Assembly (NCBI GenBank): GCA_028287465.1
Contig: JAQBPO010000016.1
Location: 1-44,403 of the forward strand
Origin: Fibrobacterota bacterium
GTDB lineage: Bacteria; Fibrobacterota; Fibrobacteria; UBA11236
Length of the DNA: 44,403 bases
Direction of reading: 5' to 3'
Shown here: piece after piece, positions 1 through 44,403 of the stretch
Position numbering within the stretch: position 1 is the first letter of the stretch
How the letters are laid out: every line of letters starts with the position of its first letter
The notes under the pieces: generated by a model
What the model saw: only the letters and a program-made list of their open reading frames with translations
Told to the model about the DNA's origin: nothing
The model's database searches: none
Program-made: the position numbers and the translations under genes

Positions 1-28
1 CGACCGAATACCATTCGTTGAATTTACG

Positions 29-56
29 GCCCCGCCCCCAAAAGGCGGGGCTTTTT
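29..56 (+). terminator. Intrinsic terminator
   Basis: A perfect 8-bp GC stem (GCCCCGCC at 29-36 and GGCGGGGC at 44-51) with a 7-nt loop is followed directly by five T residues. This is a textbook rho-independent terminator for a gene left of the window. The first 13 bases end in CCA and could be the 3' end of a tRNA, but too little is present to judge. Confidence 0.85.
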
Positions 57-136
57 CGTTTGATTGCGCCGCTTACCGCAAAAAACCCTGGTCCGGTCGG
101 GCTTGCGCATGCTTTGAGGCTTTTACCACGTTGTTA

Positions 137-1390
137 ATGTTGCCGCTTCCCGTTAAAATCTCCAATATGCGCTTCCTTTCCTTGCCGGGGCTCGGACTCG
201 GCGTTCTCCTGATCGGGCTTTCCGGCATGCCAAGCGCCGCCTTTTCCGATCAGGCGAAACTGTCCAAGGACAAGGAACAGCGCGTCATGGCGATCATGGA
301 TCCCATCGATCTGCACACCCAGAAAATCGATGTCGAATGGGGCGAGTTCCTGAGGAAGAGTTTTTCCGCCAATCCGAATTGGAAGATCATCCCCCGCGAT
401 ACGCTCGTCTCGAAATTCAAGGATTACAAGCTCGACACCCGCAATCCATGCCATGAGTTCCAATGCGCCTTCGACGCGGGAAATATCCTGTCGGCCGAAT
501 TCGTGATGTTCGGTTCGGTGACGAGCATGGACGATCTCTATGCCTTCACGCTCAACCTCGTGCACGTGCCCACCTCCCAGACGGTCTGGTCGCGGGTGGG
601 GGAGATCCGCAAACGCCAGCTCGGAACTCCTTCATCGGCCATGGAAGCCACCCTGGCCCAGATCGCCGGGGATCTGGGACCGGACCAGGTGCGCACCGGA
701 CGGCGCGATAAGCGCGGATTGCTGACCGTGCTCGATCTGAGCGCGGCGGGATCGACGCCCTCGCGGATCATGGCGGAGCGCGTGGCGACCCACCTCTATG
801 CCTCCCGCAATTACGACATCATGGGCAAGAAGGAGATGGAAGAGCTCCTGACGGCGCTGGATATCAACAAAGGCGCCTTCAATCCCACCGACACGGGCAT
901 CTACCTCCTGGGCGGAAAGATGGATATCACCCACCTCGTCTATTCCCGATTGCTCGCGACCAAATCCGGCGGCCTGCAATTGCAGCTGGCCCTTTACGAT
1001 ATCGCCGCCAGGAAAAAGGTGCGGGAATGGCCTTCGCAGGAAACCATGGATTTCAGGAAGCTGCTCGAGTTCGAGGACAAGTTCTTCTCGAGCCTGTTCA
1101 AGCTCCCGGAATACGACGGCGGATCCGGCGCCATCAGCTCCGGCAGGCAATGGACCTGGGCGGGAGCGGGTCTTTCCCTGGCCTTGGGAGCCGCGTTCGG
1201 ATACCTATCCTACGCCGCAAGCCAGGACGCGGACAGGGAGTATGAGCGTTTCCAGGCGGCACGATCCCGCGAGACCGCGGAAAGCCGGCAGACCAAGGTG
1301 CAGGACAAAGAGCGCAGTTCCGTCGTGTACGGAGTGATGGGCGGATTGGGCCTGGCCGGCGCCGGGGGATTCCTGATGTTTTCCTTCTGA
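137..1390 (+). CDS. Exported CsgG/TolB-like protein with two C-terminal membrane segments
   Basis: The protein has about 417 residues. It begins with a hydrophobic signal-like segment ending near Pro-Ser-Ala-Ala-Phe-Ser. Two successive alpha/beta regions follow (roughly 40-190 and 195-320). Both have the pattern seen in CsgG/TolB N-terminal-type domains: 'MAIMDPID' then 'LVSKF' and 'FVMFGSV', and 'LTVLDLSA' then 'MGKKEMEELL' and 'THLVYSRLL'. The C-terminus has two hydrophobic stretches separated by a charged, probably coiled-coil region rich in Arg, Glu and Gln, an arrangement seen in periplasmic or outer-membrane accessory proteins. The start is uncertain: TTG 131, ATG 137 and ATG 167 all precede the signal segment, and no good ribosome binding site separates them. 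The fold assignment is pattern-based; the function is unknown. Confidence 0.6.
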   Translation: MLPLPVKISNMRFLSLPGLGLGVLLIGLSGMPSAAFSDQAKLSKDKEQRVMAIMDPIDLHTQKIDVEWGEFLRKSFSANPNWKIIPRDTLVSKFKDYKLDTRNPCHEFQCAFDAGNILSAEFVMFGSVTSMDDLYAFTLNLVHVPTSQTVWSRVGEIRKRQLGTPSSAMEATLAQIAGDLGPDQVRTGRRDKRGLLTVLDLSAAGSTPSRIMAERVATHLYASRNYDIMGKKEMEELLTALDINKGAFNPTDTGIYLLGGKMDITHLVYSRLLATKSGGLQLQLALYDIAARKKVREWPSQETMDFRKLLEFEDKFFSSLFKLPEYDGGSGAISSGRQWTWAGAGLSLALGAAFGYLSYAASQDADREYERFQAARSRETAESRQTKVQDKERSSVVYGVMGGLGLAGAGGFLMFSF

Positions 1391-1403
1391 CGGCATGGGG
1401 TGC

Positions 1404-1425
1404 GGCCTCCGTCAGGGAGGAGGCC
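1404..1425 (+). other. Intergenic hairpin between two exported-protein genes
   Basis: GGCCTCC (1404-1410) and GGAGGCC (1419-1425) form a 7-bp stem with an 8-nt loop just after the stop at 1390. There is no T-tract, so it is a poor intrinsic terminator. It may be an mRNA-stabilising or attenuating hairpin. Confidence 0.35.
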
Positions 1426-1476
1426 GGGAAACGAGTACGCCGATACGGCGGCAAGGTGGGGCGGTTGATTATTGGG

Positions 1477-4400
1477 ATGCGGACCTTACGAAACCTGGGA
1501 GTCGCCTTGCTCGCGGCGGCCGCCGGCCTCGCGATCCTGAATTCGTGCCGGAAGGAGTTCGACAGCCCTTACATGCCCGGAAGTCCCGGATACGCAGGCG
1601 ATGATTGGACCCGGGACGGGGACGGGAACGGGGTGGCGGACAGCATCGACAAGTACTCGCCCACCTGCAACCAGTCCCCCAAGGTCTGCCTGGAGAACTC
1701 CAAGGTCATCAGCAAGATCGCTACGTCGCAAATGGTGGCCAGCAACATGCTCTTGTGGCTGGGGGATTCCGCTCAGGCTCCGCGGTTGGCATGGAGTCCC
1801 GCCGAGGCGTCCCTCCGCGGTTACGTCCTGGCGAGTTCGGACACGACCATGGTCAAGATCCGCGACGGCATGCTGCTGCCCGTAGGCAAGGGCAGCGCCC
1901 AAATCGCGGTGTCGGTGCCTGGAGCCGAATACCTGAACCAGTCCTTCATCGCCCAGGTGGTCGCGGGCGGGGTGCGGGTATCCTCCATATCCGCCAAGAA
2001 CATTTCCGTGATGGTGGGCAAGGATACCGCGGCCTCGCTGGATTGGATCCCCCAGAACGCGGACATCAAGGAATATTCCCTGGTCAGCGACCAGCCCCTG
2101 GTGGCGAAGATAGTGGACGGACCTAGAATCCGGGGAGTCTTCGCAGGCAAGGCCAATATCACCGTGCAGACCATGGACGGTTCCCGCAAGACTGCGTTCT
2201 CGATTACCGTTACGGACGGCCCCCAGCTGGTGTACACCAATATCCTCACGGCGGAAACGATGTACATGGTGAAAGGCGGGAACCCGGAAACCCCGATCCT
2301 GCATTGGTCGCCTTCCAACGTTTCCGATAAGATGTACAAGCTGGTGCCCGTCGAGGACGGCTACGTGACCGTGACGAAGGACAGCCTGCAGGTAAAGCCC
2401 CTGGCGGTCGGGACGACCATGGTGCTCGCCAAGGCCCTGGACGGCAGCGGCAAGGCTACGGAGTTCACCGTTATAGTGGCGGCCGAGGCCGTCCCCGTCA
2501 CGGGAATCACCGCCGAGGCCTTGAACCTGGTCGCGGGCGCGGACGCCGTCCCGCCCAAGCTGACCTGGATCCCCAAGGATGCCACCAACCGGAAGTATTC
2601 CCTGGTCTCGGGCGATCAAGGGGTGGCGATCGCATCGTCCAGCCAGGTCATGCCCATCTCCATGGGTACCTCCCTTTTCACGGTGACGACCGAAGAAGGC
2701 GGATTCACGGCCGATTTCACCGTGACCGTCGGCCGGGCGGATACCGCCGTGCATGTCGATTCCGTCCGAGTGCAGTCCTTCTCGATGCCTACGGCCAGCT
2801 ACCGCAAGCCGGTCATCTCATGGTACCCGGCCAATGCGGGCAACCAGTCGTTCACCCTGGCCAGCGACGATAGTTCGGTCGTGAGGCCTGAAGGGGAATT
2901 GCTGTTCGCCGTCAAGGTGGGCACCGCCAACGTCACCCTCACCACTACGGACGGTTCCAAGTCCGCGCAATTCAAGGTCACGTCCTACGCCACGGAAATC
3001 CCGGTCACCCAGATCGGCGCCGATTCCATGTCCCTGACCATAGGGCAGGAAATGCCCCCTACGGTTTCCTGGACCCCATCCAACGCGACCAACCTGACCT
3101 ACTCCCTCATCTCTCCCGACACCAATATCGTGGCCATCCGGGGCGGTACGCGCATCTCCGCAAAGGCCGTGGGCAGCCTCAAGGTCACCATCAAATCCGG
3201 AGTCGATGGGCCGTCCGGCGTGTTCCAGGTGATCGTGAACGCGAGCGCGGTGAAGCTGGCGGGCCTGATCGCGTCGAATTTCACCATGAACGTGTCGGAT
3301 CCGGCCCGGGACCCCATCATCGCCTATCAGCCTTCCGGCGCCACCAACAAGGCCGTCACCCTGAAGACGAGCGCCACCTCGATCATTTCCATCAATGCCA
3401 ACAAGATCACGGCCTTGGCGCCGGGCAAGGCCCCCTTGACCGTCACCTCGGTCGAGAATCCCAATATCGCGGCGGTCTGCACCGTGACCGTGGCCGCCCT
3501 GGTGAGGAGCGTTTCCGCGAAGGACGACACCCTGCGCCTGGGCCAGGCCGATCGCGCCGTTTCGACCCTGCTCACCTGGGATCCGCCCAATGCCACGGAC
3601 AAGAGCTTCGCGCTCAAATCCAACGACACCAATATCGTCAGGCCCAGCGGCATGACCTATAAGGCCGTCGGCGGCGGCAAGACCACGGTGATAGTCCGCA
3701 CCCTGGACGGATCCGGCAAGTCGGATACCTTCAATGTCTGGGTGAAGATCCCGGTGACGTCCATCAGCGCCAAGGACCTCGTCATGAAGACCACGGATCT
3801 GCTTTGGGGCGCCTGGCCCCTGATGACCATCTCTCCCGCCAACGCCACCGAGGTCAACTGGTACCTCATCTATACGTATCCGTCCGCCGTTCCGGCGCCT
3901 TCCGGCATCGTCAAGATCGATGCCGGGTGGCAATTGTCGGGTATGTCGCCCGGAACCGCGCAAATCACCGTGATCTCGATCGACAATCAGGCGCTCCGGG
4001 ACACCTTTACCGTTACGGTGACCCAACCCGTCACGGGAATAACCGCGGGAAACCTATCCATGAAGGTCGGGGACCCGGACAATGCCGGAACCGTTTCGGT
4101 GCTGCCCGCCAATGCCACCAACAAAGCCTACACCCTGACTTCCGCGACGCCATCGGTGGCTTCCATCGTGGCCAATAAGGTCCATGCGGTCTCGGGCGGC
4201 AGCGCCGTCATAACCGCCACGAGCAGCGATGGAGGCAAGGTCGCCCAGTTCACGGTGACGGTGGCCATTCCCGTCGTTTCGATATCCGTCACGGACGCGG
4301 CCATGAGGGTGGGGGATGCCGACAAGGATCCCGCCATCACGTGGAATCCAGCGGGCGCGTCCAACAAGGGTTATACCCTGTCCTCCTCCAATACCGCGGC

Positions 4401-5013
4401 GCTGACCATCGTGGCGAACAAGTTGCACGCGGCCGCCGCCGGAACGTCCAACGTGACCGTGACGACTTCGGACGGCGGAAAGACGGCCGCCTTCGCGGTC
4501 ACCGTAACGCAAGGCGTCAACGGCATCACCGTGGCGGACATGACCATCAAGAGGCCGGACGGGGACCGCGATCCGGTCATAACCTGGAACCCATCGAACG
4601 CCAGTAATAAGGGCTATACCCTGACGGGAGGGAACGCTGGCGTCGCCACCGTGGTCGGCAACAAGATCCACCCGGTGTCGGGAGGCGCCGCGACCATGAC
4701 CGTCACCACGGCGGACGGAGGCAAGGCCGCGACCTTCACGGTCACCGTGGTAGTGCCCTTGGAAGGCATCGTCGCGGATGACATCACCATGTCCCGATCC
4801 GATCCGGATATCGCGCCGAACGTGACCTATACCCCGGCGGATGCGTCGAACAAGGGATACTCCATGGTTTCTTCCGATCCGGGGGTGGCGACCATAGAGG
4901 GCGGGAAAATCAGTCCCCAGTCCAGAGGGACGACGAACGTGACCATTACCTCGAACGAGAATCCCGCGATCCATACGGTCATCCAGGTCAAGGTCACGTC
5001 CTTCGGGTTCTGA
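1477..5013 (+). CDS. Lipoprotein with 13 bacterial Ig-like (BIg2-type) repeats
   Basis: About 1,178 residues. The N-terminus is a lipoprotein signal with lipobox Leu-Asn-Ser-Cys, so Cys24 (counting from ATG 1477) should be lipidated. An Asp-rich stretch (DGDGNGVADSID) that looks like a calcium-binding thrombospondin-3/dockerin-type loop follows. From about residue 78 to the end I count 13 tandem repeats of ~80-90 residues. Each starts with a phrase like 'VTGITAxxLxM', has a central 'P-ITWxPxNATNKxYTL' and ends with 'G-xxxxTVTV', which is the signature of group 2 bacterial Ig-like domains. Repeats 10-12 are the most alike, suggesting recent internal duplication. Such proteins form extended surface stalks used in adhesion or matrix display. 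No catalytic domain is visible. GTG 1456 and TTG 1465 are alternative starts. Confidence 0.85.
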   Translation: MRTLRNLGVALLAAAAGLAILNSCRKEFDSPYMPGSPGYAGDDWTRDGDGNGVADSIDKYSPTCNQSPKVCLENSKVISKIATSQMVASNMLLWLGDSAQAPRLAWSPAEASLRGYVLASSDTTMVKIRDGMLLPVGKGSAQIAVSVPGAEYLNQSFIAQVVAGGVRVSSISAKNISVMVGKDTAASLDWIPQNADIKEYSLVSDQPLVAKIVDGPRIRGVFAGKANITVQTMDGSRKTAFSITVTDGPQLVYTNILTAETMYMVKGGNPETPILHWSPSNVSDKMYKLVPVEDGYVTVTKDSLQVKPLAVGTTMVLAKALDGSGKATEFTVIVAAEAVPVTGITAEALNLVAGADAVPPKLTWIPKDATNRKYSLVSGDQGVAIASSSQVMPISMGTSLFTVTTEEGGFTADFTVTVGRADTAVHVDSVRVQSFSMPTASYRKPVISWYPANAGNQSFTLASDDSSVVRPEGELLFAVKVGTANVTLTTTDGSKSAQFKVTSYATEIPVTQIGADSMSLTIGQEMPPTVSWTPSNATNLTYSLISPDTNIVAIRGGTRISAKAVGSLKVTIKSGVDGPSGVFQVIVNASAVKLAGLIASNFTMNVSDPARDPIIAYQPSGATNKAVTLKTSATSIISINANKITALAPGKAPLTVTSVENPNIAAVCTVTVAALVRSVSAKDDTLRLGQADRAVSTLLTWDPPNATDKSFALKSNDTNIVRPSGMTYKAVGGGKTTVIVRTLDGSGKSDTFNVWVKIPVTSISAKDLVMKTTDLLWGAWPLMTISPANATEVNWYLIYTYPSAVPAPSGIVKIDAGWQLSGMSPGTAQITVISIDNQALRDTFTVTVTQPVTGITAGNLSMKVGDPDNAGTVSVLPANATNKAYTLTSATPSVASIVANKVHAVSGGSAVITATSSDGGKVAQFTVTVAIPVVSISVTDAAMRVGDADKDPAITWNPAGASNKGYTLSSSNTAALTIVANKLHAAAAGTSNVTVTTSDGGKTAAFAVTVTQGVNGITVADMTIKRPDGDRDPVITWNPSNASNKGYTLTGGNAGVATVVGNKIHPVSGGAATMTVTTADGGKAATFTVTVVVPLEGIVADDITMSRSDPDIAPNVTYTPADASNKGYSMVSSDPGVATIEGGKISPQSRGTTNVTITSNENPAIHTVIQVKVTSFGF

Positions 5014-5192
5014 GCGGGCGGATTTCGGGCCCCTTTCAAGGTACCGTTGGGAAATCTCAGTTGTTACCGTGACGATTATCTGATCGCGTCCGGCGGATGC
5101 CGAGGGCGTCTTTGAAGAAAAGACGATTGAGATTACATTTTGCGGGGGCGATTAAGCACCCGCGTTTCAATTCATCGTTCAAAAGGAATAGC

Positions 5193-5777
5193 ATGCCCGG
5201 CAAAGTTTCCAGTCTGATCGGAAAAGCATTTTGGATCGCCACCGCCGTTTCCATTTCGGTATCCGGGGCCTTGGCCCAGAGCAATGACCAGAATAACTGG
5301 TATTCGCTAGAAAAGGGCGGAATCATCAGCGTAGTGCGGAATTACGTAGACTTCAATTCCACCCGCCAGGCAGGCGCTTGGCCGACCTTGGGCGGCGGTC
5401 AAAAATACGTCCCCGTCAAAATCGAAGGCTCGGGAGGCTGCTACAAAGTCTTCACCGAACCCAAGACCAATGCCAACGGGGATACGCGTATCTGGTACAA
5501 GAAAGAAGCGGATCCGGTCAGCGGCTACAAAAGCCTGAACGACGACATCAATGGAACCCTCTTTTCCTCGGCCCGCATCTGGGTTGAGGGCACCTCATAT
5601 CCCAATAACCTGTTCCTGGCCATTTCGGCATACAGCACCACATACAATGCCATGGACTTCACCTGGTCCATCCAGAATATGAACACCACCTGGACCACCC
5701 CGGCGCAATGCGATGATGGCGCCTCGCCGTTCCTCAAGTATATCAATGGCGTATTCACCGTGATCAGAGGCGGTTGA
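5193..5777 (+). CDS. Secreted protein of unknown function
   Basis: ATG 5193 is chosen because AAAGGA lies 5 nt upstream (5182-5187) and the first ~27 residues form a clear signal peptide ending at Ala-Leu-Ala-Gln. A longer reading frame from 5097 adds an Arg-rich leader unlikely to be translated. The mature part is about 167 residues and rich in Tyr, Trp, Asn and Thr. It has one probable disulfide pair (Cys in 'GGCYKVF' and 'AQCDDG') and no recognised motif. The composition suggests a compact beta-rich extracellular protein. The next gene starts about 32 nt downstream and also encodes an exported protein, so the two are probably co-transcribed. I do not recognise the family. Confidence 0.7.
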   Translation: MPGKVSSLIGKAFWIATAVSISVSGALAQSNDQNNWYSLEKGGIISVVRNYVDFNSTRQAGAWPTLGGGQKYVPVKIEGSGGCYKVFTEPKTNANGDTRIWYKKEADPVSGYKSLNDDINGTLFSSARIWVEGTSYPNNLFLAISAYSTTYNAMDFTWSIQNMNTTWTTPAQCDDGASPFLKYINGVFTVIRGG

Positions 5778-5809
5778 GCCGAGCCCCCCTCCTGCGGACG
5801 GCCTTGGCG

Positions 5810-7255
5810 ATGATTGGCTTCCGCACGATTTTCCCCGCCATGGCGGTTATATGCGCTCTCTCCGGGGAGCTCCGTTCCACAAAGGCGGAACCTGCCGATC
5901 CGGCCAAGGCCGCAAACGAAAAGCGATACCTCGAAATTCAGCACCGGATCCAATCCGAGCGTCTCAGTGAATCGGGACGGAAGGCCGAAAGGGACTCGCT
6001 TTTCCGCGATTCCCTTTCAATAAAGGGTGCGGAAGATGAGTGTCTGGCCTTCGATGTGGCGGCTTCTTCATGCCTCCTGACCATCGGCGTTTTCAACGGG
6101 CGGATTTCAGGAATCGAATCCTCCAGCGAGGGCGCTGATCCGGTATCGGATCTCCCCCCGGAAGAGAAGATCGGTGCCATCCGGCTCCGGGTTCTGGAAC
6201 GCTTTCTCGAGCCCTATTACCTGGAATCCCGAACCGGCGAGTCCGGGAGGAAATCCGTGCTCGATTCCGTCCTTGCCGAATCCAAGGCCGGGGAATCCAA
6301 GCAGATCGTGAAGCGGATGGGAGAGGCCAGGTTGCGGGAGGCTTATTCCCGTAACTTCCAACGCTACTTCCGCAAACGGAACATCCCCCAATTATATGCG
6401 GTGCTTTCATCGGATTCGGCTTACCTGGATTCCTTGGTATCGGCGATGAAGGCTCCTTCCCCACCACAAAGCGGCCCGGTTGGGCCGTCCGCCCCGGTTC
6501 GGCCCGTACGTCCGATCTGGCACTTCGTTCCGAACGATATGGTTCCGGCCTGGGCAATCAAACAATTGGAAAGCGGAAAACCGGAAAGACGCAGGCCTCC
6601 GGTCAGGTTACCCTTCGGATTCGCCGTGCTGAAGGCCGCCGCTTGGGAACGGGTTCCGGAGATCGGCTTCGAAGAAGCCGTGCCCATCCTTTCCCTGGTC
6701 GAATCGATCGCTTCCCATAAGCAGGCGGATGTAATGAATGGGAGAGCCCCGAAAACCGGTATAGCCGGGAGTCCGGCCGGCATTGAAGATGTCCTTCGCC
6801 TTAAAATCCGGTTGGCCCCCGACCTTTCCCGCCTCGATAAGGGAAGGCGCGACACGGTGGTGGATCTCGACACCGCGCGCTTTTCCGCCTTCGCATGCAC
6901 GCAAAGGGATTTGCCGGAAAGGATAAGGGAATGGTTGGAACGGGAATACTCCCGGGTCAAGCGCCGTTCTATCGGTCCATCCGCCTTGGCGTACGGTGTC
7001 TGGCAGTTCGAAATCGAAGGACCCTCCGGAAAAAAGAATTCGGTACCCCTTTCTACCCGGGCGGTTTCGGATTCGGATTCGACAAGATTCGCCCAAGCCA
7101 TGGAAATGGCCCTGGAAACCGCGATGGAAAAGGCCAGGGAAAGGCGAGCCGGAATCGCCAAGGATTTGTTGCGGGACGGAAGCGCCGTCTCCGATGAAGG
7201 CGGGGAGATGCAGGAATGGATCCGGAATCGCATCCGGATCCATTCCGCTTTTTAG
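5810..7255 (+). CDS. Exported parvulin-like (PpiC/SurA-type) protein, degenerate
   Basis: About 481 residues with an N-terminal signal segment. The N-terminal third is helical and charged, and includes 'RLRVLERFLEPYYLESRTGE', like the helical region of SurA/PrsA-type chaperones. The middle (roughly 225-290) reads 'HFVPNDMVPAWAIKQLESGK ... LPFGFAVLKA' then 'FEEAVPIL'. This follows the parvulin consensus (a phase with 'mvpeF', then 'pfGyHiik' and 'feEv'), but the usual His of 'GYHI' is replaced by Phe, so isomerase activity is doubtful. The last ~190 residues have no match I recognise. The start is uncertain: TTG 5774 overlaps the preceding stop, while ATG 5810 gives a cleaner signal peptide. 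The 3' end carries an embedded terminator. Confidence 0.55.
   Translation: MIGFRTIFPAMAVICALSGELRSTKAEPADPAKAANEKRYLEIQHRIQSERLSESGRKAERDSLFRDSLSIKGAEDECLAFDVAASSCLLTIGVFNGRISGIESSSEGADPVSDLPPEEKIGAIRLRVLERFLEPYYLESRTGESGRKSVLDSVLAESKAGESKQIVKRMGEARLREAYSRNFQRYFRKRNIPQLYAVLSSDSAYLDSLVSAMKAPSPPQSGPVGPSAPVRPVRPIWHFVPNDMVPAWAIKQLESGKPERRRPPVRLPFGFAVLKAAAWERVPEIGFEEAVPILSLVESIASHKQADVMNGRAPKTGIAGSPAGIEDVLRLKIRLAPDLSRLDKGRRDTVVDLDTARFSAFACTQRDLPERIREWLEREYSRVKRRSIGPSALAYGVWQFEIEGPSGKKNSVPLSTRAVSDSDSTRFAQAMEMALETAMEKARERRAGIAKDLLRDGSAVSDEGGEMQEWIRNRIRIHSAF
7213..7253 (+). terminator. Intrinsic terminator embedded in the 3' end of a coding region
   Basis: A 14-bp stem (7213-7226 with 7233-7246) and a 6-nt loop are followed by GC and five T residues, and the last T begins the TAG stop codon (7253-7255). 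The hairpin therefore encodes the last dozen residues of the parvulin-like protein. It separates this gene from the convergent transketolase gene, which ends only 6 nt away. Confidence 0.8.
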
Positions 7256-7261
7256 CGGGCT

Positions 7262-9340
7262 TTACGCCACCGCGGTGGCGATGCGGCGCGCGATGTCCTT
7301 GAACTCCGACAGGTACTTCTCGGCCACGGCCACCACGTTGGCCGGGGTATAGCCGAACTTCTCGTCCAGCACCTTGAAGGGCGCCGACGCGCCGAAGCGC
7401 TCCATCCCGTACACCTTGCCGAGCGGACCCACCAGGCCCTGCAGGGTCGCGGGCAGGCCCGCGGTCCATCCCAAGGTGGGGACGGCCACCGGCAGCACGC
7501 TTTCGCGGTACTGGGGGGATTGTTCCTTGAACAGGCCTTCCGAGATGGCCGAGACCACCTGGACCTTGAGGTTCTTGTCCTTGGCGATCTTCTCCGCGCC
7601 TTCCAGCAAGAGCGAGACTTCCGAACCGTTGGCGACCAGCACCAGGTCCGGCTTGCCGCCCGCATCGCGCACGATATACGCGCCCTTGGCGGCGCCCGCC
7701 AAGGCATCCTGGTAACGGGTGGAACCGCTCTTGGCCGGGGTATCATTCACGGGTTGGCGGGTCAGGATGAGACCGGTCGGCACCTTGCTCTCCAAAGCCA
7801 TCTTCCAGGCCACGGTGGTCTCGGCGCCGTCGCAGGGGCGCAGGATCAGGGCGCTGCGGTGCCCTTCCAGGTTGGCCATCTTCTCGAGCAGGCGGATTTG
7901 CGCCTCCTGTTCTATGGGCTGATGGGTGGGGCCGTCCTCGCCCACGCGGAACGCGTCATGGGTCCAGATATAGATGGTATGCGCGCCCATGATGGCCGCC
8001 AGGCGGATGGCCGGCTTCTGGAAATCCGAAAAGGCGAAGAAGGTGCCGCCCGCGATATAGCAGCCGCCGTGCAGGGAGATGCCGGTCATGATGCCGGCCA
8101 TGGTCAGTTCGGCCACGCCGGACTGGAGGAAGGCCCCGGAGAAATCCTCCCGGGTGAAGATCTTGGTCTTCTTGAGGAATCCTTCCGTGTAGTCGCTGTC
8201 GGCCAGATCCGCCGAGGTCACGATCATGTTCTCGACCTTGCCGGCCAGGTAGGCCAGCACGTTCTTGGACGCCGCGCGAGTGGCTTCGTTCGGCTTCTGT
8301 TCGATGGAGGCGAAGTCCAGGGCGGGCAGCTCCCCGGAGAAGAATTGATGGAACTTCTTGCCCAACTCGGGATTCGCCTTCTCCCAGGCGGCCTGGGCGG
8401 CCTTGGCTTCGGCGGCGGCCTTGGATTTCTCCGCGAGCACGGCGGCCATGGCTTCCTTCACGTCCGGGAAGAGCTGGAACGGGTTGGCGGGATCGCCGCC
8501 CAGCACCTGGATGGTCTTCTCGACCGAGGCTTCCGTCTTCGAGAGGGGGTTGCCGTGCATCTTGGGCGAGCCCTCGTACTTGGAACCGTCGGCCCGGACC
8601 GCGCCCTTGCCCATGATGGTCTTGCCCACGATGAAGGTGGGGCGGGACTTCTCGGCCCAGGCCCGCTTCAAGGCGCCGCGCATGGCGTCGAAATCATGGC
8701 CGCTGACGGTCTCCACGCGCCAGCCCCAGGATTCGTACTTCATGGCGGTGTTCTCGCTCATGGTGTCCTTGGTCATATGCGAAAGCTGCACGTCGTTGGA
8801 ATCGTAGAACAGGATGAGATTGGACATGCCCAGATGGCCGGCCAGGCGGCCCACGCCCTGGGAGACTTCCTCTTCCACCCCGCCGTCCGAGATGTAGGCG
8901 ACGGTCTTGTGCTCCATCCAATCCCCGAACCGGGCGCGCAGGAAGCGCTCGGCGATGGCGGCGCCGAGGCCCATCACGTGACCCTGGCCCAGTGGACCGG
9001 AGGTGTTCTCCACCCCGCGGTGGGGTTCCCGTTCCGGATGGCCCGGGGTGGGGCTGTCCCATTGGCGGAAGTTCATCAGGTCGTCCATGCTGTAGGCGCC
9101 CAGGGTGGAAAGGGTGGAATAGAGCATGGAGGAAAGGTGGCCGGCGTCCAGGAAAAAACGATCGCGGTTGACCCAGGTCATGTCCTTGGGGTCGAAGCGC
9201 AGGAATTCCGAGTAGAGCAGGGCCATGAAATCGGCGCCGCCCATGGGACCGCCCGGATGGCCGGACTTGGCGCGCTCCGGCATGGAAAGGGATAGGATGC
9301 GGATATTGTCGGCGATTCTCTGCAGTTTGGCGTTGTCCAA
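7262..9340 (-). CDS. tkt: Transketolase
   Basis: A 692-residue, full-length thiamine-diphosphate transketolase that moves two-carbon ketol units in the non-oxidative pentose phosphate pathway. Visible family features: 'SGHPGGPMGGADF' with the substrate-binding His near the N-terminus; 'GPLGQGHVMGLGAAIAER'; the cofactor region ending 'DSNDVQLS' with the metal-binding Asn; and in the second half the catalytic Glu in 'GEDGPTHQPIE'. The usual GDG cofactor motif reads SDG here (near residue 157), and the segment after it (GGVEEEVSQG) also differs from the common form. Asp is retained, so the enzyme is probably active and belongs to a divergent subfamily. The start is TTG, supported by AAGGAG 10 nt upstream on this strand. 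Downstream it converges on the parvulin-like gene with a 6-nt gap. Confidence 0.95.
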   Translation of the reverse strand: MDNAKLQRIADNIRILSLSMPERAKSGHPGGPMGGADFMALLYSEFLRFDPKDMTWVNRDRFFLDAGHLSSMLYSTLSTLGAYSMDDLMNFRQWDSPTPGHPEREPHRGVENTSGPLGQGHVMGLGAAIAERFLRARFGDWMEHKTVAYISDGGVEEEVSQGVGRLAGHLGMSNLILFYDSNDVQLSHMTKDTMSENTAMKYESWGWRVETVSGHDFDAMRGALKRAWAEKSRPTFIVGKTIMGKGAVRADGSKYEGSPKMHGNPLSKTEASVEKTIQVLGGDPANPFQLFPDVKEAMAAVLAEKSKAAAEAKAAQAAWEKANPELGKKFHQFFSGELPALDFASIEQKPNEATRAASKNVLAYLAGKVENMIVTSADLADSDYTEGFLKKTKIFTREDFSGAFLQSGVAELTMAGIMTGISLHGGCYIAGGTFFAFSDFQKPAIRLAAIMGAHTIYIWTHDAFRVGEDGPTHQPIEQEAQIRLLEKMANLEGHRSALILRPCDGAETTVAWKMALESKVPTGLILTRQPVNDTPAKSGSTRYQDALAGAAKGAYIVRDAGGKPDLVLVANGSEVSLLLEGAEKIAKDKNLKVQVVSAISEGLFKEQSPQYRESVLPVAVPTLGWTAGLPATLQGLVGPLGKVYGMERFGASAPFKVLDEKFGYTPANVVAVAEKYLSEFKDIARRIATAVA

Positions 9341-9350
9341 GGTACGGGCT

Positions 9351-9356
9351 CCTTCA
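9351..9356 (-). promoter_or_regulatory. Ribosome binding site deciding the TTG start of tkt
   Basis: On the minus strand AAGGAG lies 10 nt before TTG at 9340, and no ATG or GTG is better placed before the conserved N-terminus. This supports initiation at TTG. Confidence 0.65.
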
Positions 9357-9520
9357 TTCTTTGTTTTGGGAAAAAAGTAATAAATACGGGGGCCGCCTCC
9401 CGTTCCTGCGGGCCGGCGGAGCCCTTGCGGGAGCCATCGCTCAGGCGCCGAGAAAGTACAAGGGAAGCGCGAGGAAGGCCTGGCGCAGGGGTCCGGCCGA
9501 AACGATTTTAAAATAGCGTT

Positions 9521-9548
9521 TTGCCCCGGAGGGCAGGTATTTTATAAT
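9521..9548 (+). promoter_or_regulatory. Sigma-70-like promoter at the aldehyde dehydrogenase start
   Basis: A perfect -10 hexamer TATAAT (9543-9548) has TTGCCC (9521-9526, 4 of 6 match to TTGACA) 16 nt upstream. The -10 box overlaps the first possible ATG (9547). Transcription from it would begin at about 9555, so the transcript would start at or next to ATG 9556. Confidence 0.5.
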
Positions 9549-9555
9549 GATAGCA

Positions 9556-10965
9556 ATGACAAATTCGGCCAAAACCCTCCGACCGGTAAACCCCTTCACC
9601 CTGGAACCCGCCGGCGAATATCCGGTCCTGGATTTCCCCGGCATCCGCGCCGCCGTCGCCGCCGCCCGCAAGGCCGCCCAAGGGTGGCGCGCCATCGGCG
9701 TGGGCCAGCGCGCGGAATGGGTCCGGACGGGCCTGCAATACTTCGAGGCCAACCGGGCCGCCATCGCCCAGGACATCACCCGCCAGATGGGCAAACCCAT
9801 CCGGCAATCGGAGAACGAGCTGAAAGGCTTTTTCGAGCGCGCCAACTGGCTCACGGACGCGGCCGAGGACGTGCTGGCACCCGAACTCCTTCCGGAGAAA
9901 CCCGGCTTCCTGCGCCGCATCGAGCATGTGCCCCTCGGCGTGGTGCTCATCATCGCCCCCTGGAATTATCCCCTCCTCACCGCGGTCAATGGGGTGGCCA
10001 CCGCCCTCCTGGCGGGCAACGCCGTCATCCTCAAGCACAGCAGCCTCACGCCCGCGGTCGGAGAGCACTTCGCGCGCGCCTTCGGCAAGCTCGGGCCTTG
10101 CGAGGATCTGTTGCAGGCCATCCTGGCCGACCATGGGGATCTGGGCAAGGCGATCGCCGAGTGCGACATCGATCACGTCGTATTCACCGGCTCGGTGGAA
10201 GGCGGCCGCATCGTGCAGCGGAACGCGGTCTCCCGCTCCGCCTGCGCCAACCGCTTCATCGATTGCAGCCTCGAGCTCGGGGGCAAGGACGGGGCGTACG
10301 TGGCCGCGGACGCGGACGTGGCCAAGGCCGCGGAGGATTTGGTGGACGGCGCGATGTACAATGCGGGCCAATCCTGCTGCGGCATCGAACGCGTCTACGT
10401 CCACAAGAGCCTGTACCAGGATTTCCTCTCCCGGGCCGAAGTACTGGTGGCCGGATACGTCCTCGGCAATCCCCAGGAACATAAGACCGGCATGGGACCG
10501 CTGGCCTCGGCCAAATCGGCCCAAGGCATGCTCGACCAGGTGCGGGCCGCCAAGGCCAAGGGCGCCCGCGTCGTCTCGGGCGGCCAGATCAAGCTCATCG
10601 GCAAGGGCACCTTCTTCGAACCCACCCTCATCACCGGCGCGGACAATTCCATGGACGTGGTGCGCGAGGAGAATTTCGGCCCCATCCTCCCGGTCATCCC
10701 CGTCGGCGACGACGACGAGGCCATCCGCCTGGTGAACGATTCCCCCTATGGGCTCACCTCGGCCATCTACACTTCCGACGTGGAGCGCGCCGACCGCTTC
10801 GCCGCGGCCGCGGATACGGGCACCGTATTCATGAACCGCTGCGACTACCTCGATCCCGCCCTCCCCTGGACCGGCGTGCGGGACAGCGGGCGCGGGACCA
10901 CCTTGTCGAAATTCGGTTTCTATTCCCTGACCCGGCGTAAGGCCATCCATTTCAGGGTGGGATGA
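9556..10965 (+). CDS. NAD(P)-dependent aldehyde dehydrogenase
   Basis: About 469 residues, the normal size for the aldehyde dehydrogenase superfamily, which oxidises aldehydes to carboxylates. The N-terminal cofactor domain has 'APWNYPLL' with the conserved Asn. The catalytic general-base Glu is in 'LELGGKD' and the nucleophilic Cys is in 'GQSCCGIERVYVH'. 'EENFGPILPVIP' and the C-terminal 'GVRDSGRGTTLSKFGFYSLTRRKAI' complete the pattern. Substrate cannot be read from sequence. It is followed on the same strand by a glutamine-synthetase-family ligase and an iron alcohol dehydrogenase, so gamma-glutamyl-aminoaldehydes are a reasonable guess. ATG 9547 is in frame three codons upstream and has GGAGGG at 9528-9533, but a TATAAT box overlaps it. 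I list ATG 9556, with 9547 as the alternative. Confidence 0.9.
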   Translation: MTNSAKTLRPVNPFTLEPAGEYPVLDFPGIRAAVAAARKAAQGWRAIGVGQRAEWVRTGLQYFEANRAAIAQDITRQMGKPIRQSENELKGFFERANWLTDAAEDVLAPELLPEKPGFLRRIEHVPLGVVLIIAPWNYPLLTAVNGVATALLAGNAVILKHSSLTPAVGEHFARAFGKLGPCEDLLQAILADHGDLGKAIAECDIDHVVFTGSVEGGRIVQRNAVSRSACANRFIDCSLELGGKDGAYVAADADVAKAAEDLVDGAMYNAGQSCCGIERVYVHKSLYQDFLSRAEVLVAGYVLGNPQEHKTGMGPLASAKSAQGMLDQVRAAKAKGARVVSGGQIKLIGKGTFFEPTLITGADNSMDVVREENFGPILPVIPVGDDDEAIRLVNDSPYGLTSAIYTSDVERADRFAAAADTGTVFMNRCDYLDPALPWTGVRDSGRGTTLSKFGFYSLTRRKAIHFRVG

Positions 10966-11121
10966 ACCCGGAGCGGGGAGGGGCGCCTGGGGCCCGCGGC
11001 GGGGCGATCGATGGCGCTTCCGGGCGGGCTGAAGGGAGAGAAGCCTTGGAATCCCCGGTGCATAGTGGGATGATGGCGGTTATGGCGATGCTTCCTTCGA
11101 TTCGCAGAAAAGGTCCTTAAC

Positions 11122-12591
11122 ATGAATCGTAAATCAACGGCCAAGGCCGCTTCGAAGCCGAAACCGGTCCCGGCCAAATCCGCCAAGATCCCCGAGTCCG
11201 GCCAGGAACCCGTTTCCGACCAATACATCTCGCGCCGCGTGGCGGAATGGCGCGATGCGGGCATCAAACGCGTCAAGCTGGCCCTGACGGACGTGGACGG
11301 GGTCATGCGGGGCAAGTACCTGTCGCTCGACAAGTTCGCCTCGGTGGCCAAGTCCGGCGGGGCCTTTTGCGATTGCGTGCTGGGCTGGGACGTTGAGGAC
11401 AAGCTCTACGACAATGTGAAGTTCACGGGCTGGCATACCGCCTTCCCGGATGCGCCTTTCCGCCTGGACCTTTCCACGGAACGCCGCCTTGCCGACGAGG
11501 GGAACATCCCCTTCTTCCTGGGGGAGTTCACGGATGCCAAGACCGGAGGGCGCCATCCCCTGTGCCCGCGCAGCCTGTTGCAGCGGGTGCTGGACCGGGG
11601 CAAGGCCATGGGATACGGCGCCAAGATCGGCTTCGAATACGAATTCTTCGTCTTCGACGAGACGCCCCATTCCGTACGCGAAAAGGGCTACAAGGGCATG
11701 AAGCCGCTGTCCCCGGGGAACTTCGGCTATTCCGTCCTCCGCAATTCCGCCGAGTCGGACATTTTCACCAGCCTGATGGAATATCATGACTCCATGGGTT
11801 GCTCCATCGAAGGCCTGCACTGCGAGACCGGCCCCGGCGTGATCGAGGCCGCCCTTGCCCCTGATCAGGCCTTGCGCGGAGCGGACAAGGCCGCCGTGTT
11901 CAAGACCTTCACCAAGGTCTTCTTCCAGAAGCGGCAGAAGATGGCCACCTTCATGGCGAAGTGGTCATTGGACTATCCCGGCCAGAGCGGCCATATGCAC
12001 CAAAGCCTCTTTGACATCAAGACCGGCGATCCGGTGTTCCATAAGGCGGGCGGCCGCGAGGGAATGAGCCCGATCATGGAAAGCTACGTGGCCGGCATGC
12101 AGAAATTCCTCAAGCCGTTCCTGTGCCTATGCGCGCCCACGGTCAACAGCTATACGCGCCTGGTCAAGGGCGCCTGGGCCCCCACCAGCGCCACCTGGGG
12201 CGTGGAGAACCGGACCACGGCCCTGCGCGTCATTCCCGGCGGGCCCAAGACCCAGCGCATGGAATTCCGCTTGGGCGCCGCGGACGGTAATCCCTACCTG
12301 GTGGCCGCGGCCTGCATCGGCGCGGGTCTGCTCGGCATAGAGCGCAAGCTCAAGCTGGGAGATCCCGTGCGGGGAAGCGCCTACGAAGTCCAGGATTCCC
12401 TGCCCGAGGATCTGAAGCTCCCGAGCAACCTGCGCGATTCCCTGGGCAACTTGCGGGCCTCCAAGGAGGCCGTGGAGCTCTTCGGGGCGGAGTTCGTGGA
12501 CCACTTCGCCAATTCGCGGGAGTGGGAAGTGCGGGAGCATGAGAAAGCCATTACCGATTGGCAGTTGGCCCGATACTTCGAAATCATCTGA
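11122..12591 (+). CDS. Glutamine synthetase family protein (candidate gamma-glutamyl-amine ligase)
   Basis: A 489-residue ATP-dependent ligase of the glutamine synthetase superfamily. After a Lys/Pro-rich leader of ~35 residues come the N-terminal beta-grasp region ('VKLALTDVDGVMRGKYL') and the catalytic barrel with 'GFEYEFFVF' (metal-binding Glu residues), 'SGHMHQSL' (ATP/metal-binding His), 'ENRTTALRVI' (substrate Arg) and 'RMEFRLGAADGNPYL'. I see no adenylylation-site Tyr motif of the GlnA type. 'DVDGVMRGKYL' and the C-terminal 'EVREHEKAITDWQLARYFEI' are like GlnT/PuuA-type enzymes that join glutamate to amines rather than ammonia. It starts at ATG 11122 with AAAAGG upstream. It lies between aldehyde and alcohol dehydrogenase genes, and the latter begins 8 nt after its stop. 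Substrate is inferred from this context only. Confidence 0.88.
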   Translation: MNRKSTAKAASKPKPVPAKSAKIPESGQEPVSDQYISRRVAEWRDAGIKRVKLALTDVDGVMRGKYLSLDKFASVAKSGGAFCDCVLGWDVEDKLYDNVKFTGWHTAFPDAPFRLDLSTERRLADEGNIPFFLGEFTDAKTGGRHPLCPRSLLQRVLDRGKAMGYGAKIGFEYEFFVFDETPHSVREKGYKGMKPLSPGNFGYSVLRNSAESDIFTSLMEYHDSMGCSIEGLHCETGPGVIEAALAPDQALRGADKAAVFKTFTKVFFQKRQKMATFMAKWSLDYPGQSGHMHQSLFDIKTGDPVFHKAGGREGMSPIMESYVAGMQKFLKPFLCLCAPTVNSYTRLVKGAWAPTSATWGVENRTTALRVIPGGPKTQRMEFRLGAADGNPYLVAAACIGAGLLGIERKLKLGDPVRGSAYEVQDSLPEDLKLPSNLRDSLGNLRASKEAVELFGAEFVDHFANSREWEVREHEKAITDWQLARYFEII

Positions 12592-12599
12592 GAGGTCCC

Positions 12600-13751
12600 A
12601 TGCAGCAATTCAACTTCCCGACCATCATCCTCTACGGCGAAGGATCCCTTAACGCGCTCGCGGAACGCATCCGGGGCCAGGTCCGCCACGTCCTCATCGT
12701 CACCGATGCGACCTTGGTCAAGGCCGGTCTGGCCGCCAAGGTGACCGCGGCCTTGCAGGCCCCGGGAGGCATCAAGGCCACGGTCTTCGACGGCACCCAT
12801 CCCAATCCCATCGAAGAGGACGTGGAAAAAGGCCTGGAGGCCTATAAGGGAAACGGCTGCGACGCCCTCATCGCCCTGGGCGGGGGCAGTCCCATGGACA
12901 CGGCCAAGGTCATCCGCTTCATGGCGGCCCATGCCGGTCCCCTGGCGCAATACGACGACGCAAAGGGCGGCGATAAGCTCATCGTGAATGCGATGCCCCC
13001 TTTATACGCCATTCCCACCACCTCGGGCACGGGCAGCGAGGTGGGGCGCTCCGGGGTCATCATCCTGCGGGCCACGGGCAAGAAGACCATCTTCTTCCAT
13101 CCCAGGCTCATGCCGGACATCGCCGTCCTGGAACCCTCCCTGACCGCGGGTCTGCCTCCCCATATCACGGCAGCCACCGGCATCGACGCCTTCACCCATT
13201 GCCTGGAAGCCTATTTCGTGAACGCCTTCCATCCCCTCGCGGACGGCATCGCCCAGGAAGGCATCCGCCTGATCCTCAAGCATCTGCCCATCGCCTATGC
13301 GGAGGGTTCCAACCTGGAATCCCGCGGGGCCATGCAGATGGCGGCCGCCATGGGAGCCACCGCGTTCCAGAAGGGCCTGGGCATGATCCATTCCCTGGCG
13401 CATCCCCTTTCGGCCCGGTACAATACCCATCACGGCCTGGCGAACGCCCTGTTGCTTCCCGCCGCCATCGCCTTCCTCGAGGCCAAGCCCCTGGACGACG
13501 GAGCCAAGGTCAAGCTGGAGCGCGTGCAGGACCTGTTCGGGGAGGCGGGTTTGGCCAAGGCGACCCTTTCCGAATCCTGCCGGAACTTCTTCGCCATCCT
13601 GGGGGTACCCTTCGGGTTACGCAACCACAAGGTGCCGGAAGGGGAGTTGGAAGGGTTGTCGCAGGACGCGTTCGAGGACACCTGCCATGCGTCCAACATC
13701 ATTCCCGTCAAGCGGGAGGATCTGCTGGCGGTATATAAGGCGGCGTATTGA
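12600..13751 (+). CDS. Iron-containing alcohol dehydrogenase
   Basis: A 383-residue group III alcohol dehydrogenase. ATG 12600 is chosen because it lies 8 nt after the ligase stop, has GAGAGG before it and starts the conserved 'FNFPTIILYGEGSL'. The NAD-binding region has 'GGGSPMDTAKVI' and 'AIPTTSGTGSEV'. Metal ligands are visible as the Asp in 'ATGIDAFTHCLEAY' and the His residues in 'GMIHSLAHPLSARYNTHHG'. The family interconverts primary alcohols and aldehydes. The very short spacing to the ligase suggests translational coupling, so the natural substrate may be an alcohol made by that ligase, such as a gamma-glutamyl amino alcohol. No transporter or hydrolase for such a route is in the window. 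Confidence 0.93.
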   Translation: MQQFNFPTIILYGEGSLNALAERIRGQVRHVLIVTDATLVKAGLAAKVTAALQAPGGIKATVFDGTHPNPIEEDVEKGLEAYKGNGCDALIALGGGSPMDTAKVIRFMAAHAGPLAQYDDAKGGDKLIVNAMPPLYAIPTTSGTGSEVGRSGVIILRATGKKTIFFHPRLMPDIAVLEPSLTAGLPPHITAATGIDAFTHCLEAYFVNAFHPLADGIAQEGIRLILKHLPIAYAEGSNLESRGAMQMAAAMGATAFQKGLGMIHSLAHPLSARYNTHHGLANALLLPAAIAFLEAKPLDDGAKVKLERVQDLFGEAGLAKATLSESCRNFFAILGVPFGLRNHKVPEGELEGLSQDAFEDTCHASNIIPVKREDLLAVYKAAY

Positions 13752-13914
13752 AGGATCAGGGCCGGTACCGGGGTTTAACTCAGGAGCATCCGCCAACAAT
13801 CGATCCCCGCCACGGGATTTTTATTTCCAAGGGCGCCAATTCGGGATAATCCCTCTCATGGATTGGGATTTCAGGTTAGCTTGTAATTGGCACAAACCAG
13901 CCAAGGACCATGCG

Positions 13915-14859
13915 ATGAATATTCCATTTATGTTCATGCTCGCTTTTGCGCCGTGTATTTTGGCCCAGGTGCCTGCGTTCGATGCGATCTTGGATCTTCA
14001 ACTCGGGCAAAACGCCGCATCAACTTTCATTAAAGCAGATTTGGATCAAATCCACAGCGCAGTAGCTTTCCGCAGGCTTCCCCAGGTTTCCATGTGCCCG
14101 AGAACCCAATATGGAGAGTTCGAACTTAAAAAGGTGAACCCAAAGGCTGGGCGATTCGCATTGACCGAACATGTGAGCGTAATTTGCCCGATTATCGATT
14201 CGGTCGCCATTGATACCTTTACCTATTACGAAATCCCCACCTCTGCCGGTCTGACCTATTTTATGAGATTGGTGGAACGCACTGGCTCCGGGATAAAGGT
14301 CCGGGTTTCCCCGGTGCTCCCGGCGGATGTGATGGCATCCAATGTGCTTCCATTCAATGAACAACAGGACTGGAACACTAATCTCGACTTCCGTAAGACT
14401 CCTATCGATTCCGCGCGAATCATGATGCTTGAAATCGGTTCACCCCATACGGCTGTGATATTGAAAAGGCTGGATGGACCGGCAGTTTGCCCTTCCACCG
14501 AACGGTGGGATTTCGAATTGAAAAAGACGGCCAACTCATCGGGCGTCCCGGTTTCGAGGAAAATCACGGAAAACTGCGGAAGGGTGGATAGCCTGGATAT
14601 TGATACCAATCTCGTTTATGAGGTCCATACCGCGGAGAATGAGACCTACTATATGCGCTTGCTCTTTTGGGCCGGAGGCTTGGTAAGGATGCGGTTGACC
14701 CTTTCCAAGCCCACCATGATTATGCGGTTGAAACCTAAACCGGGTAAAGACATTATATCCGGTGCCCATGACTGGTATCGTTCCGACGGAAAGTCCATTC
14801 CTGTCCTGAAAACCGCCGGAAGTTCTGAGTCGGGAACCATTCCGGCATTCTTCCATTAG
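13915..14859 (+). CDS. Secreted protein with two tandem ~120-residue modules
   Basis: A 314-residue protein. ATG 13915 has AAGGA 7 nt upstream and gives a signal peptide ending at Ile-Leu-Ala-Gln. The mature protein holds two copies of one module offset by ~120 residues: 'CPRTQYGEFELKK' (61-73) with 'CPSTERWDFELKK' (182-194), and 'CPIIDSVAIDTFTYYE' (from 91) with 'CGRVDSLDIDTNLVYE' (from 211), each followed by '(T/E)YxMRL'. Each copy keeps two Cys residues about 30 apart, so one disulfide per module is likely. The coding sequence is visibly less GC-rich than its neighbours. I do not recognise the family. An upstream extension in the same frame to 13687 overlaps the alcohol dehydrogenase and is probably not translated. 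Confidence 0.75.
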   Translation: MNIPFMFMLAFAPCILAQVPAFDAILDLQLGQNAASTFIKADLDQIHSAVAFRRLPQVSMCPRTQYGEFELKKVNPKAGRFALTEHVSVICPIIDSVAIDTFTYYEIPTSAGLTYFMRLVERTGSGIKVRVSPVLPADVMASNVLPFNEQQDWNTNLDFRKTPIDSARIMMLEIGSPHTAVILKRLDGPAVCPSTERWDFELKKTANSSGVPVSRKITENCGRVDSLDIDTNLVYEVHTAENETYYMRLLFWAGGLVRMRLTLSKPTMIMRLKPKPGKDIISGAHDWYRSDGKSIPVLKTAGSSESGTIPAFFH

Positions 14860-14941
14860 AATCCGGAATTCAGAATTGTCGAAGGGGGAAGCCTGGGCAT
14901 GGAAAAAGCGGCCCGCATCGACGATCCGCCGCCTTGGAATG

Positions 14942-14971
14942 AAAAGCGGTCCGCACGTGCGGACCGCTTTT
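14942..14971. terminator. Bidirectional intrinsic terminator
   Basis: A 30-nt perfect palindrome (AAAAGCGGTCCGCAC and its reverse complement) ends in four T residues on both strands. It sits between two convergent genes, the two-module secreted protein (+) and the sorbosone-dehydrogenase-like protein (-), and can serve both. Confidence 0.85.
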
Positions 14972-14993
14972 GATCGTGATATTATTCGCGGCC

Positions 14994-17900
14994 TTAGGGT
15001 ACCGTCAGGTTGTCGAAGGTCGCGGACCCCAAAAGCGCATTGTCGTGGGAGCAGGCCGCCAGGCCCACCTGCAGGGACGATGAGAGGGCCAGCGTCTCCT
15101 GGCCGGCCAGGGTCCAGGTCACCCCGTCGGGGGAGCGGTAGGCGGAAAAGACGTTTCCGGCCCGCACCAGGCGGACCCAATAGGGCGGCAACAATCCCGT
15201 GGTCCCGTTTCCGATGGAGGACCCGCCCGCGGTCAGGCGGCGCTGGAATATCGTCCCCTGGTTGGCCGAAACCGCCATCATCACGTTGCGCGCGCCGGCT
15301 CCGACTCCTTCGCGCATCATCACGCCGGCCTTGGCCCAGCCGTTGGTATTCTGCACCGCGGCCACCCGCGCGCGGATTTCCCCATCCCCCTGCATGGTGG
15401 AGTAGGTAAAGTGGAAGGCGTCCGCCGCTCCCCAGATATCCGCGCCGGATCCCCGGAGCGTATGCGAGCCCGCGTTCACGGTATGGCCGCCGGCCACGCC
15501 CAGGGATCCGATTTCCGCTTCGGAGAAGGCGATCCCTGCGGTCACGGTGACGTTGGAAAGCACGCTCGTATTGAGGAGCGCATTGTTGTGGGCGGTTACC
15601 GCCATGCCCACCTGAAGCTGGGAGGCCATCGCCAGGGTCGCCTGGCCCTGGAGCGCCCAGGTCTGGCCATCCGCGGATCGGTAGGCCGTGAAGGTATTGC
15701 CGCTCCGGACCAGGCGCACCCAATAGGGGGCGGCGATGCCGGAATTTACGGCGTTCGTGGTGGCTCCGCCGACGGCGGAGCGTAGTTGGAAAGCGGATCC
15801 CGTGGAGTAGGCGATGCTGGCCAGGACGTTCCGCGCGTTCGCCGCCAGGCCCTCGCGCATCATCACGCCGGCCTTGGCATAAGGATCCGTATTGGACACC
15901 GATAGGACCTTGGCCTTGATCTCGCCGTCGCCGTTGAGGTTCTGATAGACGAAATGGAACGCGTCGGCGGCCCCCCAGATGTCGGCGCCGCCGCCTTTCA
16001 CGGTGAAGGCGCCGCCGGAGTGGGACGCGCCGCCGGCCAGCGCCGGACCTCCGATGTCGGCATCCGCCCAAGGCGCAGGCAGGCCCGTGACGGGATCGGG
16101 TTGGGACAGGTAGGCGCCGGGGATCACCTGCTGGGCGATGCCGGGGCCCTGCCAGGCCACCGCGAGATTGTCCCCGCCGGTGGATTCCTTGTGGATGGCC
16201 TCGATCCAGTATTTCTGGCCGGCGGTCAGGGAGATGGCGGCCGATTGCTGGGTCGCGACCTTGGTCCATTGCCGGGGCGTGGTCCAGTCATTGTGGTAGG
16301 CGATGCGGACCCGGGTGGTGGAGAGCGCCCCGGTCCCGAGCCACAATTCCACGTTATCGTCCCCGGCGATCCAGAATGTGTAGGATCCGCTGGCGGGCGG
16401 ATAGAGCAGGCCCACGATGCGGGATCCGTAATCGTCCCCGACGTCGGTAGGGCCCTCAAAGGAGGTGAGGGCGGAAGTGGCGGAAGGCGATCCCGGATAA
16501 CCCGCATTTCCGGTGAGGGAGGCTACCGTATTTCCGGTCAGGCCGTTCCATGCCTGGCGCAGGATCGTCCCCTTGGGATTGGCGACCACGTAGTTGGCCG
16601 TAAAGGCGGTATTGGCGGCTGGAGCGAAGATATCGTGGGAGGCGGCCAGGCCGTCGGACCAGGAACTGAACGTGTAAGAGACGGAGCCCAGGGAGGCCGA
16701 TGCCGGCGCGGCCAGGTTCCACCTTATGCCGGTCACGCTGGGGAAGGAAAGGGGCGTTGCCACGGCCGCCCCGTCTAGGGAGAGGCCGATGCCGGCAGGA
16801 TTGGTGGCCAGGGTCAGGGTAGTCTTGTTGGGCAGCACGTCCACGGAGTCGTCATCGGAAAGGCCCTGGGCGTCCGTCACGCGCAGGTGCACGCGGTACC
16901 ATACATTGTCCGACTTCTCATCGTCCACCGAAGTGGCCAGGGATCCGGAAATGGACCCGGAGGTTTGGGGCAGGGAGGTATGGGCGTGGGTGTTGTGGTG
17001 GAAATTGATCCACCAGGTGAAAGCCGAAGCCGCTAGCGATCCCTCTTCCGGATCCGTGGAGGAACCGGAATAGTTGATCGCGTCGCCGGCATTGTAACGG
17101 GCTCCCGCCGCCGGCGAAATGATAGTGGCGGTCGGGCGCCGGTCGGCGGTTACGGAAAGGGTTGCGGGGTTGCTGGTGGCCGCACCCCAGGGGTTGGAGG
17201 CGATGACGCGGTACTGCGCTCCATTATCGGACAGGGCCGTGGACGGGGTGGTATGGCAGGAGCCGGTGGCCCCGGATACGTTGATGCCGTTGCGTTGCCA
17301 TTGATAGGATAGGGGGGCGGAACCCGCGGCGCTGGCGCAGAACATGGCCGCCTCGCCCAGGGACACGGTCACGGAAGCCGGATGCTGGGTGATGGCCGGG
17401 GCCAGATTGGTCGCGTACTGGACCCTGTACAGTCCGGTGAGATTGGGATCGCTGCCATTGCCGCGGACCAGGTAGTAGAGCCGGCCATCGCCGGCCACCT
17501 TGATGTCGAGGGGATGATCCAGGCCGGTGGCGAAGGTGGCGGGAGAAGGGTTCGCCGCATCGGGGTCGAGGTAGCGGATCTCGCCCAGGACGTGGTCCGC
17601 ATAGAAGTATTTCCCGATATATGGGGAGGGGAAATTCGCGACGGCGGGATTGTAGAAGGCCGCGGCCACGATGGAACCGCTGTTGCCGGTGGGGCCCAGG
17701 TGGGAATAGGCGTAGAAGGGGGCCTTGTTGCCCGCCGGGGGCGTGCCGGTATTGCCTTCCATGGCGGGCCATCCGTAATTGGCGCCGGACTGGAGTTCAT
17801 TTATCTCTTCCCAGGAATCCTGGCCATTGTCATTGATGAAGATGCGCCCTCCGGTCGACTGCACGGCGGAGGTGAAAGGATTGCGCAGGCCTCGGGCATA

Positions 17901-18584
17901 GATGGCGCGGTACCTGCCCGCGGAGACGTTGAACCAGGGATTGTCCGAGGGGATGGTCCCATCGCTATTGATGCGGAGGACCTTGCCGTAGGTGGACGAG
18001 AGGTTCTGGGCGTCGTCGAGGTTGGAGTTGGGCGTTCCGGTAAAGACGTAGAGCTTCCCGTCCTTGCCGAAATGCAAGGCGCCGCCCTGATGGGTGGTGC
18101 CGGTGAAGTTGTCCAATTGGAAGAGGAGGACCTCGCTTCCCGCCTGGACCAGGTCCCCCGCGGCGGTGACGCGGCTTATGCGGGTATAGGTGGGGTTGCC
18201 CGCAACGGCGTAATACAGGTACACGAAGTTGTTGGACGGGAAGGCCGGATCGAAGGCGATTCCCAGCAGGCCGTAGTCCTGGGTCGAAAAGACGTTCGCC
18301 AAGGTCATGAAGGGCGCGGTCAGCAGGGCGTTGTTCTTGAAGATGCGGATGGCTCCGCCCTGTTGCAGGATGAAGAGACGGCCGTCCGGGGACGCTTCCA
18401 TCTGGGTGGGTCGATCGAATCCGGAGGCGACCTTGGATTCGACGAAGCCCGAAGCCGTGATGGCGGCCCCGGAATCGAGGGCGGTGGATGCCGCCAGGAC
18501 GAGGGTAAGCAACGCCTTTCCGAAGGCGGCCCTGACGGGGCCGATGGCGTTGGCGGGCGGAAGGCGCGGGGAAAACGGGTGCAT
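14994..18584 (-). CDS. Secreted glucose/sorbosone-dehydrogenase-like propeller with Ig, PA14 and duplicated C-terminal domains
   Basis: A 1,196-residue exported multidomain protein. A signal peptide (1-41) precedes a six-bladed propeller of the GSDH family (about 47-390), with 'HQGGALHFGKDGKLYVFTG' (His165), 'YGKVLRIN', 'RGLRNPFTS' and 'EEINELQSGANYGWP'. Soluble members are PQQ/Ca-dependent sugar dehydrogenases. Here the usual Gly-Asp after the fourth strand reads Gly-Thr, so the cofactor site needs checking. Then come an Ig-like domain (about 395-480), a cadherin/REJ-like segment (482-585), a PEGA-like segment (590-665) and a PA14 domain (about 668-828). Two ~175-residue copies of a beta-sandwich follow ('GGGADIWGAADAFHF ... 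AKAGVMMREG ... YWVRLVR ... YRSxDGxTW', as in DUF1349-like lectin folds). Probably a surface enzyme that binds polysaccharide and oxidises sugars. Confidence 0.88.
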   Translation of the reverse strand: MHPFSPRLPPANAIGPVRAAFGKALLTLVLAASTALDSGAAITASGFVESKVASGFDRPTQMEASPDGRLFILQQGGAIRIFKNNALLTAPFMTLANVFSTQDYGLLGIAFDPAFPSNNFVYLYYAVAGNPTYTRISRVTAAGDLVQAGSEVLLFQLDNFTGTTHQGGALHFGKDGKLYVFTGTPNSNLDDAQNLSSTYGKVLRINSDGTIPSDNPWFNVSAGRYRAIYARGLRNPFTSAVQSTGGRIFINDNGQDSWEEINELQSGANYGWPAMEGNTGTPPAGNKAPFYAYSHLGPTGNSGSIVAAAFYNPAVANFPSPYIGKYFYADHVLGEIRYLDPDAANPSPATFATGLDHPLDIKVAGDGRLYYLVRGNGSDPNLTGLYRVQYATNLAPAITQHPASVTVSLGEAAMFCASAAGSAPLSYQWQRNGINVSGATGSCHTTPSTALSDNGAQYRVIASNPWGAATSNPATLSVTADRRPTATIISPAAGARYNAGDAINYSGSSTDPEEGSLAASAFTWWINFHHNTHAHTSLPQTSGSISGSLATSVDDEKSDNVWYRVHLRVTDAQGLSDDDSVDVLPNKTTLTLATNPAGIGLSLDGAAVATPLSFPSVTGIRWNLAAPASASLGSVSYTFSSWSDGLAASHDIFAPAANTAFTANYVVANPKGTILRQAWNGLTGNTVASLTGNAGYPGSPSATSALTSFEGPTDVGDDYGSRIVGLLYPPASGSYTFWIAGDDNVELWLGTGALSTTRVRIAYHNDWTTPRQWTKVATQQSAAISLTAGQKYWIEAIHKESTGGDNLAVAWQGPGIAQQVIPGAYLSQPDPVTGLPAPWADADIGGPALAGGASHSGGAFTVKGGGADIWGAADAFHFVYQNLNGDGEIKAKVLSVSNTDPYAKAGVMMREGLAANARNVLASIAYSTGSAFQLRSAVGGATTNAVNSGIAAPYWVRLVRSGNTFTAYRSADGQTWALQGQATLAMASQLQVGMAVTAHNNALLNTSVLSNVTVTAGIAFSEAEIGSLGVAGGHTVNAGSHTLRGSGADIWGAADAFHFTYSTMQGDGEIRARVAAVQNTNGWAKAGVMMREGVGAGARNVMMAVSANQGTIFQRRLTAGGSSIGNGTTGLLPPYWVRLVRAGNVFSAYRSPDGVTWTLAGQETLALSSSLQVGLAACSHDNALLGSATFDNLTVP

Positions 18585-18752
18585 GATGTAAATCTCCAGG
18601 GAAGGCGGAAGAGCCGGAACAGCGCTTCGAACCCAGGAGTTAACCTTTGCCCGGTATCGCGGTCAAGGAAGCGGAAGGGGAATCCACCGTCAATCCGCTT
18701 ACGATCCGAAAGCGCGCTTCCGTTTCGGGGGGATGTCCGGAATGTAAGGGGA

Positions 18753-18778
18753 GCTCCGGGCGGCGGACCGCCCGGAGC
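18753..18778 (-). other. Strong hairpin after a stop codon
   Basis: GCTCCGGGCGG (18753-18763) and CCGCCCGGAGC (18768-18778) make an 11-bp GC stem with a 4-nt loop, 10 nt past the stop of the 594-residue propeller gene. No U-tract follows on that strand, so it may be a rho-dependent or mRNA-protecting element rather than a classical terminator. Confidence 0.5.
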
Positions 18779-18788
18779 GGACTTGGGC

Positions 18789-20573
18789 TTAGAAGCTCAG
18801 GTTGATCGGGCGCACCACCCTGTCCGCGCCTTCGCGGACTTCGAGCAGGTACAGGCCCTTGGCCAGGCCCTGGGTGGGCAAGACCATGGCGGCCGGACCC
18901 TTGCCTGAAACCGCGGCGACCTTGGCGCCGTTCAGGCTGCGGAGGGAAGCGGTATGGTCGCCCATGCCGTCCACGATCACTTCCAGGCCAGCGGCCGAAA
19001 GGCGCTGACGGACCAGGGCTTCGAGACGCGAGGCCTTGGGGGCATTGTCCGCGATGGATACGGTTCCGTTCCAGGCGCGGGTGGAAAGCTTGTTCAGGGT
19101 GTACCAGCATTCGTTGTTCCACAGGGAGGCCCCGGTGGCGGATTTGACGGCCCCGAGCTTGAAGTAGGTGACGTAGTCGTCCTTCAGTCCCGCGATTTTA
19201 AGGTGAACGCGCTTGCCGTCGGCGGAGATCTCGGTGGCGGAAACGGTGCGGGCTTCCGCCGGGCCCTTGCCCTGTCCGTATTCCTCCTTGCGGGTGTAAT
19301 TCCATTGGGTAACCGGGAAGTTCCCTATGGTGATGGTGCTCGCGTCCACCGGGTCCGTGAAGATGATTTCCACGCCGTCGTTGAGGTGACGCACGGCCTT
19401 CATGTCGAACGCCGTGGTGGTCGTCTTGGGCGTGAGCTTATAGATGGGCTTCTTCTCGGTGGTGCCCGGCCAGTTGCCGAGACCCTGGATGGTTCCCATG
19501 TACAGGGAGCCGTCCTTGCCCCAGGCCATGCGGCTTACGGCCGAAGAGCCGATGCCCTTGCCGAACCAGAACACGGCGCCATTGTAGGTGCCTTCCACGT
19601 CGTCCAGGGCGATGCGCACCAGGCCGGGATTGTTCTCGTCGCCCAGCAGCCAATCGCCCAGGAAGCGGCCCTTTTCCACGTAAATGGGCTGGCTCGGGGA
19701 GGAACGCAGGGTGCCATGGTCGAGCCATGCGGTCGGGCGCTCGTAGGGGAGGCTTTCCGCCCAGTTGGGGGCGAAGGCCTTGGTGATCGCGCCGACGCTG
19801 TCCCGCTTGGGGCTCTGGCGATGGCCGTAGAACTTGCCCGGTTTGATGTGCATGAAGGTCGAGGAGGGCAGCCAGCTTCCCTGATTGTCGGCCACGAACA
19901 TGTCGCCGTTGGGAGCCATGTTGACGCCATTGGGCGAACGCAGGCCGCCGGCGACCTTCTGGAGCTTGCCGGTCATGTCCCATTTCAGGAAGGCGCCGCT
20001 GTAGGAGGTGGAGGCGGGCGCGTCCGAAGGGCCGCCCGGCCGGATGCTGCCGGAATACGGCGCGTAGAAGTTACCCTGCCAGTAAATCGGATCGAATACG
20101 AACTGGTGCCAGGATTTCCCGTTCGCCCAGGTCGTGGTGTCCGGCCAGGAGGCGATCTTGGTGCGGTTCTTGGTCAGGTCGGTCGGGTTGTCGATATTGG
20201 CGATCTCGTAGAAGCCGTCGCGGTCCGAGACGTAGATCTTGTCATTGACGACGGTCAGGCCCACCATCATCAGCCAGGTATTGGCCACTTCCTTGACGGT
20301 CGGGGCGGTTCCGCCCGGATCCGAAATGAGGAGAACCTTGTGGTCGACGCTGGCCGAGCCCGGTATTTCCCCGCCGCCGATGAATTCCGAAGTCGCGATG
20401 GCCAACCGGCCGTCGCTCAGGAAGCCCATTCCCATGGTCTTGTATTTGGTGGGAAGCGCCACTTCCTTCAACTCGAAATCCGGATGCATCGCGTCCGGAA
20501 TGGTTCCCATGGCGATCGAAGCCGAAACCGCCATGCCGGCGAATACCCGTTTACCAAGGCCGAAAGTCTTCAT
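18789..20573 (-). CDS. Secreted propeller oxidoreductase-like protein with C-terminal sorting-like tail
   Basis: 594 residues, with a signal peptide ending near Ala-Met-Gly-Thr. The main body is a beta-propeller of the PQQ-dependent sugar dehydrogenase-like type common in polysaccharide degraders: 'LRSPNGVNMAPNGDMFVADNQGSW', 'HIKPGKFYGH', 'WLLGDENNPGLVRIALDDVEGTYNGAVFWF' and 'WGKDGSLYMGTIQGLGNW'. A following beta-sandwich-like region begins 'FDMKAVRHLNDGVEIIFTDPVD'. The last ~70 residues end 'GLAKGLYLLEVREGADRVV', resembling the type A C-terminal sorting domain of type IX secretion substrates. The gene is flanked on the same strand by another propeller protein and a DUF1080 protein, and its upstream region contains a 23-bp-spaced repeat. 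Cofactor and substrate are unknown. Confidence 0.82.
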   Translation of the reverse strand: MKTFGLGKRVFAGMAVSASIAMGTIPDAMHPDFELKEVALPTKYKTMGMGFLSDGRLAIATSEFIGGGEIPGSASVDHKVLLISDPGGTAPTVKEVANTWLMMVGLTVVNDKIYVSDRDGFYEIANIDNPTDLTKNRTKIASWPDTTTWANGKSWHQFVFDPIYWQGNFYAPYSGSIRPGGPSDAPASTSYSGAFLKWDMTGKLQKVAGGLRSPNGVNMAPNGDMFVADNQGSWLPSSTFMHIKPGKFYGHRQSPKRDSVGAITKAFAPNWAESLPYERPTAWLDHGTLRSSPSQPIYVEKGRFLGDWLLGDENNPGLVRIALDDVEGTYNGAVFWFGKGIGSSAVSRMAWGKDGSLYMGTIQGLGNWPGTTEKKPIYKLTPKTTTTAFDMKAVRHLNDGVEIIFTDPVDASTITIGNFPVTQWNYTRKEEYGQGKGPAEARTVSATEISADGKRVHLKIAGLKDDYVTYFKLGAVKSATGASLWNNECWYTLNKLSTRAWNGTVSIADNAPKASRLEALVRQRLSAAGLEVIVDGMGDHTASLRSLNGAKVAAVSGKGPAAMVLPTQGLAKGLYLLEVREGADRVVRPINLSF

Positions 20574-20745
20574 GAATGTTCCCCCACGCGGTTTACCGGG
20601 GATATGGAATCCCCGCCCACAAAATCGCGCCGAATCCCGTTTCCCGCACGGGGATTTTGCGGGGAAACGGCCAAATTGGCGGTGATTTCCCGGTCAATCG
20701 GTAATTCCCGTATTCTCCCGGAATACGATCCCGCCCGCGTGCGGG

Positions 20746-20800
20746 GCGGTTACGGGCCGGGTCGCGGGCCGGTTACGCACCCCATCGCGAAGCGGTTACG
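20746..20800 (-). promoter_or_regulatory. Three CGGTTACG repeats with a 23-bp period (operator candidate)
   Basis: GGTTACG begins at 20748, 20771 and 20794, exactly 23 bp apart. The first two 23-bp units match at 15 of 23 positions, sharing CGGTTACG and a downstream TCGCG. On the coding strand of the downstream gene the motif reads CGTAACCG. The array lies ~170-230 nt before the propeller gene start (20573), and the last copy overlaps the end of the DUF1080 gene. Confidence 0.5.
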
Positions 20801-21980
20801 GAGGGAAGCCGATCCAGGCCTTGCCATCCGCCCGGAAGGTTCCGCCATCCAGGCCGGAAAACGCTCCGGACCAGCCCCTTCCCGTTCCCCATGCCGGCTT
20901 GGAAACCGATTCGCGCGATCGGGTCCGGGGAAGGATGGAGACCTGGGCGAAGAACGGGTAATGGTCGTTCCCCTCGGCGATCCAGACGTTCCGGAACACC
21001 ACCGGATTGTTGTGCTGTTGCAAGGTGATGGGACTGAGGGCCGCCAGGCCCGCGATGGCCTGGCCATCCTGGATCTTGATGCCGTTGAGCCAAGCCGTCA
21101 TCTTCCCCTCCTGGGTCCTGGCCCCGCCGGCGGCGATCACCGGCGGCGTCCACTGGATATCGTAGGTCTGCCAGGTCAACGGCGGCAGGCATGCCATGAC
21201 CAGGGCCGGGGCGGTATTGTAGATGCCGCCGCATTCGTCCTTGGCGGGAGGATTGCCGAAGGAGTCCAGGATCTGGATCTCGCCCCATCCCTGGGAATTC
21301 ATGACCACGCCGCTATTCCCCCGATCCTGGCCGCGGCTGTCCGGCTTGAAGGGCGTGCGGAATTCCACATGGAGGGACCAGGCCCCGAAGGATTTCCTGG
21401 TCACGGCGCCGGACTCCACTGCGGCCCCCAAAGCGGGCCGGAGTTGCCGGCTCGAATCCATGACGGCCGTGGTCCAGGCGTCCAGGTTCGACCCGTCGAA
21501 AAGCACGGTGGTGCCCGCCGGCGCGGCCATGAGAAGGGTGGGACTCATGCGGGTTACCCTGGACAGGGAGAAGCCGGCGCCTCCGGGCCCTTTGCCGATC
21601 AAGGAGTCTCCGGAAAGGACGGCCGAATAGGCGGTCAGGCCTGACGCGGGGAATTCCGCCTTGGTCCCGTTGCGCTTGCCGGGGGTTTCCGCGCGCCCGG
21701 CTCCGCTCCAGCCCTTCCCGGGAAGGCCTCCGGGGAAGAATACCGCCCGGAACTCGCCCTTGCCCATGGCCACGATCTGCGCGGCCAACAAGGTCCCGGT
21801 TCCGGTCTGGCTCCCCGAAACCGTTCCGGAGAACTCCCCCACCAAGGGGAAATCGGGACCGGCCTGGGCCGGTTCCACCGCCACGATGGGCGTTTGCGCC
21901 CCCGCGCCCGCGGCCCAGCACATTCCCGCCAACATCCATTTCGCCAGCCGTATTAACGGCGGCCTTGATTTCCTTTGCAT
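20796..21980 (-). CDS. Secreted DUF1080 protein (3-keto-disaccharide hydrolase family)
   Basis: A 394-residue protein starting at ATG 21980, which has a G-rich ribosome binding region and opens a signal peptide ending Ala-Gly-Ala-Gly-Ala-Gln. A longer frame to 22175 overlaps the neighbouring gene and is unlikely. The N-terminal ~130 residues form a small beta-rich domain. The rest follows the DUF1080 pattern: 'TVLFDGSNLDAW', 'FGAWSLHVEFRTPF', 'NSGVVMNSQGWGEIQILDSFG', 'CGGIYN', 'WQTYDIQWTPP', 'TAWLNGIKIQDG' and 'ITLQQHNNPVVFRNVWI'. This family has a concanavalin-like fold, and characterised members cleave 3-keto-glycosides. Neighbouring oxidoreductase-like propellers could supply oxidised sugars, but that link is inferred. 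Confidence 0.85.
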   Translation of the reverse strand: MQRKSRPPLIRLAKWMLAGMCWAAGAGAQTPIVAVEPAQAGPDFPLVGEFSGTVSGSQTGTGTLLAAQIVAMGKGEFRAVFFPGGLPGKGWSGAGRAETPGKRNGTKAEFPASGLTAYSAVLSGDSLIGKGPGGAGFSLSRVTRMSPTLLMAAPAGTTVLFDGSNLDAWTTAVMDSSRQLRPALGAAVESGAVTRKSFGAWSLHVEFRTPFKPDSRGQDRGNSGVVMNSQGWGEIQILDSFGNPPAKDECGGIYNTAPALVMACLPPLTWQTYDIQWTPPVIAAGGARTQEGKMTAWLNGIKIQDGQAIAGLAALSPITLQQHNNPVVFRNVWIAEGNDHYPFFAQVSILPRTRSRESVSKPAWGTGRGWSGAFSGLDGGTFRADGKAWIGFPP

Positions 21981-22054
21981 AGATCCCCCCGCCCGTAAAC
22001 CTCGCGCCGGACCGGGGAAAACGCAACAGGCTTTGGAAGGGGAAACCGGAAACC

Positions 22055-23830
22055 TCAGGGCCTGAAAAGCCCGATCATCTTCGACCCGGAAACCTGGTTC
22101 AGATAGGAAAGGCGCAGCCACTCCTCGGGCATGGCCCGGCGGGACAAACGCACTTCGTCCAGGCCCCCCTGCCAATCCTCCGGCAGGTGCTGAGCGTCAT
22201 GGCCGAAGAAGAGGTCGGCGTCATTGTCCACGTCATAGGTCGCGGCCGTGGTGAGGGCGGTATCCAGGACCCCGTCCACGTAAAAGCCCATCCCGAGTCC
22301 GGCCCGGCGCATGGTGAAAAGATGCCATTCCCCCGCGGCCGCCTTGCCCCGGCTCCGCAAGACCTCGGACGGTCCGTCCGATCCCAGGTAGGATTCCACC
22401 ATGCCGTCGGAGCGCAATTGGAATTCGAGATCGCCGCCCGTGGTGACGCGCTTGGATACGAGCTGGTGGTTGCGGAAGATGGCGTCCGGCCTGGCCCAGA
22501 CGGAAAGGCAGAAATCTCCTTTTCCCATGTCCAGGCTCGCCGCATCTGGAACATGGATATAGGCCCCGGCCCCGTCCAAGCGCTGCCCGAGCCCGATGGC
22601 CCCGGGACCGACCGTGGTGTCCACGATGGCCACGCCCCTGCCGGTATTGCGGTTGGCGGTGGCGTCCAGGTAGCCCGGGAATCCCGGATCATTGCTGCCC
22701 TCCGAGAGATGCCAGACCCCGGCGAAGCCCAGGGCGGTGTCGAATACGGCGGCGCCGTCCGAGGAATCCTCGGCGGCGGGATTGCCCCAATGCATGAGGA
22801 TGTACCGATCGGAGGCGTTGGCGGCGATGGTATCCATGCGCACCCAGACCTCGGCGCGCTTGGCGGCCGCGTCCCAGCGTTCGATCTCATAGGCGAGCGG
22901 GACCTTGCTCCCGGCCTTGCTGAACCGCAGGTCGGCGCCCTTGGGAGCGGCTTTGCCGAAATCGATCATGGACGCGTCCAGGCGGACCAGCATGGGAAAG
23001 CCGAAGACGGGCTTGTCCATGCCCGCGCCCGAGGCGGTGGTATTGATCCACAGGCGGCGCGCATCCGACCATTCCCGGTAGAGGGAGGCCGAGTCGCGCA
23101 AATCCACGGTGCCGACGTCAAGGGAATCGCCCGCGCCCAGGCGGATATCCTTGAGCTTGACGGTGGCCGTCCCGCCTTCGGGATCCACGAAGCGCAAGGT
23201 GAAGGCGCCCGCCGGCAAGGTCAGATCGAAACGGCCCGTCGCCGTATTCACGGGCATCAGGCGCTCCATGCCGTAAACCTGGACGAACCCGCGCAAGGCG
23301 TCCGGCCGCAGGATGACGGTCCCGCCCACGCGGGCCGTCTTCGCGAGCCTGACTCCATCGACTTTCAGAGCGGCCGTATCGGTGACGGAGAGGGAGTCGA
23401 ACAGGCAGCCCAGGCCGCCCCCTTGGCGGACTTCCAGGCGGTAGGAACCCCGTACCACGCTGTCCAACCGGAACGCGCCCACGGCATCGGTTGTGGTGTC
23501 GAGGATGTCGACCGGAGCCCGGGAGAGGCGGGAGGCGCGTCCTTCCGAAGCCGTTCCCGTCCGCGCGGAAGCCTTGGAGGCCGCCTTGCCCAGGGCGGGC
23601 ACGCGGCTCAGGTAGTCGCTGCGGCGCAAGGATAGGTCCGCCCTGCCGGCGGAAGCGCCTTCCGCATCGAGCACGAGGCCCACAATGGTATTGCCGGTAT
23701 CGGTGGTGCCTCCGGCCAGTTGCGGCTCGGTGGAATGGGTGCAGGCGAATATCGTGATCGCGGCCGCCGCGGCGGCGAGCAGGCGCAGGACCGGGATCCG
23801 GTGGGACGCTGGGCGGGAGGCCGGATTCAT
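22055..23830 (-). CDS. DUF2341/LamG-domain lipoprotein
   Basis: A 591-residue lipoprotein with lipobox Ile-Phe-Ala-Cys (Cys30). Residues ~45-240 contain carboxypeptidase-regulatory-like beta domains ('TDAVGAFRLDSVVRGSYRLEVRQGG' and 'RFDLTLPAGAFTLRFVDPEGG'). A DUF2341 domain follows ('REWSDARRLWINTT ... FPMLVRLD ... DLRFSKAG ... LAYEIERWD ... VWVRMDTI ... MHWGNPAAEDSSDG'). Then comes a LamG/concanavalin domain ('AGVWHLSEG ... FCLSVWARPDA ... GEWHLFTMRR ... FYVDGVLDTAL ... GLDEVRLSRRAMPEEWL'). Such proteins are expected on the outer membrane, binding glycans. Its ATG overlaps the stop of the TIGR02147 regulator by 3 nt within ATGA, so translation is coupled. The DUF1080 gene starts 74 nt after its stop. 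Confidence 0.88.
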   Translation of the reverse strand: MNPASRPASHRIPVLRLLAAAAAAITIFACTHSTEPQLAGGTTDTGNTIVGLVLDAEGASAGRADLSLRRSDYLSRVPALGKAASKASARTGTASEGRASRLSRAPVDILDTTTDAVGAFRLDSVVRGSYRLEVRQGGGLGCLFDSLSVTDTAALKVDGVRLAKTARVGGTVILRPDALRGFVQVYGMERLMPVNTATGRFDLTLPAGAFTLRFVDPEGGTATVKLKDIRLGAGDSLDVGTVDLRDSASLYREWSDARRLWINTTASGAGMDKPVFGFPMLVRLDASMIDFGKAAPKGADLRFSKAGSKVPLAYEIERWDAAAKRAEVWVRMDTIAANASDRYILMHWGNPAAEDSSDGAAVFDTALGFAGVWHLSEGSNDPGFPGYLDATANRNTGRGVAIVDTTVGPGAIGLGQRLDGAGAYIHVPDAASLDMGKGDFCLSVWARPDAIFRNHQLVSKRVTTGGDLEFQLRSDGMVESYLGSDGPSEVLRSRGKAAAGEWHLFTMRRAGLGMGFYVDGVLDTALTTAATYDVDNDADLFFGHDAQHLPEDWQGGLDEVRLSRRAMPEEWLRLSYLNQVSGSKMIGLFRP

Positions 23831-24774
23831 GGGGCCACCGCCTTCTCGACCTTTTCCAGCCTATCGAGCCTATCCATCTTCCCGGTTCTCGCCAGACCCG
23901 TATCCTTGCTCACGGGGAAGAGGGCGAGGGTGAACTGGTACACGCGGGAACTGGCCTCGTCCCGGTGGACGATGGCCTTGATGCGATCCTTGAAGGCCGC
24001 GATCTCCTCGACCATGGCCCCGTAGGCTGCGGGAGATACGCCCAGCACCAGGGTGGAAAGGTGGCGTACCTTCTTATCGATATCGTACATGGAGCGCTTG
24101 GCATGCTCGAGGGCGTATTCCTGGTAGGTGCGCAGGGACAGGCTCACCACGGTATCGTCCACGGCAAGGGCCAGCTTGGTCTGCGCATAACGCCCGGCGT
24201 CCTTGCGGACGACCAGGCCCAGTTTGAGCAGCAGGTTCACCGCCGTCTTGGCCTCGGCGGGGGATACCGGCGGTTCCACCGACCGGCCCAGCAGATCGAA
24301 ATCGTCCTGGAAGTCGCCCAGGCAAAGCAATTCGCGGATGATGGGCGTGTACCACTTGTCGAAATAATCGTATTGGTTGATGCGGAGCACTTCCTCCTTG
24401 ACCATATCGCCCATGGAACGCAGGGCCGCGTAGAAATCCTGCTTCTCCCGCGCGGTCTTGGCCTGGTTGAAATGCACCAGGTTGGTGAAGTACTTGCATT
24501 CCTTGGCGTCCAGCTCCAGGGCGCGGCAGAACTTCTCGATCATGGCGGAGGTGAGATTGCGCTTGCCGTCGATGACCATCTTGAGGAAGGACGGGGACGT
24601 GATGCCCGCCTTCATGGCGAAGTAGCGGTAGGAGAATTTCCGGTTCTTCTTTTTCTTCTCCTGGTAATGGTGTTCCAGGTACTTCCGGTAGTCGATGAAC
24701 TCGAACACGGACTTGAGCGTGACGATGGCCTGCGCGGTCTTGGACCGGAATGTCTCGAATCCCCCAGTAACCAC
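23827..24774 (-). CDS. TIGR02147 family regulator-like protein
   Basis: About 315 residues from GTG 24774. The conserved part begins 'LKSVFEFIDYRKYLEHHYQEKKKKNRKFSYRYFAMKAGI' (broken here for length) and continues 'SPSFLKMVIDGKRNLT', 'CRALELDAKECKYFTNLVHFNQA' and, near the C-terminus, 'RVYQFTLALFPVSK'. This is the signature of TIGR02147, a family expanded in Fibrobacter succinogenes. The N-terminal helices look like a helix-turn-helix, and the middle like a winged-helix region ('AVNLLLKLGLVVRKDAGRYAQT'). Its regulatory role is inferred. It overlaps the DUF2341 lipoprotein gene by ATGA, so the two probably work together. The start is uncertain: the frame is open to TTG 24867, and GTG 24774 or TTG 24825 are possible. 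Confidence 0.85.
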   Translation of the reverse strand: MVTGGFETFRSKTAQAIVTLKSVFEFIDYRKYLEHHYQEKKKKNRKFSYRYFAMKAGITSPSFLKMVIDGKRNLTSAMIEKFCRALELDAKECKYFTNLVHFNQAKTAREKQDFYAALRSMGDMVKEEVLRINQYDYFDKWYTPIIRELLCLGDFQDDFDLLGRSVEPPVSPAEAKTAVNLLLKLGLVVRKDAGRYAQTKLALAVDDTVVSLSLRTYQEYALEHAKRSMYDIDKKVRHLSTLVLGVSPAAYGAMVEEIAAFKDRIKAIVHRDEASSRVYQFTLALFPVSKDTGLARTGKMDRLDRLEKVEKAVAP

Positions 24775-24882
24775 CTTTAATCCCCGCTTCAGGGAGCTGC
24801 GGTCCGGCTCCCTTTTCTCTTTCAAAGATGGGCCAGGCGAGGCGAAAAGGCAACCCGAATCCGGCAAAAAACCGGCTTAAGC

Positions 24883-24905
24883 GTGATCAGGTTGGATACG
24901 ATCAC
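24883..24905. promoter_or_regulatory. Inverted repeat GTGATC-N11-GATCAC upstream of the TIGR02147 gene
   Basis: GTGATC (24883-24888) and GATCAC (24900-24905) form an inverted repeat with an 11-nt spacer in the short gap between the larE stop and the regulator gene. The spacing suits a dimeric DNA-binding protein. It is not followed by a T-tract. Confidence 0.35.
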
Positions 24906-24942
24906 ACCCCTGAATCGCGGAATTCGGAGGAATATGGGAGCC

Positions 24943-25989
24943 TTAGCGGTTTTTGGGGGCCTTGCTTTGTGTACGCTCGGCGTCGCTTCGTGTACCCTCT
25001 GCATCGCCTTCCCGACGCCCTGCCCCGTCCTTCATCGCTCCGGTGTAGCGGCGCAGGGCCGCTTCCGGCAAGGCCAGGTTGAGCGCCCCGCTGCGGAAGC
25101 CTCCGGGATCGATCTCCATGCGGATGAAACCCAAAGCGAGCAACCCTTCAGCCAGGCTCGCGCGGGCCTCCGCGGTCAGGAGGCCCATTTGATCCAGGGG
25201 TACTTCGATTTTCGCGGTGCTGCCGAAATGCCTGAGCCGGAATTCCCGGAACCCCATGGCCGCCAAGGCGGATTCTCCCGCTTCGACCGCCGCGAGCTTC
25301 TCCGGCGTCACGGGGCTGCCGTAAGGTATCCGGCTGCTGAGGCAGGGTTGGGCCGCCTTTTCCGCGGTGGGCAGGCCGATGGCCCGGGACAGGGCGCGGA
25401 CGTCCGCCTTGGTGAAGCCCGCCTCCGCCAGGGGAGCCAGGGCGCCATGGGCTTCGGCGGCCTTGCGGCCCGGGCGGTAATCTTGGGTATCATCCAGGTT
25501 ACCCCCGTAGAGCAGGGCGGGAGGGCCGCCGGGCGCGGGTCCGGATTCCCGGCCGTCGGCGGCTGCCCCTGTCGCCGAAAGGCCGATCGCATCCGCATGG
25601 GCGGAAGCGAACCGCGCCAAGTGGACGAAGAGGTCCGCTTTGCAATGGTAGCAGCGGTCGGGGCCGTTGGCGACATAGGCGGGATTCGCGAATTCCGTGG
25701 CCGCGTAGGTCCGCAATTCCACGTCCAGCCAGGCCGCCAGATCGACGGCATCCCGGCGTTCCTGTTCCGCCAGGCTGGGTCCCAGGGCAAGGCAGGCCGT
25801 GACGCGTTCGCGGCCCAAGGCATGGCGCGCCACCGCCGTGAGCAAGGCGGAATCGACGCCTCCCGAAAAACCGATCAGCACCCGGCCCAAGGCCCGCAGG
25901 CGGTCCCGCAAGGCCCGGTATTTGGCGGCCAGGGCGGGATCGTCGATCAAGGCCCCGGAAAAATCCGGACCTGGGGCGGGGTGGATCAT
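24943..25989 (-). CDS. larE: ATP-dependent sacrificial sulfur transferase LarE
   Basis: 348 residues. LarE adenylylates and thiolates the pyridinium-3,5-biscarboxylic acid precursor of the nickel-pincer nucleotide cofactor, giving up its own cysteine sulfur. The PP-loop ATP site is 'GFSGGVDSALL' (about 40-50). 'GPDRCYHCKADLF', 'YGGNLDDTQDYRPGRKAAEAHG' and 'QPCLSSRIPYGSPVT' follow, the last holding the Cys at the sacrificial position. The body matches the family's ~270-280 residues, and the last ~30 residues are an extra charged tail (Lys, Asp, Glu, Arg rich). ATG 25989 lies 18 nt after the stop of the small secreted protein, with no strong ribosome binding site. No larA, larB or larC is in the window, so the cofactor's user is unknown. 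Confidence 0.9.
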   Translation of the reverse strand: MIHPAPGPDFSGALIDDPALAAKYRALRDRLRALGRVLIGFSGGVDSALLTAVARHALGRERVTACLALGPSLAEQERRDAVDLAAWLDVELRTYAATEFANPAYVANGPDRCYHCKADLFVHLARFASAHADAIGLSATGAAADGRESGPAPGGPPALLYGGNLDDTQDYRPGRKAAEAHGALAPLAEAGFTKADVRALSRAIGLPTAEKAAQPCLSSRIPYGSPVTPEKLAAVEAGESALAAMGFREFRLRHFGSTAKIEVPLDQMGLLTAEARASLAEGLLALGFIRMEIDPGGFRSGALNLALPEAALRRYTGAMKDGAGRREGDAEGTRSDAERTQSKAPKNR

Positions 25990-26007
25990 GGAGTGAAAAT
26001 AGGAGCT

Positions 26008-26682
26008 TTACGGCTCTTCGTGCAGGGCGGACCGGATCGGCGCGGTTGCGCTGTCCTGAACGCCATTCCACGAGGGATTTCCGGCGGCGGAGGGCGCCGC
26101 TCCTTCCGGGAGGACCGGCGCCGGCCCGGAAGGCGTTCCGGAGGCCAGAGGGGATTGCAGCATGCGGCGCATATAGGGATAGCAAGGAACGTCCTGGACG
26201 CGGATTTCGGTCCATTCGCCACCCACGAAGGCGGTATCGATCTCCTTGTACCCGAAATAGAAGCAGCGGTTGTCGTAATCGAACATGCGGCGATCCCGTA
26301 CCGGCCTTTCGATGGCGTTCCAGACCTCGATGCGCAAGGATATGACGGCGGCCTCCCGGGTCGAGGAGTCGCCCAGGTTGAGAAGCACCAGGTCCGGGGC
26401 GCAATTGAAGCAACGGACCCCGTCAAGGGTCCCCAGATAGCGGCCCGGCGTTCCCGCCCGCACGGACATGACCTGGCGGGACAGGTAGGCGGTGTCCGCG
26501 GGCCTGCCCTTGCCTGCCGCCTCTTTACCCTTCCGGGACGAGGCCTGGTCCGCGGGAGGCGCGAGGAGGGCGGGCGATCCCGGCCGCGCATGGTCCCCTT
26601 TGGGTTTGATGCCCATCCACCCGAGGACGGATGAGGCGGAAAGGGCGATCAGGCAAAGCGAAACCAGGGATGGGAATTTCAT
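26008..26682 (-). CDS. Small secreted protein of unknown function
   Basis: 224 residues from ATG 26682, which has AGGA just upstream and opens a signal peptide ending at Ser-Ser-Val-Leu-Gly. A longer frame to 26763 would place a Pro/Leu-rich leader before the signal and is unlikely. After a Pro/Lys/Gly-rich linker, the core (about 65-175) contains 'TLDGVRCFNCAPDLVLLNLG', 'VISLRIEVWNAIERPV', 'DYDNRCFYFGYKEID' and 'VQDVPCYPYMRR', with four Cys residues that could form two disulfides. The C-terminus is low-complexity Pro/Ala/Ser. I do not recognise the family. It lies 18 nt upstream of larE on the same strand and is probably co-transcribed with it. Confidence 0.65.
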   Translation of the reverse strand: MKFPSLVSLCLIALSASSVLGWMGIKPKGDHARPGSPALLAPPADQASSRKGKEAAGKGRPADTAYLSRQVMSVRAGTPGRYLGTLDGVRCFNCAPDLVLLNLGDSSTREAAVISLRIEVWNAIERPVRDRRMFDYDNRCFYFGYKEIDTAFVGGEWTEIRVQDVPCYPYMRRMLQSPLASGTPSGPAPVLPEGAAPSAAGNPSWNGVQDSATAPIRSALHEEP

Positions 26683-26851
26683 TGAGTCCTCGGGAAAGAC
26701 AAGGGCAAATAGAGATAAATGGCCGGCCGGCGGCAATAGCCGCCGATTGAAGACGCTTCCCAAAGATCATATAATTGGATACCGCAAAGGCCCCGGCAAT
26801 CCGGCGCCGCCCGATTATGGGAATATCCCCGGATCCGGGGTGGAAAGCGGC

Positions 26852-27181
26852 ATGGGAACGGGTGCGGACAGGGTGATGGATACCGGAATCAAAGTCCAGA
26901 TCGTCTTCGCGATTTTCCTTTCCATGGAACTGCTCGCCCTTTACATGATCATCATCCGCACCGTCGCCAACCTGGAATACGCTTTCAACCGCATCGAGGC
27001 CATCGTCAACCGGGAAATCCAGATCTCCTTGAAGACCAAGGAACAGGACAAGCTGACCAAGGAAAAGGCCCAACAGAACGACATGAGCAAGAACAAGAAG
27101 AACGACCTGCTCCTCAACATCCCCTTCATGGAGCGCCTGAACAAGGACAAGGAGAAAAAAGGCAAGGACGGACATGCCTAA
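26852..27181 (+). CDS. Small single-span membrane protein upstream of gmk
   Basis: About 109 residues from ATG 26852 (101 from ATG 26876). One transmembrane helix ('IVFAIFLSMELLALYMIIIR') is followed by a highly charged, Lys/Glu/Gln-rich cytoplasmic tail that is probably coiled-coil ('LKTKEQDKLTKEKAQQND'). No known domain is visible. The end of the gene overlaps the start of guanylate kinase by 8 nt, so the two are translationally coupled. The upstream frame to 26492 runs antisense to the divergent secreted protein and is not considered real. Confidence 0.6.
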   Translation: MGTGADRVMDTGIKVQIVFAIFLSMELLALYMIIIRTVANLEYAFNRIEAIVNREIQISLKTKEQDKLTKEKAQQNDMSKNKKNDLLLNIPFMERLNKDKEKKGKDGHA

Positions 27182-27785
27182 GCCCGGGCGGCTCATCGTT
27201 TTTTCCGCGCCTTCCGGAGCGGGCAAGAGCAGCCTGAAGGACGCCCTGATGGCGCGCTTTCCCTCCTTGCGTTATTCCGTTTCCGCCACCACCCGCAAGC
27301 CCCGTCCCGGCGAGGTCGATGGCGTGCATTATTACTTCAAGACCCAGGACGAGTTCCGCGCCCTCATCGATCACCAGGATCTGGTCGAGCACATGCAGGT
27401 GCACGGCAACTATTACGGCACGCCCCGCAGCCCCATCATGAAGGCCTTGCAGGAGGGGCACAGCGTCATCCTGGACCTGGACGTCTACGGAAAGGTGAAT
27501 TTCGACAAGGCCTTCCCGGACGCCTTGGGCATCCTGATCGTGCCGCCGAGCCTGGAAGAGCTGGAGCGCCGCCTGGTCGGCCGCAAGTCCGACGACGCGG
27601 AAACCATCCGCCTCCGCCTGCAGAACGCCTCCCGTGAGCTGGAGTTCGCCACCCGCGAGGGCAAGTACGAGTATACCGTGGTGAACGACAACTTCCACCA
27701 TGCCCTGGAAGAACTGACCCGCATCCTGGAAAAGGAGTTGGGCGAAACCGCCCAGGTCCGGCCCCACGCGCAGAGCCAGCTCTAG
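27174..27785 (+). CDS. gmk: Guanylate kinase
   Basis: A 203-residue enzyme that phosphorylates GMP to GDP. The P-loop is 'FSAPSGAGKSS' (residues ~10-20). GMP-binding features include 'SVSATTRKPRPGEVDGVHYYF' (written here to its end at Phe) and 'GNYYGTP'. 'VPPSLEELERRLVGR' and 'LQNASRELEF' are the usual lid and C-terminal elements. Length is normal. It starts at ATG 27174, overlapping the small membrane protein gene. Unusually, the strand normally reading 'LEIDVQGA' is 'LDLDVYGKVNF'. No rpoZ or coaBC follows; the next gene is an unrelated secreted protein 224 nt downstream. Confidence 0.93.
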   Translation: MPKPGRLIVFSAPSGAGKSSLKDALMARFPSLRYSVSATTRKPRPGEVDGVHYYFKTQDEFRALIDHQDLVEHMQVHGNYYGTPRSPIMKALQEGHSVILDLDVYGKVNFDKAFPDALGILIVPPSLEELERRLVGRKSDDAETIRLRLQNASRELEFATREGKYEYTVVNDNFHHALEELTRILEKELGETAQVRPHAQSQL

Positions 27786-28009
27786 CCCTTTCCCTTTCTT
27801 ACCTCCTTTCCCTTTCCCCTTCCATGCCCTTACGCACCAGGTTCCAGTAACCGGAACGGGCTCCCATCAAAACCGGATCCGGGGTTTCCAGCGCGTTTCC
27901 GCCGGATCCTGTAATCGCGCGCCCGCGAATGGAAGCGGATCCCGGGACGCGGAACGTTGGTCCATCGCAACCGCAATGCCGCGGGCCGCAATCGAACCAA
28001 GGAACGAAA

Positions 28010-28732
28010 ATGTCCGCACTCAAACTCGCTCTGCTACTGCCCTTATCCATCCTGTCGTCGGCCCTGGCCTGGAACGGTTCCGGCCTCGCCAAGAGATCCG
28101 GATCCGCATCGCCTTCACAAATGAACCGGTCGGCCACGGCCGCTTCACTCTCGCCGGATTTCGCCACGATCCCAATCACGAAAACGGACGTCCAGGGGTT
28201 CTGGAGCTATAACGAGTCCTTCGGATTGGATATCCATATCATGGCGGAGATCTTCTTCGCCGCGGATGGGAGTTTCGAAACCCGGATCCATACCGAAAAC
28301 GACGGGGAAACCATGGACGGACACCAATTCGGGACCTGGACCCTCAAGAAGGACACCCTCACCATTACCCCCAACGGGGACTGCATCTCCTTGGGCATGA
28401 TAGGGGATGAGGATCCCTGCGCGGACACGACGAGCGACCTCGTCACCATCGGGAAGCCGGACGGGGTCAAGGCCCTGATCCTGGATGACGGGTCGGAATT
28501 CGGCAGGTACGCGGGGCCGGGCAAGGCTTTCACCTTACCCAATCTCTTCGCGAATACCGCCTTGGCCGCCCCAGGTAACGGTAAAGCTACCCGTAGCAGG
28601 CCGGGCATTTCGCTTTCAGGCGGACGCGGCGGGGAAGGGATGCGGGCCTTCAGCGGCTTCGACGCGACAGGGAGGTCCTCCGGCCCCCGCCGGGCCGCCG
28701 GTTTCAGCGTGATCCCGACGGAAAAACACTAA
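28010..28732 (+). CDS. Small secreted lipocalin-like protein, paralog A
   Basis: 240 residues from ATG 28010, with AAGGA upstream and a signal peptide ending at Ser-Ala-Leu-Ala. The core (about 60-185) begins 'GFWSYNESFG' and contains 'EIFFAADGSFETRIHTENDG', 'QFGTWTLKKDTLTITPNGD' and 'GRYAGPGKAFTLPNLF'. The G-x-W start and the alternating short strands ending in 'G-T-W' are like small lipocalin-type or stress-response beta-barrels, although no exact family is recognised. A paralog at 30722-31300 shares these phrases. The last ~50 residues are low-complexity Gly/Arg/Ser. The function is unknown. The pair flanks a GxGYxYP gene on the same strand. Confidence 0.7.
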   Translation: MSALKLALLLPLSILSSALAWNGSGLAKRSGSASPSQMNRSATAASLSPDFATIPITKTDVQGFWSYNESFGLDIHIMAEIFFAADGSFETRIHTENDGETMDGHQFGTWTLKKDTLTITPNGDCISLGMIGDEDPCADTTSDLVTIGKPDGVKALILDDGSEFGRYAGPGKAFTLPNLFANTALAAPGNGKATRSRPGISLSGGRGGEGMRAFSGFDATGRSSGPRRAAGFSVIPTEKH

Positions 28733-28758
28733 GCCCGATATTACCCTTTATTTCCGCA

Positions 28759-28814
28759 AGCGGGGAAACCGTTCCCGCCTAGATTTCCAGGACCGGGGAG
28801 GCCGTTTCCCCGGT
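28759..28814 (+). other. Two adjacent hairpins before the GxGYxYP gene
   Basis: One hairpin (about 28759-28777, GCGGG with CCCGC) and a second, stronger one (ACCGGGGA at 28792-28799 with TCCCCGGT at 28807-28814) lie between paralog A and the GxGYxYP gene, the second ending 20 nt before ATG 28835. They could terminate, attenuate or protect the mRNA. No T-tract is present. Confidence 0.35.
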
Positions 28815-28834
28815 GCCAGGGGGGCTTGGGGGTA

Positions 28835-30535
28835 ATGGCGCTTCATACCGGTACCGCATTGCTTGCGCTTCTCTCGGGGCTCGCCCTGGATGCGGCGACG
28901 TGCGCTTCCGCCCAGGGCATCAGCTGGCCCGCAGGCCAGGCTCTGCCCCGGTTCGCGCCCTATACCGCCCTGGACGTAGCGGATCTCTCGGGCCTTCCCT
29001 TCGAACGCAAAGCCGCCCTGACCACCTTGCAAGGCCTGGTCAACCGGACCACGCCCCGCATCTATCTCCTGGACGCCCAGCAGGCCGGCGAAGGCAAGAA
29101 CTTCTGGACCGACAAGCTGAAGGCGGCCAAGACGTCCATAGCCGATCCCATGTCCCTCTTCGTGAAATACCGATCGGAAACCGTCGGCCTCTGCATTTAC
29201 GATCCCGCGGTGAAAGGGACCATCGACGTTGCGGTCACGGCCGCGGGCGTGCTGGGTTGCGTGGCGTCCTCCCCGGCCCTGGCGCAAATCCTTTCCGCGG
29301 CGCCGTATTCGCTTCCCATCACCCTGGATCTCCGGACCCGCGCCTTCGCCGACGATCGCGCCGCCTTCGCCTGGGCCAAGACCGAGTTCTGGTCCAGGTG
29401 CACCCACCGCATGCTGGCGGGCTTGAAGCCCGGAGTCCATTATTGCCTGATGGATTATCTCGTGGCCAACCGCGCGTTCTGCGCCTGGCTGGCGCCGGAG
29501 GATTCCCTGGACCGGCCGATCCTGACTTCGCTTTTGCGGGACATGCCCGTGAACGGCGTATACCTGGGTTGGTGGGCGGGCGAGACCTCGGGGGTGGGGT
29601 ATGCCTCGGGTTACGGGGTGATGACCTTCGCCAGCGATTGGTTCGCCAATGCCACGGTTCACGGGGGCGGCAGCCCTTTGGAAGCGGGCAACCTACCGGA
29701 AACGGCAGCGGCCCCCAAGCTCGCGAACAAGTGTTATATCGCCTTGATCCTGAGCGACGGCGACAATCTGCAGGAACAGGAACACCTGTTCCCGATCCGA
29801 TGGCGCAGTCCGTTGCGAGGAACCTTCCCCGTAAGCTGGACCCAATCCCCGGCCATGGCCGACTTCGCCCCGGCCATGCTCGAATATTATTACTCGACGC
29901 GCACCGCTAACGATTGCTTCATCACGGGCCCCTCCGGAGTGGGGTACGTCCTTCCGGAAAAAACGCCATCCGGCGCCTTCGTCGATTTCGCGCGAATGAC
30001 TGAAGCGTACCTGAAACGCACCGGCATCCGCGGCGCCACCGTATGGGGGAATTCCGGACCGGCCTCGGACGCCTTGGGGCAGTACTGCCCATCCTTGCTG
30101 GGAGTGGTGAACAAGCAGGACGTGGTCGCGCCCAGGGGCGCCCGTTATTGGACCGGGGGGCTTCCCTCGGTGGAGATGGCCCCTGATTACGCCTCCTTCG
30201 CCAGCCAGATCCTCCCGGAGATACGGGGCCGCATGGGATCCTGGACCCGTTCGCGCCCCTTGTTCATCGCGCCGCAGCTCAACGCCAATGTCGCCGGGCT
30301 CGAGGAGTTCAAGATCGTGTACGACTCCCTTAAAAGCAATCCCGAAGTGGTGTTCGTGCGGGCGGACCAGCTCTTCCAGGCCATGCGGGCGGCCAATCCC
30401 GGAACCATCGGCCTGGCGCCGGCTCCCGCGTTCAAAGGACCCAAGCAGGGGGCGGGTTGGATCCGGGTGGCCGATGGCGCCTTCGTCTCGCCTGCCGGGA
30501 TCCCCGTCGATATGCGGGGCAGGAACCTTCCCTGA
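28835..30535 (+). CDS. GxGYxYP-family secreted protein (putative glycoside hydrolase)
   Basis: 566 residues from ATG 28835, with a signal peptide ending near Cys-Ala-Ser-Ala-Gln-Gly. The N-terminal part has 'ERKAALTTLQGLVNRTTPRIYLL', the usual opening of the GxGYxYP N-terminal domains. Later come 'ALILSDGDNLQEQEHLF', 'FPVSWTQSPAMADFAPAMLEYYYS' and the family's name-giving motif as 'FITGPSGVGYVLPEK' (GVGYVLP here in place of GxGYxYP). 'VWGNSG' and a C-terminal region ending 'EVVFVRADQLFQAMR' complete the family pattern. The family is predicted to act on carbohydrates in secreted enzymes of soil and gut bacteria, but activity is not established. TTG 28826 is an alternative start three codons upstream. 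Confidence 0.85.
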   Translation: MALHTGTALLALLSGLALDAATCASAQGISWPAGQALPRFAPYTALDVADLSGLPFERKAALTTLQGLVNRTTPRIYLLDAQQAGEGKNFWTDKLKAAKTSIADPMSLFVKYRSETVGLCIYDPAVKGTIDVAVTAAGVLGCVASSPALAQILSAAPYSLPITLDLRTRAFADDRAAFAWAKTEFWSRCTHRMLAGLKPGVHYCLMDYLVANRAFCAWLAPEDSLDRPILTSLLRDMPVNGVYLGWWAGETSGVGYASGYGVMTFASDWFANATVHGGGSPLEAGNLPETAAAPKLANKCYIALILSDGDNLQEQEHLFPIRWRSPLRGTFPVSWTQSPAMADFAPAMLEYYYSTRTANDCFITGPSGVGYVLPEKTPSGAFVDFARMTEAYLKRTGIRGATVWGNSGPASDALGQYCPSLLGVVNKQDVVAPRGARYWTGGLPSVEMAPDYASFASQILPEIRGRMGSWTRSRPLFIAPQLNANVAGLEEFKIVYDSLKSNPEVVFVRADQLFQAMRAANPGTIGLAPAPAFKGPKQGAGWIRVADGAFVSPAGIPVDMRGRNLP

Positions 30536-30554
30536 CCCGCCCTCGTTCCCGGGT

Positions 30555-30570
30555 GTAACCGTCCCGTTAC
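30555..30570. promoter_or_regulatory. Palindrome GTAAC-N6-GTTAC
   Basis: A 16-bp inverted repeat (GTAAC and GTTAC with a 6-nt spacer) lies 20 nt after the GxGYxYP stop and ~150 nt before paralog B. A further GTAACCG is at 30620-30626. The same 7-mer appears at 27847-27853 before paralog A and, on the opposite strand, in the 20746-20800 array. It is a candidate binding site. Confidence 0.3.
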
Positions 30571-30721
30571 CTCAAATCCCGGACCCCCCCGCGTTTCCCG
30601 CCCGGTTCGGCCTTTCCCCGTAACCGCGCCCCATTCCCGGTATCGGTTCGGGAGGAGGCGCCCGTCCATCCCATCGCAGGCGCAATCACGCGTCCGCAAC
30701 GCGCCGATCCGGGAAACCACA

Positions 30722-31300
30722 ATGTCCGCATGGAAATCCACCCTACTGCTGCCGACCCTCTTCCACTCCGCCGCCTCCCCCTATGCGGTACTCTCCGGCA
30801 AGCCGGGCGCCGGAACGGCATCCAAGGCGGACGCCGGCGGCCCCACCCCTGCGGACGTCTGCGGCCTATGGTCCAGGGACGAGGAGTACGGGCGCGGCAA
30901 TCACGTTACCGTGGAAACCTTTTTCGCCGCGGACGGGACCTTCGAAACCCGCACCTACCTGGGCGACGGCGGCCAGGTGGAGAGGCTGCACGGATTCGGG
31001 ACCTGGGCCCTGCGGAAGGATTGCCTCGTGACCATGCCCAGTCCGGACCGATGCAGGACGGTGGGAGACCTGACCGATGGATGGGGCGATGCGACGAGCG
31101 AAAGGGTGCGGGTGGGGATGCGCGGCGGCGAAATGGCCTTGATCCTGGATATAGGAACCCTATTGGGCCGCTATGCCTCGCCGGGAAGGGCGTTCACCCT
31201 CCCGGACCTGTTCACTTCGGAACGGGGCGGGACGGGCTTATCCGCGCACGTGCTCCACGGCATTGCGGAAAATCCGGATGCCTTCGCCTTCGCCGCGTAG
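30722..31300 (+). CDS. Small secreted lipocalin-like protein, paralog B
   Basis: 192 residues from ATG 30722. The N-terminal ~20 residues are a weak signal peptide. The core aligns with paralog A along its length: 'GLWSRDEEYG', 'ETFFAADGTFETRTYLGDGG', 'GFGTWALRKD' and 'GRYASPGRAFTLPDLF'. The nucleotide sequence is also recognisably similar, so this is a duplication, though well diverged. The C-terminus differs from paralog A and runs 63 nt into the end of purQ on the opposite strand, which suggests the reading frame was extended or replaced there. Co-location with the GxGYxYP gene hints at a shared extracellular role. The function is unknown. Confidence 0.65.
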   Translation: MSAWKSTLLLPTLFHSAASPYAVLSGKPGAGTASKADAGGPTPADVCGLWSRDEEYGRGNHVTVETFFAADGTFETRTYLGDGGQVERLHGFGTWALRKDCLVTMPSPDRCRTVGDLTDGWGDATSERVRVGMRGGEMALILDIGTLLGRYASPGRAFTLPDLFTSERGGTGLSAHVLHGIAENPDAFAFAA

Positions 31301-32116
31301 GCCCAGCTTCTGCCATTGCGGATGGTTGGTGGCCAGCATATGCGCTTCCGGATGGGGCATGAGGCCGAAGATGAGGCCGTCCGCGCTGCAAATGCCCGCG
31401 ATATGGTCGATGGACCCGTTGGGGTTGGCCGGATAGGCGGCGGCGCCTTCCCCGGGATTGCCGCCGGTGGCGGTGCTGTAACGCAGGCTGATCTGGCCAT
31501 TGCGCTGCAAGGCGGCCAGGGTTTCCGCGTCGCGAGGGATGAACTTGCCTTCGCCATGGCGGATGGGCAGGTAGATGCGTTCGATGCCGCGGGTCCAGAT
31601 GCTTTTGGATCCCGGGTCTCCCGCCAGATGGCACCAGCGGTCCTCGAAGCGTCCGGAATCATTGTAGGTGAGGGTGGTGTCCTGTCGGAACCCGTTCCCG
31701 GCGCCGGCCGCGGTGGCATCGCCTGCTTTGGCCTTGGCCGCCTCGTCCGCTTCGGACTTGGCCCCATCAGCCAGGATGTCGGTCCTGCCGGGCAGGAGAC
31801 CCAACTTGACCAGCACCTGGAAGCCGTTGCAGATCCCGATCATGGGGATCTTGCGCTCGGCGGCCTTTCGCAGGTCCTCGGACAGGGAATGCTTGAGCTT
31901 GTTGGCGAAGACCCGTCCGCTGGCGATATGATCGCCGAAGGAAAAGCCGCCGGGAACGGCGATGACGTCGAACTCGGACAAGGCCGGTTTCCGCGCGATG
32001 AGATCGTTGATGTGGACGCGGCGGGGATCGCCGCCCGCGAGGGTGAAGCTTTGGGCCAGCTCGTTGTCCGAGTTGATCCCGTATCCGGTGATGATGGCTA
32101 TTCTAGGCTTACCCAT
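31238..32116 (-). CDS. purQ: Phosphoribosylformylglycinamidine synthase, glutaminase subunit PurQ
   Basis: A 292-residue class I glutamine amidotransferase that supplies ammonia to PurL in the fourth step of purine synthesis. The nucleophilic Cys is in 'GICNGFQVLVK', preceded by 'VPGGFSFGDHIASG', and the His-Glu pair is in 'MPHPEAHML'. Length exceeds the ~225 residues of small PurQ proteins because of an inserted Ala/Lys/Asp-rich stretch and 'FRQDTTLTYNDSGRFEDRW' after the nucleophile domain, as in larger PurQ forms. ATG 32116 begins 5 nt after the purL stop, indicating translational coupling. Its last 63 nt overlap the convergent paralog B gene. Confidence 0.92.
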   Translation of the reverse strand: MGKPRIAIITGYGINSDNELAQSFTLAGGDPRRVHINDLIARKPALSEFDVIAVPGGFSFGDHIASGRVFANKLKHSLSEDLRKAAERKIPMIGICNGFQVLVKLGLLPGRTDILADGAKSEADEAAKAKAGDATAAGAGNGFRQDTTLTYNDSGRFEDRWCHLAGDPGSKSIWTRGIERIYLPIRHGEGKFIPRDAETLAALQRNGQISLRYSTATGGNPGEGAAAYPANPNGSIDHIAGICSADGLIFGLMPHPEAHMLATNHPQWQKLGLRGEGEGIRIFRNAVEHVRG

Positions 32117-32121
32117 TGCGC

Positions 32122-35100
32122 TTACCAATCCAAAGGCCGGCGCCAGCGGGCGAACATCTCGTCCAGTCCGGCGGAAAAGAGGGGAGCGGACGAAGCGGCG
32201 CTTCCAGGGGAAGCGGCGCTTCCGGGGCCGCTCGGAGCGGCAGTGTCGCGGATCTCGAGTTCGGTACCCGAAGTCACTTCGCCGATACGGGCATAGGGTA
32301 TCCTGGCCGATGCGTCCGGACCGGAGACCGAGCCGCCCGCGGAACCGTTGCCGGCACCGTTGGCCGCGCCATTGAAGAGGGCCTCGAAGGCCGCCCGGTT
32401 CTGAGGCGTAACCGTGATGACGAAACGGCTCTGGCTTTCCGAAAAAAGCTTGACTCCCGAGGCCAGGGAACCGACCGCGCCGGACTCCAGTTCCACGGGG
32501 AGGGAAGCCAGATCCACCTTGGCGCCCAGGCGCCCGGCCATGCAGACCTCGGCCAGGGCGGTGAAGAGGCCGCCGTCCGAGCAGTCATGGGCCGAACGGA
32601 CCAGGCCTTGCTCGATGGCGTCCGCCAGGCGATGGTACAGGGCCAGGGCGGAAAGCGCATGGACCTTGGGGACCACGTTGCCGGTGACGCCGAGCAGGCG
32701 GAAATATTCCGAGGCGCCCAATTCGTCCCGGGTGACTCCCAGAACGTAGAGGTGATCGCCCGCGGCCTTGGCGTCCATGGTGATGGTCTTCTCCACGTCC
32801 GGGATCTTGCCGATGACGGTGAACAACAGGGTAGGGGGCACGGAGATCTTGTCCTTACCGCGGCCGTAGTCGTTCTTCATCGAGTCCTTGCCGGAGATGA
32901 GCGGCAGGGAGTAGGCGACGCAATAATCGTACAGGGCCTGGTTGGAGCGCACCAGCTGGGCCAGCTTGTACTGGCCGTCCGGGGTATTCTCCGATTCCAC
33001 GGGATCCGGCCAGCAGAAATTGTCCAAGCCGGCCAGGTTTCCTGGCCGGCCTCCCACGGCCACGGCATTGCGGACGGCTTCGTCCAGGGCGCAGGCGGTC
33101 ATGTGGTAGCAATCGATGTCGCTGTAGCGCGGCACGATGCCGTGCGAGACCACCAGGCCTTCCTTGCGGTCGTACAAGGGGCGGATCACGGCGGCATCGC
33201 TGGGGCCGTCGGCCTTTTCGCCCACGAAGGGTTTGATGACGCTCATGCCCTGCACTTCATGGTCGTACTGGCGGACCCAGCTTTCCTTGGAGCAGATATT
33301 GAGCGCCGACAGCAGGGTCAGGGCGTCTTCCTTGAGATCGCGGGCCTTCCAGAAACCGGTGGGCGGCTCGCCATGGCGGGGCGGGGTCCAGCGGGCCTTG
33401 AGATGCAGCTTCGGGTTCCCGTCGTGCAGGAAGTCCATGGAAAGGGAGCAGGCCAGCTTGCCTTGGTAGTAGGCTTCGAAGAGGCCGTCGGCGGAGAACT
33501 CGCCCAGGTCCGTGGCTTCCACGCCGCGGCGGCCGGCCAGGTCCAGGAAGGCGGCCAGCTTTTCCGGCGGTACCGCGAAGGACATGCGCTCCTGCGCTTC
33601 CGAGACCAGGATTTCCCAAGGGTCCAATCCCGGATACTTGAGCGGGGCCTTGTCCAGATGGATCTTGCAGCCGCCGCCGGCCCCATTGGGGCCCTTGGTC
33701 TCGCGCGCCATTTCACCGAGGGACGAGGAGAGGCCTCCCGCGCCGTTATCGGTCACGAAGCGGTAGAGGCCCGCATCGCGCGCTTCCAGCAGGAAATCCG
33801 CCAGTTTCTTCTGGGTGATGGGGTCGCCGATTTGAACCGCTGAAGTGGGGGACGCTTCCGTCATGGCCGCGGAGGAGAACGTGGCCCCGTGGATGCCGTC
33901 CTTGCCGATGCGCCCGCCGGCCATGAGGATGCGATCCCCGGGCTCGATGGTCTTCTGCCAGGAAGGCTTGCCGTTGACGATGGCGGGATGCAGGCCGCCC
34001 GTGCCGCAGAACACCAGGGGCTTGCCCAGGAAGCGATCGTCGAATACGATGCTGCCGTTCACGGTAGGGATGCCGCTCTCGTTGCCGCCGTCCTTCACCC
34101 CGCGATGCACTTCCTTGAAGATGCGGCGGGGATGGTGGAGCTTCTCCGGGATGGGCTTGTCGTAGAAGGGCGAGGCGAAGCAGAACACGTCCGTATTGAA
34201 GATCGGCCGCGAACCCATGCCGCTGCCGAGGATGTCCCGATTGACGCCGACGATGCCGGTCATGGCGCCGCCGTAGGGGTCCAGGGCGCTCGGGGAATTG
34301 TGGGTCTCGGCCTTCATGCTCACGTCCCAGTCTTCCGTGAACGCGATGATGCCCGCATTGTCGGTGAAGACGGACTTGAGCCAGGGGGCCTTGGGCCTCA
34401 CCTTCTCGGTCGCGGCCTTGATATAGGTCTTGTACAGGGAGGAGATGTTCTCGCGCTTTCCCGTTTCATCCGTGTATTCGATTGCGGCGGCGAAGATCTT
34501 ATGCTTGCAATGCTCGCTCCAGGTCTGGGCCAGCACTTCCAGCTCCACGTCCGTGGCGTCCGCGGGCAATCCCGCCTGGGTCCGGTGGGCGATGGTGGCG
34601 GGGGAGGCGTAATAGGCCTTGATGGCGCGCATCTCCTCGATGGTGAGGGCCAGGACCTTCTCGTCCGAAAGCTTCTGAAGGGCCTCGTCCGTTTCCGGCA
34701 AGGGGATGGCGCGGACCTGGGGCTGGTGGTGGCTGTCCACCTTGCCCGAGACCTTGGGCAGGTAGGGGTTGGTGGACCATTCCTCGCGGGAGCGGATCAG
34801 GTAGGTTTCGATGAGGGGGTTGGCGAGCAGCTTGGTGGCGATGGTCTCGGCGTCCGCGCGCGTGAGCTTGCCCCAGAACTGGAACTGACGGCTCGTGTAT
34901 ACCAGATCGCCGTCCGCGAGGGGCCGGCCGAGCAGGTCGGAAACGCCTTCGCGGCTGGAACGGCCCACATTGTCGGTGACGCCGGGCTTATAGCCCACTT
35001 CGATGAGGAAATCGAACGCCGCGCCGGCGGCCCCCGCCGCGGAACCGGGGGCTCCCGCCAGATGGGTATCGATGGCGAAGGTTTCCGTGATGGGATCGGT

Positions 35101-35283
35101 CAGGAGCTCCTGGGCGATCCGGGTCTTTTCCGCTGCGCCCAATTCCATTTCCAAGGTGTATACCGAAAGGGTCGCCGCTTTTTCCACCGGGAGACGGAAG
35201 TTCTCGTGGAGGGTGGCGAGGATTTTACGGGCCTGGGAATCGGTGGAGGGGCTTTTCTGTCCGACTTCGATGCGAGTGAGCAA
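32122..35283 (-). CDS. purL: Phosphoribosylformylglycinamidine synthase PurL with N-terminal PurS-like region
   Basis: 1,053 residues. PurL converts FGAR, ATP and ammonia to FGAM. The N-terminal ~190 residues contain PurS-like elements ('EVGYKPGVTDNVGRSSREGV' and 'VYTSRQFQFWG'). The linker has 'ADATDVELEVLAQTWSEHCK'. The catalytic domains have 'ETHNSPSALDPYGGAMTG', 'GRIGKDGIHGATFSSA', 'GAGGLSSSLGEMA', 'GGRPGNLAGLDNF' and 'AHDCSDGGLFTALAEV'. There is no glutaminase domain; PurQ is encoded just downstream. The common 'HNHPS' motif reads 'HNSPS', as I recall for other long bacterial PurL proteins. The start is TTG 35283, with AGAGG 5 nt upstream on this strand. The C-terminal ~45 residues contain a Gly/Ala/Ser/Pro-rich insert from repetitive GC-rich DNA. 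Confidence 0.94.
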   Translation of the reverse strand: MLTRIEVGQKSPSTDSQARKILATLHENFRLPVEKAATLSVYTLEMELGAAEKTRIAQELLTDPITETFAIDTHLAGAPGSAAGAAGAAFDFLIEVGYKPGVTDNVGRSSREGVSDLLGRPLADGDLVYTSRQFQFWGKLTRADAETIATKLLANPLIETYLIRSREEWSTNPYLPKVSGKVDSHHQPQVRAIPLPETDEALQKLSDEKVLALTIEEMRAIKAYYASPATIAHRTQAGLPADATDVELEVLAQTWSEHCKHKIFAAAIEYTDETGKRENISSLYKTYIKAATEKVRPKAPWLKSVFTDNAGIIAFTEDWDVSMKAETHNSPSALDPYGGAMTGIVGVNRDILGSGMGSRPIFNTDVFCFASPFYDKPIPEKLHHPRRIFKEVHRGVKDGGNESGIPTVNGSIVFDDRFLGKPLVFCGTGGLHPAIVNGKPSWQKTIEPGDRILMAGGRIGKDGIHGATFSSAAMTEASPTSAVQIGDPITQKKLADFLLEARDAGLYRFVTDNGAGGLSSSLGEMARETKGPNGAGGGCKIHLDKAPLKYPGLDPWEILVSEAQERMSFAVPPEKLAAFLDLAGRRGVEATDLGEFSADGLFEAYYQGKLACSLSMDFLHDGNPKLHLKARWTPPRHGEPPTGFWKARDLKEDALTLLSALNICSKESWVRQYDHEVQGMSVIKPFVGEKADGPSDAAVIRPLYDRKEGLVVSHGIVPRYSDIDCYHMTACALDEAVRNAVAVGGRPGNLAGLDNFCWPDPVESENTPDGQYKLAQLVRSNQALYDYCVAYSLPLISGKDSMKNDYGRGKDKISVPPTLLFTVIGKIPDVEKTITMDAKAAGDHLYVLGVTRDELGASEYFRLLGVTGNVVPKVHALSALALYHRLADAIEQGLVRSAHDCSDGGLFTALAEVCMAGRLGAKVDLASLPVELESGAVGSLASGVKLFSESQSRFVITVTPQNRAAFEALFNGAANGAGNGSAGGSVSGPDASARIPYARIGEVTSGTELEIRDTAAPSGPGSAASPGSAASSAPLFSAGLDEMFARWRRPLDW

Positions 35284-35333
35284 ACGGTCCTCTGGATGGG
35301 GTTTCCGGAGGAATCCGGGACCCGCCGGTAAAT

Positions 35334-35636
35334 TTAGTACCCGGGGCTCCCGGGTCCAATCCCGGGGCGGCCGGCGGGGCGATTTCCTCCCGAAAGGGAC
35401 AAAAGGACCACCTTATCATAGGAGATGGTGTAGAAAAGGGAGAGACGTGGGCTGTCCGCCCCCGCTTCCATGGCCAGAACGTAGACCGGCGGGTCCTGCC
35501 AGACCAGGCGGCCCCGTTCCGCTTCCCGTTCCAGGACCCATTTGGCCCCTTCGAGGAATTCATCCGTCCGCCCGGCGGTCATCATGGCGAGGCCGGCGGA
35601 TTCCAGGGATTCCGGAACGATCAGGGTCCTTTTCAT
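35334..35636 (-). CDS. Small protein paired with a Panacea gene; possible RelE/ParE-like toxin
   Basis: 100 residues from ATG 35636, with AAGGA just upstream, 12 nt after the stop of the Panacea-domain gene. Helical N-terminal half ('EFLEGAKWVLEREAERGRL') then strands 'PPVYVLAME', 'RLSLFYTIS' and 'KVVLLSLS'. This helix-then-beta order with '(R)LxxxYxI..(D)xVxLLxL' resembles RelE/ParE-type toxins, but no catalytic residues can be assigned and the match is weak. The low-complexity tail (Gly/Pro) is unusual. The neighbour is a known type of antitoxin domain, which makes a toxin role plausible. Alternatively it is an uncharacterised partner protein. Confidence 0.5.
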   Translation of the reverse strand: MKRTLIVPESLESAGLAMMTAGRTDEFLEGAKWVLEREAERGRLVWQDPPVYVLAMEAGADSPRLSLFYTISYDKVVLLSLSGGNRPAGRPGIGPGSPGY

Positions 35637-35648
35637 GGCCGGGTCCTT

Positions 35649-36203
35649 TCAGCCGGCCATGGCCGGGGAGTCGATGAGCGGTGAGGTAGGGAATGGGAAC
35701 GAGGTGAGCGGGGCGACCAGGGAGAGATGGTAGGGGATGGCCTCCCGGGGCCCCGCCAGATCCCAGGGCAGATCCAGAAGGTCCGGCCCATGGCTTCCGT
35801 CAACCGCTTGATCCCGGTAGAACCGCACCACGGTCTCGACCAAGGCGATTTCCTGGCCGTCGAACCGCCTCAAGGCCGGCTCGCGCAAGGCGAAGGGAAA
35901 GAGGCGGACATGCCACCCGTCTCCGCAGGCTTCTTCCCGCATTTCCAAATCGCCCGCTTCGATCATGGATCGCAGAACCCTGCGCATGATCCTCGGGGCG
36001 GGGGAGCGGATGCCGCGACGGTAGGTCTGCCCCGTGATGGGATAGCCGTGCAGGCGGAAGTGCAGGAAGTCCGCCTGGAACAGAATGCGGTCCAGATGGG
36101 CGGTATCGAAATCCTCCCAGTCCGCGCAACGTGCGGCGATATGGAGAATCAATTCACGCAGGCGCATTTCATCCGCGGGGAAAGGGTTCAATTTCGATTC
36201 CAT
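35649..36203 (-). CDS. Panacea (DUF4065/SocA-type) domain protein, probable antitoxin
   Basis: 184 residues. The core 'LDRILFQADFLHFRLHGYPI' followed by 'TGQTYRRGIRSPAPRIM' and 'LRSMIEAGDLEM' matches the Panacea domain. This is a promiscuous antitoxin domain seen with many unrelated toxins and also in phage GepA/SocA proteins. The usual 'kllyladfl.~~~~g.pitg..y.~~~~GPvp' is clear, with 'GIRSPAP' in place of the common 'GPVP'. The C-terminal extension after 'FYRDQ' is Pro/Ser rich. It is the first gene of a two-gene unit, with a small RelE/ParE-like protein 12 nt downstream. Repeats of GTAACGG lie in its upstream region. It sits between purL and the beta-helix gene. Confidence 0.8.
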   Translation of the reverse strand: MESKLNPFPADEMRLRELILHIAARCADWEDFDTAHLDRILFQADFLHFRLHGYPITGQTYRRGIRSPAPRIMRRVLRSMIEAGDLEMREEACGDGWHVRLFPFALREPALRRFDGQEIALVETVVRFYRDQAVDGSHGPDLLDLPWDLAGPREAIPYHLSLVAPLTSFPFPTSPLIDSPAMAG

Positions 36204-36237
36204 GGCCGGAAAAGGTAGGCCAGCAACATGTCGTTTC

Positions 36238-36266
36238 CCTTACGGGCAGGTAACGGATTGTAACGG
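36238..36266 (-). promoter_or_regulatory. GTAACGG repeats before the Panacea operon (operator candidate)
   Basis: GTAACGG occurs at 36250-36256 and 36260-36266, exactly 10 bp (one helical turn) apart, with an inverted CTTACGG-like copy just to the left (about 36239-36245). They lie 35-65 nt before the Panacea start at 36203, where an autoregulatory operator would be expected. Confidence 0.4.
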
Positions 36267-36305
36267 GCGGTCATTCCGGCTTCCATGCGAAAGGGATACA
36301 GGCGT

Positions 36306-37505
36306 TCACGCGCCCGCCGGTTCCGCAGTCTGTCCCGCGGCCTTCAGGAAGGCCTCATCCCCGTCGATCACCAGGCCCGAAAGGTTCAGATCCCGGAATT
36401 GCCGGTCCTTCAAGGTGACGTTCCTGAGGGTAACGTCCACGAGACGGCAATCCGTGAAGAGGACCTTGTCCATCCTGCAGTTCTCGAAGCGGACGTCCTT
36501 GAGGCCCTGCTTCTTCCAGGACCAGCGATCCGAACCGGTAAAGACCACATCCGTAAGGCCGCAGCCCTTGAAGGCCACGCGCTTGAGGCTGGTGAGGCGC
36601 ACCATCAGATCCTTGGCCTCGCAGTCCTCCAGGGAGACGGCGGCGATATGGGAGGACTGGATCTCGCTCCCGGAAACCCCGGTCCGGACCAGGTTCAGAT
36701 CCGAGACGGCGGTCGCATTGATGAGCAGATCCGCCACCTTGCTATTGTCCGCCACGCGGAAGTTCTTGATGGAGGCGCCCTGCACGCGTACGCCGCGCAC
36801 CACGCTGCCGCCGGCGCAATGGAAGTCCGCCACCTTGGAGCCGTTGATGGCCAGGCCCCGCACGGTCGCGCCCTCCACGCTCCAATCCTCCGTCGCGCTG
36901 GCGCGGATCTCGCAGCCGATCACCTTGCCGTCCTTGACGGAGAAATCCGCGGCCTTGCTCATGTCGATGGTATTGTCGATCATCTCCGCCCGGTCCAGGC
37001 GCATGTCCTTGACCGAAGACATGCGTATGGTGTTCCCGGTGAAGGTATGTTCCTTGCCGGTAGGCAAATCGAAGCGGGACATATGGACATGGTTATTGCC
37101 CGACAGGCCGCCCGTCGCGCCGCCGCCGAAACCGCCGAAGCCTGCGCCCCCGAAGCCCGCGAAACCACCCCCCCCACCTTCATTCCCGCTCCCGAAAGCC
37201 TGGCCTTGGTATCCGGTGGAAGCGCCGCCGCCGCCCGCTCCGGGCTTGTCCCAGCCGAAGGCCGCGTCCAGGGCGGACTTGACCGTGGTGTTCATCTTGT
37301 TGAGGATGGGTTCCACGAAGGACCCGTCCCAATTGCCTCCGAAGAGGGAATCCAGGCCGGACTTTTCCCCGCCGGATCCGGGTTTGCCGGACGCGCCGTC
37401 TTCTTCCTTGCGGGTGAGTTCCGCCAACAGGTCCGCCGCCTGCTCGTCGGTGAGGACGCCGTCCTTGTTCATCTTCAATATCTGTTGGATCTCCGCCTTG
37501 ATCAT
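36306..37505 (-). CDS. SHOCT-like N-terminus, Gly-rich linker and pentapeptide-like beta-helix protein
   Basis: 399 residues from ATG 37505, with AAGGAG upstream. Residues 1-35 ('IQQILKMNKDGVLTDEQAADLLAEL') are the short helical SHOCT-like/LiaX N-terminal module. A region with 'FVEPILNKMNTTVKSALDAAFGW' and a long Gly-rich linker (about 105-145) follow. The remaining ~250 residues are a degenerate repeat of short strands ('KVADFHCAGGSVVRGVRVQG', 'DVRFENCRMDKVLFTDCRLV' and similar), consistent with a pentapeptide-like right-handed beta-helix. There is no signal peptide, so the protein is probably cytoplasmic or membrane-associated. It lies 20 nt after a DUF2089 regulator, and proteins with this N-terminal module often pair with DUF2089. 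Partner and function are unknown. Confidence 0.75.
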   Translation of the reverse strand: MIKAEIQQILKMNKDGVLTDEQAADLLAELTRKEEDGASGKPGSGGEKSGLDSLFGGNWDGSFVEPILNKMNTTVKSALDAAFGWDKPGAGGGGASTGYQGQAFGSGNEGGGGGFAGFGGAGFGGFGGGATGGLSGNNHVHMSRFDLPTGKEHTFTGNTIRMSSVKDMRLDRAEMIDNTIDMSKAADFSVKDGKVIGCEIRASATEDWSVEGATVRGLAINGSKVADFHCAGGSVVRGVRVQGASIKNFRVADNSKVADLLINATAVSDLNLVRTGVSGSEIQSSHIAAVSLEDCEAKDLMVRLTSLKRVAFKGCGLTDVVFTGSDRWSWKKQGLKDVRFENCRMDKVLFTDCRLVDVTLRNVTLKDRQFRDLNLSGLVIDGDEAFLKAAGQTAEPAGA

Positions 37506-37525
37506 CCGTCGCTCCTTCGCATCGG

Positions 37526-37945
37526 TCAGGGTTTGGCGCGCAAGCGCTTGATACGTTTCATGGCTTCGTCGAAAGGGATTTCCCCGGCCTGCAGCTGCGC
37601 CAGGATCTGCCCGGCATCGGGCTGGGCTTCGACCTCTTCGGCGGCCTTCGCGTCCGCGTCCTTGCCGTCCGGGCCTTCTTCGCCCGCGAGCTTGTGCTTG
37701 AGGGCGGTGAGGCGGGCGCGGATGGTGGGATAGCTGAGGCCGAGGGCGGATTCCATGTCCCGGATGCGGCCTTCGCAGCGCACGAAGATGCGGAGGAAGT
37801 GCAGGTCATCCTGGGCCAGGGTGGCGAACTCGTTGAGCTGGAAGGGGCCTTCGACCTTGATGTCGCAATGGGGGCAGGCGAGGACCTTGGGCTGGAGGGC
37901 GGCCTGGCAGGAGGGGCAGGCCAGGTTGGAGTCGATGAGTTTCAT
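37526..37945 (-). CDS. DUF2089 family zinc-ribbon/HTH protein
   Basis: 139 residues. An N-terminal zinc ribbon 'CPSCQAALQPKVLACPHC' (Cys-x2-Cys ... Cys-x2-Cys) leads into 'PFQLNEFATLAQDDLHFLRIFVRCEGRI' (split for length: the helical part ends at Ile) and a helix-turn-helix 'ALGLSYPTIRARLTAL'. The C-terminal region has a SHOCT-like short helix ('AGQILAQLQAGEIPFDEAMKRIK'). This is the DUF2089 pattern; members are small DNA-binding regulators encoded beside SHOCT/LiaX-type genes. It has no ribosome binding site but has a -10 box 7 nt before its ATG, so the transcript may be leaderless. Confidence 0.88.
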   Translation of the reverse strand: MKLIDSNLACPSCQAALQPKVLACPHCDIKVEGPFQLNEFATLAQDDLHFLRIFVRCEGRIRDMESALGLSYPTIRARLTALKHKLAGEEGPDGKDADAKAAEEVEAQPDAGQILAQLQAGEIPFDEAMKRIKRLRAKP

Positions 37946-37952
37946 AGGTTAA

Positions 37953-37981
37953 AGTATAGATTCAAATGTTAAAAATATCCA
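37953..37981 (-). promoter_or_regulatory. Promoter for the DUF2089 operon, probably leaderless
   Basis: On the minus strand TATACT (37953-37958) has TGGATA (37976-37981, 4 of 6 match to TTGACA) 17 nt upstream. Only 7 nt separate the -10 box from the ATG (37945), so the expected start site falls at or one base before the start codon. No Shine-Dalgarno sequence is seen. The surrounding ~70 bp are distinctly AT-rich. Confidence 0.55.
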
Positions 37982-38272
37982 CTCGAAAGTTTGGAAAAGT
38001 AAAAACCCAGTTTGATAAAACTTGGGAAATTGGAGGTGGGGAACGGGATAGCGGAAGGGGATAATGCCTTGCCGCAGAGAAGGATTAGGCCGACCTGGGT
38101 CCTGAAAGCGGATTCCGGTCCAAGCGGGTTGGGGAATGGGCCAGGGGGTGGATAGGTTGTCAGGGGAAATGAAGAAGACGGGATTGGCGGTCGAGGCCGG
38201 TGGGGAAAATTCCTAGCTTTGCATCGCTTCAGGGAAGTGCGGACATCCGCATGATTTGGACATGGGTGCCGT
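37982..38272. other. Intergenic region upstream of the DUF2089 operon and tRNA-Arg
   Basis: Apart from the DUF2089 promoter at its left edge, this ~290-nt stretch between the divergent DUF2089 gene and tRNA-Arg holds an AT-rich patch (to ~38030) and then a G-rich segment. A minus-strand frame here (37969-38280) has Pro/Phe-rich nonsense composition and runs into the tRNA; I do not consider it a gene. I see no further repeat or hairpin that stands out. Confidence 0.5.
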
Positions 38273-38348
38273 GTCCCCATAGCTCAACAGGATAGAGCAA
38301 TAGTTTCCTAAACTGTTGATTGCCGTTCGAGTCGGCATGGGGACACCA
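38273..38348 (+). tRNA. tRNA-Arg (anticodon CCT)
   Basis: A complete cloverleaf of 76 nt. The acceptor stem is GTCCCCA (38273-38279) with TGGGGAC (38338-38344). The D-stem is GCTC/GAGC. The anticodon stem ATAGT/ACTGT has loop TTCCTAA, with CCT at 38307-38309. The T-stem is TGCCG/CGGCA with loop TTCGAGT. Discriminator A and an encoded CCA end (38346-38348) are present. It reads AGG codons, which are rare in a genome with this composition. A strong terminator follows. Confidence 0.95.
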
Positions 38349-38363
38349 CCCTTGGCTTTAAAC

Positions 38364-38400
38364 AAAACCCCCGGTTCTTATGGACCGGGGGTTTTTGTTT
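38364..38400. terminator. Bidirectional intrinsic terminator after tRNA-Arg
   Basis: CCCCCGGT (38368-38375) and ACCGGGGG (38384-38391) form an 8-bp stem with an 8-nt loop, flanked by AAAA on the left and TTTTTGTTT on the right. It can terminate the tRNA (+) and also the efflux operon (-), whose last stop codon lies at 38401. Confidence 0.9.
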
Positions 38401-41400
38401 TTATGGACTCGACCGCTGGCCAACCGGTTTCCGCCTCTCGTAAATCCCGTACAGGATGGGCAGGACGAACAAGGTCAGGATGGTGCTGGAGACGAGCCCG
38501 CCCAGGACGACCGTAGCCAGGGGACGTTGGACCTCCGCTCCGGCCCCATGGGATAGGGCCATGGGCAGGAAGCCGAAGCTCGCCACCAAGGCGGTCATCA
38601 AGACCGGCCGCAGCCGGATTTCCGCCCCCTGCCGGATGGCGGCGCCCAATTCCATCCCCTCTTCCCGGAGTTTATTGATGTAGGACACCAGGACCAGGCC
38701 GTTCAGGACCGCGATCCCGAACAGGGCGATGAAACCCACGCCCGCGGAAATGCTGAAGGGCATTCCCCGGACCAGCAAGGCGGCGACTCCGCCCACCACG
38801 GCCAGGGGGATGCCCGTGAAGACGAGCAGGGATTCCCGGAAGGCTCCGAAGTGGAGGAACAGGAGCAGGAAAATCAGGGCCAGGGAGAGCGGCACCACCA
38901 CCAACAGGCGGGAACGGGCCCTCTCCAGGTTTTCGAATTGGCCGCCGAATTCGACGTGATATCCCGGCGGCAGGACGATCTTCTTTTCCGCGAAAATGTT
39001 GCGGACCTCGTCCACGAATCCGCCGATGTCCCGCCCGCGCACATTGCCTTCCACGATGGTGAGCCGGGATCCTTTTTCATGGTTGAGTTCCGACGGCCCC
39101 AGCACCTCCTTGATATCGCAAAGCGCCGCCAAGGGCACCCAATGCCCCTCGGGGGAGAGCAAGGCGATGCGGGAAATGGCCTCTTTGTCCTTCTTGAACC
39201 TTTCCGGGAAGGTAAGCACCAGGTTGAAACGCTTCTGCCCTTCCTGGATCCGCCCCGCGCCGATCCCGCCCAGGGCCTCCACGGTTTCCATCACATCGCC
39301 GGCATTGATTCCGTAGCGTGCGAGTCTGGCCGGATCGGTCTTGATCTCGAGCATGGGAAGTCCGCCCGCCTGTTGGGCCCGGAATCCCTTGGCTCCAGGG
39401 AGTTTCGCGACTTCCCGCATGGCTTCTTCGCCTTTTTGGCGGAGCACTTCCGCATCCTCCCCGAAAATCTTGATGGCCAGATCCGATCGGACCCCGGCAA
39501 TCAGTTCGTTCATGCGCATTTCGATGGGTTGCGAGAATTCGAAGCTGACCCCGAGGAACTTCCCGAGTTCCGGTTCCAGGGCTTCGATCAATGCCTCCCT
39601 GGAAGAAGCCTTTTTCCATTCCGCCTTGGGCTTGAGGAATATCAGGAAATCCGTGCTGCTGGGAGGCATGGGATCGGTGGCGATGTCCGGCCGTCCGCAA
39701 AGGGAAACGATATGGGAGATTTCGTCGGGAAAGAGTTCCAGGGCCTTCTTTTCCATCATGCCGTTCAAACGCGCGGCCTCCTCCAGGGATATCCCGGGGG
39801 AACGGCGCATCTCCAAGGCGAAGGCGTTCTCGTCCAGTTTGGGCACGAATTCCGAACCCAGGAAGGGAATGGCGGCGAACGCGGCGAGCACGGCCAGGGC
39901 GGCCCCGAGGAGCACGGGCCTTTTCCTCCGCAGGCACAGGTCGAGCATGCGAGTGTACCGATGGCGGAAGAAAAGGATCGCCCGGCTTTCCTTCTCGACC
40001 TTCACCCCGCGCAGGAAAAAGGATACCAGGACCGGGATCAAGGTGAAGGTCAGCAGCAGGGAGCCCAATAAGGCGAAAACGACCGTGAAGGCCATGGGTC
40101 GGAACAGTTTGCCTTCCACTCCTTCCAAGGTCAGGATGGGAAGGTAAACGAGGATGATGATGCCCACTCCGAAAAAAACGGGACGCCCGACCTCGAGGCT
40201 TGAGGCCAGGATGGATGAGACGGCCGTTTCACCCTTGCGCCGCCGGCCCAGATGCCGCAGGGAGTTCTCCACGAGCACCACGGATCCGTCCACCATAAGG
40301 CCGAAGTCGATGGCTCCCAGGCTCATGAGGCTCCCGGCTATCCCGGCTTTGAGCATCAGGCTTACGGCGAACAGCATGGACAGGGGAATGGTCAGGGCGA
40401 CGATCAGGGCCGCGCGGATATTGCCCAAAAGGAGCAGAAGCACCGCGACGACGAGCAAGGCGCCTTCGGCCAGGTTCCGCTCGACGGTGCGGATGGTCCG
40501 GTCCACCAATTCGGAGCGATCATAATATGGGACGATCCGGACGTCTTCCGGAAGCGTCAGGGAAATTTCCGCGATTTTCCTTTTGACCTCCTTGACCACC
40601 TGTCGTGAATTGGCGCCCATCCGCATCATCACGATGCCGGCCATGGCCTCCCCTTTGCCGTCCCGGGTCACCGCGCCTTGGCGGATGGCCGAGCCGATGC
40701 GGATGGTCGCGAGATCCCGTATGCGGACGGGGATCCCGCCTTCGCTCCTGACGGAGATGGCGCCGATTTGTTCCATGCCCTCTATCTGGCCTTGGCCCCG
40801 GACCACGTATTGCTCCGCGCCCTTGAGGATGTAGCCTCCGCCCTTGTTGACGTTGCTTTCGGTAAGCGCGTCCAAAACCTCGCGCAGGGAAAGGCCGTAC
40901 TTGACCATCGACTCCGGATTCAGGGCCACCTCATATTGCTTTTCCAGGCCGCCGAAGGAATTGAGGCCGGCCACTCCCGGTACGGTCCGGAGTTGGGGCT
41001 TGATCACCCAATCGTTCAAGGTCCGGAGCTCGGTCAGATTGCGCTTGGGCGATTCCACCGTATACTGGAAAATCTCCCCCAGTCCGGTCGAGACCGGGCC
41101 CATTTCCGGGCTGCCCGATCCTGGGGGTATTTCCTCCTTGGCCTGTTGGAGGCGTTCCTGGACCTGTTGCCGGGCGAAATAGATATCCACCTTATCCTCG
41201 AAGACGACCGTGACCTGGGAAAGGCCGAACTTGGAAAGGCCGCGGACTTCCATGAGGCCCGGGAGCCCGGCCATGGCCACCTCGATGGGGGTGGTGATCT
41301 GCTTTTCCACTTCCAAGGGGGATAGGGCGGGGGTGGATGTATTGATCTGGATCTGGTTGTTGGTGATGTCCGGGACGGCGTCGATGGGAAGCCTGATCGC

Positions 41401-41490
41401 GGAAAAGATTCCGGCCGCGATCAGCAAGGCCGATCCGGACAGCACGAGGATCCTCTGGTTCAGGCAGAATTTGATCAAGGCTTGCAGCAT
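38401..41490 (-). CDS. Heavy-metal RND efflux transporter, CzcA/CusA family
   Basis: About 1,029 residues from ATG 41490, which lies 4 nt after the adaptor gene's stop; an in-frame upstream extension overlaps that gene. This inner-membrane pump uses proton flow to export metal ions. The first transmembrane helix ('RILVLSGSALLIAAGIFSAI') leads into 'LPIDAVPDITNNQIQI', typical of the heavy-metal subgroup. Transmembrane helix 4 has 'AIDFGLMVDGSVVLVENSLRHL', with the conserved Asp and Glu residues of the CzcA-type proton relay. The periplasmic 'RSPGISLEEAARLN' and the C-terminal 'FIALFGIAVLNGLVLVSYIN' and 'GALVSSTILTLFVLPILY'-like segments follow the family order. The motif favours divalent cations such as Co, Zn, Cd or Ni over Cu(I)/Ag(I), but specificity cannot be settled. 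Confidence 0.94.
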   Translation of the reverse strand: MLQALIKFCLNQRILVLSGSALLIAAGIFSAIRLPIDAVPDITNNQIQINTSTPALSPLEVEKQITTPIEVAMAGLPGLMEVRGLSKFGLSQVTVVFEDKVDIYFARQQVQERLQQAKEEIPPGSGSPEMGPVSTGLGEIFQYTVESPKRNLTELRTLNDWVIKPQLRTVPGVAGLNSFGGLEKQYEVALNPESMVKYGLSLREVLDALTESNVNKGGGYILKGAEQYVVRGQGQIEGMEQIGAISVRSEGGIPVRIRDLATIRIGSAIRQGAVTRDGKGEAMAGIVMMRMGANSRQVVKEVKRKIAEISLTLPEDVRIVPYYDRSELVDRTIRTVERNLAEGALLVVAVLLLLLGNIRAALIVALTIPLSMLFAVSLMLKAGIAGSLMSLGAIDFGLMVDGSVVLVENSLRHLGRRRKGETAVSSILASSLEVGRPVFFGVGIIILVYLPILTLEGVEGKLFRPMAFTVVFALLGSLLLTFTLIPVLVSFFLRGVKVEKESRAILFFRHRYTRMLDLCLRRKRPVLLGAALAVLAAFAAIPFLGSEFVPKLDENAFALEMRRSPGISLEEAARLNGMMEKKALELFPDEISHIVSLCGRPDIATDPMPPSSTDFLIFLKPKAEWKKASSREALIEALEPELGKFLGVSFEFSQPIEMRMNELIAGVRSDLAIKIFGEDAEVLRQKGEEAMREVAKLPGAKGFRAQQAGGLPMLEIKTDPARLARYGINAGDVMETVEALGGIGAGRIQEGQKRFNLVLTFPERFKKDKEAISRIALLSPEGHWVPLAALCDIKEVLGPSELNHEKGSRLTIVEGNVRGRDIGGFVDEVRNIFAEKKIVLPPGYHVEFGGQFENLERARSRLLVVVPLSLALIFLLLFLHFGAFRESLLVFTGIPLAVVGGVAALLVRGMPFSISAGVGFIALFGIAVLNGLVLVSYINKLREEGMELGAAIRQGAEIRLRPVLMTALVASFGFLPMALSHGAGAEVQRPLATVVLGGLVSSTILTLFVLPILYGIYERRKPVGQRSSP

Positions 41491-41494
41491 GGCT

Positions 41495-42490
41495 TCAGTC
41501 CGCGTCCTTCTCGTCTCCGCCTTCGTCCCCGCCTTCGTCTTCCGCAAAGGACGCCTTTTCCCATTCGCTCTTCAGGAGGAAGGAACCGCCTACGGCCACG
41601 GTGTCGCCTGCGGCCAGGTTGCCTACGGCGATGCGATTCCCATCGGCCTCTCCCGGAGTCACGGCAACGGGTTCCATTCCCTTCGAGGTCTTCCGGAATA
41701 CGGACGGGCGTCCATCCACCGACTGCACGGCCTCCTTAGGGACCGTAACCGGCGCGTTCACCGTTCCCACCGTGATCCTGGCCTCGGCGAACAGTCCCGG
41801 TTTCCAGGCCCCTTGCGGATTGGGCAGGACGACCCGGGCATGCAGGGTGCGGGATTCCCCGCTCGCGGTAGGATCCAGGAATGAGATCGAAGCCTTGGCC
41901 TCCAGGCCGCCTTCCTCCATCCGCACCACCACGGGTTGGCCCACCCTGATGCGGGAAAGATCGTCGGGGAATACCCCGATGTCCAGCCATACCGTTCCCA
42001 GATCCGCGACGATAAAGGCGGGGACTTCCCCGGACAATAGCTCGCCCGGGGTGATTTTCCGATCCACCACGGTTCCGGACAAAGGCGACTTCATTTCATA
42101 CGGGCTAAGGCTTTCGTTGCTCTCCACGATGGCGAGGGTTTCCCCCTTCATCACCTTGTCTCCGATTCCCTTGAATACCTCCCTGGCGACCCCGGCGAAC
42201 CGGGGCATCACGCGCGCCAATTTATTGGCATTCAATCGGATCTCTCCCGACAGGGTCAGGGTCTTTTCCAGGCTCGCCGGCCCGGCGGCCGCGAACGTGA
42301 TGCCCTGGGTCCTGATTTGATCTTCGCTGAGCGGGATGGCGCGTTCCGCGGCGGGAGGCGGGCCCGCATGGCTTTCCTTGGAAGGAGGTTCGGCCTCCTT
42401 CTCATCCCGCTTTCCGCACCCTTGCGTCCCCACCCAAACCAGGGCCGCGGCCAATCCGATCCGGAATCCGCGATATGGAATCGTTTTCAT
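41495..42490 (-). CDS. RND efflux periplasmic adaptor, CzcB/CusB family
   Basis: 331 residues from ATG 42490, preceded by AGGAGG and overlapping the outer-membrane channel gene's stop by ATGA. The N-terminus is a signal peptide with a Cys ('TQGCGKRDE') that may be lipidated, although the lipobox is weak. The adaptor fold is visible as 'LTLSGEIRLNANKLARVMPR', the biotinyl-lipoyl-like 'GIGDKVMKGETLAIVESNES', 'IKSPLSGTV'-like 'MKSPLSGTVVDRKITPGELL', and 'ARVVLPNPQGAWKPGLFAEA'. It lacks the long helical hairpin of some adaptors. The C-terminus is acidic (Asp/Glu/Gly), which could bind metal ions. The reading frame continues upstream to 43351, but that part is antisense-like overlap with the channel gene and not expected to be translated. 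Confidence 0.92.
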   Translation of the reverse strand: MKTIPYRGFRIGLAAALVWVGTQGCGKRDEKEAEPPSKESHAGPPPAAERAIPLSEDQIRTQGITFAAAGPASLEKTLTLSGEIRLNANKLARVMPRFAGVAREVFKGIGDKVMKGETLAIVESNESLSPYEMKSPLSGTVVDRKITPGELLSGEVPAFIVADLGTVWLDIGVFPDDLSRIRVGQPVVVRMEEGGLEAKASISFLDPTASGESRTLHARVVLPNPQGAWKPGLFAEARITVGTVNAPVTVPKEAVQSVDGRPSVFRKTSKGMEPVAVTPGEADGNRIAVGNLAAGDTVAVGGSFLLKSEWEKASFAEDEGGDEGGDEKDAD

Positions 42491-43815
42491 TTTCCTGCCT
42501 CCTGATCGCTTCCCGCGCCATCCGTGGATCCGACGGTCATCAACTTCTCCATGTCCAATTCCAAACCATGGTATTCCGCCAAGGTTTCCAGATAGGTTTG
42601 CCGCGCCTCGAGGTAGGTCCTCCGGGCATCGAGTATTTCCAAGGGACTGAACCTTCCGAGTTGGAATCCCTCCTGGGCGGAGCGGAAGCTTGATGTTGCG
42701 GAAGGAAGCAGGCTGTCGCGGATGAAGGCGGCATCCGAACGGAGCGCCAGGAGGCGGCGGGAATCTTCCCTGATCAGGGCCAGGGTCCGGCCCTCCGCGA
42801 TGCGCGATTCGATGCGCGCCCGTTCCAGGTCCGCCCGGGATCGCAGGATGCTCCCGCGGTTCCGGTCCCAGACGGGGAGAGGCAGCCTGAGGCCCGCCAC
42901 CACGGCATGCGCGGAAAGGTCGGAAGAATGCCTCCATCCGGCTTCCAGTTCGAAGTCGGGCAGGGCCTTGGCTTTCTCGATGGCCAATTCGCTTTGCCTC
43001 AATCGGGCGAGCTGGGCGCTCTTGGTGTTGCTTTGCCTGCCCTCCATTTGCGTGGCGGGATCCGGAACGGGTAGCGGCCCAAGGTCGTCCAGGTTCCCCC
43101 GGACCCGGTAGAAGGCCGTGGTATCCCCGCCCATGAGCCAAGCCAAACGCGCACGCAATGCGCCGGCGTCCCTTTCGACCCGTCTCCTCTTCAATTCGCC
43201 ATTCAGCAGGGAGGTCCTTGTCCGTTGCTCCTCCAAAAGGGGGGATTTGCCCGCCTTGCGCCGCGCCTCCTGCACCTGCAGAAAGGCCTGGGCCGTACGG
43301 CGGTCCTCCGCTTGCAAGAGCAGGGTTTCCTGGGCCAGGAGGATATCCCAAAACAGGGCATGGGCTTCCAATAGAAGGCCGGCACGGCGGGAACGAAGAT
43401 CCAATTCGGCAAGCTTGAGTTCCTGATCCGCCACCTCGCGGCGGAGTTTCCTTTTTCCGCCCGTTTCAAAGGGCTGATTCAGGGAAACCGTGGTTTCCAA
43501 ACCGCGCGCTCCCTGGTATGGGCCGGTCCCGGCGAAGTTTTCGAACTGGGCCGAGAGCGCGGGATTGGGAAAGGCCGCGGCCTGGAGCACTCCGGCCTTG
43601 CCCGCTTCGATGCCCAGTCCGACGGATTGGAGCACGGGGTTATCGGCCGCGACCCGGCTCTTCACCTGCTCCCATGTCAGTCCGGAATCGCTTGCCGTTG
43701 CTGGGGATACCGGAGCCGACGCCTCATCCAAGGGCGCGGTTCCTCCCGGCGGTTCCGCCAGGACGGACGCGACCGATCGAAAGCAAATGAAACCGAAGAG
43801 AAAAAACCTGCGCAT
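42487..43815 (-). CDS. Outer-membrane efflux channel, CzcC/TolC family
   Basis: 442 residues with a signal peptide ending at Ser-Val-Leu-Ala and AGGAGG before the ATG. It carries two copies of the outer-membrane efflux protein pattern: long helices with 'LTWEQVKSRVAADNPVLQSV', 'NPALSAQFENFAGTGPYQG', 'LNQPFETGGKRKLRREVADQ', and in the second half 'LPDFELEAGWRHSSDLSAHA' and 'AQEGFQLGRFSPLEILDARR'. 'GLRLPLPVWDRNRGSI' is typical of CzcC-type channels. It forms the outer exit duct for the RND pump. It is the first efflux gene of the operon, 66 nt after the small Cys/His-rich protein gene. Confidence 0.93.
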   Translation of the reverse strand: MRRFFLFGFICFRSVASVLAEPPGGTAPLDEASAPVSPATASDSGLTWEQVKSRVAADNPVLQSVGLGIEAGKAGVLQAAAFPNPALSAQFENFAGTGPYQGARGLETTVSLNQPFETGGKRKLRREVADQELKLAELDLRSRRAGLLLEAHALFWDILLAQETLLLQAEDRRTAQAFLQVQEARRKAGKSPLLEEQRTRTSLLNGELKRRRVERDAGALRARLAWLMGGDTTAFYRVRGNLDDLGPLPVPDPATQMEGRQSNTKSAQLARLRQSELAIEKAKALPDFELEAGWRHSSDLSAHAVVAGLRLPLPVWDRNRGSILRSRADLERARIESRIAEGRTLALIREDSRRLLALRSDAAFIRDSLLPSATSSFRSAQEGFQLGRFSPLEILDARRTYLEARQTYLETLAEYHGLELDMEKLMTVGSTDGAGSDQEAGK

Positions 43816-43880
43816 GCGATCCTCCTGTGGAATCCGGATGAAACCGAGATCGTCCGCCTGGAACCAGGCATGGAGGAGGA

Positions 43881-44324
43881 TTAGATCGTCAGGCGGATGG
43901 TGGCGAGGGGATCGGGGCCCAACGGACTCATCCCATGCGGGGAAAGGTCGCGTTGGAAACGGGAAGGGCTGGGGACAAGCCGCCTGGGGGGTGCCGGCAG
44001 GAGGGCAAGGAAGGGACCTGGGATCCGGGTCATCCCCACGGCGCTGGGAAGCGGAGGGAATTCATCCAAGGCGGAAATGTCCACGCAACAACCCGTGTTC
44101 CCCGGAGTGCCGCAGTGGATGGCCAAGGGCGCCGCGGTTTCATGCATCCCCTTCGTGTTCTCTTCCGCGCAGCCCTGCGCTTCCAATTCCAGGGCCATGC
44201 CCCCCTGGGGATTGATGCAGAGCACGAATCCCTCGGCCAGTCCCTGGGAGAAGACCAGAAAGGCCAGGAAGGACAACGCCATCTTCAAGGGAAGTCGGCG
44301 CATGCGGCGTTGGAGATGGAACAT
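43881..44324 (-). CDS. Small exported Cys/His-rich protein heading the efflux operon
   Basis: 147 residues from ATG 44324 (TTG 44333 is a possible earlier start). A signal segment ('MALSFLAFLVFSQGLAEG') is followed by 'FVLCINPQGGMALELEAQGC' and 'HETAAPLAIHCGTPGNTGCC' then 'VDIS'. Cys and His residues in this pattern ('lC...G(h)(v)a.E....C......H.....CC.Di') are seen in small exported proteins encoded beside CzcCBA-type operons, and would suit metal binding. The remaining C-terminus is Pro/Arg-rich and unstructured-looking. It may deliver or sense metal in the periplasm; this is inference from position and residues. No known domain name is assigned. Confidence 0.65.
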   Translation of the reverse strand: MFHLQRRMRRLPLKMALSFLAFLVFSQGLAEGFVLCINPQGGMALELEAQGCAEENTKGMHETAAPLAIHCGTPGNTGCCVDISALDEFPPLPSAVGMTRIPGPFLALLPAPPRRLVPSPSRFQRDLSPHGMSPLGPDPLATIRLTI

Positions 44325-44345
44325 GGGTTCCAAATATACACCATT

Positions 44346-44403
44346 TCAATCCTTCTTTTGGGTATCCAGGGCGGCCCTGACCCCTCGAGCCAGATCTTCC
44401 GCT
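44346..44403 (-). CDS. C-terminal end of an unidentified protein (cut by window edge)
   Basis: The last 19 codons read '..AEDLARGVRAALDTQKKD' and end at TGA (44346-44348). The composition is typical of a real helical C-terminus, unlike the other frames here. The stop lies 21 nt before ATG 44324, so this gene is probably co-transcribed with the efflux operon and may be its regulator or a metal-related protein. Too little is present to identify it. Confidence 0.4.
   Translation of the reverse strand, partial: AEDLARGVRAALDTQKKD

Follow-up and report, generated by a model that had tools for sequence, protein, structure and literature searches.

A fixed Panacea-domain gene and its patchily retained small neighbor: a possible domesticated toxin-antitoxin module in one Fibrobacteria genus

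The window (the whole stretch of DNA that was analyzed, 44,403 nucleotides) is part of a 5.8-Mb draft Fibrobacterota genome, here G000; five further genomes of the same genus are called G155 to G159. It carries a two-gene unit upstream of purL (Table 1), and the two open reading frames lie where the sequence-only reading had placed them, with the antitoxin-like gene first. The orthologues of the Panacea protein begin at a place that corresponds to a TTG codon at 36191, which may be the true start of the window protein. The junction between the Panacea gene and the small gene is CTGAAAGGACCCGGCCATG, in which the second gene has its ribosome-binding site, AAAGGA, lying across the stop codon of the first. 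Sites of the AAAGGA type are found at the small gene in three species (G000, G158, and G159), and the layout is the same in all of them, with a spacing of 12 nt in G000 and G159 and 13 nt in G158. Because the ribosome-binding site of the small gene overlaps the Panacea stop codon, the sequence indicates that the small gene is translationally coupled to the Panacea gene. Small-protein orthologues in G158 and G159 are 66 to 68% identical, and dN/dS is about 0.2 to 0.27 for the small gene across the three species and about 0.2 to 0.3 for the Panacea gene among closer pairs, values that are rough in that dS is near or above 1. Since both reading frames have orthologues with dN/dS of this order and conserved synteny, both are real genes that, to judge from these comparisons, are under purifying selection.

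Table 1. Positions of the genes and DNA elements of the locus within the window
Feature	Position	Strand	Remarks
PurL (PurS-PurL fusion), TTG start	32122..35283	-	conserved downstream neighbor
GGTACTAAATTTACCG (short form, TACTAAATTTA element)	35327..35342	-	upstream of purL; overlaps 3' end/stop codon of small ORF
Small partner gene, 100 aa, acidic, no known family	35334..35636	-	orthologues in G158 and G159 only, remnant in G155
12-nt gap between both genes	35637..35648	-	Panacea stop TGA overlaps Shine-Dalgarno-like AAAGGA of small gene
Panacea (SocA/PanA, DUF4065) protein, 184 aa	35649..36203	-	stand-alone domain, without HTH or PAD1
GTTACAATCCGTTAC, direct repeat, 10-nt period	36250..36264	-	upstream of Panacea gene; conserved in six of six genomes (window and L029 to L033)
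Pentapeptide-repeat protein, SHOCT-like N terminus	36306..37505	-	conserved upstream neighbor
DUF2089 zinc-ribbon/HTH protein	37526..37945	-	conserved upstream neighbor

Each of the six genomes in the genus keeps the order DUF2089, pentapeptide/SHOCT, Panacea, small gene (where present), and purL. In the sister genus the module is absent, and other genes lie upstream of purL. A mobile or defense-island setting was considered and rejected, as the neighbors (transketolase, glutamine synthetase, purL/purQ, and an efflux pump) are housekeeping genes. The DUF2089 regulator and the pentapeptide protein (36306 to 37945, minus strand) form a pair that is fixed in the genus; the pentapeptide protein shares the SHOCT-like element of DUF2089 proteins and, across the rest of the phylum, has just two weak relatives. 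On the other side (31238 to 35283, minus strand), PurS is fused to PurL in a protein of 1,053 amino acids, and the glutaminase PurQ (296 amino acids) is encoded by a separate gene that overlaps the end of purL.

Two conserved DNA elements flank the gene pair. The upstream one, GTTACAATCCGTTAC, consists of two GTTAC units 10 nt apart between the pentapeptide and Panacea genes and is a possible promoter or operator. The other, GGTACTAAATTTACCG, is kept upstream of purL in all six genomes (the most distant carry two or three changes) and is probably a promoter or regulatory element of purL. The GTTACA repeat was rejected as the mark of a regulon: with up to two mismatches allowed, there are 15 sites against 25 in a reversed control, so there is no genome-wide enrichment. 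One further exact copy (GTTACAAACCGTTAC, G000 C33:28126) lies about 80 to 95 nt upstream of a short open reading frame that is followed by a response-regulator-like one.

The sequence-only reading had called the 184-residue protein a clear Panacea core. The identity is real, yet it is not clear from the window sequence, which scores 17.2 bits against PF13274, under the Pfam cut-off of 25.7; a Panacea scan of the window's own genome reported nothing. The G155 orthologue passes the same cut-off at 31.7 bits, and each of the eight sequences in the family alignment matches the PF13274 model. When a hidden Markov model built from the six orthologues was run against 428 open reading frames around canonical Panacea loci, the top matches were canonical Panacea reading frames at L034 (2e-16) and L035 (4e-16), with the next ones starting at 5e-6. 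The AlphaFold2 model of the protein (pLDDT 87, pTM 0.84) had a single viral match under E 0.001 in BFVD, a SocA-like Panacea protein (E 8e-5, TM 0.71). Given the score of the G155 orthologue, the six-orthologue model, and the predicted fold, the window protein is a divergent Panacea (SocA/PanA) protein. Among PDB entries, the model matched only 7yk3, a DarTG complex (Z 7.4), which lies within noise as the search tool describes it and was set aside. The matched chain has 187 residues and comes from the Mycobacterium tuberculosis DarTG complex (134 residues, rmsd 4.4); it scores about one Z unit over unrelated winged-helix proteins. It may point to a connection of Panacea with a DarTG antitoxin domain.

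The GPVP motif of the domain had been thought to be changed to GIRSPAP in the window protein. This was a misalignment, as GPVP corresponds to SPAP in the family alignment, in which the G158 row is short of its last two residues, without effect. The partner-bearing genomes have SPAP (G000 and G159) or SPGP (G158), and the three without an intact small gene (G155 to G157) have GPSP, GPTP, or GPAP. As the genomes with the partner make up a single clade, this correlation between an SPxP motif and the presence of the partner may reflect a single event. Both the G and the V of GPV differ in the window protein (SPA). In Vibrio PanA, single changes in the GPV motif were tolerated and the double change G62A V64S abolished neutralization (PMC8832971). 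The canonical proteins at L034 and L035, which pass the Pfam cut-off, have GPT, and so an exact GPV marks the family without being required.

Next, we examined the distribution of the two genes in the genus, which rests on just six genomes, all of them draft assemblies. All six encode the Panacea protein, at 49 to 65% identity, and far more distant relatives occur in two genomes from a different family. Half of the six (G000, G158, and G159) have an intact small gene. Sequence and profile searches found no copy of it in G155 to G157, and at the corresponding spot in G156 and G157 there is nothing. In G155, the Panacea reading frame continues into RRDEFQDGAHWVWARDSGRE at the syntenic place, a remnant of about 20 residues fused to the Panacea protein that matches small-protein residues 23 to 41, with a score that was reached by zero to one of 5,000 shuffles. 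A PurL tree has the form (G155,((G157,G156),(G000,(G159,G158)))), with G155 as the deepest branch. In the simplest history, the ancestor of the genus probably already carried the small gene, which decayed in G155 and was lost in the G156/G157 clade; the ancestral presence depends on the one short remnant in G155. Without that remnant, the pattern would be accounted for by one gain within a single clade.

Loss of the partner has not visibly relaxed the constraint on the Panacea protein. It is 60% identical between the partner-less sisters G156 and G157, whose PurL proteins are 85% identical, and 62 to 67% identical between the partner-bearing G000 and G158/G159, where PurL identity is 86 to 88%. 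Our main argument is that a Panacea protein equally constrained without its partner must have a partner-independent function.

The small protein matched no toxin model in Pfam, NCBIfam, PADLOC, or PHROGs at E values up to 10, where one meaningless match was returned, and it had no PDB sequence match. No relatives were found in plasmids or in IMG/VR, a peptide-pattern search of GTDB contigs returned the same two loci and no other species, and a profile search across the phylum detected no relatives elsewhere. The weak matches were discarded as chance stretches inside unrelated reading frames, and a lipoprotein match upstream of purL in G160 was judged to be chance as well, lying on the opposite strand in an EF-hand-like stretch. 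The small proteins of the three species are acidic (pI 5.4, 5.4, and 4.9; 5.4 for the window protein). A helix-then-strand order like that of RelE/ParE had been proposed for it, and the three-sequence model does give the order E-H-H-E-E-E-E; the model is of low confidence (pLDDT 50) and without a significant fold or sequence match. Its structural matches included, amid noise, BrnT (Z 3.8) and RelE and YoeB (both Z 3.1), with unrelated domains higher, and we dismissed fold searches with this model as meaningless at pLDDT 50. The conserved end of the protein, PRLSLFYTISYDKVVLLSL, resembles what we take to be the last hairpin of RelE/ParE proteins. The odds of RelE/ParE descent are roughly even.

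The sequence-only reading had taken the two genes for a toxin-antitoxin pair. Several observations fit that proposal: a true Panacea domain, the antitoxin-first order at 12 to 13 nt, the overlapping ribosome-binding site, and a pair kept in three species with a trace in a fourth. Against it, the Panacea protein is equally constrained without the partner, which counts against a toxin-antitoxin pair because a dedicated antitoxin would not need that constraint, and no toxin family matches the small protein, which is acidic. The search for the same pair in related genomes turned up the Panacea gene without the small gene, one half of what the first reading had named as refuting the pair; the other half did not turn up, as no recognized toxin stands in its place and purL follows directly. 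The first reading was correct about a Panacea gene with a small gene coupled to it and too confident in the toxin. We favor a two-gene module that derives from a Panacea toxin-antitoxin pair, in which the antitoxin has become a domesticated part of the core chromosome in one Fibrobacteria genus and the partner is dispensable and being lost, an account to which we give an even chance. The stand-alone Panacea gene is inherited vertically at one fixed chromosomal place. Under this account, where both genes are present, the Panacea protein would bind the small protein, a product of the same mRNA, and keep it inactive, as in PanAT; the small protein would probably be toxin derived. Being equally constrained after loss of the partner, the Panacea protein must also have a job of its own, such as sensing, regulation, or neutralizing something encoded elsewhere. 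The closest canonical relatives, at L034 and L035 (18 to 19% identity), are too distant to show that the gene originated from a toxin-antitoxin pair.

The main rival to domestication is an active PanAT-type (type II) pair. Here the small protein would be a working toxin from a family not yet described, possibly of RelE/ParE topology, that Panacea neutralizes by direct binding, and loss of the toxin with retention of the antitoxin would be the normal route of decay. The order, spacing, and coupling of the genes in three species agree with this, as does the E-H-H-E-E-E-E order of the model; a stand-alone Panacea protein can neutralize directly (PMC10440598), and many PanA partners have no known domain (PMC8832971). 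The undiminished constraint on partner-less Panacea is again at odds with it, the two altered GPV positions are those of the double change that abolished neutralization in Vibrio (PMC8832971), and the small protein has a pI of 4.9 to 5.4 versus 9.4 for the RelE-like partner at L035. With no family match and vertical inheritance in the core genome as well, we regard an active pair as unlikely, if worth keeping in view. We are still more doubtful of a bolder version. In it, the small protein would work as a toxin, its undescribed family confined to this genus, and would be neutralized by a core-genome Panacea protein whose interface has been rewired (SPxP); the toxin would have been lost in several lineages that kept the domesticated antitoxin for a new cellular role. 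If true, it would offer a natural series from addiction module to core gene.

The third-ranked reading, which we find improbable, is that there is no toxin-antitoxin system here and that Panacea and a nontoxic small protein are accessory members of a genus-specific DUF2089/pentapeptide operon, with the Panacea fold as sensor or regulator. Four to five same-strand genes do keep their order in the six genomes, the pentapeptide gene is also essentially genus specific, a sensor role for Panacea is favored in PMC10440598, and the PanAT screen of PMC8832971 left out loci with longer conserved operons. However, the conserved element just upstream of the Panacea gene suggests a promoter of its own, and tight two-gene coupling is typical of PanAT pairs. 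Finally, the idea that the small reading frame is no gene, for which its absence from three of six genomes might speak, is scarcely credible, being contradicted by the selection pattern together with the 66 to 68% identical orthologues in two species and the conserved ribosome-binding site.

Taken together, the locus has more the look of a toxin-antitoxin module that was domesticated or is decaying than of a new one in working order, and it is a real variation on an established pattern. Most of what is known of Panacea antitoxins concerns mobile genes that repeatedly swap toxins. A Panacea gene fixed across a genus, with a partner that is intact, fossil, or gone depending on the species, provides a natural series for the study of Panacea's own role, for which a sensor has been proposed (PMC10440598). 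The same series bears on how a toxin-antitoxin module becomes domesticated.

Compared with the RelE/ParE superfamily, the small protein shares the predicted strand-helix-helix-strands order and a size of about 86 to 108 amino acids but differs in being acidic, in having no sequence match, and in a low-confidence model with no significant fold match. SocAB of Caulobacter is a type VI system in which the Panacea protein SocA serves as a ClpXP adaptor for SocB. The window locus likewise pairs a Panacea-domain protein with a small partner gene, whereas no SocB-like partner was recognized at it. With PanA/PanAT systems (PF13274; PMC8832971, PMC10440598), it has in common the Panacea fold and motif region, the stand-alone domain, the antitoxin-first order, a small gene that follows within 100 nt, and the occurrence of the pair in more than one species. 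It departs from them in its core-genome synteny in every genome of the genus, a partner missing in half of these, a family below the Pfam cut-off, changes at both variable GPV positions, and a partner without a known family. PMC8832971 also admitted no conserved operon of more than three genes, and the window locus falls outside this limit, with DUF2089-pentapeptide-Panacea-[small]-purL in six of six genomes. A partner-less Panacea gene is not new in itself, since about half of the DUF4065 proteins in that survey lay outside predicted toxin-antitoxin loci (PMC8832971).

Within the phylum, PF13274 matches over the cut-off are patchy (52 of 168 genomes), and nearly all of the canonical Panacea loci that we examined continue with a gene for 101 to 159 amino acids, within 15 nt or overlapping. 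In a profile search, the small protein had no similarity to any downstream partner at these loci. A recurrent PanAT-like pair occurs in genus g9 (L054, L056, L059 to L061, L063, L064, L066, and L069), where a Panacea protein of 180 to 191 amino acids is followed 3 nt later by a 135-amino-acid protein that begins M(D/E)LPK(E/D)LTGRLYSER. At L034, a Panacea gene (2168 to 2752) close to that of L035 precedes an apparently degraded remnant of an L035-type RelE-like partner, another toxin loss in the phylum. L035 itself, which with L034 holds the closest Panacea relatives of the window protein, also has a small gene downstream. Its Panacea protein carries an HTH domain and is followed by a basic 130-amino-acid protein with weak RelE similarity (PF06296, E 0.004), to which the small protein shows no similarity, whereas the window Panacea protein stands alone beside an acidic partner. 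What sets the window module apart from its relatives in the phylum is its fixed location and a partner that is both dispensable and acidic.
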